Positions 1-64,000 of a stretch of DNA of 64,000 bases are shown piece after piece; positions within the stretch are counted from its first letter, which is position 1, and every line of letters begins with the position of its first letter. The position numbers and the translations under genes are program-made. The DNA is taken from NCBI GenBank assembly GCA_029532415.1, contig JAQOTA010000027.1, forward strand, positions 248,001-312,000, written 5' to 3'. Under the pieces are notes generated by a model, which saw only the letters and a program-made list of their open reading frames with translations, made no database searches and was not told the origin of the DNA. The stretch comes from Marasmius tenuissimus. Taxonomy: Eukaryota > Basidiomycota > Agaricomycetes > Agaricales > Marasmiaceae.

Positions 1-1193
1 GACTGGTATCGGTGTTGCCGATCGGCTTATTGACGATCGTGTGCTGATGGACATGCCCGAACTTTATTGGTACGGCCGCATGAGACGTTACTTCTCGTTT
101 ACGAAGTTCTTTGAGTATATGATGGATGGCCTCTACCAGGTTCGTTCTCACCATGTGAAGCTGCATATTGTTCTTTTCTAACCACAATGCTTTCACAGTC
201 CGTGATCGTTTTCTTCTTTATCGCCTACACGTACACTACGGTTAGCGCGCGGTCCGATGGCTACGATGTGTCGTTCTACGAGTGGTCAACGGTACGTGCT
301 TTAGTTGCTCCCTTCTTGACGTGTATTCAACCATTCCGTCTCGCAGACTGCGGCCGTCTCAGCGGTCATGATAGCGGATATCTACACAGGCTTGACCGCT
401 GCCGCGTGGACATGGTGGCTGGTCTTCTTTGTCTTTATCGGTGTGGCAATCGTATGGGCATACACGGTCAGTTCCCAGCGCTTTCCAGTCTGCTTCAGCT
501 TCGCTCACATCACTATCTTAGCTCATCAACTCGGCTATCCCACCATCACAGACTTGGACATTCGTCTACGGCAACTATCACTACCTCTGTCGCTCACCTT
601 ACTTCTGGCTTGGCATACTACTGGTCTTCTCTCTTTCGCTTGCGCCCCGGTTCATTATCAAAACGTACAAGGCGTCGATAAATCCTGGCGATATTGACAT
701 CGTCAGGTATATTTACAAGTACGGTCCTTACGGGGACTTGACAGCCCGAAACTCCGAAGCTCAGTTGGGTATCGGGCTCACCGAGATGAAGAAGAGGCGC
801 AATCGGATGTCACAAGCGTCTGCAGCGGATCGTATCTCGCGTCGCTCGTCGAGGAGCAGTCTGATGACATTGGACAGGCTCTCGCGACCAGGCACAGCAC
901 TCGCTGTACGCTCCGCGAGTAGGATGGACATGTCCACAGGGATCGTGTCAACAGACCGTGGATTCGATTTCGCAACAGAGGAGAATGGGCCGGCTATCAG
1001 ACGAATACAGACGAATCTGTCAGAGAGACGTCTTTCGAGTAGGAATCTTCCTGGAATCCTGGAGGAGGCGAAGGGCAAGAGATCCTCGGATGGCGAGGAT
1101 GACCATCATCGCCATCCATCGCGAATGTTCTCTCTCACCAGAACATTCAAGAAGAAGAAAACAGGGTCGCCCCCCAGAAGTGGGAGCGATTGA
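1..1193 (+). CDS. P4-type ATPase (phospholipid flippase), C-terminal part
   Basis: Exons 2-139, 199-291, 347-466 and 522-1193 join in frame and give about 340 residues; the N-terminal part lies left of the window. The visible protein starts with the stretch before the last membrane bundle (ELYWYGRMRRYFSFTKFFEY, then DGLYQS) and continues with hydrophobic segments VIVFFFIAYTYT, WTWWLVFFVFIGVAIVWAYT and FWLGILLVFSLSL. This order and wording is typical of the C-terminal transmembrane domain of Dnf1/Dnf2-type aminophospholipid flippases. The segment after the last helix carries the family-like RFIIKTYKASINPGDIDIVR, followed by a long Ser/Arg-rich cytosolic tail ending in a Lys cluster. P4-ATPases move phosphatidylserine or phosphatidylethanolamine to the cytosolic leaflet; substrate is inferred from the family only. 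Introns are 59, 55 and 55 bp. Confidence 0.9.
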
Positions 1194-1489
1194 TGACGGT
1201 GCTTTTCGTTCTCTTCCCTTTCTCTGTTTCTGTTGCTTGCTGCATCATCGTTTTCCTTCGTTTCGTGCACTCCCTTATATGCGTCCATTGCTATCCGGTG
1301 TTGTCCTTGTATAACATGCCATCTGTATCGACATATCTCACCCCCTCTCATTGTGCCATTAGCGCCCCCAACTCCTCTTATCCGCTCATCCAATTGGCCT
1401 CCTTATCTTCCGCCCACTGCGCCCTCTTCGTGTACATTTTTCGACCAGATATGTCTCCCCGATCTTTATTCATATCTTTACGCGTCATC
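1194..1489. other. Flippase 3' flank
   Basis: Pyrimidine-rich sequence after the flippase stop. It probably holds the 3' UTR; no other feature is seen. Confidence 0.4.
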
Positions 1490-2110
1490 CTTTCTTGAAT
1501 ACAACGACTCGCATGACTATTTATTTCATTATAGTATGTACAACTGGCAATCTTTTGCATAGACAGATTAGTATCTCAATAAAGAGAGTTCTATTAAGAG
1601 CATACAGAGCAACGAGGCCGAACTACAACTTTCGAGAAAGACAGGAGGCGGGGGTCTTATACTAGGGAACAACGGAGATATCGTTGAAGAACGGGCCACC
1701 GATCTCTGCAAAGAGTCCCAAAGACAAAAACAGGATCTAATCGCCACGAACTTTGTTTGATGTACTCGACGAGACGATAGTCTACCATTTCATCTTCGTC
1801 CCTCTTTCCTCCACCATGACCATCCTTGCCCTCTCAGAGCTCTGAGTCACCACCATAAAATCCACGCATTCCTTTTTTATGGACTCCTCTCCTCTTTCTC
1901 ACATCACGATACGATCCACCGCCATGCAACGCTTTGCTGCTCAGCCGGAGAGAGAGAGTCGACGTCGATAAATCAGCGCTGAAATCAATGCGCGGAAGAT
2001 TAGGGCGTTGGGGTCTCCTCTGGGAAGTGGGAACCTGAGTATGGCAAAGAGTAACCGGGAAATTCCAAATCCAGTGAGTTCATGGTGGTCGATGGTCAAG
2101 AGGGCTGAAT
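1490..2110. repeat. Diverged duplicate of the 8.78-9.45 kb segment
   Basis: This stretch aligns along its whole length with 8780-9450: shared words include tgaatacaac, catgact, tagtatgtacaactggcaa, ttgatgtactcgacgaga-like, tctttcctccaccatg and gagttcatg. The two copies differ by many substitutions and small indels, so the duplication is old. The copy here carries the broken version of the small minus-strand gene. Confidence 0.8.
1662..2083 (-). pseudogene. Broken copy of the small gene at 8959-9420
   Basis: Reading the minus strand from the ATG at 2083 gives the counterpart of the intact gene at 9420 (Met-Asn-Ser-Leu-Asp..., then Gly-Tyr-Ser). The frame soon ends at stop codons and there are indels relative to the intact copy. 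The end of the gene (near 1662-1720) still resembles the intact copy (GGPFFN versus GDPFFE). It sits convergent to the flippase gene. It may be the original locus that decayed after a copy was made, or the reverse. Confidence 0.6.
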
Positions 2111-4854
2111 ATTCTGACAGTCTTGCTTACTTGGCACCTCGCATTGCACTATTCAGGACTTGTGGTGCAATCCCTAAGGCCTCAAGCCTCAGGTCTATGA
2201 AGATTGATTCTAATCCCTTAGGCTACCAACTTTACAACCTTTTTTCAACGCCTATCAACGCCATTTATTCACCACCCAAATACTTTTTCTCCGATACGTC
2301 AGGTCCAGCTGCGGGTCAGCTCGACTTCAAAGTCTATGTTGTCCACACAACATCTACCTCGAGTCGCTGGCAAAGGCTCAGAATGCGGATAGAAGATCCC
2401 GCAGAGTCTACCTGATGAATAGATCCGCGAAATTGCGACCGTGGTCATTGGTCGGCAAGAGAAGCACTGGTCACGGCCTAGTACGGGGATGTTGACCGAC
2501 AAACTGAGTCTCCAGGCTTCATATTTACATCCTCGCTCCAAACAACTTCGTGCGTTCCACATCAAGGGACTAATGAGCTTCAATGACTCAAAGCCGAGCT
2601 GCATGAAATGCGCTGTAGATCGTATCGTGGATGTTGAGTCGCTAACAACAAGAACTGATAGTTGAGGGCGCAAGAAGCAAGTAGTGGGACTCTACCAGGA
2701 TTTTCTTTCATTTGGGACCAAGTTTCGTTGATTGTGAGCTTTCTGATCTTTCCCGATGCATAATGCTGACGGTATTCAAAATCTGAAGCTCGACGACTAG
2801 TCGGTGAGGGGGCCCCGACAAAATCATACACGATGTACAGGAGATGGAGGAGTGGATCTTGGTGGATGGAGAGCTTCAGTGTCGTTTCCCTAGTGTTCTC
2901 CCATAATGGCCCTTGTAGCGTTGCGCAATAAGCTGTCACTGGTTCGAGTCGTCTATTCATCTTCGTGGATCTCGTGGCTCCGATAGCCAGAACCCGAGCA
3001 GCCATTCTTTGCGCCAACGTCGACTCCACGAGGAGCGTATGAGGAGACCCCCGCGTCCAAGAACTCGTTTTAGCCATTCGAGGACGTCCACAGTGTTCGT
3101 AACTCTCGGTCAGTGGTCAGTATCCAGACGATATTGAATTCAGATGGTATTGATGATCTTACGGATTCTTACTTCCCATATTTCTCTCTCTCTCGCAGCA
3201 ACTGGGCATTGGCAGTATACGGCGAACGTAGCTGCACGCACCTCTGGACCATTGGCCTGATATCAATTTACCTCGACGGTCATGATGACAACAGCTATAA
3301 GTAGTTTCAGGCTTGGCTCCCTGTCCTGAGAGCTGAGCGGTTGTATCCTGAGTCCGCCTGACCCCCCTTCGCTGGCAAACGTATTCATCCTGTGAAGATC
3401 TACCCCTAACACTAGCAATGTCCGCCGTCAGAGGGGAGGCTCTCGTCGTATGATTCAGGCATCTATAGCTTGTCACGAAACACGGTGGCCGGAAAGCTAC
3501 TGGTACTATTTGGGATGCCATCCTAGTCGGCCTATCCTCCATTCGTCGCGTAGGTTGGATGCTGTATCCCGCAGTGCCCTTCTCACTCAAGTTCTGTCCA
3601 GAAGTCATCGCCCCCATTTGAATAACTATTACGCATTCTCTCACGAACTAAGTTTCGGAATATGTGGGATGTCCCATCCCGGCGATGAGGATGGGGAGCG
3701 CGGCAATGAATACTGACGACCGTTAATGTCGTGTCAGCAAATTCAATGGCCTCACCTACGCACCGTATGCATGAGTGCTCTATCAACAAACGGCGGTTAA
3801 TGCTCTGAGAACTCAGACACTCAATACCAAGAACTGGAGGTAATCGTCACCGGCAAGCCACCTAGCTACATGAAACGTATGAGTCCCCCCCATCAGACAA
3901 CCGACCACAGAAGGGTTTTACCTGGGTTTATGTGACGTCGCCAAATGGATTCCCCCAAGGCCACTCTATATCTTCCAATAGAATGTGCGCGCCATGGGAG
4001 AGATGTCATCCGGCGGTACGGGTTCCATTTCAACGGTGAATTTTGAGGTAGGAAATGGAAGAAATCATTCAAGTATCTACCCAGATTATGCATTTCACAA
4101 CTTACCTCCCGGGCCGTGCTGTTGATGACTGTCACGAACAGCAATCAGAAGAGTTGAGAACGGGATACTGCGCAAGACACACAACTCGAGAATCGAGACT
4201 GTAATTCGACGGAAATCGATGATCGATCACATATCGCGAGTTCCATCCTCCATCAAGGCTGTCTCAAAACGAAAACCACCCGGCTCGTAAGAACATCCTT
4301 CAAGCAGCTTCAAGGCTTGTCACCGAACTTGTGTTTTCGCGTCGTTTATGAGAAGCTTGACAAACATGGCATCCGTCCATACTTTCGTCGTATGAATGCT
4401 ATATTTGCCTATTGAAGCGAGGGGAAAGCCCAACAGCTTATTCTGCTTATATAGCCAGCGGGGCTTATAGGGGCCAGATCTGGGTCACGTCGATACAGTT
4501 CTATGGATCCAGATGTTTCCTACCCTCAGACTTAGAACCAAGTACAAGGAGCTCAGTTTGGTCGTGTGGCGACTCGCGAGCTCATATTTGGTGTGTTCAC
4601 TGTTATCCGAGTTGCTCGGCTAGTACTCAATCTTCCTCTCCATCGAGTCAGGAGCTACAGTATCTAACTTAAGTATCGAGGACCTACGTCGAAGTGAAGT
4701 CTAGGGAGCTAGGCACCAGTAGCAACCGCTTGAAAGGTTTAATAGCACTTAATACTCAAAAATTCAAATACCCCGGAGAGGGGTCGTAGATCATACTTGC
4801 AGGAATTCTTAGAGTAGGTCAGACTCGGATCATGTCGGTGCCGCATATCGCCAT
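2111..4854. other. Gene-poor region with no supported gene
   Basis: Only short open frames occur. The minus-strand frames 2299-2673 and 2580-3077 contain stretches (for example ESLKLISPLMWNARSCLERG and LLHLLYIVYDFVGA) that could be decayed F-box/LRR-type coding sequence, but I cannot join them into a gene. No repeats or RNA genes were recognised. Confidence 0.35.
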
Positions 4855-5109
4855 TACAGCCGCTAACAAAATTGTAGATAGGTTTCGAATTTTTTCTCGT
4901 TCTGCGCCTTTGTTTATGGTAAACACAAAAAACCTATAACGGGCCTGCGAAGCTACCTTATATGGAAGCTTCGCGTCCTTGACTCCACCCCGCCTCCATG
5001 CGCCCTCGTCGGGACATTCAGTCGAGGTGGAGCTGGATTGTTTGGTATAAACAAAGGCGCTGAACGAGAAAAAAAGCAAAACCTAGCTACAATTTTGTTA
5101 GCGGCTGTA
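4855..5109. mobile_element. Fold-back MITE, Tc1/mariner-like, TA target duplication
   Basis: Two arms of about 70 bp form an inverted repeat with roughly 86% match: 4857-4922 and 5038-5107. They start CAGCCGCTAACAAAATTG and end with its reverse complement. Each end is flanked by TA (4855-4856 and 5108-5109), the target duplication expected for Tc1/mariner superfamily elements. The 115-bp centre holds smaller hairpins (for example gcgaagct...agcttcgc near 4947-4975). No transposase is encoded, so this is a non-autonomous element of about 251 bp. Confidence 0.75.
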
Positions 5110-5701
5110 AAGGACTTCTCGTTGGGAACAAGTATCGGGGAACCAACAGCGCGAGAGCGGATTCTTTGTGTTCCCCGTATCAGTGATCAAGCTCTTCGCG
5201 GCCCAAGCAGTCGGGGTTATCAACGTATATTAACACTGACAGATTGAAGCAAACAAATCCACTCGCGCGGTTCGAGAGAAGTCAGCGGCGCCAATGACCG
5301 TTACGCAATGCCGCAATTGCCATTTGAGCTTTACAGTGTGCTCATCTTCGCAATAGGCTGTTCTCGTGACCCATCATTTTCAACAAGAAGCCAACACTGG
5401 CAACAGCAACCTCGGTATCTTTTGCAATCCTCGAGGGGAAAACATTACAAGCAGACCGAGCTGGACTTGTGAAACCGTTTAACCTGGACCATTCAACAAC
5501 ATCGTTCTGCCCTCAGTCTACAGGAAATGCGGAGATTAAACAACCTAGCAGAAAGCGCTTTTCCCAGGGTCTTTCCAGCGGAAAAGCCCTCCGCTAAGTA
5601 GCTCTCCTATTCTCAACAGCCTGGACGGCACGCAAACGTGTACAATGCTCGATTACCCAGTATAAGAGCTGCTGGAGGATGTGTTTTTCCAACTTGTCAC
5701 C
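5110..5701. other. Upstream region of the zinc-finger gene
   Basis: No gene, repeat or obvious TATA box is seen. It probably contains the promoter of the gene that starts at 5702. Confidence 0.35.
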
Positions 5702-7229
5702 ATGAGCCGTCTGGATTCTAGTGGGGTCTAGTAAGTCGCGTGTACTCTCATGGTTGCTCATCATCATATTCACCCCTTCAGCTTCTCCAGCGTGGAGCCA
5801 CACGCTGACTTCGCCTCGTTCATCAATGAAGAATACCAGGCATATTCTGCCGCAACCCATTCTGGCGGCTTGGCTCGCTACGGACAATATCCCTTACAAC
5901 TCCAGGTTTCTGCAGCGGACTTGAAATCCAATCACCTCACCTTGAATATTACTCCGTCGCTCGAGAGCACAGACTATGGCACTCCCGACACTTTGGGGAA
6001 TCTGTTAGTCACCCCTCTACGTCTGAATCATACATTGTGGCTGAAAGTTCCTTTCTCACATAGCGTCTCGCCAACTGAAAGCTACGGCGCTCAAGATCAT
6101 GATACTTCGCAGTCGACATGGAAACGGAATGGTTTCTCAGACGTTGAGTAGTACGTCCGTCCCGTTGACCTAGCATTTTACGAGAACTAATTGCACTTTC
6201 TTTGTAAGTGTCGATCTCCGAGTCGGACCTGTAGGAGGAGAGAATGAATTTCAGGGCGCGGAGCCTTGTGCGTTGACTGTTGACCGAAAAAACCACCGTT
6301 TTAGAGCATCCCGTTACGACGGCTTGAGCTATGGACAACACTCATTACAAGTCCAGACGACTGGAGCGGACTTGAATACTGGCCACTCCACTTTACACCT
6401 TGCTTCGTCGCCCAGGAACACCGACCTTGGTCCGACCAACACTTCCCACCGGTCAGCCATTCGGAAATCCACCTGAGATCGTATCTTGCAACTCACAATT
6501 CCTTTCCCATTCAGTGTTCCGGTCTCGCAAGGTGGGTTCTATGGCGTTCAACATGATTCGCAGTCAACATTTGGGTACATCCGTTCGATTAAACCAGTGT
6601 TTTACGAGAACTGAATCGAGCTTTATCAAGGACCGATGCCATCAAACAGCGTGTACAATTTGGAGGGGGTGGATTACAGGACACATCTTACTCGCCGATC
6701 CTTGACCAAAAATACAAGCAAACTACAGCGCCCTATCATGGCGTCACCTCAAGCTATTCGCATCGCCCGCCACAAGTCCATGCTTCCGCAATGAACTTCA
6801 GTATGAGTGAAGTTCAGCCCGGGCAGCGCGGAACACACGTTAGCGCTAGAACCCGACCTACTGATGCTGTTGGTCACATCCCTGACCCCTCCATCGATAG
6901 CAACATCCGCCGTGAGGTCGGATCCCCTGCGGTAACGGAAGCCTCAACCGCTCGTCGCAAAAAAGGAGCTCGCTACAAGTGTGAGGTCGAAGAATGCGGT
7001 TCTACTTTTACCTCGCAAGCCAACTTCGGCTGTTAGTTTTCTTCTCTTTGTCCTAGTCTTTGCTACCTCATTTACGAATCCGCCTCTTACAGATCATACG
7101 CTTGCGCACAGGGGGGTAAAGCCCTATCCGTGCGAAAGGTGTGGACGTCTCTTCCGTTCGCCCCATGATCGTAAACGCCACGGGAGGCGAAAGACTCCTT
7201 GCCGACCTTTGTCGTCGTCCCCTCGCTGA
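5702..7229 (+). CDS. C2H2 zinc-finger protein, probable transcription factor
   Basis: Six exons: 5702-5730, 5782-6150, 6209-6451, 6515-6574, 6631-7031, 7093-7229, total 1239 nt, 412 residues. The start ATG has a good context (caccATG). The C-terminus carries two tandem fingers. Finger 1 is completed only by splicing 7031 to 7093: C-x4-C-x12-H-x3-H (CEVEECGSTFTSQANFGYHT). Finger 2 is C-x2-C-x12-H and ends in Cys instead of His (CERCGRLFRSPHDRKRH then C). The N-terminal two thirds is Ser/Gln/Tyr-rich and contains an internal duplication (units near 5860-6208 and 6310-6630) in which the introns are duplicated too. The intron 6452-6514 is needed to remove an in-frame TGA at 6474. Likely a nuclear DNA-binding regulator; target genes cannot be read from sequence. 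Confidence 0.75.
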
Positions 7230-8779
7230 GTTTCAGCACTTCAAATGTAGGCTCGTCCGGCGCCTTGACCACGAGTTGAATCTGAACCCGGTTAAGCCCC
7301 TGGAGGATCTTTTGGAATTAATGGCAGAATGGGACTGATTGCCTCTGAGATCCGATTGCTTGGACGCCTGCTCGTTACATTCTTATCGACTACATACCCA
7401 AAAACTAGAGATCTGAGTCCTCCTTATCGATAAATCTCTGATGTATTCCACCATCGCAATATTTAGCAACTTGACTATCAATGACTTATCTTTTGTGGTG
7501 GCGATTGGCGGCAATCGCCGGTAACATGCTAAACATATTAACGTCTGACTACGACAAACTACCATATACGAGATCTGTCAGGATCTACCGGTGGCAGACC
7601 GCCACGACGGGCGCGACTTTGGTGATTCTAGCCACAGAAACTGAAAGGTAAAACTTGGAAACATCCCGAAGTATCTATGTACCTGAGGTGACCTGACTCA
7701 GACCCGAAGGCCTGTTACATCTTATCTATTCGAACCATATTCGTGAATATAACTCACGGAAACAGTCGCTATCTCAAGCCACCATGATATGTTAATGGGT
7801 TTACTGGGTTTCACATAGGTTTTCATTTCCGGCGTACTACTAAAAAGTAAATCTAGATCAATAGGCGGGGTTTTCGCTTTGGCCTGAGGATCGCTAGGTT
7901 TCAGGGAGCAACAGCAACTAACAGCAACCGCAGCTTCCAATACACCGTTTTCCCGTCCCGGATAACAATATAAATTGGACCCACAGACATGTTCAGACCT
8001 TTGTCATACCCGCTCCTTCTGAGACTTTCTTCCACATTTTCACAGCCGTGCCAAGGTCGCCGTCCAATGACCCCTAGAGACCTGAGGCCTGATGGCCAAC
8101 CGCAGGTCACCGGTCAGCGGCCGCTTCTCAAGTGCCGAAAGCTCGAACGCTTAAGCGCTCAAGCGTTGGGCACTCTGCTCAAGCTCAGCCCGAATGACAC
8201 CTCTCTTCATGCAGCCTTTCGCCGTTTGTGATCCTCTTGATAGTACTCCTTTCATATGTGAAACGTCTACCACTTCATGATCACAGTCAGTTTTCTGACG
8301 ACGCAAGCGGCCCTCGCTCCCCACGGCCTCGAGGATATGAGGTCTACGCAGCACTACGCTACGCCACCCCTGCGTCTACGTGCTGAATCCGGACCTCAGA
8401 CTTTTTTTGCGTGGGCTTCACTCCAGATGTCCCGTCGTCTCTTGGATCTCCCTGGTGGGGCTCTTCGGGTGAGTTCCACTGACTGTTCGTGCCCTCCGCT
8501 CCCGGCACATGCCCTTTACCTCCCTTTCCCGAGCAGCGAAAATCAAAAACGGTCAGCAGCTTCCAGACAGGCCTCAAACATAACCCGCCTGCAAGTTTGC
8601 TCTGTCCCATTCCGCCCACAGAGGATGTATTACCATTAATGCTCGACTTTCCCTGTATATCGGCTAGCTGTTATTGATCTATCAGCCGTATTCAATAGTT
8701 CTGCGCCCAAAATGTGTGTGCCCCAGATTTGTTACTGGTCTTCGTCCGTCCCCCAGCTACATCTCATATCTTCTGCGAG
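7230..8779. other. Intergenic region, nothing supported
   Basis: Only short overlapping frames on both strands. No domain, repeat or RNA gene recognised. A short palindromic stretch (cgcttaagcgctcaagcg, about 8147) is present. Confidence 0.3.
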
Positions 8780-8958
8780 TCGTCTTTTCCTGAATACAAC
8801 GTTCGCATGACTGGTTAATTCACTATAGTATGTACAACTGGCAACCTTTTGCATGGATGATTAGTATCTCAGTACAGAAAGTTCGATTCAAAGACGCACA
8901 GAGGAATGAAATCAGACTGGGGCTTGAACGTGTGAGAAAGACACGAGGCGGAGGTCTT

Positions 8959-9420
8959 CTATCGAGGAACAGCAAAGGTGGCTTCGAAGAACGGGTCGCC
9001 TATTTCTGCAAATACAAGGAAGAAAGCTTTAGGTTGTATCTCACTCGAAGATCCCAATCGCCACGAACCTTTCTTAATGTACTCGACGAGATGATGGTCT
9101 ACCAATTCATCTTTGTCCTTCTTTCCTCCACCATGGCCACCTTTACCCTCCCACATCTCTGAGCCACCACCATGAGAACCATGCATTCCTTTTCGATGAT
9201 CGTCCCTCCTTCTCGTTTTGACATCTCGATTGGATCCACCGCCTGCGAAGTTCATGCGGCGTTTTGCTGCTGCTGAACCAGAGAGGCTCGACGAGACAGC
9301 GCTGAGAAGAGTAGATGTGCCTGCTAAACCTGAAGATTGCGGTGGGAGGATCTCTTCTGGGGTTCGAGAGCCTGATGATGGTGAAGAGTAACCGGGAGAT
9401 TCTGGGTCTGGTGAGTTCAT
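8959..9420 (-). CDS. Small Ser/Gly-rich protein of unknown function
   Basis: Two exons on the minus strand, 9069-9420 and 8959-9005, separated by a 63-bp GT-AG intron (9006-9068). The product has 132 residues. It begins MNSPDPESPGYSSPSSGS, is rich in Ser, Gly and His, has a basic patch (KRRMNFAGGG...KTRRRDDHRKG), and ends with a conserved-looking tail LVDHHLVEYIKKEIGDPFFE. Without the intron the frame still stays open, giving 153 residues. I do not recognise the family. The diverged second copy at 1662-2083 shows that this is a true coding unit, since the tail is retained there. Confidence 0.6.
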   Translation of the reverse strand: MNSPDPESPGYSSPSSGSRTPEEILPPQSSGLAGTSTLLSAVSSSLSGSAAAKRRMNFAGGGSNRDVKTRRRDDHRKGMHGSHGGGSEMWEGKGGHGGGKKDKDELVDHHLVEYIKKGSWRLGSSSEIQPKAFFLVFAEIGDPFFEATFAVPR

Positions 9421-9566
9421 GATGGTGGTCGATGGTTAAGAGGCTGTAATAGTATTACACGACGCGTCTGAGTCAGATCCTCTTGGCGCTTGTCGGACGC
9501 CTACCTAGTACCCATGCAGCGAGTTCCCACGGTCACGTCATCGAGGCTCCAAATGCGCGACGCGTC

Positions 9567-9657
9567 ACCTTAGGCACCGCATGTCACAGGGTGAGGTGAC
9601 CGAATAGGACGGGTTTCTTGTACGTGAGAAACCTACCTAACTGGTCACCTCCGCGGA
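9567..9657. repeat. Left terminal inverted repeat of the 3.2 kb element
   Basis: Matches the reverse complement of 12690-12781 at about 80% with small indels. It contains its own small hairpin GTTTCT-tgtacgtg-AGAAAC. Confidence 0.75.
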
Positions 9658-12600
9658 CGAGGTGCTGGGCACTTGTCGCGCTTCCTCCCGATCCTCCACC
9701 TGCTCGCGGGGTGCCCACGTCGACTACCAGCCCATCCGGGACAAAGTGAGCTCTCAATACTAGCTCAGATAGTCTTTACTTGAGGGGGTAATGCTCCCCA
9801 CAATTAGGAGCGCGGCTATGGAGGTAGACGACCTCCAAAATTCATGGAGGAGGGAGGACAACACAGAGCAGGTGCGTGGAAATCTATCTTTTCTGAATAA
9901 TCCGGTGCGTAAGGCTTCTCCTTGGATCGTCATACTCTGCTTTAGCTCACCTCCAAGTTCTCGCCCGGGATTTCCAAGAAATCTCGACATAAATGCCATA
10001 CGGTACATGGAGGAGGGAGTATGATGAGGTATAGCAGGTAAGTTTATACTGATTAGCTCTACACGAGCGTCAGCTCAAATATTGAGCTATAGATCCTTTA
10101 TGTGGTAGGGATATGCTACCAGCAGACTACGTGCACTCGGGTGCAGATAGTGAGCTCAGCAGATGTACACTCCCTTTACATGGATCAGGGCTCAAATACG
10201 CGATAGATGCGTCGCGCCAATAGAAAAGCTACCTGTAAGGGCTGGCCCTTGTAGCAGCTGTCGATATACTGGATAGTACGCGGAGGAGGGGGTAGAATTA
10301 TAGGTAACCATGCTCTATTTTTTCTGGGCAGATCGGGTGGGTAATTTTCACTTGTCTTAGGCAACGAGAAGATTGAATTTACTCTGAATTGGATTACACT
10401 ATGAAGAATACCACCGATTGAGACGTATTATCATACCTATCAAGTTATGGGTTAGGTTAAATAGCGCGCGCAGGCGTTGGGCAGCAGTTGGTGTATCACG
10501 ATTTGTTGATCCAAGTAAATCCGTGCTCAAAGTTCCTATAGAAATCACTGATTGTCACGACATAAAAAGATAGCGCAGTTCACTGTCGTTGTGAACTCTG
10601 AATAGACCAGTCTAATGGTTGTAGGTAGACACACTGCTTCAGGCATACACTTAAAGTCCTCACTTTTTCAGGCAAATAAGGGGTCTGATTGCGACTTTGA
10701 GATGTCTTTGCTCAGGCAGTCTTACTGCGAAGGCATGTATTCAGGCTTCGACAGGCTTCAGGCTTTCTGTAGTGCGGAAAGGACTTGGGACTCGGGAGGG
10801 ATGTCGAGCTCAAGCCTCAGAGCTATGTGGACGGTTGACTGTTAGTTAGTTGAGTGTTGCATGTCTTCCCATACAATACGTGAGGTGTTCGTGTAGTAAA
10901 AACCCAAGTACAAGACCAAGAATAGTGTACTGGGGTGAACTGAGCCAGGAATGAGATCGTATCAAGGCGAAATTGGGGAAATTGGGAGTACCCGGGATTC
11001 CCGGGCACTACTTTTTATTTTACCTATACACCACATTGAAGAATTACACAAAAATGAGTATGTAGTAGGCATCTGTACATATAAACCTATCCACTATATT
11101 TTTACGGGATTTATTGAAATGGTAGTAACATCCTACATATCGGGTAGTCGAGCTGAATGTCAGTTAGCCTTACCCCAAGCGGGCTGACTTACATCTTTGT
11201 ATCTCTTAGTATACGAACACTCGGTCTCTCCTTTTACTACGGATGCATGATTATTTTTTGTGCTAGAACACCCGAGACCAGTGAGGAACACATTCAGATG
11301 CTTATACCGGAGTTGAACGCGATACGAATATATGTTTTCCATATATTTTCACGGTCCGGCAAAGTCCGGTTCGCTGTACAACAACATATCATTCCAGCGG
11401 TCCCCTCAGCGACGTTCAGGTTTTTATACGATGGGTTTTCAATCGAAAAATAGCGCCTAATATTATTAAGATGTGGGAACTACGAGTATACAACCAGAGC
11501 GGGTCAGAATCACCACCGTCCGCGAGCCGGCGTATTTACTTGGACGCTCTCAGCTTCGTGAAGAATGTGCATTATGAACATTGGTCATCCGAACGGTGAC
11601 GCAGAGAGGTGTTTGTATATGAGACTCTGATCCACGAACAGTACAAGTGGACTCAAAACGATAGTAATCCGGGATCACGGGCTCGAACAGACAACGTAGG
11701 GTGAGATGGTGCTGGGAACCGCTCGACGGCAGTGGCGGATAGCCCAAGATGTTTTCAAAGAAGCATGTTAGTCTAAGGCCATTGGGAGAGGGTAGATCTA
11801 CTGGCCTTACCTCGGAAAGAGGGAGGAGGCTCCCAAGCTGGCGAGCATCAAGGGGGCTGGCAAAGCCGCAGCACTGCGCTCACCCGTGACGAGCTCGAGT
11901 CCCTGAATGTTCTGGCACCAAGAAAGGGAACCAGGGATACAGTGGTCCGGGAACTGATAGAGTACGGTGCGGAGAAATGAAGCTACTGAGCCTGAAATCG
12001 CGAGGCCTCGAGGAGGTACTGGTAGGGTGCTTACTGAGGTGGGTTCATTGGATATTGGTACCAGACGGAGGCAAGACCAGCATGTTGAATGCGCTGGGCA
12101 TACACACTCACACTAAGACGGGAGCTTCGCCACATTCAAAAGATTGAGCTGGGGAGGTGCCGGTGGAGGGTAGTGCTGGGCAGTTGCTGAATCCTGATTC
12201 TAGTGAGCATCCCTGTTGAGCTCCCGGCTGGCTGTAGAGCTCAATATATGGTCCTCTTTATCTTCTGGAAGAGGATTAATAATGATAATCAGCATATCAG
12301 TTTAGGGCCTGGGGAGCCCGAGGGGCGCTGGAAACGTATGCACCTTGAAAACTCTTTACAGGCACCTCCCCCGTTCCCGGATATCCTACAATCGAAATTT
12401 TGACTGGGATATGATCAATGATAACTCGGCCACCAGTCCCGGTCATTTTCCGTGAATTTTCATACATTTTGTTGAGCCCCGAGAGGACCGTTACGCCCGT
12501 ATTGCAGCTCTTGAGGTGCGATTGCTGCCTGAATACCTATGCGCATGCAGGAAGAAACATCAGAAAACTGTTGATGGTATGGGGAAGAATATATCAAGGT

Positions 12601-12689
12601 GGTAGAATGAGCGGAACATACCGTTGAGGGCACCGACACCGACAGTGAGGTGGTGGTCGGGAGCAGGATGGCAGGTGCCTGGCGCTGAC

Positions 12690-12781
12690 ATCCGCGGAGG
12701 TGACCAGTTAGGTGGGTTTCTCACGTACAAGAAACCCATCCTATTAGGTCACCTCCACTTGTCACAAGTGGTGCCTAAGGT
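12690..12781. repeat. Right terminal inverted repeat of the 3.2 kb element
   Basis: Partner of 9567-9657. It ends with GGTGCCTAAGGT directly before the 10-bp target duplication. Confidence 0.75.
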
Positions 12782-12791
12782 GCGACGCGTC

Positions 12792-14087
12792 CGAGTCGTT
12801 TCGCCTTTCTTGTCTGCTCCCAATGCCACCTTCCCCAGACCGCCTTCGAAGCTCTTTGATATTTAAAAGTAAGGGCTTCAGGCTCAATCAGATCCCAAAT
12901 TATGCTATGAACGTAACGTCGCACTCCCAACGTAGGGTTCCTTCCTGACGGTGATGAAACTTCTCAAACTTACTATGGCCGGTTAGCTTGAAGTTGATGG
13001 TCGACGGGAACGGAATTGCAGTGGGACGCAATTCGTCGTGGAGTCCCTTCAAACTATGGCCGGAAAGGGCTAAATCAAGGCTAGACCAGAATCTCGGAGA
13101 AAGCTTTGTTACCTACGAGGACAATTGAAAGGTCTAAGGGTCTCGGACGATGGTTCAGCAGGGTTTACGAGAAAGTGGTAGACCTATCATCGCTCCAGGG
13201 TGAGCGCTGAGTGTTAACCCTAGTAACTCTCACCAACTCACTCAGTTCCATAAAGAATAGGAAAGACCGCATCAAATCGGGAGAAGAACTCATGTCCTTT
13301 TTAAGAGGCTGGCAAGACAATAGTGTGGCCTCTCGAACCTCAAAGGAGGCATCTCAAGTCGCTTTCGAAAGTTATGACCTCTTTGATTGCACCGCCCCTA
13401 CTTCATGTTTCGTCCAAGTCATCCCACCAGCCACATCCAACTTTAAATGATTCTTTCGAATCCGCCCCAGGCTGCGGTACGGTCGGAGGATTTCTCAGAA
13501 ATTTCCTGAACGGAGCTAAAATTTGATTCTTGGTACGCTACTATACACTACTCTATTGCAAGATTCTATGGCGCCGGAATTGTTTAGCTATGGACGCTTA
13601 GATGCACCAAGTCGTTTATGCAGTGCTCAGGCTCCGATGCTCCCTTCCATGACCTCACCCACCGCTCGTCAAGAATACAGATTTGCCATTCAATATCATC
13701 GCCTGGCGACAGGGAAGCACATTGGAGGATATCCATATGATTGCGAAACAAAAAAACTGTATTTTTACCTGCAGCCTCGTCACGAGTGGCCGACGGCACC
13801 CACGACACGGAAAATTTTGTCAATATCCATTGGCCACTTTCCCAACGACAAAAAGGCTACTACGTGATCTACGTGATCTACGAATAGAGAGAAGTAGGCG
13901 TGGTGCACCATGACACGATGATGCGAGATCGCATCTTGCCTGTCACGCTGGGTGTGTCTTCACTGATGACCTCCGTCCGACTGCTATCGTAGGACTTTCT
14001 CGGTAAGTGGAGCTGGCCATACCTCTTAAATGTTTCTGCCGCTGTCAGCACGTTTCGAAATCTGCGTACCAACCCCCATTTCCAGCC
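12792..14087. other. Intergenic region upstream of the P450
   Basis: Short frames only. A small tandem duplication ctacgtgatctacgtgatctac lies near 13861. A repeated word (ctatggccgg, near 12975 and 13056) is also present. No gene supported. Confidence 0.3.
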
Positions 14088-16767
14088 ATGAGTTCAAATC
14101 TCCGTCTCGTCTGGCAAGCGGTTCTTGCATTCTGCATACCCTATGCTATCTGGGGCTTCTTCAAACGACGAGCGTCTCGACGCGCTTTCGACAAGATTCC
14201 TGGACCTCGTCCCTCATCCTGGCTGAAGGGTGGGTATCCAAATCCCTTTGTCTGCGAAGCAGACTTCTGATAAGTTGCCTAGGAAATTATTTTGATGTCT
14301 TCGGACCCAACGGATGGGATTTCCATAGCATGATGAGAACGAAGTGTACGTCGACCTCGGGTATCCAACCTCAGCTTCTTTATTGACAGCCGGTCAGATG
14401 GACCAACGTCCACGTTCAGTAGCATACTCGGGGTGATCCAAGTTTCTTTGCTTGCCAACTTTCTGAGGCTGACGTTGTCGTAGGAGAAATACCTCTATAC
14501 TTTCGATGCCAAAGCCATGCATTTCATTCTCGTCAAAGTACATCTTTCACTGTCACTACTGTTCCGATTCACTCATCCGTTGTCGTCATAGGATCAATAC
14601 ACTTTTGAAGAGCAGCCCGTATTTATCGAGTCCGTCTCAAATTTTTTGTCTACTATTCCTCTATTCACCAACCTTCTGGACAGGACGAACAAGTTGGTCT
14701 TCGGGAAGGGCCTACTCTCGACGTTAGGAGAGTATCATCGCAAGCAGCGAAAGATGCTTAATCCGGTGTTCTCCATCGCCCATATGAGAAATATGCGTGA
14801 GCTCAATTCTCCCCTTTTCCGAGCTTCCATTTCTCACCATATCATGTGGGCTATTGTGTGCACCCGGAACGAGATTAGTACCGATATTCCACAATATCAC
14901 CAATAAGGTATTGGGACTTCAGTGGCGTCCCGAGGTGATGATCATAGCTGACCCCTTTCCTGGAATCTCACAGTTGACGGACACGATAGCAAAAAAGGTC
15001 TCCTCCCAGGAACAAGAGGTTCGTTGGTCTTCACCGCAAGCATTGTAGCGCTCACATGATCATGTTCTTAGGTCGACATGCTGTCCTGGATGTCTAGGAC
15101 GGCCCTTGAGTTGGTTGGACAAGCCGGACTCGGCTATTCCTTCGATCCCCTCACTGACGAGGAGTGCGCCCATCCTTATTCATCGGCAATGAAGGAGCTG
15201 TTGTGAGTATTCATCACAAGTGTCTGCGAAAGAGTTGCGACTTCCACACCTGGTTTAGGCCCCTCATAGCGCGTACTTTGTGGGCAAGAGTCTATTTCCT
15301 GCTCCCGTTCGTTGGGATATTCTCCCCCCAGCTGCGCCGATTCTTTGCCCTACATCTCCCTATAGGAGTTCTACAGCGCGGTAGAGAACTGTCAGATTAC
15401 ATGTGGAAGGTATCGACAGAGATATATCGCGGCAAGCTTCGTGCCTTGGAAGAAGGAGACGAAGCAGTGCGTGAACAGGTCGGGAAAGGGAAGGATATTA
15501 TCAGTGTTCTGAGCAAGTTTTCCCGCCTCCTTTTCCGCCTGAGTTAGACTAACCCGAATGCTAGTAAACGAGAACATGAAGGCATCTGATGAGGATAAGC
15601 TAGACGAGAACGAGGTGATCGGGCAGGCAAGTTGAATACCTCACACTTACTGCTGCCGCCTTCAAGCTAACCCTCAAGCTTGCGGTCCCGTGAACTAGAT
15701 GTCGTAAGTCAAAATCATTGTCGTCCTTTGCGTCAAGTGCTCACTAAAATCATTAGGACCCTCATTTTCGCCGCGACAGACACCACATCAGTAAGTTCTG
15801 CTCGTTTGCGAGTCTGCTACCTACAATTTACCTCGTATCAAAGAACGCTCTATCGAGGACCCTGCATTTACTATCGCAGAACTTAGACGTCCAAAATAAG
15901 CTCCGTGAGGAGCTCCGAGCGGCTCGTGCAGGCCATGACGGAAAGGACGTCCCTTATGACGAACTGGTTTCCCTTCCTTACCTCGATGCCATCTGCCGGG
16001 AAACTCTTCGTTTGTGAGTTGGCTGCTTCATGAGGCTCTCATTTGGGGGACTGATTCGTTCTACACCGAAGGCACGCGCCTGTTGCGCGAGTCTTGCGCA
16101 TGTAAGTCGCTCTCACTGGAAACGAGTCTTCGTTGCCTTACCTTATACGGATTGCTCAGGTCTACTAAGGACACTGTAGTCCCCCTCAGTACCCCTGTCA
16201 GGTGCACGGACGGATCTATCATCAGTGAAGTCCCAGTCCCTGCGAACACCAATATCTATGTTTCGATTCTAAACTCAAACCGGAACGTCGACCTGTGGGG
16301 CCCTGATGCTTTGGAATGGAAACCCGAGAGATGGCTTTCTCCCCTTCCCCAAGCCGTCTCGGATGCCAAGATTCCAGGTGTTTACTCCCACCTGTAAGTC
16401 TGAAGTTACCCTCTACTGTTCGGTGCGTCGTCGGCTGATCGTTTGGACACAGGATGACGTTCATTGGCGGGGGGCGTTCATGCATGTTCGTGTCTTTCCG
16501 TCTGATTGTGTTCTCTGAATTGACTTACTCCACAGTGGTTTCAAATTCTCCCAGTTGGAGATGAGTACGTCTTGATCGTTTTTCCATCCAAGGCCTGAGC
16601 TCATGCAAAAAAATTCAGAGGTAGTGCTTTTTCATCTCGTAGAGGCGCTCGAATTTTCGCCTTCCGAGAAAGAGATATACTGGGAGAACAATACTATCGC
16701 TAACCCGACGGTGAAGACAGGAGGAAAGAAGTTCCAACTACCCATCAAAGTCAGCCTAGCGAAATGA
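14088..16767 (+). CDS. Cytochrome P450 monooxygenase, 18 exons
   Basis: Exons: 14088-14229, 14283-14345, 14398-14432, 14484-14537, 14592-14796, 14879-14907, 14974-15018, 15072-15202, 15259-15512, 15565-15626, 15699-15703, 15757-15790, 15844-16013, 16072-16101, 16160-16393, 16453-16485, 16536-16564, 16619-16767. They total 1704 nt, 567 residues, with every phase consistent. The N-terminus has a membrane anchor (LVWQAVLAFCIPYAIWGFF), a basic turn and the proline hinge KIPGPRP. The I-helix oxygen-binding motif is AATDTTS, the K-helix ExxR is ETLR, the PERF-like motif is PERW, and the haem-binding loop is FIGGGRSCIGF with the thiolate Cys. It should be a microsomal (ER-bound) class II enzyme. Two introns use GC-AG (15513 and 15627) and exon 11 is only 5 nt. 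Substrate unknown; no cluster partners nearby. Confidence 0.9.
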
Positions 16768-16768
16768 G

Positions 16769-17345
16769 TGCTGGTTAGCTACAGATTGGACCAAAATACG
16801 AACGTTCGCAGACAATCACTTGTAAACAACTCGCAGCGTTGAGTATGTACTATAATCATCATGGGCCGTCGATTTTTATGTGCTGTGGCGTGGGATAGAC
16901 CACAAAAGCGTTCGGAACCACCGACATTGGCGCTCGTTCAGCCACAATCGGACTGAAACGACGCTATATATTTGGGGTCCACTTCTCTGTCTAACGGGCT
17001 CTTGATAGCCCAGCGATATGTAACGTGTGTGAATAGATCGGTATGTAGATAAGAGGGGCTGGAGGCAGCAAGTTCAAGCCGGCCCCCCCTCTTTTGCTTT
17101 TTCGCATAAAAAACACGCCAGTATACGGAAAGTCGCCTGTATTGCCATGTTTCCTGGTATAGTGCGCACACAGAGCTCATATACAGCACAAGGTGAATGG
17201 TTCGTGTTCTATTCTGCCATAGCTCGCTACAATAGGAGGTCGGAGATTCTGGGTTCCTTGAAGGCTTGCGCCCACAAGCGTCCACATGACCACAAGTAGC
17301 AGGGATTTCGAAAACCGCGTTCGGATTTATACAACCTTGCGACCA
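16769..17345. repeat. Dispersed repeat, copy A
   Basis: Aligns with 50457-51000 in the same orientation. Shared blocks include ggctcttgatagcccagcg, agaggggctggaggcagcaa, ccggccccccct, ggggtccac and cgctcgttcagccacaatcg. The repeat begins two bases after the P450 stop codon. It starts with TG, so a solo LTR is possible. It also contains words resembling tRNA A and B boxes (tagcccagcg and agttcaagcc), so a tRNA-derived element is another possibility. Confidence 0.7.
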
Positions 17346-17890
17346 CAATCAATGATATGAAGCACAGCGTAAGATTACCCCAAGCTATTGTAAAGAACAG
17401 CGTGATTATTTAGTAGTAGTAAAGGGTGAGGGGGCCCAGTGACGAGGACCGGTGGGTAGCTTAATAGTACGAAGTCCATGAAAACACCTTGCAGTTGTAC
17501 TTTAGCGAGTCAAGGTCGCCATTACAAGTCACCGCTGTCAATAGAGAATGTTGCCTGTCGATAACAGCGAGTAACAAGAGCTATGGAAGCCAACTCACAT
17601 CGATGTATCTGCCATCGCTATTGGTCTGGAACTGATCATTCCTCCCCATATACATACCTTTTTGCCGCAGTTCGGGTTGCATGTCTACATGGCAGCGAGT
17701 TCTGGCTTGGTCAACGTCTAGTAGACTTCAATTCACTTCCTAACAGGAAGAACCTAACGAGAAGCTCGCCAAGGGTCTGGCCGATTATCGATTACCCTAG
17801 AGCCCATCGGCGTCACGTTTGTAAGGTTCAAGCGAGAGAGACACGTAGCATTTCGGGCGATTCAATGGAGTGTGGTTCGATTCCCCAGGG
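17346..17890. other. Intergenic region, nothing supported
   Basis: No gene or repeat recognised. It is the 3' flank of the F-box gene that ends at 17891. Confidence 0.3.
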
Positions 17891-19696
17891 TTACCTACTG
17901 TTCACAACGTACTCCTTCACCACCTTCCCCAACAATGCCACTTGCTCATCATCCAAATCGCATTCCTTCAGATACGCCAAGTCCAACTGCGAGTCATATT
18001 TCCATCGAGCTTTCAAGCTCTCCACCAACGAATCGAAAATCGGTGCCACCTCGGTGTAGCTGGTAAGCTCAACACTGTCTAGACACAACGTTCGGAGCTT
18101 TGGGAAGGCTATCCCGTTGCGCAAGTCTTCCTCGTATTGCTCGGGCCACAGAGTCGGTATTGGCCGCCACGGTGCACGACCCAATGAGGTGTCATCTCGC
18201 ATGGCTTCGAAGATGACAGGAAGAGGGTGGTCGAAAATTTCGAGGGTATGGACAGAGAGGGAATGGAAACATCGAAGAATGGTCTCCAACGGAGTGCGGA
18301 GAAGGTCTTTGTCAATTCTAAACGAAAGACATTCGAGGGAGGGTATCGCGAGATGGAACGTGTTCGAAACGATGGTGCCCAACACGTTGTCCCACCGTGG
18401 ACGGTGTTCCCGGTGGGTATGGTTGAAACTGAGACAGAGCCGGGGTTGTATGTTCCTTTCTTCGAAGTGGATAGCCCCGGACGGTTTTGCCCAAGCTTGG
18501 ATTTGCATCCATGCCCTGTCATAGCCCTCGACGAGCAAGGATTTCAAGGGGATGGCCCCATTGTGCTGTGCGGAGGCAAATATCCCTGAAATCGATGACA
18601 GGAATAACATAAAGACTTGGTCAGCCTGGAATCGAGACTCGCATCTCACGAAGGTGACCTCAATGTGGATGGTTGTCGAATCGGGGAAGGAGAACTGGTT
18701 CAGGAGGAATGTACAGCTCAGCATGTCCCCGGAAGCATGGAAATGTCGGAGACGAGGAAGATGAAGGACGTTGGTAGGCTCGTCGTCTCTCATTCTGGCG
18801 CCTGGGCAAAGTTCTAAGTGTTCCAAGTGAGGTGCGTTGTTCACGATTTCCTTGTAATTGACCGGCCGATGAGAATTTCGCATGTCTAGATGAAGAAATG
18901 TCAGGTGTCGAAGGAGCCGGGATTTGCTTTCGATACAACAACCTTGCAATGAAAGGTGTGTGAGGTTGGGCGCCTTGCCGCCCCATATCTTGTCGGGAAT
19001 CTTGAAAGAGTGCTGGAATTTCGCGATGTGAATCTCCATGGATTGTAGCAGAGGTGCCGCTGCCTTCGTAGCGTGTTTAGACAGATATTCCTTCGGGTCT
19101 ATCCTTCCACGAACAGACAATTTGAAATGAGAAATCCTCGAGGCGTGCTGGAACGTTTCTTGAAGGGCGAGCATGCCCTCTCTGGTAGTCCAAGGAGATA
19201 TATGAACCTCAACGGTGATAGGCAGCGGCTGCGAACGCTCAATCATGCTACGAGCCAGGTCTGCATGGTGGTAGTCTGGGTATGTCCACAAAGCGGGTGT
19301 ATTGAGTGCTACCGACCGCCAGTACTGACATACAGCAGTGAATCCCATCCATCTCGGTTTCGTGTGCATGTCAAAGGACACCCTCCCTTCCATAACGCAA
19401 CGGCCGAATATCATTGCAAGAATTTCACTGGGAAGACGGTTCGTTGGTTTGAACCCATTAAGAGTCAATTTGAGGGCTTCAAGCCGACTCTGACAGCGGC
19501 GCATCATCTCCTCTAAATCTTTGATCCTTTGTCGCACCGCGCTTTCATTCCCCAGATCAATATCTTCCTCTGCAGTTGGGAATTGAAGGATCAGCGTGTA
19601 AAGATGGACCATAGATCTAAAGCTTCGCACCTTCAACGATCCGTGTATCATTGCTGGCCATCTCTCTCCCTCTTCTTTGTATCCTATTTTAACCAA
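17891..19696 (-). CDS. F-box protein with LRR-like C-terminal region
   Basis: One uninterrupted 601-codon frame. Residues about 45-80 form a short coiled coil (ESAVRQRIKDLEEMMRRCQS). The F-box follows at about 85-140 (NRLPSEILAMIFGRCV ... VCQYWRSVALNTPALW). The rest has degenerate leucine-rich segments (for example LTHLSLQGCCI, LRHLTFLHLDMRNS, LEHLELCPGA). F-box proteins of this type recruit substrates to SCF (Skp1-Cullin-F-box) ubiquitin ligases through Skp1; the target is unknown. Large families of such single-exon genes are usual in Agaricomycetes. Two broken relatives follow at 21.4-26.9 kb. A later Met (for example MIHGSLKV) may be the true start. Confidence 0.85.
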   Translation of the reverse strand: MVKIGYKEEGERWPAMIHGSLKVRSFRSMVHLYTLILQFPTAEEDIDLGNESAVRQRIKDLEEMMRRCQSRLEALKLTLNGFKPTNRLPSEILAMIFGRCVMEGRVSFDMHTKPRWMGFTAVCQYWRSVALNTPALWTYPDYHHADLARSMIERSQPLPITVEVHISPWTTREGMLALQETFQHASRISHFKLSVRGRIDPKEYLSKHATKAAAPLLQSMEIHIAKFQHSFKIPDKIWGGKAPNLTHLSLQGCCIESKSRLLRHLTFLHLDMRNSHRPVNYKEIVNNAPHLEHLELCPGARMRDDEPTNVLHLPRLRHFHASGDMLSCTFLLNQFSFPDSTTIHIEVTFVRCESRFQADQVFMLFLSSISGIFASAQHNGAIPLKSLLVEGYDRAWMQIQAWAKPSGAIHFEERNIQPRLCLSFNHTHREHRPRWDNVLGTIVSNTFHLAIPSLECLSFRIDKDLLRTPLETILRCFHSLSVHTLEIFDHPLPVIFEAMRDDTSLGRAPWRPIPTLWPEQYEEDLRNGIAFPKLRTLCLDSVELTSYTEVAPIFDSLVESLKARWKYDSQLDLAYLKECDLDDEQVALLGKVVKEYVVNSR

Positions 19697-19993
19697 TTCA
19701 ATTGTGATAAGTCCGTTTACTGATAGTGATAGTGATGGTGTTGTGATGTTTTGAATCCTTGTTTGGATAGCTGGTGGGAGCGTAAATGAGTGAAATTTGC
19801 AGCTAAAACGTTGCTATTGAGACCGAGAGGTTAAAAGGCTAAAAACCAGAGCACAGATAAAAAGTCGTGGTCGGGTCGTGGTAGGTCGTGGTAGTTCGTG
19901 TGCAAGGTATGATGGATCATCGATCATGACGGAGTGTTGACATTTTCTGTAAGCGCCTGTAAGCGCCCATTCCTCCCTTACCTTTTGGCCACC

Positions 19994-21310
19994 ATGTCGG
20001 AAGCGCCATCGACGGACTTTGCTCCTACTCACCCGCTTGCTAGAAACCTCTTGGAGAGAGCACTTTTGCAGGGACGAGTAAGAGCCTGTTCGGACTCGGT
20101 CTGCGGTCTTGGGTCTGACGAATTCTCCAGACCGATAAATTCCCGCGTGAGTGCACTGCCACTGGCTCACCCCAAATTCGTAAAATAATTGTCCATCCAT
20201 ACACTGTAGTACCCTCAGTAATGGAGCTCTCACTCTGTTTTATGCTGCTGTAGCTGGTGTTATCAGCTATTTATGCCCTTCTGAACCTGTTTGTGCATCA
20301 TAAGCCTACTAAAAATAGCAATATCAACGGAAACGACCAATAGTTGGCTGAGGGTCCAAGTTTTTGGTGGTCAATACCGCTGGAAAGTGCCATATGTTAT
20401 TCTGAGTGTGCTGAAACTGGTTTCTGTCGCAATCTGTACCCTTATATAGGTCATATATACATTTTAAAGAAGGATACGCAAGAAAAAAAGCAGATTGAAC
20501 GAGGACATGGTGCCAGACGGGGTCGACACTCACAAATTATTTACGAATTTTGGGGGTGAGCCAGTGGCAGTGCACTTGCACGGGAATTTTTTGGTCTGGA
20601 GAATTCGTCAGACCCAAGACCGCAGACTGAGTCTGAACAGGCTCTAAGTAGGTTCCACTTGTACAAAACCGTGACTTTTCACCTGGCAAACCCTTCGTCC
20701 AATAAACCGTACTTCGGAGCAGCCCATAGGTACCAACCTCAGTCTGTGCCAGGGCTGGGCCATAGCCCTCCTTTCCTTTTCCTTCAGATAAGAAGGCTTG
20801 CAAGTCAGGCTTCTCCACTCTGCATAACCGATACACAAAAGGTGGCCTATCCTATCGGCCTCTGGGTCTGTTCTCAAGTCAGTAAGCTTGCAATCGGTAA
20901 GGTCTCGAGCAATGAGAGGCAGCCAACACTAGACACCTGTCTGGATCAATCTCTTCACCTGAACAGACACCACCACCCCAAGTTGAAGGATTGAACGTGG
21001 ACCCCCTAAACCTCAGGTTCCTGGAGTCAATGGTGGAACCTGTTTACTTTGACAAGTATACATACCCGGATGACAAGTGGAGCCTCAGCACAAGACTTGT
21101 TGGCTTCCTGCGTGTGTTTGTGGAGTGGCGAGATTCGCGAGAAAAGGGTTGATGCAAAAGAGGTATGTTTTGCCTACCCAGGTCACCTTGAGGCATCATT
21201 TGTCTGCAGAACAATATCCTCTCGAATTGTTAGATCAATCTCTTGGAACAGAACATGCAATTGCACAATGTGCTCCAACATACCCGAGTCATTTGCTGGT
21301 CCCAGTATAA
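19994..21310 (+). pseudogene. Unidentified gene carrying a MITE, probably broken
   Basis: The first exon 19994-20077 encodes 28 residues (MSEAPSTDFAPTHPLARNLL...), starts in a good context (ccaccATG) and ends at a splice donor (cga|gtaag). A MITE has inserted four bases into that intron. Downstream, a possible exon follows an excellent acceptor at about 20790. The frame 20916-21149 reads as real protein (for example FLESMVEPVYFDKYTYPDDK, LSTRLVGFLRVFVEW). It continues only after a one-base shift near 21140 into EQYPLELLDQSLGTEHAI and TYPSHLLVP, ending at 21310. I do not recognise the family. The linking of these pieces into one gene is inference. Confidence 0.4.
20079..20647. mobile_element. 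563-bp MITE with about 110-bp inverted ends, TAA duplication
   Basis: The element is 20082-20644. The ends GAGCCTGTTCGGACTC and its complement extend into inverted repeats of about 110 bp (20082-20190 and about 20536-20644), over 85% alike, including gaattctccagacc and cactgccactggctcacc. TAA flanks both ends (20079-20081, 20645-20647). A 3-bp TAA/TWA duplication is typical of PIF/Harbinger-type MITEs. No transposase is encoded. Confidence 0.8.
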
Positions 21311-21416
21311 AAAGGGTACTTTTGATTGGGAGTTTACAGCAGGAAACCTGAATCTCTTCCTCGTTCCCACCCATCCCCCTACTGAGAGAACTTCTACCAC
21401 CTGTGATCATTAGAAC

Positions 21417-24146
21417 ATGAAACTCGACAACAAAAAACACTGCACCATGACCACACAATACCTCTCGTTAGCAAAATGGGCCAGCTTACAAGATGAATGG
21501 CCTGTGAGGTGGATGCATGAATTGGAAGGTGAGCACGAATTGGCACAAAGGAGGGTCATCGAACTTACTTTTGAGCCAGCATAGTTAAAGTGCACAGTGG
21601 GTATAACAAAGTAAACCTCACATGGGTAATACACAGAGTGTTCTTGTAGACTTGAGATGCTTGTGAAGAGGTGATAATTGAGTAGATTGTCCTAAGGCTT
21701 AAGGCCTTGGAATACCAGCTTTTATACACAAGTTTCTGTACATGTAAGAGTAATTACAATACTATGAAACTACTACTAGAAGTAGGTATTTAGCCAATAC
21801 TAATGAGTCTTTCATCTGTTGTGCCTCGCACTTTGGACTATAAGCATCATACTTGATGCAACTACATACGTAGTAAATATCTACAGTGTCATTTGTGAAG
21901 CAATAACTACGTAGATACATTCTTGCATGAGAGTGCAAGTGTTCCTAGAGGTGTAGCTCTATAAATAGTGTGACACGTAAACAACACGTCAATATGTATC
22001 ACATGATATCCATCATGTTCAACACTTACCAGTCAGCTTGAGGACTTGGAACGCCACAAAGCACAGCTTCTTCAGAGCTTCAGACGACATGTTTCAGGCT
22101 ACGCGGTCTGAACCCACTTCATGTGGAGCACTAGCCATCGTCTTCCGGCCGAAGTGCTTTCCGAAATCTTCTTTTACTTCATTTTGCATGAAAGGAACTC
22201 TACCAACAAACTTGCAAGGCCGGAATGGTTGGGATCTACCGGCGTGTGTCACTACTGGCGCACAGTTGCTCTCGCCAACCCCAGGCTGTGGAACCAGCCC
22301 AACCTTCGCCATCCTCTGATGATTCAGGAGATGATCAATTGTTCTCAATCACTCCCCTTGATAATCGACGTTCGTATCACCCGCTGGACAACAACTCAGG
22401 ACAGGAGCACAGTCACAACAGTGCTTCATGAGTATACCTCCCGAATTCAACATCTCCACCTCTATGTATCTAGCGAGATTAGACTGAGCAAGGTCTTTCC
22501 ACGCCCCTTTCCCCATCCTACCCCTCTCCTTCACACAATAGAGCTCCATAATCCTGGAAACATTGGGTTCTTCACACTCCCCAAAGATTTCTTGGGTGGC
22601 TTGGCACCAGCCCTTACACACCTCACCCTTGTTGGTTGTCTCATCAAGCCTGACTCTCCTCTCCTCCGCAACCTCACATTCCTTCACTTGGATATGAGGT
22701 CGGCCGTTCTTCCTATCAACTACCATCGCACCCTTGGTAATGCACCGAGGCTCAAACACATGGAGCTATATACCAGATACATCCTCGAGACGCTTCTGTC
22801 CATCATCTGCCTACTTCCTCAACTGCACTATTTCTTCCTTTCCAGGTGTCATGAACAGCCTCTGTGACTGGGAACCTCTCAGGCCATCCAATCTGGGACT
22901 AGGGATCAAGGGTGAAAGAGATAGTTATTGAGCAAGTACACCCTCAACATAGCACAAGCTAGGCAAGCGGTATGGACGAAATGGACAAGCTGGGGAACTA
23001 TCTAAAAGTGACCATGAGTATATATGACAGTCCTAAGCTGTATACTGATCATGGGAATGAACTGCAAAGGGATAAATGATGTATCTGTGGATCTGATCAA
23101 AGGGGACCATGTACACATCAGTGGGAAATACAGGTAACGATGTATTAAAGAAAGAATGATATGGAACATCATAGAATGAAATGGGGATCATACAGTGATG
23201 CTGGGACATGTATCTGTGTGAAAAGAAGTGGAAACAAAGGGATGTTGACCAAGGGACCAGGAAAGTGAAGAATAGTGGGTAGATTCGTAACACCGGGGGA
23301 ATGAAACGCTGCACCCGCCTTTTGACACAGATGTTGTTCACGGTGTCAACCTTGATCCACATCGAGACTGATTTCCAGCAGCGACATACCTGAATGGAGG
23401 CAGACGCGGAGTTTCGTGGTTTTCTTTTGACCGTAACAAAAACCCTTTCTCCTGGTGGAGGATCAGCAGCAGCACTGGTGCCTATCAAATCTCTTCTTGT
23501 CGAAGGGTATAATAGTGCGTGGTTGCAGTGTAGAGCCTGGACCACAGCCGTATCCCCTTCCCCAGAATTCAAAACAGCCTGGCCCTGCCTCTGTTTAGGG
23601 TTCCAAGAAAACTTGACCCCTTGCCATCATTTTGATTGGGACGATGTCCTGCAAAAATTATTTTTGACCACATTATCCATTGACCAACTCAAATTCCTCT
23701 CCCTCAAAATCCAGGATCGCGTTCTTCCTCACACCTCGCAGACCATCCTCAGTTGTTTTGGATGTCTACGCAAACTCCACACTGTCAAGATAACGGACAG
23801 CTTTCCACATGACCTTGTCCTTGGACTGTGTAGCTGCTTGAATTCATCTCATCCACCATCACTTCCGTTACACTTGCCACCGCAACAGACCCCTGATACC
23901 CCTGCTGAACTCGTGAATGAGGGCGTGATATCCTTCCCCGTGTTGCCAGTACTAAGGCTCAACAATGTCCCCATCAAGTTATCTGCCCTGTTCTTCATTC
24001 AGTTTGTGACGAGCCTCTTGATTCGGAAGGAGTGAAACGTGGCGATTGACAAAGTGGAATTGCGGGAGTGTGAAGGTCTAAAAGTAAAGGAGCTTTGGTC
24101 TATGGAACAGGTTCTTCAACTCCTTCAAGTTCAATCGGAATTGTAA
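21417..24146 (+). pseudogene. F-box gene, disrupted by a solo LTR and nonsense codons
   Basis: Frame 21417-21568 (starts MKLDNKKHC, includes a coiled-coil-like HELEGEHELAQRR) continues in the same frame at 22030 once the solo LTR and one target copy are ignored (SQLEDLERHKAQLL). A TGA at 22109-22111 follows. The F-box and repeats are in 22121-22867 (HRLPAEVLSEIFFYFI ... CHYWRTVALANPRLW). About 520 bp without homology (22868-23390) breaks the middle. The C-terminal part is in 23394-24035 (LVPIKSLLVEGYNSAW matches the neighbour's PLKSLLVEGYDRAW). A second TGA (24033-24035) precedes a same-frame tail up to 24146. It is a paralogue of the intact gene at 17891-19696, on the opposite strand. Confidence 0.85.
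21564..22029. repeat. Solo LTR of a copia-type element
   Basis: 21569-22024 (456 bp) is a diverged relative of the two 506-bp LTRs of the copia element at 27.6-35.3 kb. It shares gagccagcatagttaaagtg, ctaaggcttaaggcctt, ctctataaatagtgtgac and ccatcatgttcaaca. It is flanked by a perfect 5-bp duplication CTTAC (21564-21568 and 22025-22029), so it arose by insertion followed by LTR-LTR recombination. Confidence 0.9.
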
Positions 24147-24254
24147 TTGAGATTGCAAAGGTAAGTGAGATCGTCTTCCGTGAAGGGCTGGAAGACGTAT
24201 AGAGATTACAATGGTACAACTAAAATTATAGCATGCAATCCGACTTTTTCTTTT

Positions 24255-26919
24255 TCATGAACCAGAGATCGGTGGGACATGAATCAACTCCTCAACCAAA
24301 CTCCTGAGTTCCCTCAGCATTGAGTTGGAAAGGACACAACAGCGAAGGATCAGCTTTTGGATCCCACCATCATTTTCTGACCGTACCCTGAGTCCCGCCT
24401 TCAGAGCATTGAAGAGCTCGTGAGACTCAGTCTTGAAAATCACATCATGTATGTCCACTGTCCGTAAAGCACGGAATGATACCCAATGTGATTCATAGTT
24501 GACTGTGCCTGTTGAAGTATTGCTCCTCAACAATGCCTTCAAAAATTGTGGAGCGACAGAACAGCTGATGGCAACAGTCGACAACTTTTCCAGCAGGACC
24601 AGAGACTCCATAATGTCCTCCTCGACAGTATAAGGGATCAGGCAAAGCACATGAATGCCTGCAATCGGGAGCATGTCTGGCCAAACTCTATGCAGAACTT
24701 GATCTGGAAAACTCTCGTTATTGAACTCTGTGTAGAATAACACGTGGAATAGGGGATGAGGGGAGGGACAGCCACCAGACTCAATGCAGCCAGGCTGAGA
24801 GCACCCACATGCCCATGCTGAAATTTCCCAGTTTTGGATTTGGAGGGTGGTTATCATGGTGGGGTTGGCTGTGGAGAACACCTTTTGAACGATGTGGGAA
24901 GGTAGGCTCGTGTTTTGTGTGATTGACAAGAATGCCAGCAATCTCGAAATGGCGCATATGACTGGGGTGTGGAAGGGAAATCTGATCCAAGAGAGACGAG
25001 ATGTCGGGTGTGGACGCGTGCACAATGCAAAGATGGCGTAGATGAGGAAAGGATAAGGATGACTCCTCGGCTGGAGTAGTGGACAATTGAGGGACTGCCT
25101 TGACCAGTTCCAGTACCTCAAGATTTGGCATACCGTGCAGAACTGCCAAGAAACGGTCAGAAGAAGGGGGGAGCGGAGAGCCCATCTGATTGATGAGTTT
25201 GAGAGTGGTCAAATTGTTTTTGAAGAGAAAAGAATCCCATGAACTTATGTACGGTTCTTGTATGACAAGCTCGGCAAGACGGGGGGAATGATTTCCAAGG
25301 AATGATGGAGGTAAAGAAAGTTGTACAACGTCAGTCTCAATGTGTAGAGACTGGAGGAGGGGTGGTGATTGGGTCATTTTGAGAAACACATCGGATAGAA
25401 CACCGAAAGGTGCTGTCAGATCAAGGCTAGCCATGCGGTTCATGTACTCTAACAAAGCATCATAAATGACCTCATTGTTTGCAAGAGGTTTTGAATACAT
25501 CAGCAAAACGGGAAATGCATGGAGGCATGGGTCCATGCGGCCCCATGTGGCACCATACCTCCGCCATACCAGTATGGAGCAAGGGGGGCATGCATGGAGC
25601 AGATAATCCTATTCCATGCGTCCATACCATCCATACCTACTGAGATTTCCTGTACCCCTTCCATACCTTCCATGCCCCCAACGCCTTCGGGATATCATGG
25701 CCAGTTGAAATCGAAGTGAATATGAATAAATAGTCTTTATATTGCATGCTACATACAGTTACAAACCACTATAAAACAGTGATATGTACATACAATGCCG
25801 GTACTAGTCTCCAAACCACAGCTGGATACCATTCTTCATGCTTGTGCTGCTGGAACACAACATTAGAGAGTCAATGGTTGTCTATTAGCCAACCAAACAA
25901 AACATACTCACCACGAACTTCGGCAATCTAATACCCTAAACCACACCTGCCAGGACCCACTAAATCTGTATCAGCAGGATTCTGAGGAGTCATGAGCCGA
26001 AAAAGAGTGTAGACGACTATCACACTCTGCCATTGCCTCATTATCCTTTTGACTAACACGTCCGAGGTCAGGTATTTGGAAACTGCTTTGAATTGATGTC
26101 AGAAAAAGCCAACCTGAATCATAGAGATGAGTGGGAGACTTACTAAGACTTGATGTGCTTGGAGCCAACACAAATTTTGACCTAGATGCTTGACTGGAGA
26201 AAAAGAAAGTGTTAGCGACACCGGCAACTGATATCAACGATGTGTTGAAGTGAAAAATCACCTGACAAGCCACTCGGAACTTCCTGAAGAACTGTATAGT
26301 TTTATCACGGCATCCTATGAGTAACTCAATGCCCAAGTTATATTTTCTTTATATTTTCTTCAAGCGCAAAGTCCAGTTTGCACTTCATCTGTAGATTTTA
26401 CTTACCTTTACATACCATGCAAAGGTATACTAGATTCAAATTAGAACCAACATTAAGATTGAGCGGTCCCAAAAGGACAGGCTATGCCTCGGTTATGCAT
26501 CCATACATCCATACCTCCCATACCTCCTCAGAGGTATGGACGGTTTCTTAAGAAAGCAGTATGGGGCACATGGAGAAAGTGTATTTTCCATGCATCCATG
26601 CGCCCCATACCTCTCATATAATTCCCGTTTTGCTGATGTAGTGAAACCTCCACTTCACCTCCAGAGGTGCATCCCTCGATCTTGCCAGCATCTCGCACGC
26701 CCATAGAGGGTATCTAAACTTTGGAGAAGACCATAACGTGGGTGATCCCAAAGCTACAAAACACCATCGTCGGCAGACCTGGCTGAAGTAGAACCAGTCC
26801 TTGTCGTTGTGATCATGTCACTTGTGCTCTCTCGGGAAAACACAGTGGGTAAAGATAAGGGTCAGGATTTCTGCCGGAAGGCAAGATATAGCCGCCAAAG
26901 AGCTTGAACTACTGTACAT
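24255..26919 (-). pseudogene. F-box gene split by a 1.14 kb transposon
   Basis: Minus-strand reading starts at the ATG at 26919 (MYSSSSSLAAISCLPAEILT), the start of an F-box. A TGA at 26818-26820 interrupts it, then the same frame continues (VCRRWCFVALGSPTLWSS) up to 26641. There a TIR element with TA duplication is inserted. Deleting the element and one TA makes the frame run straight on (FHYSKPLANN...) into 25495. The C-terminal part, with leucine-rich segments (LEVLELVKAVPQL, LRHLCIVHAS), reads in one frame to about 24900. It then needs a one-base shift to continue to the stop at 24255. It belongs to the same F-box family as 17891-19696. Confidence 0.85.
25496..26640. mobile_element. 1.14 kb TIR element with CCATRC-rich ends, TA duplication
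   Basis: The element is 25498-26638, with inverted ends CATCAGCAAAACGGGAA / TTCCCGTTTTGCTGATG and TA on each side. Just inside both ends lie arrays of ccatacc, ccatgc and ggtatgg words (25515-25690 and 26490-26620). These look like subterminal binding sites for a transposase supplied elsewhere. The middle has a minus-strand frame (25971-26336) with possible introns but no recognisable transposase. Confidence 0.8.
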
Positions 26920-27240
26920 GGCCGCCGGTTGACTGCCGGCCTGTCAGGATCAGGCCGGACCGTGGACGGCGATCCAACCTGAGCCTTCCGCAATGCATGA
27001 GAATGGACTGAGGACGAGGGAAGTGAGGAGTGCGGAATATGGAATATAACTTGTGTTGATCCAACTAAGGATCAAATAGATACATGAGACTATATATACT
27101 AATAGGATAACCAATAATGGAAATAGGCGGAAACACGTAGCGGTCAAGATGGAACAAGTATGAGATGAACATAAAGGGAAGCTACTGGATAGGGGGCTAG
27201 TATCATAGAGGAGTGGCCCGGATCCTCACACGGCCATCTG
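26920..27240. other. Upstream flank of the broken F-box gene
   Basis: GC-rich at the left (gccggcctgtcaggatcaggccgg is a small hairpin near 26936-26959). Nothing else is recognised. Confidence 0.3.
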
Positions 27241-27480
27241 ACCTGCAGGCTGAACCGGCAACACCTGCAGGTTCTTTGGCCGGAAACCCACAGGTCGCAC
27301 TGAATTCTGCCTGCAGGTTAGTCTTTTTTTACCTGTGGGTCGGGCTGCCAATGACCCATAGGTCAAAGTTTTTTGACCTATAGGTCACGTCCGTTGAAAC
27401 CCATAGGTCGGTCCAGCTGTAACCTGTGGGTCGAACACTTCGCTACCTGTAGGTTTGAGTATCTCTATAACCTACAGGAC
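27241..27480. repeat. Array of eleven palindromic motifs, period 22-24 bp
   Basis: Palindrome-like decamers of the form ACCYRYRGGT start at about 27241, 27263, 27286, 27308, 27331, 27353, 27375, 27398, 27421, 27445 and 27469. Examples are acctgcaggt, acctgtgggtc, gacccataggtc, gacctataggtc and acctgtaggtt. The spacers differ in sequence but the spacing is constant at 22-24 bp. This is the pattern of clustered sites for a dimeric DNA-binding protein. No gene is assigned to it. Confidence 0.8.
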
Positions 27481-27580
27481 AAGTGTTACATCGCTGGCTT
27501 TTCGCCCGGTAGGTCTGCTTCCTTCCTGATAAATGGTCAGTACATTAGAACATTATCTTGTGAACATCTTCACTCTCCTA

Positions 27581-28086
27581 TGATGAGCCAGCATAGTTAA
27601 AGTGCACAGTGGGTATAACGAAGTAAACCTCACATGGGTAATACACAGAGTGTTCTTGTAGTCTTGAGATGCTTGTGAAGAGGTGATAATCAAGTAGATT
27701 GTCCTAAGGCTTAAGGCCTTTCGTCCAGTCTTTTATACATAAGTTTCTGATACATGTAATGAGTATTACACTAACTGAAACTACTACTAGAAGTAGGTAT
27801 TCGGCCCTAAAGGCATAAAAGACATTAGTACTGTGTAAGTACTTCTACCATGAATGGTAGTATGCTTGGTGAGCATAGTCATGTTTGCCTCATGTATTGG
27901 AGGCTCTACTTATGCTATTGGATAGCGACTGTCTATAGTGTCATATATGATAAAACTAGATGTACATAGACAGAGACGTAGTACTTGCATGAGGACGCAA
28001 GTGTTCTAGAGGCGTAGCTCTATAAATAGTGTGACGCGTAAACAACACGTCAACAGTGTATCACATGATATCCATCATGTTCAACA
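27581..28086 (-). repeat. 3' LTR of the copia element
   Basis: 506 bp. On the minus strand it starts TGTTGAACATGATGG and ends GGCTCATCA. It is nearly identical to 34778-35283. Confidence 0.95.
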
Positions 28087-28095
28087 CTCCCCCTC
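28087..28095 (-). other. Polypurine tract
   Basis: On the minus strand GAGGGGGAG lies directly before the 3' LTR, the expected place for priming plus-strand DNA synthesis. Confidence 0.75.
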
Positions 28096-28121
28096 ACTAA
28101 GTTCATCATGCGATCATGGAA

Positions 28122-31085
28122 CTAGTGAAATGTTAATCCTAAAGATTGCCGGAACAATTCGAACTTTGTTCTGCCAAGATTCTTCGTAAGAAGATCAGCA
28201 GGTTGTTTAGCAGTTTCAACGAAATAGATTTGAGTCTTTCCGTGTTCCACTGCTTCCCTGATGAAATGATATCGATTGTCGATGTGTTTTGTTCTTTTAT
28301 CAGTAGCTTCATTGCTGCTGAGAAAGATAGCGCCTTGATTGTCGCTAACACATGGAACAGATCGAATAGGGAAGTTCAATTCGTTCAATAACGACTTCAT
28401 CCAGCAAGCCTGACGTGTACAGTCAGATAGAGCCATATACTCTGCTTCCGTGGATGATAATGCAACCGTTTTCTGTTTCTGAGAGACCCAGCAAACTGGT
28501 GCATTGGCAAGCTTCACGATATATCCAGTCTGTGATCGACGATCATCTTTATCAGTTGCCCAATCCGAGTCAGCAAAGGCAAGTAATCCTTGGTTGGATC
28601 TACCATCGTAAATAAGTTCATACTTTGCAGTGTGAACAAGGTATTTTACGATGTAAAGTGCCTTCTGGAGATGTTCCTGATTAGGATTAGCTCCATACTG
28701 TGACATCTTGATTACAGCAAAGGATATGTCTGGTCTCGTTCCGAGAGCCAAGTAAAGTAATGATCCAATAACCGATTGGAATCTATGCCTAATCTCGGGA
28801 TTAACCTCCCCCTGGTTTTGGGTTGGGTTATAGCCTTCTGGCAAAGGCGTATATGCCGTCTTGGCGTTCAGAACTCCGAATTTACGAATTATCTTTTCAA
28901 GATAGTCTCGCTGATCAAGGATCAGTCTGCGATTCTTCCGATCTCGAGTAATTCGCATTCGCAGAAATTCTGTTGGCTCGCCTAGATCTCGGCATTCCCA
29001 GATTTTCATGAATTTGCTTTTTAGTCTATTGACAAGGTTGCGATCAGGACCCATGAATAAAGCATCATCGACATAGACGACGGCAATGACCATATTGCCA
29101 TTCTTGTTGAAGACATATACGCCGGCATCGGATAAGCATCGTTTGAATCCCAGACGTTTCATGGATTCAGTACATTGACGCCACCAGGCACGAGAAGCCT
29201 GTTTTAATCCGTACAATGCTTTGCGTAACCTCCAAACCTTGCTGGAGTCTGTAACGAAGCCTTCAGGTTGTTCCATGTAAATCTCCTCATCTAAGGCACC
29301 ATAAAGAAATGCTGTTTTAACGTCTAGCGCAGAGATCTCCCAATCTTCAAGCGCTGCTAGTGCCAATAGAAGTCGTACGGTTTCGAATCGTACCACAGGA
29401 GAGAACAACTCGTTATAGTCTATCCCTTGTTTCTGCGAAAATCCTTTCGCAACAAGTCTTGCCTTCTTTCGGCCATCAGACTTGATGTCAAATACCCAGC
29501 GGGATTTCACCGCTTTTTGGCCTTTAGGTAGTGTGACCACATCAAAGACGTTTCTGTCCTTGAGTGATTGTAATTCCAGTCTGCATGCTGCTTCCCAAGA
29601 TGGTCGTTCATCTTTAGGACGTTTCTGGACTTGTTTGTATGTCCATTCACGAACGTTATCATAACTACTGGCTTGAAGACCATATAGTTGATGACCGTTA
29701 TTCAGCAAGTAAACCAAGTAATTTTCTCCCCCTTGCTGAGCCAGATCGCTCATATCGTCATCCGTGTCCATAGGGGCGGCTGGATCAGGAACCTTATTTG
29801 GTATTGTTTCAGGTTCATTTGTCGGATTAATCTGACTTTGCCAGCGTGCTCGAGAATCGATATCGCGTTCGATCTCAACAGGATGTCGATTTCCGTAAAC
29901 ATTAAATGGACGGTTGGGAGTTACTCTATTTCTTGGAGGGTTTCTTCTGGCAGCTGGTGGTGGACGAGCTCGTAAGTTCTCCCACTCATCATAGTCAGCT
30001 TGGCGAAATCCAAATGGATTTGTATTTCCAGATGAACCAGCAGACCGTGGATCCAGACCATACTGATTAGGATTGTGATCGGAGCCTTTCGGTGATCCGA
30101 ATCCATCAGTATTTGGATGATTACCGTTGTGCACATCATCGCTTTTATCATCCGGGATAGGGTCCAAGGGAGGATCTCCCCCAGGCTGATGATCGTCATC
30201 ATCTGATCCTGGTGGAGGTGGAGGATTGAAGAAATCATCATCATTGTGATGATCTTCATGGCCATCATATGGGTACGTTGGAAAGGGTATAGACCGGACA
30301 GGTTTGTCGGTTTTATCAAACTCTATGGATCCGGGCACTTCTTTCTGACATTTAGGAAACCAGTTCTCATCGAAAACTGCTTGTGGGGTAATGTATACAG
30401 AATTGTTGGTTGTTCGAAAGAATCGATAAGCTTTTGATCCGCTCTCGTAACCAATGAAAATCATTGCTTCAGAGTGTGGAGCAAGCTTATTTTTACGTTT
30501 CGGTATGTATGCATATGCACCACATCCGAACGTCCTGAAGTATGAAACATCAGGCTTCTTATCTTCAAACAATTCAACTGGAGTTCTGTATTTCCTCGAA
30601 CGAATAGGAGTTCTATTGTAGATATGGACGGCTGTGAGAATTGCAAATTCCCACCAGTTTTCAGGCACACAAGCCTGAAAGCGCATAGCTTCAGATTTTT
30701 CTCGTAATGTACGATTATATCTTTCTGCTCGTCCATTCTGTTCATGCACGTTGGGAGAACCTCTTTGTGGAAATATTCCTAGAGAGTTATACCAGTCCCA
30801 TTGTTCATTTGAAAAGAATTCTCCCCCTCGATCGAAATGCACACTTTTGACCTTTTTATTAGTCTGGCGCTCTACAAGAGCTAGCCAATTGCGCAATTTC
30901 TGATCTGTATCGCTCTTTTTACGAATTGGATATACCCATCCGTATGATGTTGCATCATCGAACAAGGTTAATGCATATTCGTTTTGATAATAAGAACGAG
31001 TTGGATATTCTATCAAATCACCGTGCACGAGCTCAAGAGGCTCCTTAGCTCGTTTAGAGGATAAAGGGTACGATTTGGCAACCAT
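28122..31085 (-). CDS. Copia pol: integrase core, reverse transcriptase, RNase H
   Basis: 987-codon frame. The integrase DDE residues appear in HGDL (about residue 21), DRGGEF (about 84) and the Glu of HEQNGRAER (about 120). The reverse transcriptase begins near residue 510 (SRWVFDIKSDG, RLVAKGFSQKQGIDY) and has the catalytic YVDD near residue 672. RNase H follows (ADSDWATDKDDRRSQTGY, ALSSTEAEYMALSD, TKHIDNRYHF) and ends with the usual ADLLTKNLGRTKF. The frame also continues upstream without interruption to the TGA at 31104-31106, so the Met at 31085 is not the true start but lies just after that stop. Confidence 0.95.
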   Translation of the reverse strand: MVAKSYPLSSKRAKEPLELVHGDLIEYPTRSYYQNEYALTLFDDATSYGWVYPIRKKSDTDQKLRNWLALVERQTNKKVKSVHFDRGGEFFSNEQWDWYNSLGIFPQRGSPNVHEQNGRAERYNRTLREKSEAMRFQACVPENWWEFAILTAVHIYNRTPIRSRKYRTPVELFEDKKPDVSYFRTFGCGAYAYIPKRKNKLAPHSEAMIFIGYESGSKAYRFFRTTNNSVYITPQAVFDENWFPKCQKEVPGSIEFDKTDKPVRSIPFPTYPYDGHEDHHNDDDFFNPPPPPGSDDDDHQPGGDPPLDPIPDDKSDDVHNGNHPNTDGFGSPKGSDHNPNQYGLDPRSAGSSGNTNPFGFRQADYDEWENLRARPPPAARRNPPRNRVTPNRPFNVYGNRHPVEIERDIDSRARWQSQINPTNEPETIPNKVPDPAAPMDTDDDMSDLAQQGGENYLVYLLNNGHQLYGLQASSYDNVREWTYKQVQKRPKDERPSWEAACRLELQSLKDRNVFDVVTLPKGQKAVKSRWVFDIKSDGRKKARLVAKGFSQKQGIDYNELFSPVVRFETVRLLLALAALEDWEISALDVKTAFLYGALDEEIYMEQPEGFVTDSSKVWRLRKALYGLKQASRAWWRQCTESMKRLGFKRCLSDAGVYVFNKNGNMVIAVVYVDDALFMGPDRNLVNRLKSKFMKIWECRDLGEPTEFLRMRITRDRKNRRLILDQRDYLEKIIRKFGVLNAKTAYTPLPEGYNPTQNQGEVNPEIRHRFQSVIGSLLYLALGTRPDISFAVIKMSQYGANPNQEHLQKALYIVKYLVHTAKYELIYDGRSNQGLLAFADSDWATDKDDRRSQTGYIVKLANAPVCWVSQKQKTVALSSTEAEYMALSDCTRQACWMKSLLNELNFPIRSVPCVSDNQGAIFLSSNEATDKRTKHIDNRYHFIREAVEHGKTQIYFVETAKQPADLLTKNLGRTKFELFRQSLGLTFH

Positions 31086-31103
31086 TTTGCCTTTGGCACA
31101 GCC

Positions 31104-32981
31104 TCAGCATGGTTTCGTTTCTCCCTTCGAAGTAACCAACTTCATTGGAAGCCCTTTAACATTATCCATTAATTTTCCTAAGACTCTGGGATCACAATGT
31201 CCCATACGTCTGTGCCATAATTCAGAAGTATTGAAAGATACAACAGATGTGAAGGAAGTTTCTCCCACAAGAACCTTTGCGTTCATCCATCGTAAAGGAT
31301 CATCTTTATGGCTTGGGTAAAAGCTCATTAAAAGAGAACCATCTTTCTTGCTCCGGATCGAAGTCTCTGGAGAGTCCAGTATAGTATAGTAACCTATACT
31401 CCGGAACTTCCCACTAGAGATTAAACGATGTGGGCTGTCGGGATTATACATCACTGGGTATAACTTTGTGACTTGCGTCACTCCTGCGCTATTGGTGTGT
31501 CGGATGAGGACAGTACCATAGCCTACTATTTGCACATTTGCTTTATCACCCGCTGATGTAGTAAGACCTATTGGCATTTCTAAAGTCTGATAGTCTGAGA
31601 AATCCGTTTTATACGGAGTCATATGCGCTGATGCCCCACTATCAAGTAGCCAGGCATTCTGCGTATTTCTCACTTCACAATCACTCGAAAATGCAGCAGA
31701 AAACGACTTATATTTTGTCGTTGCATATACAGAAGTAATATTACATTTCCTTGGTACTGAGTTCCTTAGGATATGATAGTTCTGCATCGAGGATTTAGTG
31801 AAAGTTTGACTATTAGAACTTTGAAAAACTTGCCAGTCTCCATGATCGTTGCTTTCAGCCCAATCGTTATCAACTCCTTCAAGGCCATCTCCATAGTCAC
31901 CATCATCAAAGTACCGTTCATGCCATTGAAGCGGTTCTTGATTCTGACTTTGGAATGTTTGGCGAACAAGAAGTTCTCGTCTTGTTCTGAGTTCTTCTTG
32001 ATAACGTTGATTTGCGGCGTCTTCAACTTCTATCCAAGCTTCCAATCGGCGTTTATAGTCCTGCCATTGAACGAATCTCGTGGCTTGATATGGCTGATTA
32101 TCATTAACAACCATAGTGATATTGCCAATACTCGTGCCATTAGCAACGTGCAAGGGCATTCCATTGGTCCTTAATCCAATTACTGCAGGTCCGTAATTCT
32201 CGAATTGAGAATTTCGGGGATCACTTGGAGATGTAACCCAGGGATCAACCTCAGGTTGTTCATCTACCGGACTAAGTCTTTCCGGTTGATCTGGTGGAGC
32301 AGTGGTTGGGCGAGAAGGAACTTCAATGTAATCCTCTTCTAAGGATTGTATGCCATAAAAAGATTTGGGAGAGCTTGGAGGTGTGTGGACGATTTGGTCC
32401 TGCCATTGTCGTACTCTGGGTGGTGTAGTTGCGGGGCGATTTATGTATTCATGGGTAGTAGGGACTGGAGATTTGGAACGATTAAGTGACTCGGCTAATT
32501 CCATGAAATCTCCAGGGTATGTTCTTGGTCGTTCATTGAAGCGACTACCCTCAAGTTCTCTTCGAGGAATATCAGCCTGAGTCATGGGAACAGACATTCT
32601 AATGTTGTTCATCCATTTGTACAAGTGCGTGTGCCAGTTACGAACATCTGGAAGACTAAGGTGAGGGATAAAGCGAATCCAGCGCCTATTAAACCCTGGT
32701 TGTCTCCATTGGGATGTTCTAAATTGACTCGCTCTTATGTCTGTCGTTCCGAATAACCATTTCCCATCAAGACCAAGCTTGACTAACGAATGCCAGAAGA
32801 TAGGATTCAACACTTGTATAGGAAGTGTGAAGTTCTTCTTATTGACTCGGAGAAGTACCAGAACGAGACTGATCAGACCATTTGGGAGGAGAGTTAAATC
32901 TATTAACACCAGAGATTTTGGCGTTATGGGTGGTATAGGCAGCAGGACCAGAATGAATTCCATTCCTTCTATTCCATTCAT
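31104..32981 (-). CDS. Copia protease and start of integrase, ends at TGA
   Basis: 625-codon frame. The aspartic protease site is WLLDSGASAHMT. The integrase zinc-binding region begins LWHRRMGHCDPRVLGKLM and is cut by a TGA (31104-31106) that falls between the two Cys of its HHCC motif (KPC, stop, GCAKGK). Past the stop the frame continues into the pol frame. The stop is therefore most likely a point mutation rather than a natural end. Confidence 0.9.
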   Translation of the reverse strand: MNGIEGMEFILVLLPIPPITPKSLVLIDLTLLPNGLISLVLVLLRVNKKNFTLPIQVLNPIFWHSLVKLGLDGKWLFGTTDIRASQFRTSQWRQPGFNRRWIRFIPHLSLPDVRNWHTHLYKWMNNIRMSVPMTQADIPRRELEGSRFNERPRTYPGDFMELAESLNRSKSPVPTTHEYINRPATTPPRVRQWQDQIVHTPPSSPKSFYGIQSLEEDYIEVPSRPTTAPPDQPERLSPVDEQPEVDPWVTSPSDPRNSQFENYGPAVIGLRTNGMPLHVANGTSIGNITMVVNDNQPYQATRFVQWQDYKRRLEAWIEVEDAANQRYQEELRTRRELLVRQTFQSQNQEPLQWHERYFDDGDYGDGLEGVDNDWAESNDHGDWQVFQSSNSQTFTKSSMQNYHILRNSVPRKCNITSVYATTKYKSFSAAFSSDCEVRNTQNAWLLDSGASAHMTPYKTDFSDYQTLEMPIGLTTSAGDKANVQIVGYGTVLIRHTNSAGVTQVTKLYPVMYNPDSPHRLISSGKFRSIGYYTILDSPETSIRSKKDGSLLMSFYPSHKDDPLRWMNAKVLVGETSFTSVVSFNTSELWHRRMGHCDPRVLGKLMDNVKGLPMKLVTSKGETKPC

Positions 32982-33765
32982 TCGTTATTGCAGCAATCAA
33001 ATCGGTAGGTTTAAGTTCTTCCTTCTTCATACGGGATACTTGCTGCTTGAAAAGCTGCCAGCGCTTTTCATTAAGCTTGGCTGTGATCATTAAGCACAGC
33101 AAGTCGTCCGAAATATCTACTCCATGATCCTTAAGTTGGTCCCAAACAGTCAGCATGTAACTGATTCCTGGGACTGGATTAAGGTGTTCAGGAAGTTGGA
33201 CGTTATGCAAGTCCGTATACAGATTCATCATCTTTGAAGAAGATTGAACTCCAAACGTAGATTTGAGTTTAGATAAGGTTGAAACTACCGAAGTTTTATC
33301 AACATGCGCGTCGTGAGCACGACGAGTTCACATTTTGATAATACCAATTACTTGGTTACGCCTAGAAGTCCACTCAGCTAGAGCGGTAGCTTCTCCTGAA
33401 GTAGCAGGAGAAGATGTTTCAGGCATTTCTTCATCCAAGGCTTGAGGTATGCCTTGGGTAAAGAGGTAACCTTCAAGTAATCGGAACCAATCTTCGAAGT
33501 TCGAACCATCATCTAGCAAAACTGGAATGATACTAATTCCTCCTGACCCAGCAGGAAAGTTGCTGTCCGCAACCTGAGAGTACAACAGTTCTGTATTATA
33601 GTTATAAACTTCTACAGAATTTTCTACTTCTGTTCCTAGAGTATATCCCGGCGTATTGCGAACAAACGTCGTTGGGGGATTACCACTTGGGGAATGAGAA
33701 GCAGACCTTGATCCTGATTGAGACATATTGAGGTCTGCCAAAAGTCCCGTGAGCATACTCTTCAA
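32839..33765 (-). pseudogene. Copia gag with one in-frame TGA
   Basis: Two open stretches, 33328-33765 (contains IIPVLLDDGSNFEDWFRLLEG, a copia gag-type N-terminus) and 32839-33231, lie in the same frame, separated by a TGA at 33328-33330 (IIKM, stop, TRRAHDAH). The gag frame ends at 32839 and the next frame starts in the +1 phase, overlapping it. A +1 frameshift, as in Ty1, or a simple indel mutation are both possible. A clear CCHC zinc knuckle was not found. Confidence 0.8.
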
Positions 33766-34777
33766 ATATAGAAGGGTGGAGCCAAGAGAGTGTCAATCGA
33801 CGAAGGCTTCTAAGAAGCACCCATAAATAAATAGGGTTCGATGCACACCGAGAAATGCTCCAAAGGTCTAGGACTTTTAACAGGCTGTATGCGTCAAGCA
33901 GATCATGGGGTGTACCGCGTGCAGGTAGTGCAGGGGAGTTAATCTGGTTACGAAGCCCTGCCCAATTGCTAGGGTCTTACAACGTTCCCAGTGTGTTATC
34001 GGTGTCTGGTGTCCCATCATGCTATCTGGTCTCAACCCCAGACTAGCAAAAGTATGAGTGATCAGCTCATACTGTCCGAATGACCCATTGAAAGTTATTA
34101 TTAAACCTAGTCATCCATATGAATTGAGTTCATGCACCCTCTGCCTTAGGCATGTCGGTGTCCAGAAAGCAATCATAGGTGAGCTAGAGTTTAACAATAA
34201 CGTGGAAGAGAGGGGTCATCGGGAGGGGAGTCCCTGTACATACTAAAGTGGCCATGTGATACCGTAAAACTGTATAGTATCAAAACCTAGTTGTAAGGAG
34301 ATCAAATCTCCCAGCATGTATTTCATGCCCGGTCTTTCGACCGTCAGGAATCATGGCGAGTTGGTTTATAAGCACAACCCCATAGACCCCTAAACGATGC
34401 CTCATGGTGAGGATCATCGCCAACCATTGGTTTTCATCGGCATTAGGCAGTGATAATATAAGATCAAAGCCCAATCCGGGTTATCAGCAGGGAGACAGAG
34501 CCGCTAACGCGGATAGGTCTGTGCCGAAGAAGATGAAGCCAAGACAGTATGTACATGCGTTCGTGCAACATGCAACAGTACAGGGACATAGTGGATAGGT
34601 GTAAAGGGAACTAACAACCCTTGACCTTGACACCAGACGATGACAAGCCCGACATCGCTAGAGACTTCCATAACCCATGTAGGTTACAGGTCGTCCGCTA
34701 GGATGGTGGTGACACACGGAAGCTAGGCTACTCCGATCATAACATCGACCTGACCACCGCTTGCGGGGCCCATAACC
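33766..34777 (-). other. Long untranslated leader of the copia element
   Basis: About 1 kb lies between the 5' LTR and gag, with only short frames. The primer-binding site is at its LTR end. Confidence 0.5.
34763..34777 (-). other. Putative primer-binding site
   Basis: Directly after the 5' LTR the minus strand reads GGTTATGGGCCCC. This resembles the complement of the anticodon arm of initiator tRNA-Met (which carries GGGCTCATAACC), the half-tRNA priming known from copia and Ty5. One position is inserted or changed. Confidence 0.5.
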
Positions 34778-35283
34778 TAATGAGCCAGCATAGTTAAAGT
34801 GCACAGTGGGTATAACGAAGTAAACCTCACATGGGTAATACACAGAGTGTTCTTGTAGTCTTGAGATGCTTGTGAAGAGGTGATAATCAAGTAGATTGTC
34901 CGAAGGCTTAAGGCCTTTCGTCCAGTCTTTTATACATAAGTTTCTGATACATGTAATGAGTATTACACTAACTGAAACTACTACTAGAAGTAGGTATTCG
35001 GCCCTAAAGGCATAAAAGACATTAGTACTGTGTAAGTACTTCTACCATGAATGGTAGTATGCTTGGTGAGCATAGTCGTGTTTGCCTCATGTATTGGAGG
35101 CTCTACTTATGCTATTGGATAGCGACTGTCTATAGTGTCATATATGATAAAACTAGATGTACATAGACAGAGACGTAGTACTTGCATGAGGACGCAAGTG
35201 TTCTAGAGGCGTAGCTCTATAAATAGTGTGACGCGTAAACAACATGTCAACAGTGTATCACATGATATCCATCATGTTCAACA
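34778..35283 (-). repeat. 5' LTR of the copia element
   Basis: 506 bp, same length as the 3' LTR. About four differences are seen (for example tccgaag versus tcctaag, and agtcgtg versus agtcatg). Confidence 0.95.
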
Positions 35284-35288
35284 TCCTA

Positions 35289-36148
35289 TCTCAATCTTCA
35301 TTGTTGTGCCACTCTCATCAAGCTGCGTGAGAGGACTTTCAAGTTTTGTCTTCACACACAAATTTCAGGCACTTCCTGTATTGACGGATGAATCGTACTA
35401 GATATTCGGAGCTCTTACGGGTAATCTGAGATAGTGGAGGTAGTGCTGGAGCCTTTGAGTTGCGTAGGGGGTTAGTAATTCCTTCGCGTCGCGACTTGCG
35501 ACCAGTACAAAGGCATCCTAGAGAACGAAATCCTGCAAAAAAAGAGAGAGAGAAAGAAAAGACACAACAGAAGGAACAAGTAACATGCGTGTCAAATCAA
35601 GAATCCACAAAAAAATCCCACCTGGTTCTAAAGTTGAAGCTCCTAGTATAAGTAGGGAAAGATCGGGGAGCCATTTTTGACCAAATCAGGTCTTCCTCGA
35701 TTGGTACACTGCACGGGATACTGTACTATGAGGTAAAATGACCCATAGGCCACATATTTGAGACCTAGTATTTTTCCGGTCGCACACTGGCACGATTGCT
35801 GACAGGACTATCAGCGGGTAGCGGTTTGCGCTTGAAAGTTCGTGGCTCGTACTCTGTATCCTCAGTGTCGTTGATGCAGATGGGCGAGCTACGGGACATG
35901 CAGGGACACGCAGGCACATGTGCTGGGAAAAAGATGCCCTTTGCAGAAGGTGGTCCGTGCGCACGGTTATATTCAACCTCATTTTCTGCCAACTTGCTTG
36001 TTTCGATTCTCACAAGTGCACAGACGGTAGAAATTGATCATAGAAAATCTCACATGCTTCTGCCATTCACAGGGACGTCCGTTACACGCATCGTGATCAT
36101 GCATCGCTATCCAAATCGCAGGGTCACCGTACTCGTCTTCGACCGACC
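35289..36148. other. Flank with a possible gene remnant on the minus strand
   Basis: On the minus strand, 35765 to about 35890 reads as a plausible last exon after an acceptor (cccgtag): ICINDTEDTEYEPRTFKRKP and on to the stop. No matching upstream exons were found, so it may be a remnant. Otherwise the region is the upstream side of the hydrolase gene. Confidence 0.3.
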
Positions 36149-37266
36149 ATGCTCTTCACGGACAACTTCGTAGAGAAGTCAGTCACCTTCAACGACTTAA
36201 AGGACGGAGTCGAGTCAGCAACTAAGGTCTTTACTCTGCACTATACAGCTCCTGCGAATACTACTGCGCCGAAGAAACGGGTACTGGTTCTCCTCCATGG
36301 ATATCCCCAGAATCATACGCTGTATTACTCGTTCGTCCATGAGCTGTTGGTATCGGGCGCGTTGAATGAATGGGATGTGGTTATACCTGATCTTCCTGGG
36401 TGCGTGGCAATACAAAATGTCTAATGAATGACAAGGACTCATAACGACTTGCTCCCTATCGTAGGTATGGAAAGTCGTCCAAGGTGCCTTCAGCCGATGG
36501 TTCACACAAAGCCAACTCGAAACGTGCAATTGCGGCCGACATTATCTCTCTTGTTGACACTCTCTTCAGTAATCAACAGAAATTCGTTATCGCAGGTCAC
36601 GACCGGGGCGCTCGCGTTGCGTATCGGTTGTCCAAGGATCATCGAGAAAGAGTGATAGGTACCTGTATCATGGAGATTGTACCTACGAGAGTTGTCTTCG
36701 ATCGTGAGTTCGTCTGCTTTGCGAATCTGGCATGTTTGACTCAAGAAACCTTACCAGATATGAACTCCTCCAACGGCCACCGCACGACCTTCGGAACGTA
36801 TCACTGGATCTTCCTGGCATTACCTCCACCTCTCCCGGAGACGCTCATCAGCGCGTCGTCCGATTTCTACTACGCCCATACCATGCAGAGTTGGACTGGA
36901 CCTTGTTTCCAAAGCCGTTACAATCCAATCGCCTTGGCCAGCTGGATTGAACAGTATCGAAACCCAGCCGTGCTCACTGGAGCCCTAGAAGACTACCGAG
37001 CAGGAGCGACCATTGACTTGGAGAACGACCGTGAAGACGAGCAGAACGGGCATGCAACGGTCGATTGCCCATTGCTAGTACTCCATTCCGCCCAGTTCGG
37101 GAGGAAGTTCGATGTGAAAGGTATATGGGAAAGGCTCGGAGCGCCGGGAAAGGTCACAGTGAAGAGTGTTGGGGATGACGATGTTGGACATTTTATTCCG
37201 ATTGAAGCCTCGCAAGAGGTCGTCGCGGAACTCGTACCCTGGTTGAATTTGCTTTCCCTTCTGTAG
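36149..37266 (+). CDS. Alpha/beta hydrolase, fluoroacetate dehalogenase / epoxide hydrolase type
   Basis: Exons 36149-36399, 36465-36703 and 36758-37266 (999 nt, 332 residues). The second intron (54 bp) has no stop, so an unspliced frame also stays open; splicing gives the better fit (FDHMN...). The oxyanion region is LLHGYPQ, followed by DLPGYGKSS. The nucleophile elbow GHDRGARVAYR supplies the catalytic Asp and the two Arg that bind a carboxylate in fluoroacetate dehalogenases. The cap region has TYHWIFLA, and the catalytic His lies in GHFIPIEAS. Such enzymes hydrolyse carbon-halogen bonds or epoxides via an aspartyl ester. No signal peptide, so probably cytosolic. Exact substrate unknown. 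Confidence 0.9.
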
Positions 37267-38741
37267 CTCGCTCCCCTCTCGAATATCAATGTCATCGATC
37301 TCAAAAACGTGCGGTTGACCATTGAAAACATAGAGAACGCTCGGCAGCTGGATGGGGAAATGAAGGCTATCAGCCAGACAGAACTGTTGGATGTTGGAAG
37401 GTTTTGCACAATTTCCGACACCTGGTATGACGGTGTCAATTCTCTCTGCGTTCATCGGCAATTAACCGTGCCCCAATGGCGTTTGGATCGAGACTCACCG
37501 TCCTCGAGTCGCTACTGCAAGGACGCAGAGGTTGCTTTCAGAGGGAAAACCCTCTTTCACGGTCTAAATACTGGGGAGTACTGAGCCCCTAAGCTCGACC
37601 GAGCACCAACATGAAGCTCGCCACGCTCTTCTCTACATTCGGACCCCAAGGCAAACTTCTCGAGCAAAACGTCAGGTTTAATTGGAGGGGCTTAAGATAG
37701 TATGTAAGTCTTTTTTGCGCCGTTCTCAATGTTCGCTGACCTCGATTTTTGGTTAGACGAATTATTCCATCCCCCTACTACCCACAAGTCGTGAAACAAG
37801 TATGTGCGACCACCGTTCATTTCTGGTAAATGGACAAGACTGCACCTCTAGTCTGCCTGAGTACCGTCTAGCTCAATGCATCTACATTGATGGGGTGGCG
37901 CATACGTACTCACTCCGCAATTTGGCCCACTGTTTAGGCTATCGGTCTCGACCCTCGAAACAAGGATTTCTATCTGGATGACACCAAGGACGAGTAGGCT
38001 GGGTATGGTAAAGAGCCACAACTAGTATTTGACTCTTTTTCAGTTTCTGGACTTTCGAATGATAACTTTGTTCGATTTAGGTGGGCGATATCACCGGAAC
38101 TGTCATTTACTCTCAGGCCCATCATTCTCTTGCTCACTTACGTCGGTGGCCTAGGGTATATCGGCTCACCAATCACTATCCCTAGTGAAGCCGAGAGACA
38201 GTTGATACTGGCAGAGCGACTTTACCTCATCCAAGCCGAAGTAATGTTAGTTTCCGACCGCCACTGTCTCCCTTGGCGTCGATGCTACGGGTATAGCGTG
38301 GCCAGCTGACCTTTGACTTGTGGTGAGTGCAGGGTCATTACTGTAGTGGATGGAAAAGAATGAAGTCAATGGGCGCTCCTTCAGACAGGACGCTCTTGTA
38401 TCACTACAAAACGGGAAATCACAAAGTAGCAAACACTCCGCCTGAATATATTACCTGGGCTGTTGTTCACCGTGCGCGATGATATATTACTTACCCACAT
38501 TTTGCCGCCAGCGGCATCGGGTCTCATGCATCGTGTTTATTGGAACGGACGGGTCTTGTTGGTTTTGCTACGCACAGACCCTGCATTCATAGTCGAGTAC
38601 TGACTGAAGTCAGTGGTTCTCCCGTTCTCATGAAACTCTCTCAGTAGAGACTTGACAGCAGGGGTAAACCATACCATATTTCAGTGTCGATGCCCCTATA
38701 CTATTTCGATAGGTCAAATACCGAAGACAGTGTCCCAAAGG
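37267..38741. other. Intergenic region with a possible unidentified small gene
   Basis: Near 37612 an ATG starts MKLATLFSTFGPQGKLLEQN, and several intron-like boundaries follow to about 38250 (for example gtatgt near 37700, and a stretch reading IGLDPRNKDFYLDDTKDE near 37940). I could not assemble a complete frame. The first residues resemble the start of the secreted protein at 38843 (MKLSTLF), which is probably chance. Confidence 0.3.
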
Positions 38742-38749
38742 TATATATA
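38742..38749 (+). promoter_or_regulatory. TATA box of the secreted-protein gene
   Basis: TATATATA about 95 bp before the start codon at 38843, with a pyrimidine-rich leader (ctctaatctccctagcc) between. Confidence 0.6.
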
Positions 38750-38842
38750 CCCTTCCGATTCTCTAATCTCCCTAGCCTAGCTCAAAGCGCGAGTCCCAGG
38801 CCATCTCTTTGACTCACTGAGACACCCCCACTGACACACGCA

Positions 38843-39307
38843 ATGAAGCTCTCCACTCTCTTCACCGCCCTCCTACCCGTCGCTGCTGTGCTGGCTCAAG
38901 AGCCCACTTTCTACTCCGGAACCCCACTTCTCGAGGACCGCGAGCTCGATAAGCGTGCTATTACCGGCACTGTTCTCGTTGACGGACTTCGTCACAGAAC
39001 CTGTCCCCGTACTAGTTGCCCCGCACCGGGGCAGTACGCTAAGGGTACGAAGATCAGCATCGTCTGCTATACAAGGGATGATACGACCGTTGTCGAAGGC
39101 GACCCGTGAGTTTTTTGGTTGCCTCCGAGTATCATAGGGTGCTAACACCGCAAAACAGAGGCTGGGCGTTGACCAACGGGAATTGGGTTGCGTTGGCTTA
39201 TGGCAAATACGTTTACTGGGACGGTAAGCATCAGGTTTCCTTGGTATCGATGTGCAGAGAACGAAGGGTGGCTGACTATCTCGACAGCCCCCATTCCTTA
39301 CTGTTAA
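38843..39307 (+). CDS. Small secreted protein with SH3b-like fold, Kex2 site
   Basis: Exons 38843-39105, 39159-39223 and 39288-39307 (348 nt, 115 residues). A signal peptide (MKLSTLFTALLPVAAVLA, cleavage before QE) is followed by a short propeptide ending in a Kex2-type site (ELDKR|AITG). The mature part of about 75 residues has four Cys (TCPRTSC, IVCY, final PIPYC) and the pattern of bacterial-type SH3 domains: G-x-LRHRTCPRTSC, then YAKGTKISIVC, then a Trp and an N-W-V-A-L-A-Y segment. Such small Cys-containing secreted proteins are candidate effectors or wall-binding proteins. The final exon adds only the last residues including the C-terminal Cys. Confidence 0.85.
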
Positions 39308-39832
39308 ATCAAATTGTCTGAGATATGGAAAGAATCTAGGCTGGGCTTCGAAGTAATAAATACCTTGTAAAGACTTATATGACTGGCGACCTCTGGTATC
39401 GTTTCCCTTCTAGTAAATAACACTCGTGGAATGTCTGTGCTCGAATAAGACCTTAGTTTCTATACTGATTAGTTGTATGTATTAAGGAAAACCAAAGTTA
39501 GGGAGGAAACCGATCATTTGGAAAGTTGTGGGTCTTTATGGATCCTGAATCGCGCGATTACCATTCACTCGCCAACGTAAAGAAAGTCTCTTCCGTCGCT
39601 CAACTCAGAGTAGCTATCGATGAAATGTCGCTGATCGGCTGTGGAATGACTTTGGAAAAATCGAAAATCCTTGATAATTAGCGGTCGACGCGGAGACAGC
39701 TCCAAACACCCAGCCTTGTTGCTTACAAAGTTTACAGTCAACCTATGTTTAGCTACAACTCTACAATAGAAAGTGTCCTTGTAAATAATCCAGTATAATC
39801 TTGTGTACCGATGATTTCGCGTGCCCCTGAGC
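39308..39832. other. Convergent 3' flanks
   Basis: AT-rich stretch between two convergent genes. No further feature seen. Confidence 0.4.
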
Positions 39833-41728
<1,896 letters not shown>

Positions 41729-41914
41729 CGAGAACGAAGGTAGTGCCTGTGTTCTGTCAGCTTTAATAACGAGAACGAAACCACGGTATCGCACCTGTCC
41801 ATGTATCTGTCACCCTGCACTGGCATTCTTTTGCCCATACGTCTCATCCCGCCTTCGTAAATCCGACATTAAATGATAGGACCAACGAGGCACAGCACCA
41901 GTTGGCAGCACCCA

Positions 41915-41922
41915 TTTATATA
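41915..41922 (-). promoter_or_regulatory. TATA box of the carboxylesterase gene
   Basis: TATATAAA on the minus strand about 190 bp before the start codon, consistent with a leader that includes a short intron. Confidence 0.5.
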
Positions 41923-41929
41923 CCACCAG

Positions 41930-42906
41930 TTCCAAGATTAGAGCTAGCTAGAAGCCGGTCTTTGAAGACAAGGCTCTACCTTGGGCACTAGCGTCGTGTC
42001 GCGAAAGATAGCAAGAAAGGTATGGGCGTGAATTCGTGGGGAGTTTCCTGGAGTTTCGTATTGAGGCGCAGAAAATCACGGTCTGTTGCAATCACGGTGG
42101 TTGGTAAAAAAAGAGCGGGCGCCTAAAGATCCAGGGCCGCAGTTCAACGTATCTGATACGGCCCGCATACTAGTGCAGGACAGGCACCTTGCAGTCCTGG
42201 TCCAGCCTTCATGTCTTTTTGCACAGCGAAATCCGATTCAGTTAGACCATAAATGTAACAAGACGTGCGTAGTAAGGTGTACTGTAACTCTGACACAGGG
42301 CACCAACCAGGATTTCATGGTTGTGAAACTGGATTCGGGAACCATAGAGCTTAACCGGCCTGATAAATCACCTCTTTCCCATCCAGTCAACGTATGCCCT
42401 AACAAAGGAAAAGGCTGAGGTCTCGCGATTGCTAACCCAATGCCAAATACACGAAAGCATATCTTACAGATTATGTAGCAATAACAAGTTTGATTCCCGA
42501 CCGCCATAAAAGAGCTGAGAGCGTACCAAAGTACTATACGATAGTAGTCCTCCCTTAGGACATGAACACCTCCCCTAGATGGCGATATCGATACTCGAGG
42601 CCAGTCGAAAGTGTGGTGGTTTGGGGCAAGTTCGGTACAGTTCGGACCGCTCTCGAAGTCTGGCCGGAGGTGAAAGTTATTCTCACGCCATCATTGGTAT
42701 CAAATAGGCTCTGAGTCTTTGTGAATCTTGCAAGCTTTGATAGAAGAACTTGGTGCATATCAAAACGAACGAGGCCCCCGGCCCGAAAGTCTTAACAGCT
42801 CAGATTCCCTCAGAACAGGCTGAGCCCTCCGGATATTCACTGTCAGGAACCCTCTACGACAAACAAAAAATGCGTACTAAGATATACCGTAGAATACCGT
42901 GTACCT
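41930..42906. other. Intergenic region, nothing supported
   Basis: Short frames only. It separates the carboxylesterase (upstream side) from the end of the F-box gene. Confidence 0.35.
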
Positions 42907-44724
42907 TCACTTGTAAATCTCCTCCGCGATAACGATATTTATGGGACCAAAAGACTCCTGGAGTTCCTTTACCTCCCTAGCGGACACGTAACTGAGCTCA
43001 AAGGGGATAACGGTCTGCTGAGGTCTCCCCGAATCGCACTGCCTGGTATACCGGATGAGTGAAAATTCCCGTAACGGATATGAATGAAGCCCTCTGTTAT
43101 TCAGCATGTCCAGGGCAAGCTCTACGGTCTGTGCGTCCACAGTGATCCCTTCTAACCGGAGCTTGAGATTTTTCAGTTTCGGGAGGAACGTAAATTCATG
43201 TTCGGAAGACCTCTCGTTAAGTTTCGAGAGTATGGCGACGAGGAAAGGGTCAAGATAATCGCCGTTGGCCCCGTTAGCCTTTAGGCGGGTCGTAACAGTG
43301 AGTTTGAACTCAACAAGAGAGCCGGACAACGACTCGAGGAGGGAGAGTACGGCGTATCTCGAAGGATCCAAGTTGGGCATGTGGTGAAGCCTCAACGACA
43401 TCGTCTCGAGGGGGGAGGAAGATCGGGAAAGCATACTAAGAGACGGTGTGGCAACGAGAGAGCGGCAGTAGAGATGGAATTCCTTGAGGGAGGGCGCCGT
43501 GATGGAGGAGAAAAAGAACGATTGAAGCGGATCAAGTTCCCCTTCCGTGTAGTCATGGATTGTCATGCCTGTGAGTCGGGATAAGATGACTTTTATTTGT
43601 GGCTGGACGGGCGAGAGGGTATTCCGTCCGTCGTGATCATGGAAGCTGCATTTGAGATATAACGAGTGCATATTCTTGCACCTCGCTAGATCCTGAAGCA
43701 AATTGACCGGAAACCCCGTATGGTAGTCTTTTGCATCAAAAGCATGAATAGCGAGTCCAGTAAGCTGAGAGTGCGGAAGTAAGGCCAGCTGGTGCGCATG
43801 AAACAGCTTCGAAGCCGTGAGATGAGGCACATTGCCCATAGCACGCCAGAGCCAACTCTCCTTGTCTATGGGACGGGAAGTCGCCCCAAGGGTTAACTTT
43901 CTCACATGCCACAGATTCACTGTGCGATCTGTCGGGAGTGCTTCATATCCATCGCCTTGTAATGCCAGGATCGCGCATCGCTGAAGATGGGGACAAAGTA
44001 TTTCCCATAAATCCGCGCCGTATCTCCAAAACTGCCACCTCTCGCGACGCCTCGCTTTCCGTTGTATCAGAAGGTTAAGGCCGCAGCCCTTGGAGTTTTT
44101 GAGATGGAGTGCAAGTGGTCCTCGGAAGTCCCGGCCAACCAGGTCAAGTTCCACGCTGATGGACGACCAGAGGACTGGTGAACCACTGATAATGACTCTC
44201 CACTTCCTGCAGACGTGAGTAAGGGCAATTGTCGGCATTTCGTAGATCATTCTGCCTGTAAGCTCGCATTGGTCGATGACGAGGGAGTGCCGGTTGTAGG
44301 AGAAACAGAGGAAAGTGAAGATGAGCTGCCATATCTCCACCGGTACTCTGCGACAAGCAGAGAGAGCAGACCGGTACAGTGTGAGGTTTCCCTCCAATGT
44401 CGACGTTTTCTTCCTCAACGTGCTTATTCTCTCCTCTAGAACCGTGATAAGTTGGTCATTTTGCTGAATTACGGTCTGATCCTTGTCTAACAAATTCCGC
44501 AGCAACGAGACATCCACATCAGTCGGAACGTAGGTGGACTGTACGAATTGAGGGTGAGTTGTGAGACACTCGTGAGGTATCGGCAGACATTCGCGCTCCC
44601 GGCAGACAAGACGCGACTTTTGCTTCATTGTCGCGTAAAATCTTATGAGGAGGCTTGGGTTGAGTAGGCGGCTATGTGCGAAGATCAACTTCGGAACAGA
44701 GGCATAGTGCGAAACCTGACACAT
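42907..44724 (-). CDS. F-box protein with LRR-like region
   Basis: Single 605-codon frame. A coiled coil (LLRNLLDKDQTVIQQNDQLI...EERISTLRKK, about residues 75-115) precedes the F-box (RVPVEIWQLIFTFLCF ... LTHVCRKWRVIISGSPVLW, about 125-190). The C-terminal two thirds carry leucine-rich segments. Expected role is substrate recognition for an SCF ubiquitin ligase. It is a more distant relative of the 17.9-26.9 kb F-box family. The initial 33 residues before MKQKS may be untranslated. Confidence 0.85.
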   Translation of the reverse strand: MCQVSHYASVPKLIFAHSRLLNPSLLIRFYATMKQKSRLVCRERECLPIPHECLTTHPQFVQSTYVPTDVDVSLLRNLLDKDQTVIQQNDQLITVLEERISTLRKKTSTLEGNLTLYRSALSACRRVPVEIWQLIFTFLCFSYNRHSLVIDQCELTGRMIYEMPTIALTHVCRKWRVIISGSPVLWSSISVELDLVGRDFRGPLALHLKNSKGCGLNLLIQRKARRRERWQFWRYGADLWEILCPHLQRCAILALQGDGYEALPTDRTVNLWHVRKLTLGATSRPIDKESWLWRAMGNVPHLTASKLFHAHQLALLPHSQLTGLAIHAFDAKDYHTGFPVNLLQDLARCKNMHSLYLKCSFHDHDGRNTLSPVQPQIKVILSRLTGMTIHDYTEGELDPLQSFFFSSITAPSLKEFHLYCRSLVATPSLSMLSRSSSPLETMSLRLHHMPNLDPSRYAVLSLLESLSGSLVEFKLTVTTRLKANGANGDYLDPFLVAILSKLNERSSEHEFTFLPKLKNLKLRLEGITVDAQTVELALDMLNNRGLHSYPLREFSLIRYTRQCDSGRPQQTVIPFELSYVSAREVKELQESFGPINIVIAEEIYK

Positions 44725-44846
44725 ACCAATGATGCCAGGATGTCTCTACCAAAACGCCGGCTTTATGTGGCTGAGGAGTCCAATTTCTCGTGATGGTGGG
44801 TTGATATACGCGAATTGGGACGGGTCACGTGGAAGCTTGAGGCAAG

Positions 44847-45230
44847 TCAGTAAAGGCTATCGTTCCCACGGTGCCCCTCACGATTAGCCAGCTCAGGAAG
44901 GCCTCTTCGACCGCTGACAGAGCCACCGAGCACGCCATTGACACTGTCGATGACACCACCATCACCATTCGTTGTCATCATCTCTTGCCCTTTGGTCTGG
45001 CCGCGCAGCGGTTGTCCCTTTTCATCACGACCACGCATTCTACGCCGCTTTCTTGTTTGAATTTCCTTCGGCTTCAATCAACATCGAGGTGTGGAAGAAA
45101 ACCGCTGCATAGTTCAATTCATGCGCCGAATACGGAATTTGTAGGGAAAGCGCCAAGGTTGGGATCCTGGCGAGTCTCGTTGGCTCTTTTCGATTGTTTT
45201 TTTCTTCTTTTGATTCACTGAGCTTCTTGT
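44847..45230 (-). CDS. Possible small basic protein, uncertain model
   Basis: The minus-strand frame 44847-45077 reads as plausible protein (KRRRMRGRDEKGQPLRG, GGVIDSVNGVLGGSVSGRRG). A coherent upstream stretch near 45180-45120 (NETRQDPNLGAFPTNSVFGA) may be an earlier exon. Family not recognised; exon joins not established. Confidence 0.35.
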
Positions 45231-45338
45231 CGTTATAGGATCGATCAAAGCCTTTCGCCGACGACTGAAGACCTCCTCCGCTCTTCTCTTCAATTCTGTC
45301 GCCGTTGCGAGGCTCGCCGGGTCGTGAGGTTGGTCATT

Positions 45339-45830
45339 TCATTTTGGTGGGGCTTCTGTAAGTTGACTCTCAGCTGACTGATCGTAGAATTCTCCAGGGT
45401 GGACCGTGGAAAGGGCTGCTAGGATCATGAAAACCCCACGCGGATTGATCACGTCAGGAGGAATCGGGTGAGTTCCGGCAACTCTGCGTTGAGACCCACG
45501 CTCAACGAATTCTGCGATCTTGTAGATGTTGAACGTTGAACCCACGCCAGCTTGGAAGATGGCAATGGTATCAAATCCTTGGTCGAGGCCCCGTCCGATG
45601 TCTTATTTCTGGGTCGTGTCCAATCCTCCCAATGCTTCTTCACACTCACATCGCCACGTTCACGTTCACGCTCACAGAGAACACGCCGCCGTATCATCGT
45701 GTTACTCACACACAAGAGCAAGCTGAGTCACTTCCAAAGACTTGTGCAGGTCGCGTACACATACCCAGCGACCACGCGCACAATTTTCGGGTGCCGAAGG
45801 CTGCTGACCAAGTTCGAGGCTGGATCATCG
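45339..45830 (-). CDS. C-terminal exons of an unidentified protein
   Basis: On the minus strand a stretch near 45820-45770 (SNLVSSLRHPKIVRVVA) joins in phase across an intron of about 160 bp to 45339-45605: DIGRGLDQGFDTIAIFQAGV, then FNIYKIAEFVERGSQRRVAG and a Pro-rich end TEAPPK. The phase agreement and protein-like sequence suggest a real gene, but I could not find its start and do not recognise the family. Confidence 0.4.
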
Positions 45831-45849
45831 ACGGTGAGGTAACATGTTC

Positions 45850-46243
45850 CACCAAGACTCGAGCGTTTCAGTCATTATTAATAGCTTTTCGAGCTATTCA
45901 GAGGCCAGCTTCGGGCTTGGCTTGGGCTGGACCTCACGTGCGTCAGGTTAGACATGCATTCTGGGTGGAGGAGGATTTGTCAGTGTGCCCCAGGTCCGCA
46001 AAATCGGTAGAATGTGCAAGCTGGTGAGCCATTGGCATCTATCTCACACTGGTAATCATGCAGACCGGTGGTATTGTTTGTACTTATCGTCATATTGCCA
46101 GCCGGCCCAAAGGTTCAACAATAAATACGATCTACTTTTCGTCTCCCACCCCCAGCTTCATCCTAACTTTTGGGGCTGCCACATCGTATGTCTGTTTCTC
46201 CTCTTTCATATTTGATCATGAGCGTTACTCACGCTTTATCAAG
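45850..46243. other. Upstream region of methyltransferase A
   Basis: Contains a probable 5' UTR intron that starts gtatgtctgtttctcc (about 46186) and ends aag directly before the start codon at 46244. The same arrangement is seen in copy B. Confidence 0.5.
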
Positions 46244-47097
46244 ATGCAACTCACCGCTGCGCTCAGCGTAATTTCCGAGCTCTATCGCGCCTTCTGTTTC
46301 GCGCTCGTTCCGACTCTCAGAGATCTTTGGTTCAACCCAATGCTCATATTCGACATCTCCCGAGTCATCATGGCGCATGTCTGGGTCGGATTTGCTGAAG
46401 GAACGAACGAGGAAGGTCGCCAGGTGAAAGAGGCCTTGATAACTCCCTACGCGAAAGGCGTGGTTCTTGATCTTGGCGCAGGTGAGTTCGTTGTCTCCCT
46501 GAAGATTGTCGTTATTGGCTTACCAAAGCCTCAGGCCATGGCCATACGGTGGACTTTCTCGTCCGCTCGAAAGTAACAACTTACATCGCGCTGGAACCAA
46601 ACCACGATATGCATCCGTTACTCCGCCAGCGAGCTAACGCTGCAGGATACTTAGAATCAGACGGATCTTTCATCTTGGTCCCTTGCTCCGCCTCGGAAAC
46701 CCAGAAAGTCCTCGATACCATCGATCGAGGTCCACACCCGGTCGACACGGTCATTTCGATCTTGACAATCTGCACGATACCTGCGCCGGAACGCACCATA
46801 ACCCTACTCGTTCGCGATCTGCTGAAATCGGGCGGCGAATTCATCTTTCACGAGCATGTCCTCAGTCATAGGAGCGATGTCGCTTGGTGGCAAAAGTTTT
46901 GGGCGCCACTTTGGTGTCTAATGTTCGATGGATGTAGGCTGGATCGCCCCTCGCACCTATGGATCGAAGGCATGAAGAATATGAGCGGTAACGGGGAAGA
47001 GGTATCGATGTGGAGAGAGGGAGAATCTTGGAGTAAGCCGGGAGAATCGGAAGAAAACATTTGGTGGCGTCAGCAGGGACGATTTGTCAAGGCTTAG
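46244..47097 (+). CDS. SAM-dependent methyltransferase, tandem copy A
   Basis: Exons 46244-46481 and 46535-47097 (801 nt, 266 residues). The SAM-binding motif I is VVLDLGAGHGHTV, made by splicing; the acidic residue after beta-2 is in YIALEPNHDM. Motif IV lies in VDTVISILTICTIP, followed by LLKSGGEFIFHEHV. This layout is of the class I type-11 family, close to METTL7-like proteins. The hydrophobic N-terminal stretch (LYRAFCFALVPTLRDLW) may associate with a membrane, as in METTL7. Acceptor substrate unknown. It is about 85% identical to copy B, 800 bp downstream. Confidence 0.85.
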
Positions 47098-47718
47098 CGA
47101 CGGTCTAGCTCGGTGGAGGCACGCACAATATTCGATGGTGCCAATGCGATGATGGTGATGGTCGGTTAGTTAGTACTGTTGGGGCGATAGTTCATGGTAA
47201 TGTCACAATGGGCGTTATTTTTGGCCTGGGGGATCCAACCGTCGGGCTCATAGGCTGCATAGTCGATTGTCCCGATCCACCTATCCAAAAAAATCATCAG
47301 CCCTTCAGTGATCGAGATGTACAGTCAACTCACCTTGAAAGTGGATGTCAGGGTTGAATATTGCGAGCGAGAGTTCACTCCTACCCACCGAGTTGGGACG
47401 GGCTTGACGATGTGCGTGGTCATCAGTGTTCATGCATAAGTGATTTCTTTGTACGATTGAGGCTGACATACTCCAGTCGATAAGAAGTTCTATAGCAGCC
47501 CATATCGAAAGGTTGTCGTGTGGCAGAACTGAGGGAGATGGTCTCACATCCGTCGGATGTCGACCAACCGAGCGAGGGTAATGAATCAAGATATTACCGG
47601 GAGAGATATAAGAAGATTGTTTGAAGATAGACGTTTCCGCATCGTTCAAGGGAGTCAAAAACAAAGGACGTTAAGTAATAATTCGCGGTAGCCCGGCCCG
47701 ACGATTTCCGGCCGGTTG
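47098..47718. other. Spacer between the methyltransferase copies
   Basis: No gene supported. It holds the 3' end of copy A and the promoter of copy B. Confidence 0.4.
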
Positions 47719-47727
47719 TATAAATAC
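47719..47727 (+). promoter_or_regulatory. TATA box of methyltransferase B
   Basis: TATAAATAC about 125 bp before the start codon. A 5' UTR intron (gtatgtgtttctc ... ctcttttcag) ends exactly at the ATG. Confidence 0.6.
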
Positions 47728-47850
47728 TTACGACAAGCCAATGCAATCCTTCCTTCCTTCCACCTTCATCGACTGAGCTCCACAGCAGCTGCCGCATCGT
47801 ATGTGTTTCTCTCCTCCTCCGTATCTGAGTATCACTAAAACTCTTTTCAG

Positions 47851-48716
47851 ATGCAACTCTCGGCTGCGTTGAGTGTAATTTCTGAGCTTTATCGCGCCTT
47901 CTGTTTTGCGCTAGTCCCGACTCTCAGAGATCTCTGGTTCAACCCGATGCTCATAGGCGACATTTCCCGAGTCATCATGACACACGTCTGGGTTGGCTTT
48001 GCTGAAGGAACGAATGAAGGAGGTCGTCCGGTGAAGGAGAAGTTGATAACTCCCCACGCGAAGGGCGTGGTTCTTGACCTTGGTGCAGGTGAGTTTGCTG
48101 CACCGTAGGGTTATTACAATAATGAACTCATACGATCATTAATACGCCGTTAGGCCATGGACATACAGTTGACTTCCTCGACCGTTCAAAAATCACAACC
48201 TACATCGCACTGGAGCCGAACCGGGACATGCATCGGTTGCTCCGCCAACGAGCGAATGCTGCAGGATACTCGGAATCAGACGGATCTCTCATCGTGCTCT
48301 CTTGTTACGCCCAAGATACCCAGAAAATCCTCGATATCATCAACCGAGGTCCACACCCGGTCGACACGGTCATTTCGGTGTTGACAGTCTGTACAATACC
48401 TGCGCCAGAACGCACTATGACATTACTCGTTCGCGATCTGCTCAAGTCGGGCGGCGAGCTCCTTTTTTACGAGCACGTTCTCAGTCACAGAAGCGACGTT
48501 GCTTGGTGGCAAAAGTTTTGGGCGCCGCTGTGGTGTCTATTGTTTGATGGATGCCGGCTGGATCGCCCCTCGCACATCTGGATAGAAGGCATGAAAGATG
48601 TGAGCAGCAATGGGGAGCAGATGTCGATGTGGAGGGAGGGAAAATCTTGGGGTAAACCGGGAGAATCAGAGGAAAACATCTGGTGGCATCAGCAGGGACG
48701 TTTCGTCAGGGCTTAA
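47851..48716 (+). CDS. SAM-dependent methyltransferase, tandem copy B
   Basis: Exons 47851-48088 and 48154-48716 (801 nt, 266 residues), the same exon lengths as copy A. Motif I is again VVLDLGAGHGHTV across the intron, followed by YIALEPNRDM and a similar C-terminus rich in Trp (WWQKFWAPLWCLLF, ENIWWHQQGRFVRA). Both copies keep all motifs and seem functional. Differences cluster at a few loop positions (for example LSCYAQDTQK versus VPCSASETQK), which could alter substrate choice. Confidence 0.85.
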
Positions 48717-49263
48717 GCGCTTAATATTAATGGTGGCCTCAGAGGTCTCAGGCGTTTTCTTGGAGAGGCGCCTGACGATTGATGATGATGTTACACTGGT
48801 AGACGCTACTGACGCGGACTGTCATACAGGCACCTATGCCAAGTTTTTAGGTAGTGCTTGATTATGGATTGCCGCTACCTTAATCGTATTGTCTGAAGAG
48901 ACATGCCGCGCGAACCAGTGATTCGAGGTGCATTATTATCAGAAATGGATCACATTTGACTGGATGAGCACGGCCGCGGCGTTGCTGTTCTTGGATAGTC
49001 TATTTCAAGGCTGATAAGTCTGTTATGATCCCCATAGTCACTTATGCCAATGTGCCTTCAGATCATCTACCAGCATCCCGTCGCTCAAACTCTGTCGCAT
49101 CGCGCCTTCACCAAGCAATCGGAGCGGACGTCCCTGTCGGTGTTGTGTAGGTTCCCTCATGTCGGCTTACATAGATAGCGCGTTGACCACGATTTTTACA
49201 GAGCAGGACCTTGTGTAAGATTCCTGTTTTGACCCATCGACAAACTCCTGTGCTGACCACTAG
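48717..49263. other. Spacer; possible first exons of the next gene
   Basis: The frame near 49055-49150 (ASRRSNSVASRLHQAIGADV) and a short stretch ending at 49214 may be 5' exons of the membrane-protein gene that follows, by analogy with the copy at 55602. Their joins were not resolved. Confidence 0.35.
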
Positions 49264-50439
49264 CTACCCCAAAGGTCATCGGCTACTTGCTGAACTGGGG
49301 CCTATTCGGCGTGCTCTGTGCACAAGTCTGTGAGTGTTCCACCGTGACTCCAATTGTCTCCCGGACGTTGCTTGGCTCATAAACACCAGTTCTGTATTAT
49401 CTAGCATTCCCCCGTGATAGAAGGAGCGTGAAGACGCTTGTGTACAGCTTGTTGGTATTGGACTTTGTCCAGATTGTCGTCGTCACAAACGATATTTTCA
49501 TCAAGTACAGCCTAGAGTTTACGAATGTCCAAGGATTGTGGGCAATGAGGCATGCTTGGTTTTCGATTCCAATGATGAGCGCCATCAGTAAGTCGAAGAT
49601 TATGGTCTCTCGGAATCCGCGTACTGAGCTTCCCCTCCCGTAGACGCGACTGCAGTGCAACTGTTCTTTGCTCATCGTATCACGATGCTATCCGAGTCAA
49701 AATCCCTTGGTTTATTGGTCGCAATCGTAGGTTCATGCTCAACTGTGGGGAAACCGACGGCTCACGAAGTCTTGGACGTTGACATGGACAGATGGCCATC
49801 ACAGCAGGTACTGGTGGGATCACGACTGGTGTCCAAGCTAAAATCATAGACAACTTTGCTGAAATCGCGACGAAGGCCCGGGCTGCGTTGACGGTACCTG
49901 AACCTTTGGCTTCGTTCCGTCGACAACCCCTGCTCATTATTGTTGTAGATTTGGCTGACCGTCAGTGGTGCTTGCGATCTAGCCATTGCTGTTTGTATGA
50001 CCGTAATCGTGAGCGACTTCGATGCATCTCGTCTACCCTTTTACATGAGTATAACTAACGTCTTCGTCTAGCTATACAAGAAGAAACCCTGTTTAAACCC
50101 TGAGAGTGAAACCAACGATGTTGTCACGAAGATCATCCGATTGGTTGTTCACTCACAGGTACACATTCGATCTCATCTCCAAGCTCTTGCTCCGACCGAA
50201 CCTAACAGTTCGCTGTAGCTACACTCGCCATACTTACCGTCATACTCTTCTTCACCTTTCCCAATCGATCTTAATGAAACGCGCCGCTCGATGTGTTAGG
50301 GAAGCTCTACTCCAATAACCTGATGGTCATCCCCAATAGAAGGATGAAAATCTCCGACGGCATGATGCCGACCAGATCTTCAAGTAGGGTTTCCAGTCTC
50401 AGTTTTGAGCCCTGTCGGAGCGATCAAACTCTGCCATGA
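49264..50439 (+). pseudogene. DUF6534-like multi-pass membrane protein, broken copy
   Basis: Exons 49264-49329, 49390-49587, 49644-49726, 49792-49893, 49949-50008, 50072-50158 and a last one from about 50218 match those of the copies at 51156 and 55602. Conserved stretches: VIGYLLNWGLFGVL, YYLAFPRDRRSVKTLVY, GGITTGVQAKIIDNF. Two lesions are visible. The sixth exon is 87 nt instead of 91, shifting the frame. In the last exon the expected Tyr-Trp codons are replaced by TAA TGA (FPNRS, stop, stop, NAPLDVLGKLYSNN). The family is fungal with about seven membrane helices and no known function. Confidence 0.8.
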
Positions 50440-50456
50440 GGTTTGACTTCATAGGT

Positions 50457-51000
50457 GCTGATTAGCTACAGATTACACGTCGCCTGTAAATAATTCGTAG
50501 CGTTGAATGTATACCTTGTTTACCATGCATTGGTGGTCTAACAGCTGTGGCGTGGGATGTCATTAGGCGCTCGTTCAGCCACAATCGAACTGAAACAACG
50601 CCATATATTTGGGGTCCACATCTAAGTATATCGGGCTCTTGATAGCCCAGCGGTATGTAGCGTATGTAAGTAGATCGGTATGTAAGTAAGAGGGGCTGGA
50701 GGCAGCAAGTTCGAGCCGGCCCCCCCTTTTAGTCTTTAGATCAAAAACCTAGTATACCGTGGCCAGCGGCTTTTACTGTCATGTTTCCTACCATGATATC
50801 TTTTCAAGATAATCAAATGCATACGTAACTCGAATTTAACACAAGCGGGTTTCGCTCCAGTTTGCTATGGCTCGCTGACCCGGAAGGGCGGGAAATCTGG
50901 GTGCCTTGAAGGCCTGCGCCCACCAGCGTACACCCGGCCATGGATTCATGACCCGTGTGTAGGTTTGTGCAACAATCCGCGACCGTAATAGATAATATAT
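50457..51000. repeat. Dispersed repeat, copy B
   Basis: Same element as 16769-17345. Contains ggctcttgatagcccagcgg, ggggctggaggcagcaag, ttcgagccggccccccc. Here too it begins just after a gene's end (18 bp after the last stop of the broken membrane-protein gene). Confidence 0.7.
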
Positions 51001-51155
51001 TTGCTTTCGTTATTTTACTACTGCAGATACAGAGGACGAGCTTGGGAACTTAATTACTGTTACAATTTCCCCGACAGGAAAGACCCTCACACCATATGAT
51101 GAGTCGATGGGGCTGAGTACGGATGGGTACCTGCCTGTCAAAGGGAAACTTTAAG

Positions 51156-52465
51156 TCACACATCGAGTAGAGAATGCGAGGAAAGGTCGGAGTTTCTCAC
51201 CGGTGAGGGCAAACTGAGTTCTGCCCTTACATTTTCGTTGCCATCGAAATCATCCTTCGACTCCCAAATCTCGCGCTGGATGTTGATAACGGGCATATCC
51301 GCCTGCGCCACGCTGCTCTGGCCATTGCGGGCTCCCGACTGAGTTTTATAATGGGAAAAACTAGTCTGTGGTCCAGATGTATTTGTCCCGTCAGAGATTT
51401 TCATTCGGCTGTTGAGAATGACCAAGAGGTTGTTGGAGTACAGTTTCCCCAAGAAATCCGTGGGAGCGTTCCAATAGGACGCCTTAGGGAAGACAAAATA
51501 CAGAATGACAATGAGGATAGCGAGTACAGCTAAGTTTTATTTCAGATCCTGGTTGGAGTATGATATAGGCGTTTTGACTCGCACCTGTCAGTGTGCCGGT
51601 TTCGACAGTCAAACGAATAATGTTCGTGATCACGTCGTCAGTTTTGGCGTTGAACCCAGTTCGCTTCTTGGAAAGCTTTACGATGTCGTGAGGGACATGA
51701 ACGAAAGGGTTTGGGGGCGTTGTGTATGGACTCACAATCAGGGTCATGGCAGCTGCAATGACTAGGTCGCATGCTGCTGTCGTAGTCAACCAAATCTGCA
51801 AGGTTGATCAACAAGAATCCGGAGGGACTCGACCATTCCCGACACACCGTTATTGCGACCTTTGCCTTCGCTGAAAGTTGCGGAAGGTTGTTGACGATCT
51901 TGGCTTGCACGCCGGTAGTGAGCCCCCCTGCTCCTCCGATGATGGCCAGCTGTAAAGACTTTGTGAGTCCTACTTCACGCCCGAGGGAGAACCTGCATAC
52001 AATCGCGATTAAGGCCGCAAGTAACTTTGATTCCGACAGTCTCATGATACGATGAGCGAAAAACAGCTGCACCGCGATTGCGTCTACAGAGTTTAGAAGA
52101 GGTTAGTACAAGTACTGAGAGATTCCAAAATGGTCCAGTACGTACTGATAGCACCTATAATTGGGAATGAGAGCCAACCTGTCCCGACCTCTGCTAGAGC
52201 CCTCACATTCCCGAACCCTAGGCCGTACTTGACGAAGGCTTCATGGGTAACGAGAACGCTCTGCGCAGCGTCCATCAAAAATAAGCCATACACTAGTGCC
52301 TTCATAGTCCATTTGTCCCGGGGGAACGCCAGGTAATAGAGGACTTGGACCCAGTAGTTCGAGACGATGTCAAGGCAAAAGCAAAGTGATCCACGTACAG
52401 ACTTGGACAACAAGCACGCCAAACAGGCCCCAGTTCAAGAGGTATCCTATGAGCTTTATGATGGC
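51156..52465 (-). CDS. DUF6534-like multi-pass membrane protein
   Basis: Exons on the minus strand: 52399-52465, 52146-52343, 52001-52083, 51848-51949, 51736-51795, 51585-51675, 51156-51529. They encode 324 residues with all phases consistent; the exon lengths 198, 83, 102, 60 and 91 equal those of the 55602 gene. One or more short 5' exons remain unresolved. The start of the visible part is IKLIGYLLNWGLFGVL, followed by further hydrophobic helices. The DUF6534 hallmark is TDDVITNIIRLTVETGTLT, then the last helix and LGKLYSNNLLVILNSR, with a hydrophilic cytosolic tail. It appears intact. It is on the opposite strand to its two relatives. Function of this basidiomycete family is unknown; a receptor-like role has no direct support. 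Confidence 0.8.
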
Positions 52466-55400
52466 CTATAGTCAGTGTGTGGTTCAACTAAAACGATACT
52501 AACGAATGTCTCACCACTGGCCCGGCCCTATGGACACGTCAACACTGTTCACGTCGCGGAGCATGCTACAAGAGGACTTACATAGGACCGATGTTAGGAG
52601 GCTCAGCTCTTTCCACGAGCATTCTGTTCAACCGACTGCTAAGGGAGTAGACGGATCGAGGGATCGAAGGAATGTCATGTTGCACAGGCTCTATATGAAG
52701 GCCAAATGTGTTGTGAAGAACGGCTTGGGATTACTAATACCAGTATCATTTTTGTTCGAGCATGTTCAACTGAATGATCGACAAGTGCCTGTACCAAAGA
52801 TGGCTAGAGAGGTCAGTTGACGGTGGGTAAAGTAAAGGAGGCTGACCTTCGAAATGATGTATCACATCTGAAGATCTGAAGGGATACCACGGTGACTGCT
52901 GTGTCCACCGTACAGGCCGGCTCTAGCAGGTGCGTGCGAGCTTTTAAGGGTCAAGCAAGCATAGGGTGTATGATTCTCGAGGCTCAAGGCCGTGATGGAG
53001 TTGCCGAAGGATTAGGAGATTCATAAGGTTTTGGGCGTCACCGCCTTATCGCCTTCGTTGCGACACGACGGGATCTGCACAAGCGTACCCACCAGAAAGG
53101 AGGCCAATGTCAAGGATGTTTGATACCGTAGCCTAAGAATAAGATCCGAAAACATACCTGTGTAGAAACCCTTACGGTTTTCAGCTTTAAAAACGAGAGG
53201 CTTCCTTTGGCAGCGACTCCATCATAAATCTGCCATGGAGTTGAATATAGCGCTCGGCGATATGAAGGCTCGAGGGAGACAGCGGGGGAGAGCTGGTCTG
53301 GTACCATGATTGACTGATTGACGCTTTTGGTAGGGCGTCTCCTGTCGATCGTTCAAGTTGTGATTGATTGAGCCCCATCGGAAAAAGAGAGAAGGGCGTA
53401 CCCTGTGAATCAAAAGCATCGGACCGAGGCGCCCATACTCTTTGAGAAGGTTAAGCCACTCGCGAGCTTGGTCTACATCTGGCTCACATACTCTTGCCAA
53501 GGTTGAACGTCGAACGTTGAGGTTGAGGTTGAAGCCGAGCTTCAGCCTTGAGCGCCGCAAATTCTATTCGGGGCCCGGCCCGCGGCCCGTACAACCCTTG
53601 AGCCTTGACTCCGATTGAGCCAACCTGAATCGTTCGGCGTTCAACTGGCACTACCATGGTCTTTCCTCCTGCAAAACCTGACCCATTTCAACACCTCTAT
53701 AAGCTCAACATTCAAACGAAGCCCTTCAGGCTGATTCTGGTCATCATCTTTGTCGCCATACTTAACTCACCGCCGGTTCGCCGTAAGCAACGAAAAATCG
53801 TGCATCTGGTTTATCCAAGCAGGAGGTTTGATTCTTTGTGCTCGTCTTAGATGTGGTACAAGTATGGTGAGCGTAGCATCTGGCCTTGGACGCTATACTC
53901 TTTTCTAATGCTGGTCGAGATTAGTATGTACCGGCAGAACACCAACTTGATATTCTCAATATTGCCTTCACTCATCGCAGCCCTTGACATTACGCCTTTG
54001 TTCATCAACTTCGCTCAAGTCCAACTTCATGTTGACATTGATAATCACAGGTGAATCTGCGCTTTGCACTCGTTCACATGTCTGGTTTCATTCCCGACCG
54101 GTGTTGATTTTGGTGGGGTTTAGACTGTTTTCGACTCATGGGTTACGGTGAGTACATATCTGTGCCATTTCCCAACTGACGAGTACCGTGCTGCATCGAA
54201 ATCGTAGATTCGGAAGAACAAATACGCCCCATACCAAGGGTCAAGCATCCAGCTCGAAAAAAACTGCGAGTTGGATTATCGTATGGGAACGATTTCTCTA
54301 CATAGGCTTTTCACTCTGACACCGCACCGCCCATAAACCTCACGACAGATTTGAATTTCTGGATGCCCTTGTTTCATCCCCGTTTTCGGTTTCCCATCGA
54401 CACACTCGCACTTGATGGTGCGGGTGTTGGCGGAAGCGATCTACCTGTTCCAATGGACAGGCTCTGGCATGTGGCCTCAGTTGTCTTATTGGGGATGTGG
54501 TTGTCGAGATAGTTTGGTAATGGATGGGAAGCCAGCAGTTGGGGCACCCAAAGCCTGTTTTCCAGATTGCCCTGTAATACGACAGAACGACTTATCTTCT
54601 GTGTTAGTTTTACAGACAGCCAGCCAGGCTAGGATTGCCCCACCCTTTCTGTACGGTCATGTGCTTGTCCAAGGATCAGTCCCAGGAACCCAGAGCTAAA
54701 CATGGATGTCGTGAACCGCACCCCAATGTAGTCAATGATTCTCATACCTATCATGATGCTGCGCTTGAATATCACACGGCAGCAATTTGCTGGTGAGGCG
54801 CTGTTTCAACTTCTCACATGCCTTGGAGGACATGCGACCCGAAGGCCACCCCCCTTGATTCCTACCAGTTTATAATTCTGATGAAACTGCGTCTGCTGAT
54901 GATAATGGTCATAGAACCCGCCGAAGTACATTTCTCATGGCCTCTGTCGCTCTGACGCGGACAAAGCGGCAGTGGTTCAAACGTCCACCGGTCGCCGACA
55001 CCTGTCATTGGATGTAACGGTATTCACGGACGTACAAGTGGGTGCCCTTCACTGATCTCGAATATCTCACTGACATGAATAGGGACCCCATAGGCAATCA
55101 TTGCCTTCACGGCAGGTCACCCACCTGTCCCAAGACTTATAAATACCATCGTAATACACGGGTTCTGCCGCTTTGGCCTTAGCACTGTATCAACACGCAT
55201 ACGCTGTGCAACTCGATGATTTCGACCGCTGCGAGCCTCGAGGTACTGATCTATCGGCCAGCACGGTCAGTCGAATCCAGGTTGAACCTTATGGTTCACC
55301 TGTGCCGATAGCTTCAATAGAAGGGCCGCGAGGTCCTGGCAGCCTAAAGGACTCCAGATACGGTATGATGGGCTCTATTTTGCCCCGCAAATACGTCAAT

Positions 55401-55601
55401 GCCAACAGCAAGCCGGTTATCACCGACCAGAGCGCCTGATTGATTCTGGAGAACCAGATTGCCTTGGTGCTTGAACAAGGACTGGATAAAAAAAGGACAC
55501 GGCCTCATTTGCAATTCAATCGAGTCTCTTATTAAAGAGTCGCGCGGCGGCACAACAGGGTCCCCGCTCTACATGTTCAACCCCTCGCTCGCCTGAACAG
55601 A
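52466..55601. other. 3.1 kb region without a supported gene
   Basis: Contains unresolved 5' sequence of the minus-strand membrane-protein gene at the left. Two plus-strand frames (53656-53850 with PFRLILVIIFVAIL, and 53851-54054 with WPWTLYSFLMLVEI and LIAALDITPLFI) have membrane-like segments and could be decayed coding sequence. A TATA-like tataaatac lies at about 55139. Nothing else recognised. Confidence 0.35.
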
Positions 55602-57242
55602 ATGGTCGAGGAAAGATCCGGTGTACTGTCCCAGCGTGCCACCACCAACGCTACGTACGTTTCCTTGTTCATTAGAGCGCAAAATTCAACTGACGTTCAG
55701 GTATCCACAGCGCAGGGCCGTATGTAAGACATGCGTATTGACCACTCGCAGGGTTCTCTGGTTAACCTCTAGTTATTCTCAAGCTCATTGGGTACTTTTT
55801 GAACTGGGGCCTATACGGCGTGCTTTGCCTTCAAGTCTGTAAGGGTTCCCCGTTGGCTTTCCCTTTGATACTAGTCACTGAAGAACACACCGGAGTGCAG
55901 TCCTATATTATCTGGCCTTCAAGCGGGATAAATGGGTTGTTAAGGCATTGGTGTATGGTCTCCTGATATTGGACACCGTGCAGACCGTCCTCATTACCTA
56001 CGATGTCTATATCAAGTACGGCCTGGAGTATGGAAACGTGGCGGGACTGGCGGCAATGAGGAATGCTTGGCTCTCGATCCCCACCATAAGTGCTCTTAGT
56101 ACGTTCGGGTTCCTATGTCTTCTGACCTATTGGTGTGTACGCTTGTACATATATGGCGCTAACCTTCTTTCCTAGACGCTACCGTGGTCCAGCTATTCTT
56201 TGCCTATCGTATATGGAAGCTTTCGGGGTCAGGGATACTCGGAATGTTCGTCGCAGTCGTATGTATGATCTTCACCCTCATAGTGAACTATAACTCACTG
56301 CTAGGTGTTGATATGGGAAGCTCGCGATTGCAGCAGGTGTCGGTGGAGTGATTACCGGTATTCAAGCTAAAATTATTGACAACCTCTCGCAAGTGGCGGT
56401 AAAGGCCCGTACCGCGCTGACGGTATGTGAGCTTCCAACGTATTCGGTCCCGTTCGAACCTCTGTTCATCAATGTTATAGATCTGGCTGACTATCACCGG
56501 GGCCTGCGATGTGATCATTGCGGTCTGCATGACTGTAATTGTGAGTTCAACGCCAGCTTATCCCCCCCATCTTTCTCGCTGATACGCGTCCTCCTGGTAG
56601 CTCTCCAGAAAGAGGTCCGGCTTTAACAACAGCACTGACGATGCGATCACCAAGATTATTCGTCTGACCGTAGAGACTGGGACGCTGACAGGTATGCATC
56701 CGTGCTGTGCTTCTATTTTTGGCTGGATTTGGCCGCTGACTTTTCCTCTAGCTATACTCGCCATGCTCACCGTGATCCTGTTCTTCGTCTTCCCCAGCCG
56801 ATCTTATTGGAACATACCCATCGACATGTTGGGGAAACTCTACTCTAACAATTTCATGGTCATCTTGAACCGCAGAATCAGGATGTTCGGTGACAACAGC
56901 GATCCCACTGTTCCGTCTACTACTATCACATATGGCAACTCGACGCAGCTGAGTCGTCTCAGTGGTCGAACCAGCGTGCAGGTCGACGTGCCTATAAAGG
57001 TCCATCGCGAGGTTTGGTCGAAGGTCGACCGCGATGATGATCCTAATAATATTCAACTGGAGGATATGACTCCGAAAGTGAGCATGCTAGTCATTTTTAT
57101 GTCGTACCCGCACAATCTGACTGAGCTAAAATATTCGCGGCCTCGCAGCTTGGCTCGAGCCATCCACCCAAGTTCGCCCAGTCTGGTCACCCGGGTGAGG
57201 TGTGAGTCGTCTCTAGGCCGAGACGATGGACATTCCGATTGA
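55602..57242 (+). CDS. DUF6534-like multi-pass membrane protein
   Basis: Exons 55602-55654, 55701-55723, 55773-55838, 55901-56098, 56176-56258, 56321-56422, 56481-56540, 56601-56691, 56752-57242 (1167 nt, 388 residues). The start is MVEERSGVLSQRATTNAT. Helices include LIGYFLNWGLYGVLCLQV, LVYGLLILDTVQTVLITY, and IWLTITGACDVIIAVCMT. The DUF6534 block reads TDDAITKIIRLTVETGTLT followed by AILAMLTVILFFVFP and LGKLYSNNFMVILNRR. The tail is hydrophilic. The end could be changed by an optional intron starting at gtgagc near 57075, which would shorten the tail. Function unknown. Confidence 0.85.
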
Positions 57243-57557
57243 TGATGTACACAACCCTGATTGGGTCCTTGGGCTGCGAAATATACCATCTTCTGTCGTT
57301 TGGGGTTCCCCGCGTCTCGTCTTGTAATCAGTAGTCATAATCATGGGGGCTCAGTGGCATTTGTTCGTACGAGATTGAATGAACTTCCGATGGTATACAA
57401 GTCGTTATCATTATGGTATTGGAAATGAACGTAGGGACCAAAATCTAAGCATTGGCGATATAACATAAGTATGGGCATGAACAGGTGAGTATCGATACCC
57501 AAAGTCGTGAAAAAACAAAACCTTAGAAATAAAGAATAAAAATATGAATCCCATCCA
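57243..57557. other. Convergent 3' flanks
   Basis: AT-rich stretch between the membrane-protein gene and the end of the NEDD1-like gene. No feature seen. Confidence 0.4.
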
Positions 57558-60280
57558 TCAAGCATCAGCAGTACCAGAGCCAGAACTAACGAGCACCCTC
57601 TTCAGCCGCTCGTTTTCTTCCTTCAATCGCCTGTTCTCTTCTTTCAACTCTCTAACTTCCCAGCTCGGTACCGATGTTGTCGAAGCTCCCCCTATCCCAT
57701 CCCGAATCTCACGCATCATATCCTCCTTCATTTCTCGCATGACCCCACCGAACACATCCTCAACTTCTTCCCTTACAACTTCTTTAACGTCCCTCCGCCA
57801 TCCTCGACCCATGCGTACGAGGTCAAGATGGAGATTAGTCATCTCTCGTTGCGTCTGTAGATGGAAATCTGAGAGAACGGAGTGTACGATGTTGCGAAGG
57901 AGATTTTGAGGCGACTGGTGAGGACCTTGCCCATGTCCGTGTCCGTGGCCATGAGAGGGACGAGACGGCGAAGCGTCAAAGTTATTGAAGATATTCGCGT
58001 TGACGGTCTCGGAGAAAGACGGTAGCCGCGTCGTTCCAGGACGACGAGCAGGAGATATCTGCATGCTCAGCTCCTCTACCTCTTCATCTTCTTCAACCTC
58101 GTCGTTCTCGCCGTCTTCATCATCCGTCCCGCTCCTCCTGCTCCCGGTTCCTCTACCACTTCCACTTCCGCTACCACTGCCAGTGCGGCTTTCGACATCT
58201 TCCTCGTCTATCTCGCAGAACTCCACGTTCTTGCCCTTCCTATCCTCCATATTTGTAGTCCTCTTTGCGCCAGGTGTGCCCAGACCCAGTGCCCTAAACT
58301 CTACTCCCTTCCCTTTCTTCGTCGCTGGTGTGGTTGGCAACGGTGGTAAGGGGTCATGATGACCATCCGTCGGATCCACATCGCCCAAACTCGGTAAATC
58401 AGGCGAAGGTGTCTTCGTCACTGTCCTCGTCCTCGTTCTGGTACGTTCGCGGCCTCCCCCTCCCCCAGTAGTTTCTTTCTCTTTACCTTCCCTTGACGGT
58501 CGAGCGACATCTCCAATCGTCCTACCGACAATACCCTTCGGTAGTGGTGGCACAGGAGGTACAGAACTAGAGGGGTCTCCCGATTTCGTTCGGGATCTAC
58601 TCGAGCGTGAGGCAGCAGCGGTCGATATCGATTCGGTGGGTTTCAAAGTCGAAGTCGAATTGGTGGATCTGGGAGATGCTCGAGTGGTAGTCGTAGTTCG
58701 GGAGGCTACGGATGCTCGCGATATGGTCGAGGTAGTTCTTGTTCGAGGAGCAGCTGGTTTCTTCTCTTTCTCCTTGTCCCTCCTCGAGATGGTGGAGGCG
58801 CCAGGGCTTCGCCTGAGTGTTCCAAGGGTTTCGAGCTTGACTGTGTAAATAACGATTTTGGTCAATGCAGGAGGCATGGAAAAGATGAACCACGCGTACC
58901 AGAGAACTCTTCCTTGCTGGGGCTGTCTGTCTCCCCGTTCTTTCGGTTTCCACTACTGCTGTTCGCTAACGGACTCCGGATGGGTGAAAAAACCTTCCTC
59001 GTGACCGTGTCGGTTGGCTTTTTGGTGATAGTCGAAGAGCCTGGTTTGGCAGCGGTCGAGGTGGCAGAGCGAGCGGATGTCGAGACGGTTCGTTTGGTAG
59101 CTGGTGTGCCAGGTTTGGAAACCGATACTGTCCTTCGTGCAGCGGGGGATGTTACGGTGCTGGCTGTGGAAGTGACCGTAGAGGATTTCCTTGTGGATGG
59201 TGTTGTTGTTGTTGATCCAGATGCTTTTTTCTGTTGGATGAGTAAATCAAAATCAGCCCAACCAGTCGTGAATACCGAAAGATTGGGAGGTCGCACCTGT
59301 ACGCTGATTCCGACCACCCTTCCTGTTCCACCCGTTATCTCGACTGCAACCGGAGGTTTATCCAACGACCGCAAATCGAGGACCAGAATCTTTCCCGTCA
59401 CCGTTCCAGCATATATCAGTGCTCCTTCTGGAGAGAAGGGTAGTGTCGTTATTGGAACCTTCGTGTTGACGGTGCGGAAGAGACTGTTGATGGCGTCAGC
59501 TCAGGTTTTCTCGTCAAAAGACGACCAGAAGACTCACCCTTTCTCTTTCTCCAAATCAACTAGCCCGACAGTACCTGCACCTGCCCCACCCAGTCCGACC
59601 GCAACCAAAGTCTTGCTGAAAGGACTGCATGCTATCATCTGAATGTCTCCTTCGCCCATTCCCTCCAACGCAAAAGTCTTCATGGGCCCAGAAGGTCGTG
59701 CAGTGTCGTACACGAGGAGTTGGCTTCCTGAACCTATCAAAAGCCGTGTCCGTATATGTGAATGGAATGCCCCAGCCATTACTGGTCCTGGTATTCCACG
59801 CAGAGCTGTTGTCGAGTTGAGGGTGAGATTATGGAAGTGTGCTCCATTCGAAGACGTCGATAGAAGGAAGGTGTTGTCGGTAGATAATGATAATGAGGTA
59901 ACGGAGGATTTGTGGCTGGTATATTTCGTCGAGGAGAGCTTTGGTTTGGTTGAACATGATTCAAGGATGTGGATTGTTTCGCCGACCGAAAATATCAAAG
60001 TCGATGCGTCTTTACAGACCATACTCCCGAGTTCTCCTTCGTCTGCAAGTTCACCATCTTCCAATGAATATATCTGAACCGGTAGTGAGTCCGATGTCGA
60101 TGGCTGAAATCTGCTGATCTTGCTGCTCGAAGCAAGATACAGAGTCGAATTATCTGTGGACCAACATGTCGTCGAAGGTTCAAATTCGAGAGGCGAAGAG
60201 GAGCTGACTGAAGATGGTCTCTTTTTCAAGACAGACGGCTCGATTATAGAGAGTGAATCTGTCGTCGCGACTGCGATCAT
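57558..60280 (-). CDS. NEDD1-like WD40 and coiled-coil protein (gamma-tubulin recruitment)
   Basis: Exons on the minus strand: 59538-60280, 59297-59483, 58900-59230, 57558-58840 (2544 nt, 847 residues). I start at MIAVATTDSLSI; an earlier Met at 60370 is possible. The N-terminal 310 residues form WD40-type repeats (for example CKDASTLIFSVGETIHILES, YAGTVTGKILVLDLRSLDKP). The middle is a long Ser/Thr/Arg-rich disordered linker. The C-terminus has SDFHLQTQREMTNLHLDLVR and a leucine heptad coiled coil ending ELKEENRRLKEENERLKRVL. Animal and plant NEDD1 has the same order: a beta-propeller, a linker and a short C-terminal helix that binds the gamma-tubulin ring complex. It should act at spindle pole bodies or microtubules; the assignment rests on architecture. 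Confidence 0.75.
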
Positions 60281-60825
60281 GGTGGTATCGGTGATAAACG
60301 CGAGGTGCGCGATGCCAAAAGAATGAACACAGCCGTCACATGATCGTGCATGGCAGGAAATTTGACGCACGAGCCATTACTACTTTGGTCACCTTGTTTC
60401 CCACCACCACCACCAGCATCCAGGACGCGCCTTGTCTACGGTCTGGTCAATTGCACACTCGATGAGTGATGAGTGTGGTTCGCAGCATGAGTGAGTTACT
60501 CGATTCTCAGTCAAGGCTCACAGGATAGGATACTCAAGACCCCTTGCTCGTTACAGAATGTTTTGACAATTCTCAACACTCGGTCGCTTAGATTCCAAAT
60601 TCGGAGAGTACCACCCCGATATTCTCCCAGTAACGATGAATCAAGCTTGACAGCAATACGCCGGGGAACGTACGATGCTACACGACCATGCCCTCAACGT
60701 CCAAAAAGAACAGCTTTGACAATCACAATTCTTTAGGGCTCCTGCCTGATAAGGTTTAGCTGTGGGGGACTCGTGAGCGCTCACGCTCGTCGAAAGGAAC
60801 ACGCTCTTCCCTCCTTACCTCCACC
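60281..60825. promoter_or_regulatory. Divergent promoter region
   Basis: 545 bp between the start codons of two divergently transcribed genes. No clear TATA box. A palindrome gtgagcgctcac lies near 60772-60783. Confidence 0.5.
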
Positions 60826-63800
60826 ATGCCGGCCCCAGCCCCCGGGGCTAAACGACAACCATCGAACTTGAACACACCGACAGGCCAGGTTTGCCCGTAC
60901 TTTCTCAAGGGTCGATGTTGGCGCGGGGATAAGTGCAAGAAGCTACATGTTTCGAATGGGTCTGAGCCGAGTTACGGTGCTAGCAGTCAACGAGCTCGGG
61001 ACCAGGTACTCTCTTGTTCTGTTTGGTTACGCGCGGGTACAACATTTTTGACTCTCGATTCGTCTGCAGAACCAAGCGGCGAACAGAACAACACCCCAAG
61101 CCTCCTCTGTGATCACTCCACCCGAGCCCACCGAGCCATGCGTTGAATGGAGTCAAGGAGTGTGTTACAATGGTGACAACTGCGATTTCCGTCACAATCG
61201 TGAAATCGGTACTCGAAGAGATAGGATTACCGAGAAATTAGGGTCGAGTATAGGTGAAGGAAAGAGGCGTCAGGGAGAGAAGAAGAGCATAAACGTCGTG
61301 ATGGCTGAGATACAAGATCGTCTAGGCGCTGAAAGGAAAGGGCTTCAGGAAGGGCCAGGGAGACAACGTCAGGAAGAAGGGGAGTCTCGACGCCGGGGAG
61401 AAGATAAATGGCAACGACAGCAAGATGAAGCCGAGGGGGAGGGGGAGAGGGAGAGACAAAGGAGGCTCACAGAGATGGAAGAAGAGAGATTACGTCAAGC
61501 TGAAAGACGGGCTCGGGAGCAGGAAGAGGCTCGGCGCGAGGAGCGAAATCGACTTGACCAGGCCGAGACCGTTCAGCACTTAATCTTTGGAAACACAATC
61601 GTCAAGTTCAAATCAGGCGTCGACATCGAAAGGATCGTTACGGGTTTCGATTCTTGTCGTGTCCGAGTTTCGGGCTTTCCTTTCAGCACGAAACCAAACG
61701 ACGTCTGCGATCTCGTTCGCGACCAGGGCATCGACGAAGACGATTACAAGCTCGTCAACATCAGGGTATGGAAAGAGAAGAAGGAGGCCAATCTCATTGT
61801 CGATGGCGAGCAGGGGCGAGAGCTTGCAGAGGATCTCGACGAGTTTTACTTCCGAGGTCAGACGTTGTCTGCCGAGGCCAGCGCTAGCGGATCCATCCAG
61901 GGCATGAGCTCCAGCAACGGCGCTGCCCTCCAGATCTCATGGGTTCTCCCCTCCGTACGCTATGTCGTCCACCTCAAAACTGCCGGGGACACCATACGAA
62001 TGATCCATATCATGAACGGTCACAACTTCAAAGGTCGGAAGATCAAAGTCGAGTCCAACCGTCCACGAGGGCAACAAAAGGTCGACCCGTGCTCCCTCCT
62101 CGTTAGCCGCTTGCCGATGGGTACAGCTGTTGGAGACATTCGAGATCTTTTCGAAGCGGTCACTCTCAGGAAACTTCGGTCGAACGAGTACAATGACGAG
62201 CCAGTCGAAAGATGGTTGAAAGACTTCATCCTGAAGTTCATGCGGGGTGAATTCGTCGAGTTCGACCCAGTTCAGGTCAACACCTTCGAGGGGAAATGTA
62301 CGATGCGGCTACAGTTCAGGACTTGGGAGGATGCGAAGAAGGTTCATGATCAGCTCGTCAACGTCAAGTTCGATATCATCGGTCATTCGATGTTTCGACT
62401 ATGGCTTCCCAACCCGTATCATACTACCATTCCGATGGGGCAGTATCAGGCGCAGAAGAAGCAATGGGATACGTTCGTGAAGGATACGAAGGATAGGAAA
62501 GAGAGTGCTCTGCATTTGCGGATGTTGGACGATAAGGTGATCCTCCGAGTTGGTGGGGATGATTTGAGAGCGGTTGGGATGTTAAAGGTCAGGGTGGAGA
62601 GTCTGGTTGCGGGGGAGGCACTTCGGGATATGTGGCATGCCTGGTTTGACTCCGCTGCTGGGAAGAAGTTCTTGGAGTCGGTTCCAGAGGATACAGCTGC
62701 CTACATTCGGCATGATCACAGGTTAAGGGTGTTGAAGGTATATGGAGCTTCGGCTGCGGTATCGAAGGCCAAGGAGATGGTGAGAGCGGAACTGGAAAGG
62801 CTATCTGGTTTAGAACACACTGTAGCCCTCAAACGCCAATCCGTCCGGTTCTTCGTCGAACGCGGCGTCGCTGCGTTCAAAGAAGCATTCGGTGATGATA
62901 GTGTCACCCTCGACATCTCCAGCTCTCCAGTCCGCATCACCATTCGAGGAGGCGAAGAAGCCCACCACCTACTTCGAAAGCTGATTGACGATTCACTACA
63001 CCGCGCTACGATGGATTATTCTACTCCATCCGAATCATCCTGTCCCGTGTGCCTGGCCGACGTCTCGAACCCTGTGAAATTAGGGTGTGGACACGAGTAC
63101 TGTATTGCATGCCTTCGCCATTTCTTTACTGCCGACATCAGGAACTTCCCTATCGTCTGTGTCGGAAACGAGGCAACGTGTATGGAGCCCATTGCCCTCC
63201 CCGCGATCCAGAAATTTCTCACTAAGCCTCAGTTCAACACTCTTCTGGAGAAAGCGTTTGCGAAGCACATCGAACAGAACCACCAGACGTACAGGTACTG
63301 CAACACCCCCGACTGTCGTCAGATCTACCGATGCGAGGAGGATTTCTCCACCATCACTACCCGTCAATGTCCCTCCTGCCTCGCCTCCATATGCATGAAA
63401 TGCCACGGACAATCGCACGATGGCCTGTCATGCGACGAGCGACGTGAACACTTTGAACCTCCAGAACACGTAGTTCTTAACGAGGCTTGGGCCAAGAAGG
63501 CCGGAGCGAAACGGTGTCCTTCGTGCCAGGTGTGGATTGAGAAGACCGAAGGGTGCCACCACATGACATGCAAGTGCGGAGCCCACATCTGTTGGGTGTG
63601 TATGGAAGCGTTCGACCTGAAGGTGATCTATGATCATATGGTCGAGGCTCACGGAGGGATCCATGCGAGGAGGGAGCCTGGATACGGGATGGCACCTGGG
63701 GATGAGCATGTACATGTTGAGGGCCAGACGACCGAACCTCCTGAGGTTAACCAGTATCTCGCGCAGGTCGAAGCTCTACGGGCGGCTGCTGACCATGCTA

Positions 63801-64000
63801 GGATGGTGGAGGAGGCTAGGCAACGTATGCAGGCAATGCGGGCAGATGAGTTGAGGCAGGAGTTTTCTCGCCGTCAGGCACTTGAAAAAGAACAGGAAGA
63901 ACAGGCGAAGAAGCGTAGAGAGGAAGAGAGAAATGCGGAGGCTCTCAGGCAGAGTCGCCGCGAGGCAGAGGCAGCACGCGCAATGAGAAACGCGGGAGCT
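60826..64000 (+). CDS. CCCH zinc-finger RBR-type E3 ubiquitin ligase, partial
   Basis: Exon 1 is 60826-61005, exon 2 starts at 61070 and is open to the right edge; the C-terminal end is outside the window. Start context is ccaccATG. Two CCCH fingers (C-x7-C-x5-C-x3-H) occur: CPYFLKGRCWRGDKCKKLH and CVEWSQGVCYNGDNCDFRH, the second starting about 20 residues after the splice. A charged Glu/Arg coiled coil follows (about residues 120-230), then a long middle region with RRM-like or KH-like segments. Then come RING1 (CPVCLADVSNPVKLGCGHEY), an IBR domain (CNTPDCRQIYRC ... CMKCHG) and RING2/Rcat (CPSCQVWIEKTEGCHHMTC) with the catalytic Cys in EGCHH. RBR ligases pass ubiquitin through that Cys. The protein ends here in another Arg/Glu-rich coiled coil. 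RNA binding is likely from the CCCH fingers. Confidence 0.9.

Follow-up and report, generated by a model that had tools for sequence, protein, structure and literature searches.

A row of eleven palindrome-like sites in Marasmius tenuissimus DNA reads, with a probability of just under 0.8, as the left subterminal array of a non-autonomous, cut-and-paste, MITE-like transposon that measures 869–874 bp and makes 8-bp target duplications, and whose sites would most likely be bound by transposase dimers supplied by a partner. The array occupies 27241–27479 of the window, the 64,000-nucleotide stretch analyzed here (G000:C9:248001-312000, from a 71 Mb assembly in 70 contigs), and the element that contains it represents a new family, low in copy number, within a known kind of mobile DNA. 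The run of palindromes is thereby explained as the wreck of nested mobile elements, and the family so delimited is small and sharply bounded, with a clear candidate recognition site.

A motif scan placed eleven sites within one mismatch of ACCYRYRGGT in the array, eight of them exact and three with one mismatch, starting at 27241, 27263, 27286, 27309, 27331, 27354, 27376, 27399, 27422, 27445, and 27470. Their successive start-to-start spacings are 22, 23, 23, 22, 23, 22, 23, 23, 23, and 25 bp (mean 22.9 bp). The initial annotation, which had reported eleven regularly spaced sites near this motif, is confirmed, its positions being correct to within 1 bp; its word "palindromes" calls for a narrower reading, as the sites are indeed palindrome-like but the symmetry is perfect in just 2 of 11, the retained features being CC..GG arms and a YRYR core. 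Chance was assessed with chains, defined as consecutive sites (at most one mismatch) at 21–25-bp spacing. The array forms a chain of 11, whereas 5000 dinucleotide-preserving shuffles of 27231–27480 reached at most 2, a length found in two shuffles, with 697 giving 1 and 4301 giving 0; this motif-randomization check, named in the same annotation, places the regular chain beyond chance. Elsewhere the window has 19 further sites with at most one mismatch, and the reversed-window control has 21; in neither set does any chain exceed 1.

The spacers, previously described as unrelated, are nearly so. Their mean identity within the array is slightly elevated, at 0.297 versus 0.252 in shuffles (sd 0.018), with 32 of 2000 shuffles equally high, and Tandem Repeats Finder detects a weak 23-bp repeat of 2.1 copies at 27376–27424. 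Both observations speak for an otherwise improbable explanation, in which a tandem repeat within the element is decaying, plays no part in binding, and has left the sites as vestiges of its unit. The proposal that the sites lie nearly on one face of the DNA fails at 10.5 bp per turn, where the drift per site is about 65° and Rayleigh R is 0.09; the sites come into phase near 11.3 bp per turn (R 0.88).

A genome-wide search for the array, likewise suggested in the initial annotation, found it elsewhere. Six contigs contain pairs of exact sites at array spacing (30 forward matches versus 1 in the reversed control), and five contain triplets under the looser pattern ACCN4GGT (22 matches versus 0). 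The loci of the family are the window copy on contig C9, the copies on C12, C14, C23, and C33, and a short old piece on C28; genome queries with the left array, the right end, and the C14 left end returned no additional array locus. The left array of the window is 95% identical to that of C23 over 351 bp, with each site's own core kept between the two, and 76–77% identical to those of C12, C14, and C33. The last three are the complete copies, of 869–874 bp, giving an element of about 0.87 kb: the alignment of C12 with C33 spans exactly 874 bp and shows a single difference, C14 aligns with these 874-bp copies over 869 bp at 85%, and the flanks of the three do not align with one another. Copy number, at five loci with arrays plus an old fragment and a few relic tips, is low where a high one is usual for MITEs, and we therefore label the family only MITE-like. 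No reading frame longer than 106 aa is present in the three copies examined (C33, C23, and C14), with frames read without intron modeling.

These copies share inverted ends and target duplications, and among the three options first offered for the array (an operator array, the subterminal region of an unrecognized transposon, or a chromatin boundary) the transposon is thus the correct one. That the array is instead a unique cis-regulatory operator array or boundary for neighboring genes of the window is very improbable: the regularity of the sites would suit such a role, and protein may still bind them in place, but the array recurs in five other contigs, amid unrelated flanks and as part of a bounded element, and two insertions disrupt the window copy. 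As a general caution, an array of regular palindromes close to a gene may be the end of a transposon rather than an operator. Among ten window proteins scanned, one F-box-like match above the Pfam cut-off lies at 22121–22867, about 4.4 kb before the array, and a second, just under the cut-off, at 42907–44724.

The boundaries of the element are defined by its termini and by target duplications. All three complete copies start with GAGAACGGAGCAGATACTGTACATG, and the element termini read GAG..CTG. The inverted ends are imperfect: their first 33 bp agree at 24, 24, and 25 positions in the three complete copies, versus 7–9 after a one-position slide. A perfect 8-bp target duplication flanks two of the three, namely GTATATGT at C33 and CAATAAAG at C14. 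At C12 the flanks are CCGGATTC and ATTCGGGC; they have only ATTC in common, and a full duplication is absent; a 4-bp loss at the junction would account for this. When the C14 flanks were joined with one CAATAAAG, they matched without gaps across the junction in seven of eight related LTR loci (49–52 bp, 75–78%), and a 31-bp piece of the C23 left flank gave a gapless match as well (84%). This is the look expected of an old empty site. The empty site of C33 was sought in a neighboring paralogous stretch, where the alignment ends about 47 bp short of the junction.

Both ends are built in the same order: the terminal inverted repeat, a GC-rich stretch capable of forming a hairpin, 5 bp, and then the sites. 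The first three sites start 51, 73, and 96 bp from the left tip and 54, 76, and 98 bp from the right tip, and sites follow every 22–23 bp thereafter. As single-stranded DNA, the hairpins score z = −2.8 (left) and −3.3 (right) in C33, and −2.9 (right) but only −1.4 (left) in C23. At a tolerance of one mismatch, left arrays hold 9–11 sites in five copies, and right arrays, which are gappy, hold 6–7 in the four copies keeping them. The outermost left bases are unrecognizable in the window and C23 copies; in the expected place of the C23 left tip stands a 16-bp perfect palindrome, AGCGGTAGCTACCGCT (L007:3629-3644). An unlikely alternative retains the transposon but makes a dimeric host protein, such as a zinc-cluster factor, the binder of the array in place of the transposase, with the task of driving or silencing the autonomous partner. 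The dimer-like form of the site and the conservation of its arms above the spacers agree with such a factor, but an array is present at each end, its first sites similarly far from the tip (51/54, 73/76, and 96/98 bp), a layout more in keeping with the recognition of ends than with a one-sided promoter.

The window copy itself is a wreck, in which a solo LTR and a copia retrotransposon both sit within the element and the right end is lost (Table 1). The solo LTR splits the left terminus from the array, and the other transposon copies consequently align to the window copy only from 27231; it matches all eight of the related loci fetched (L015-L019, L021-L023). On the far side of it, the near-palindrome of the left terminus (C9:274920-274941) differs from the C23 palindrome by one mismatch. 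The copia element was earlier placed 100 bp from the array, and its start does lie about 100 bp past the last site, but its insertion point falls within the transposon that carries the array. Its two long minus-strand frames, of 987 and 625 aa, carry copia-type domains, and the insertion looks recent. The copy stops near 35766, within the right array, the rest of that array and the right terminus being missing. Because one end is missing, the copy is taken to be dead.

Table 1. Features of the nested element in the window (positions are those of the window)
Feature	Position	Strand	Details
Left-terminus remnant	26910..26941	+	TACTGTACATGG plus GC-rich near-palindrome GGCCGCCGGTTGACTGCCGGCC; by-eye comparison with the ends of other copies
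Solo-LTR-like insertion, TG..CA, 289 bp	26942..27230	+	5-bp duplication CGGCC at 26937–26941 and 27231–27235
Left subterminal array, 11 sites	27241..27479	.	22–25 bp spacing; same array in C23, C12, C14, C33
Element body up to the copia insertion	27480..27580	+	Last 5 bases are the duplication TCCTA; uninterrupted in C23
Copia retrotransposon inside the element	27581..35283	-	Duplication TCCTA; LTRs 99.4% identical over 504 bp; RVT_2, rve, Pol_BBD
Remaining element body	35284..35766	+	89.9% to C23 over 513 columns; one right-array site left at 35741 (one mismatch)

Conservation within the array distinguishes the sites from the sequence between them. In the left array, C23 and C33 are identical at 60/66 arm, 34/44 core, and 84/129 spacer positions, and C23 and C14 at 60/66, 34/44, and 91/129, so that between subfamilies the arms are 91% identical versus 64–71% for the spacers. 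The right array behaves alike, with 36/42 arm and 57/97 spacer positions identical between C23 and C33. By column, ten left sites have an invariant C at positions 2 and 3 and an invariant G at position 8; the G at position 9 changes once, and the outer A is less constant. Core differences between C23 and C33 comprise 10 transitions and no transversion, whereas the spacers differ by 30 transitions plus 15 changes that are transversions or gaps; the core differences between C23 and C14 are 9 transitions and 1 other. Sliding the arm mask by 3–22 columns lowers identity to 0.61–0.80 versus the observed 0.91, while a slide of one column leaves it at 0.92 (C33) or 0.86 (C14), because the conserved columns overlap; with other limits, the slid-mask maxima are 0.94 (C33) and 0.88 (C14).

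This pattern runs counter to a decaying tandem repeat, for which neither arms at 91% between subfamilies, nor the retention of each site's own core between the window and C23, nor core changes of 19 transitions and 1 other versus 53 and 30 in the spacers (the pairs C23–C33 and C23–C14 summed, which are not independent) would be expected. The close pair C14–C33 leans the other way, as its arms and spacers hardly differ (0.92 versus 0.87 left and 0.94 versus 0.89 right, with slid controls reaching 0.95–0.97). The better retention of arms than of spacers between subfamilies fits protein binding, and constraint on the sites is supported, resting on few independent sequences.

How the array might work in a transposon can be outlined from this anatomy. 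Each ACC-YRYR-GGT site would hold a DNA-binding domain as a dimer, the likeliest binder being the transposase of an autonomous partner that is absent or diverged, and the dimer rows on the two ends would capture these and pair them, so that the element could be excised and inserted. From the kept arms, the YRYR core, the even spacing, and the matching placement at both ends we infer dimer rows that serve end recognition and pairing. A more specific version, speculative and rather unlikely as it stands, has a transposase or accessory protein reading ACC and GGT arms as a pair that flanks a flexible YRYR core, and forming a regular dimer row at both ends on DNA of about 11.3 bp per turn, with the spacing itself part of the recognition signal. 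We know of no description of such spacing-dependent end recognition by dimer rows for hAT, KDZ, P, or CACTA elements. Finding the binder would assign the family to a superfamily and reveal how transposon ends are specified by the number of sites and the distance between them.

CACTA/En-Spm elements carry subterminal TNPA-type repeats, arrays of short protein sites inside both ends, and the present family resembles them in having arrays of short repeated, putatively protein-binding sites in the same place. It departs from them, and Plavaka is ruled against alongside them, in its 8-bp duplications and GAG..CTG ends: the CACTA clade is described as having mostly CA..TG ends and 2–5-bp duplications (PMC12730594). 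Hermes, a hAT element, has subterminal repeats bound by BED domains, two of which engage an imperfect palindrome (PMC10368747). The likeness lies in short repeated sites (putative binding sites here) inside both ends; unlike the ACC-YRYR-GGT sites spaced every 22–23 bp, those of Hermes are AAGT-type, irregularly placed, and rarely palindromic (PMC10368747). Galileo, of the P-element superfamily, carries multiple THAP sites within its long ends, and the one closest to the tip is about 70 bp away from it (PMC3688188). Here too several putative sites lie in repeats within the ends, the nearest 51–54 bp from the tip, but the inverted repeats are short, unlike those of Galileo, which are unusually long and of Foldback type (PMC3688188). 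Duplications of 8 bp are usual for hAT and are also reported for Zisupton, of the KDZ (Kyakuja–Dileera–Zisupton) group (PMC12730594). The 8-bp duplications of the present family, perfect in two of three copies, accordingly fit both hAT and KDZ and are not specific to hAT. KDZ transposase domains are strongly expanded in this genome, with 165 matches versus 23 for the hAT dimerization domain. Two KDZ families (L044-L047, among the 165 domain matches) have no such array in the stretches compared, which missed some ends, and no sequence link to the family; one hAT family (L048 and L049, among the 23 domain matches) likewise has no such array in its stretches, which also missed some ends, and no link to the family. 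A three-link chain in L047 at two mismatches was rejected as, by eye, a GGGTGC-type simple repeat. A repeat bearing KDZ has a 19-bp tandem array of its own, CGTCAAGATTCNGTTCGGG-like in seven in-register copies, near one end of the stretch that L044 and L045 have in common (L044:6846-7034). In the literature, no published family was recognized as matching, which is weak evidence of absence in print.

The autonomous partner was not found in genome searches with the left array, the right end, the C14 left end, terminal patterns of two widths, and the right tip (E up to 10), and no transposase was linked to the family, the frames around C50 and C28 having been read by eye only. Beyond the known copies, these searches yielded the old fragment on C28, a relic tip at C50 and at C16 in surroundings that by eye are similar, and, at C20, what may be another relic tip. 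One other repeat, about 97–99% alike among its copies and free of arrays, accounts for the hits at C7, C23:1465553, and C37, which were rejected as members, and weak terminal-pattern hits occur at chance level (13 and 14 versus 26 and 14 in the control). Terminal-pattern hits with three mismatches number 8 versus 3 in the control; five of these eight were inspected, leaving out C4, C11, and C23:1034208, and C3, C10, C19, and C69 proved to have no array while C16 is the relic. At C20:1099552 (L042 about 4953), sequence like the family terminus, without an array, lies just upstream of a gene whose product, by eye, we take to resemble mitochondrial ribosomal protein uL3. Elsewhere, reading frames situated between F-box-like genes on the minus strand (L035:2158-3289) resemble, by eye, a borosin-type peptide methyltransferase.
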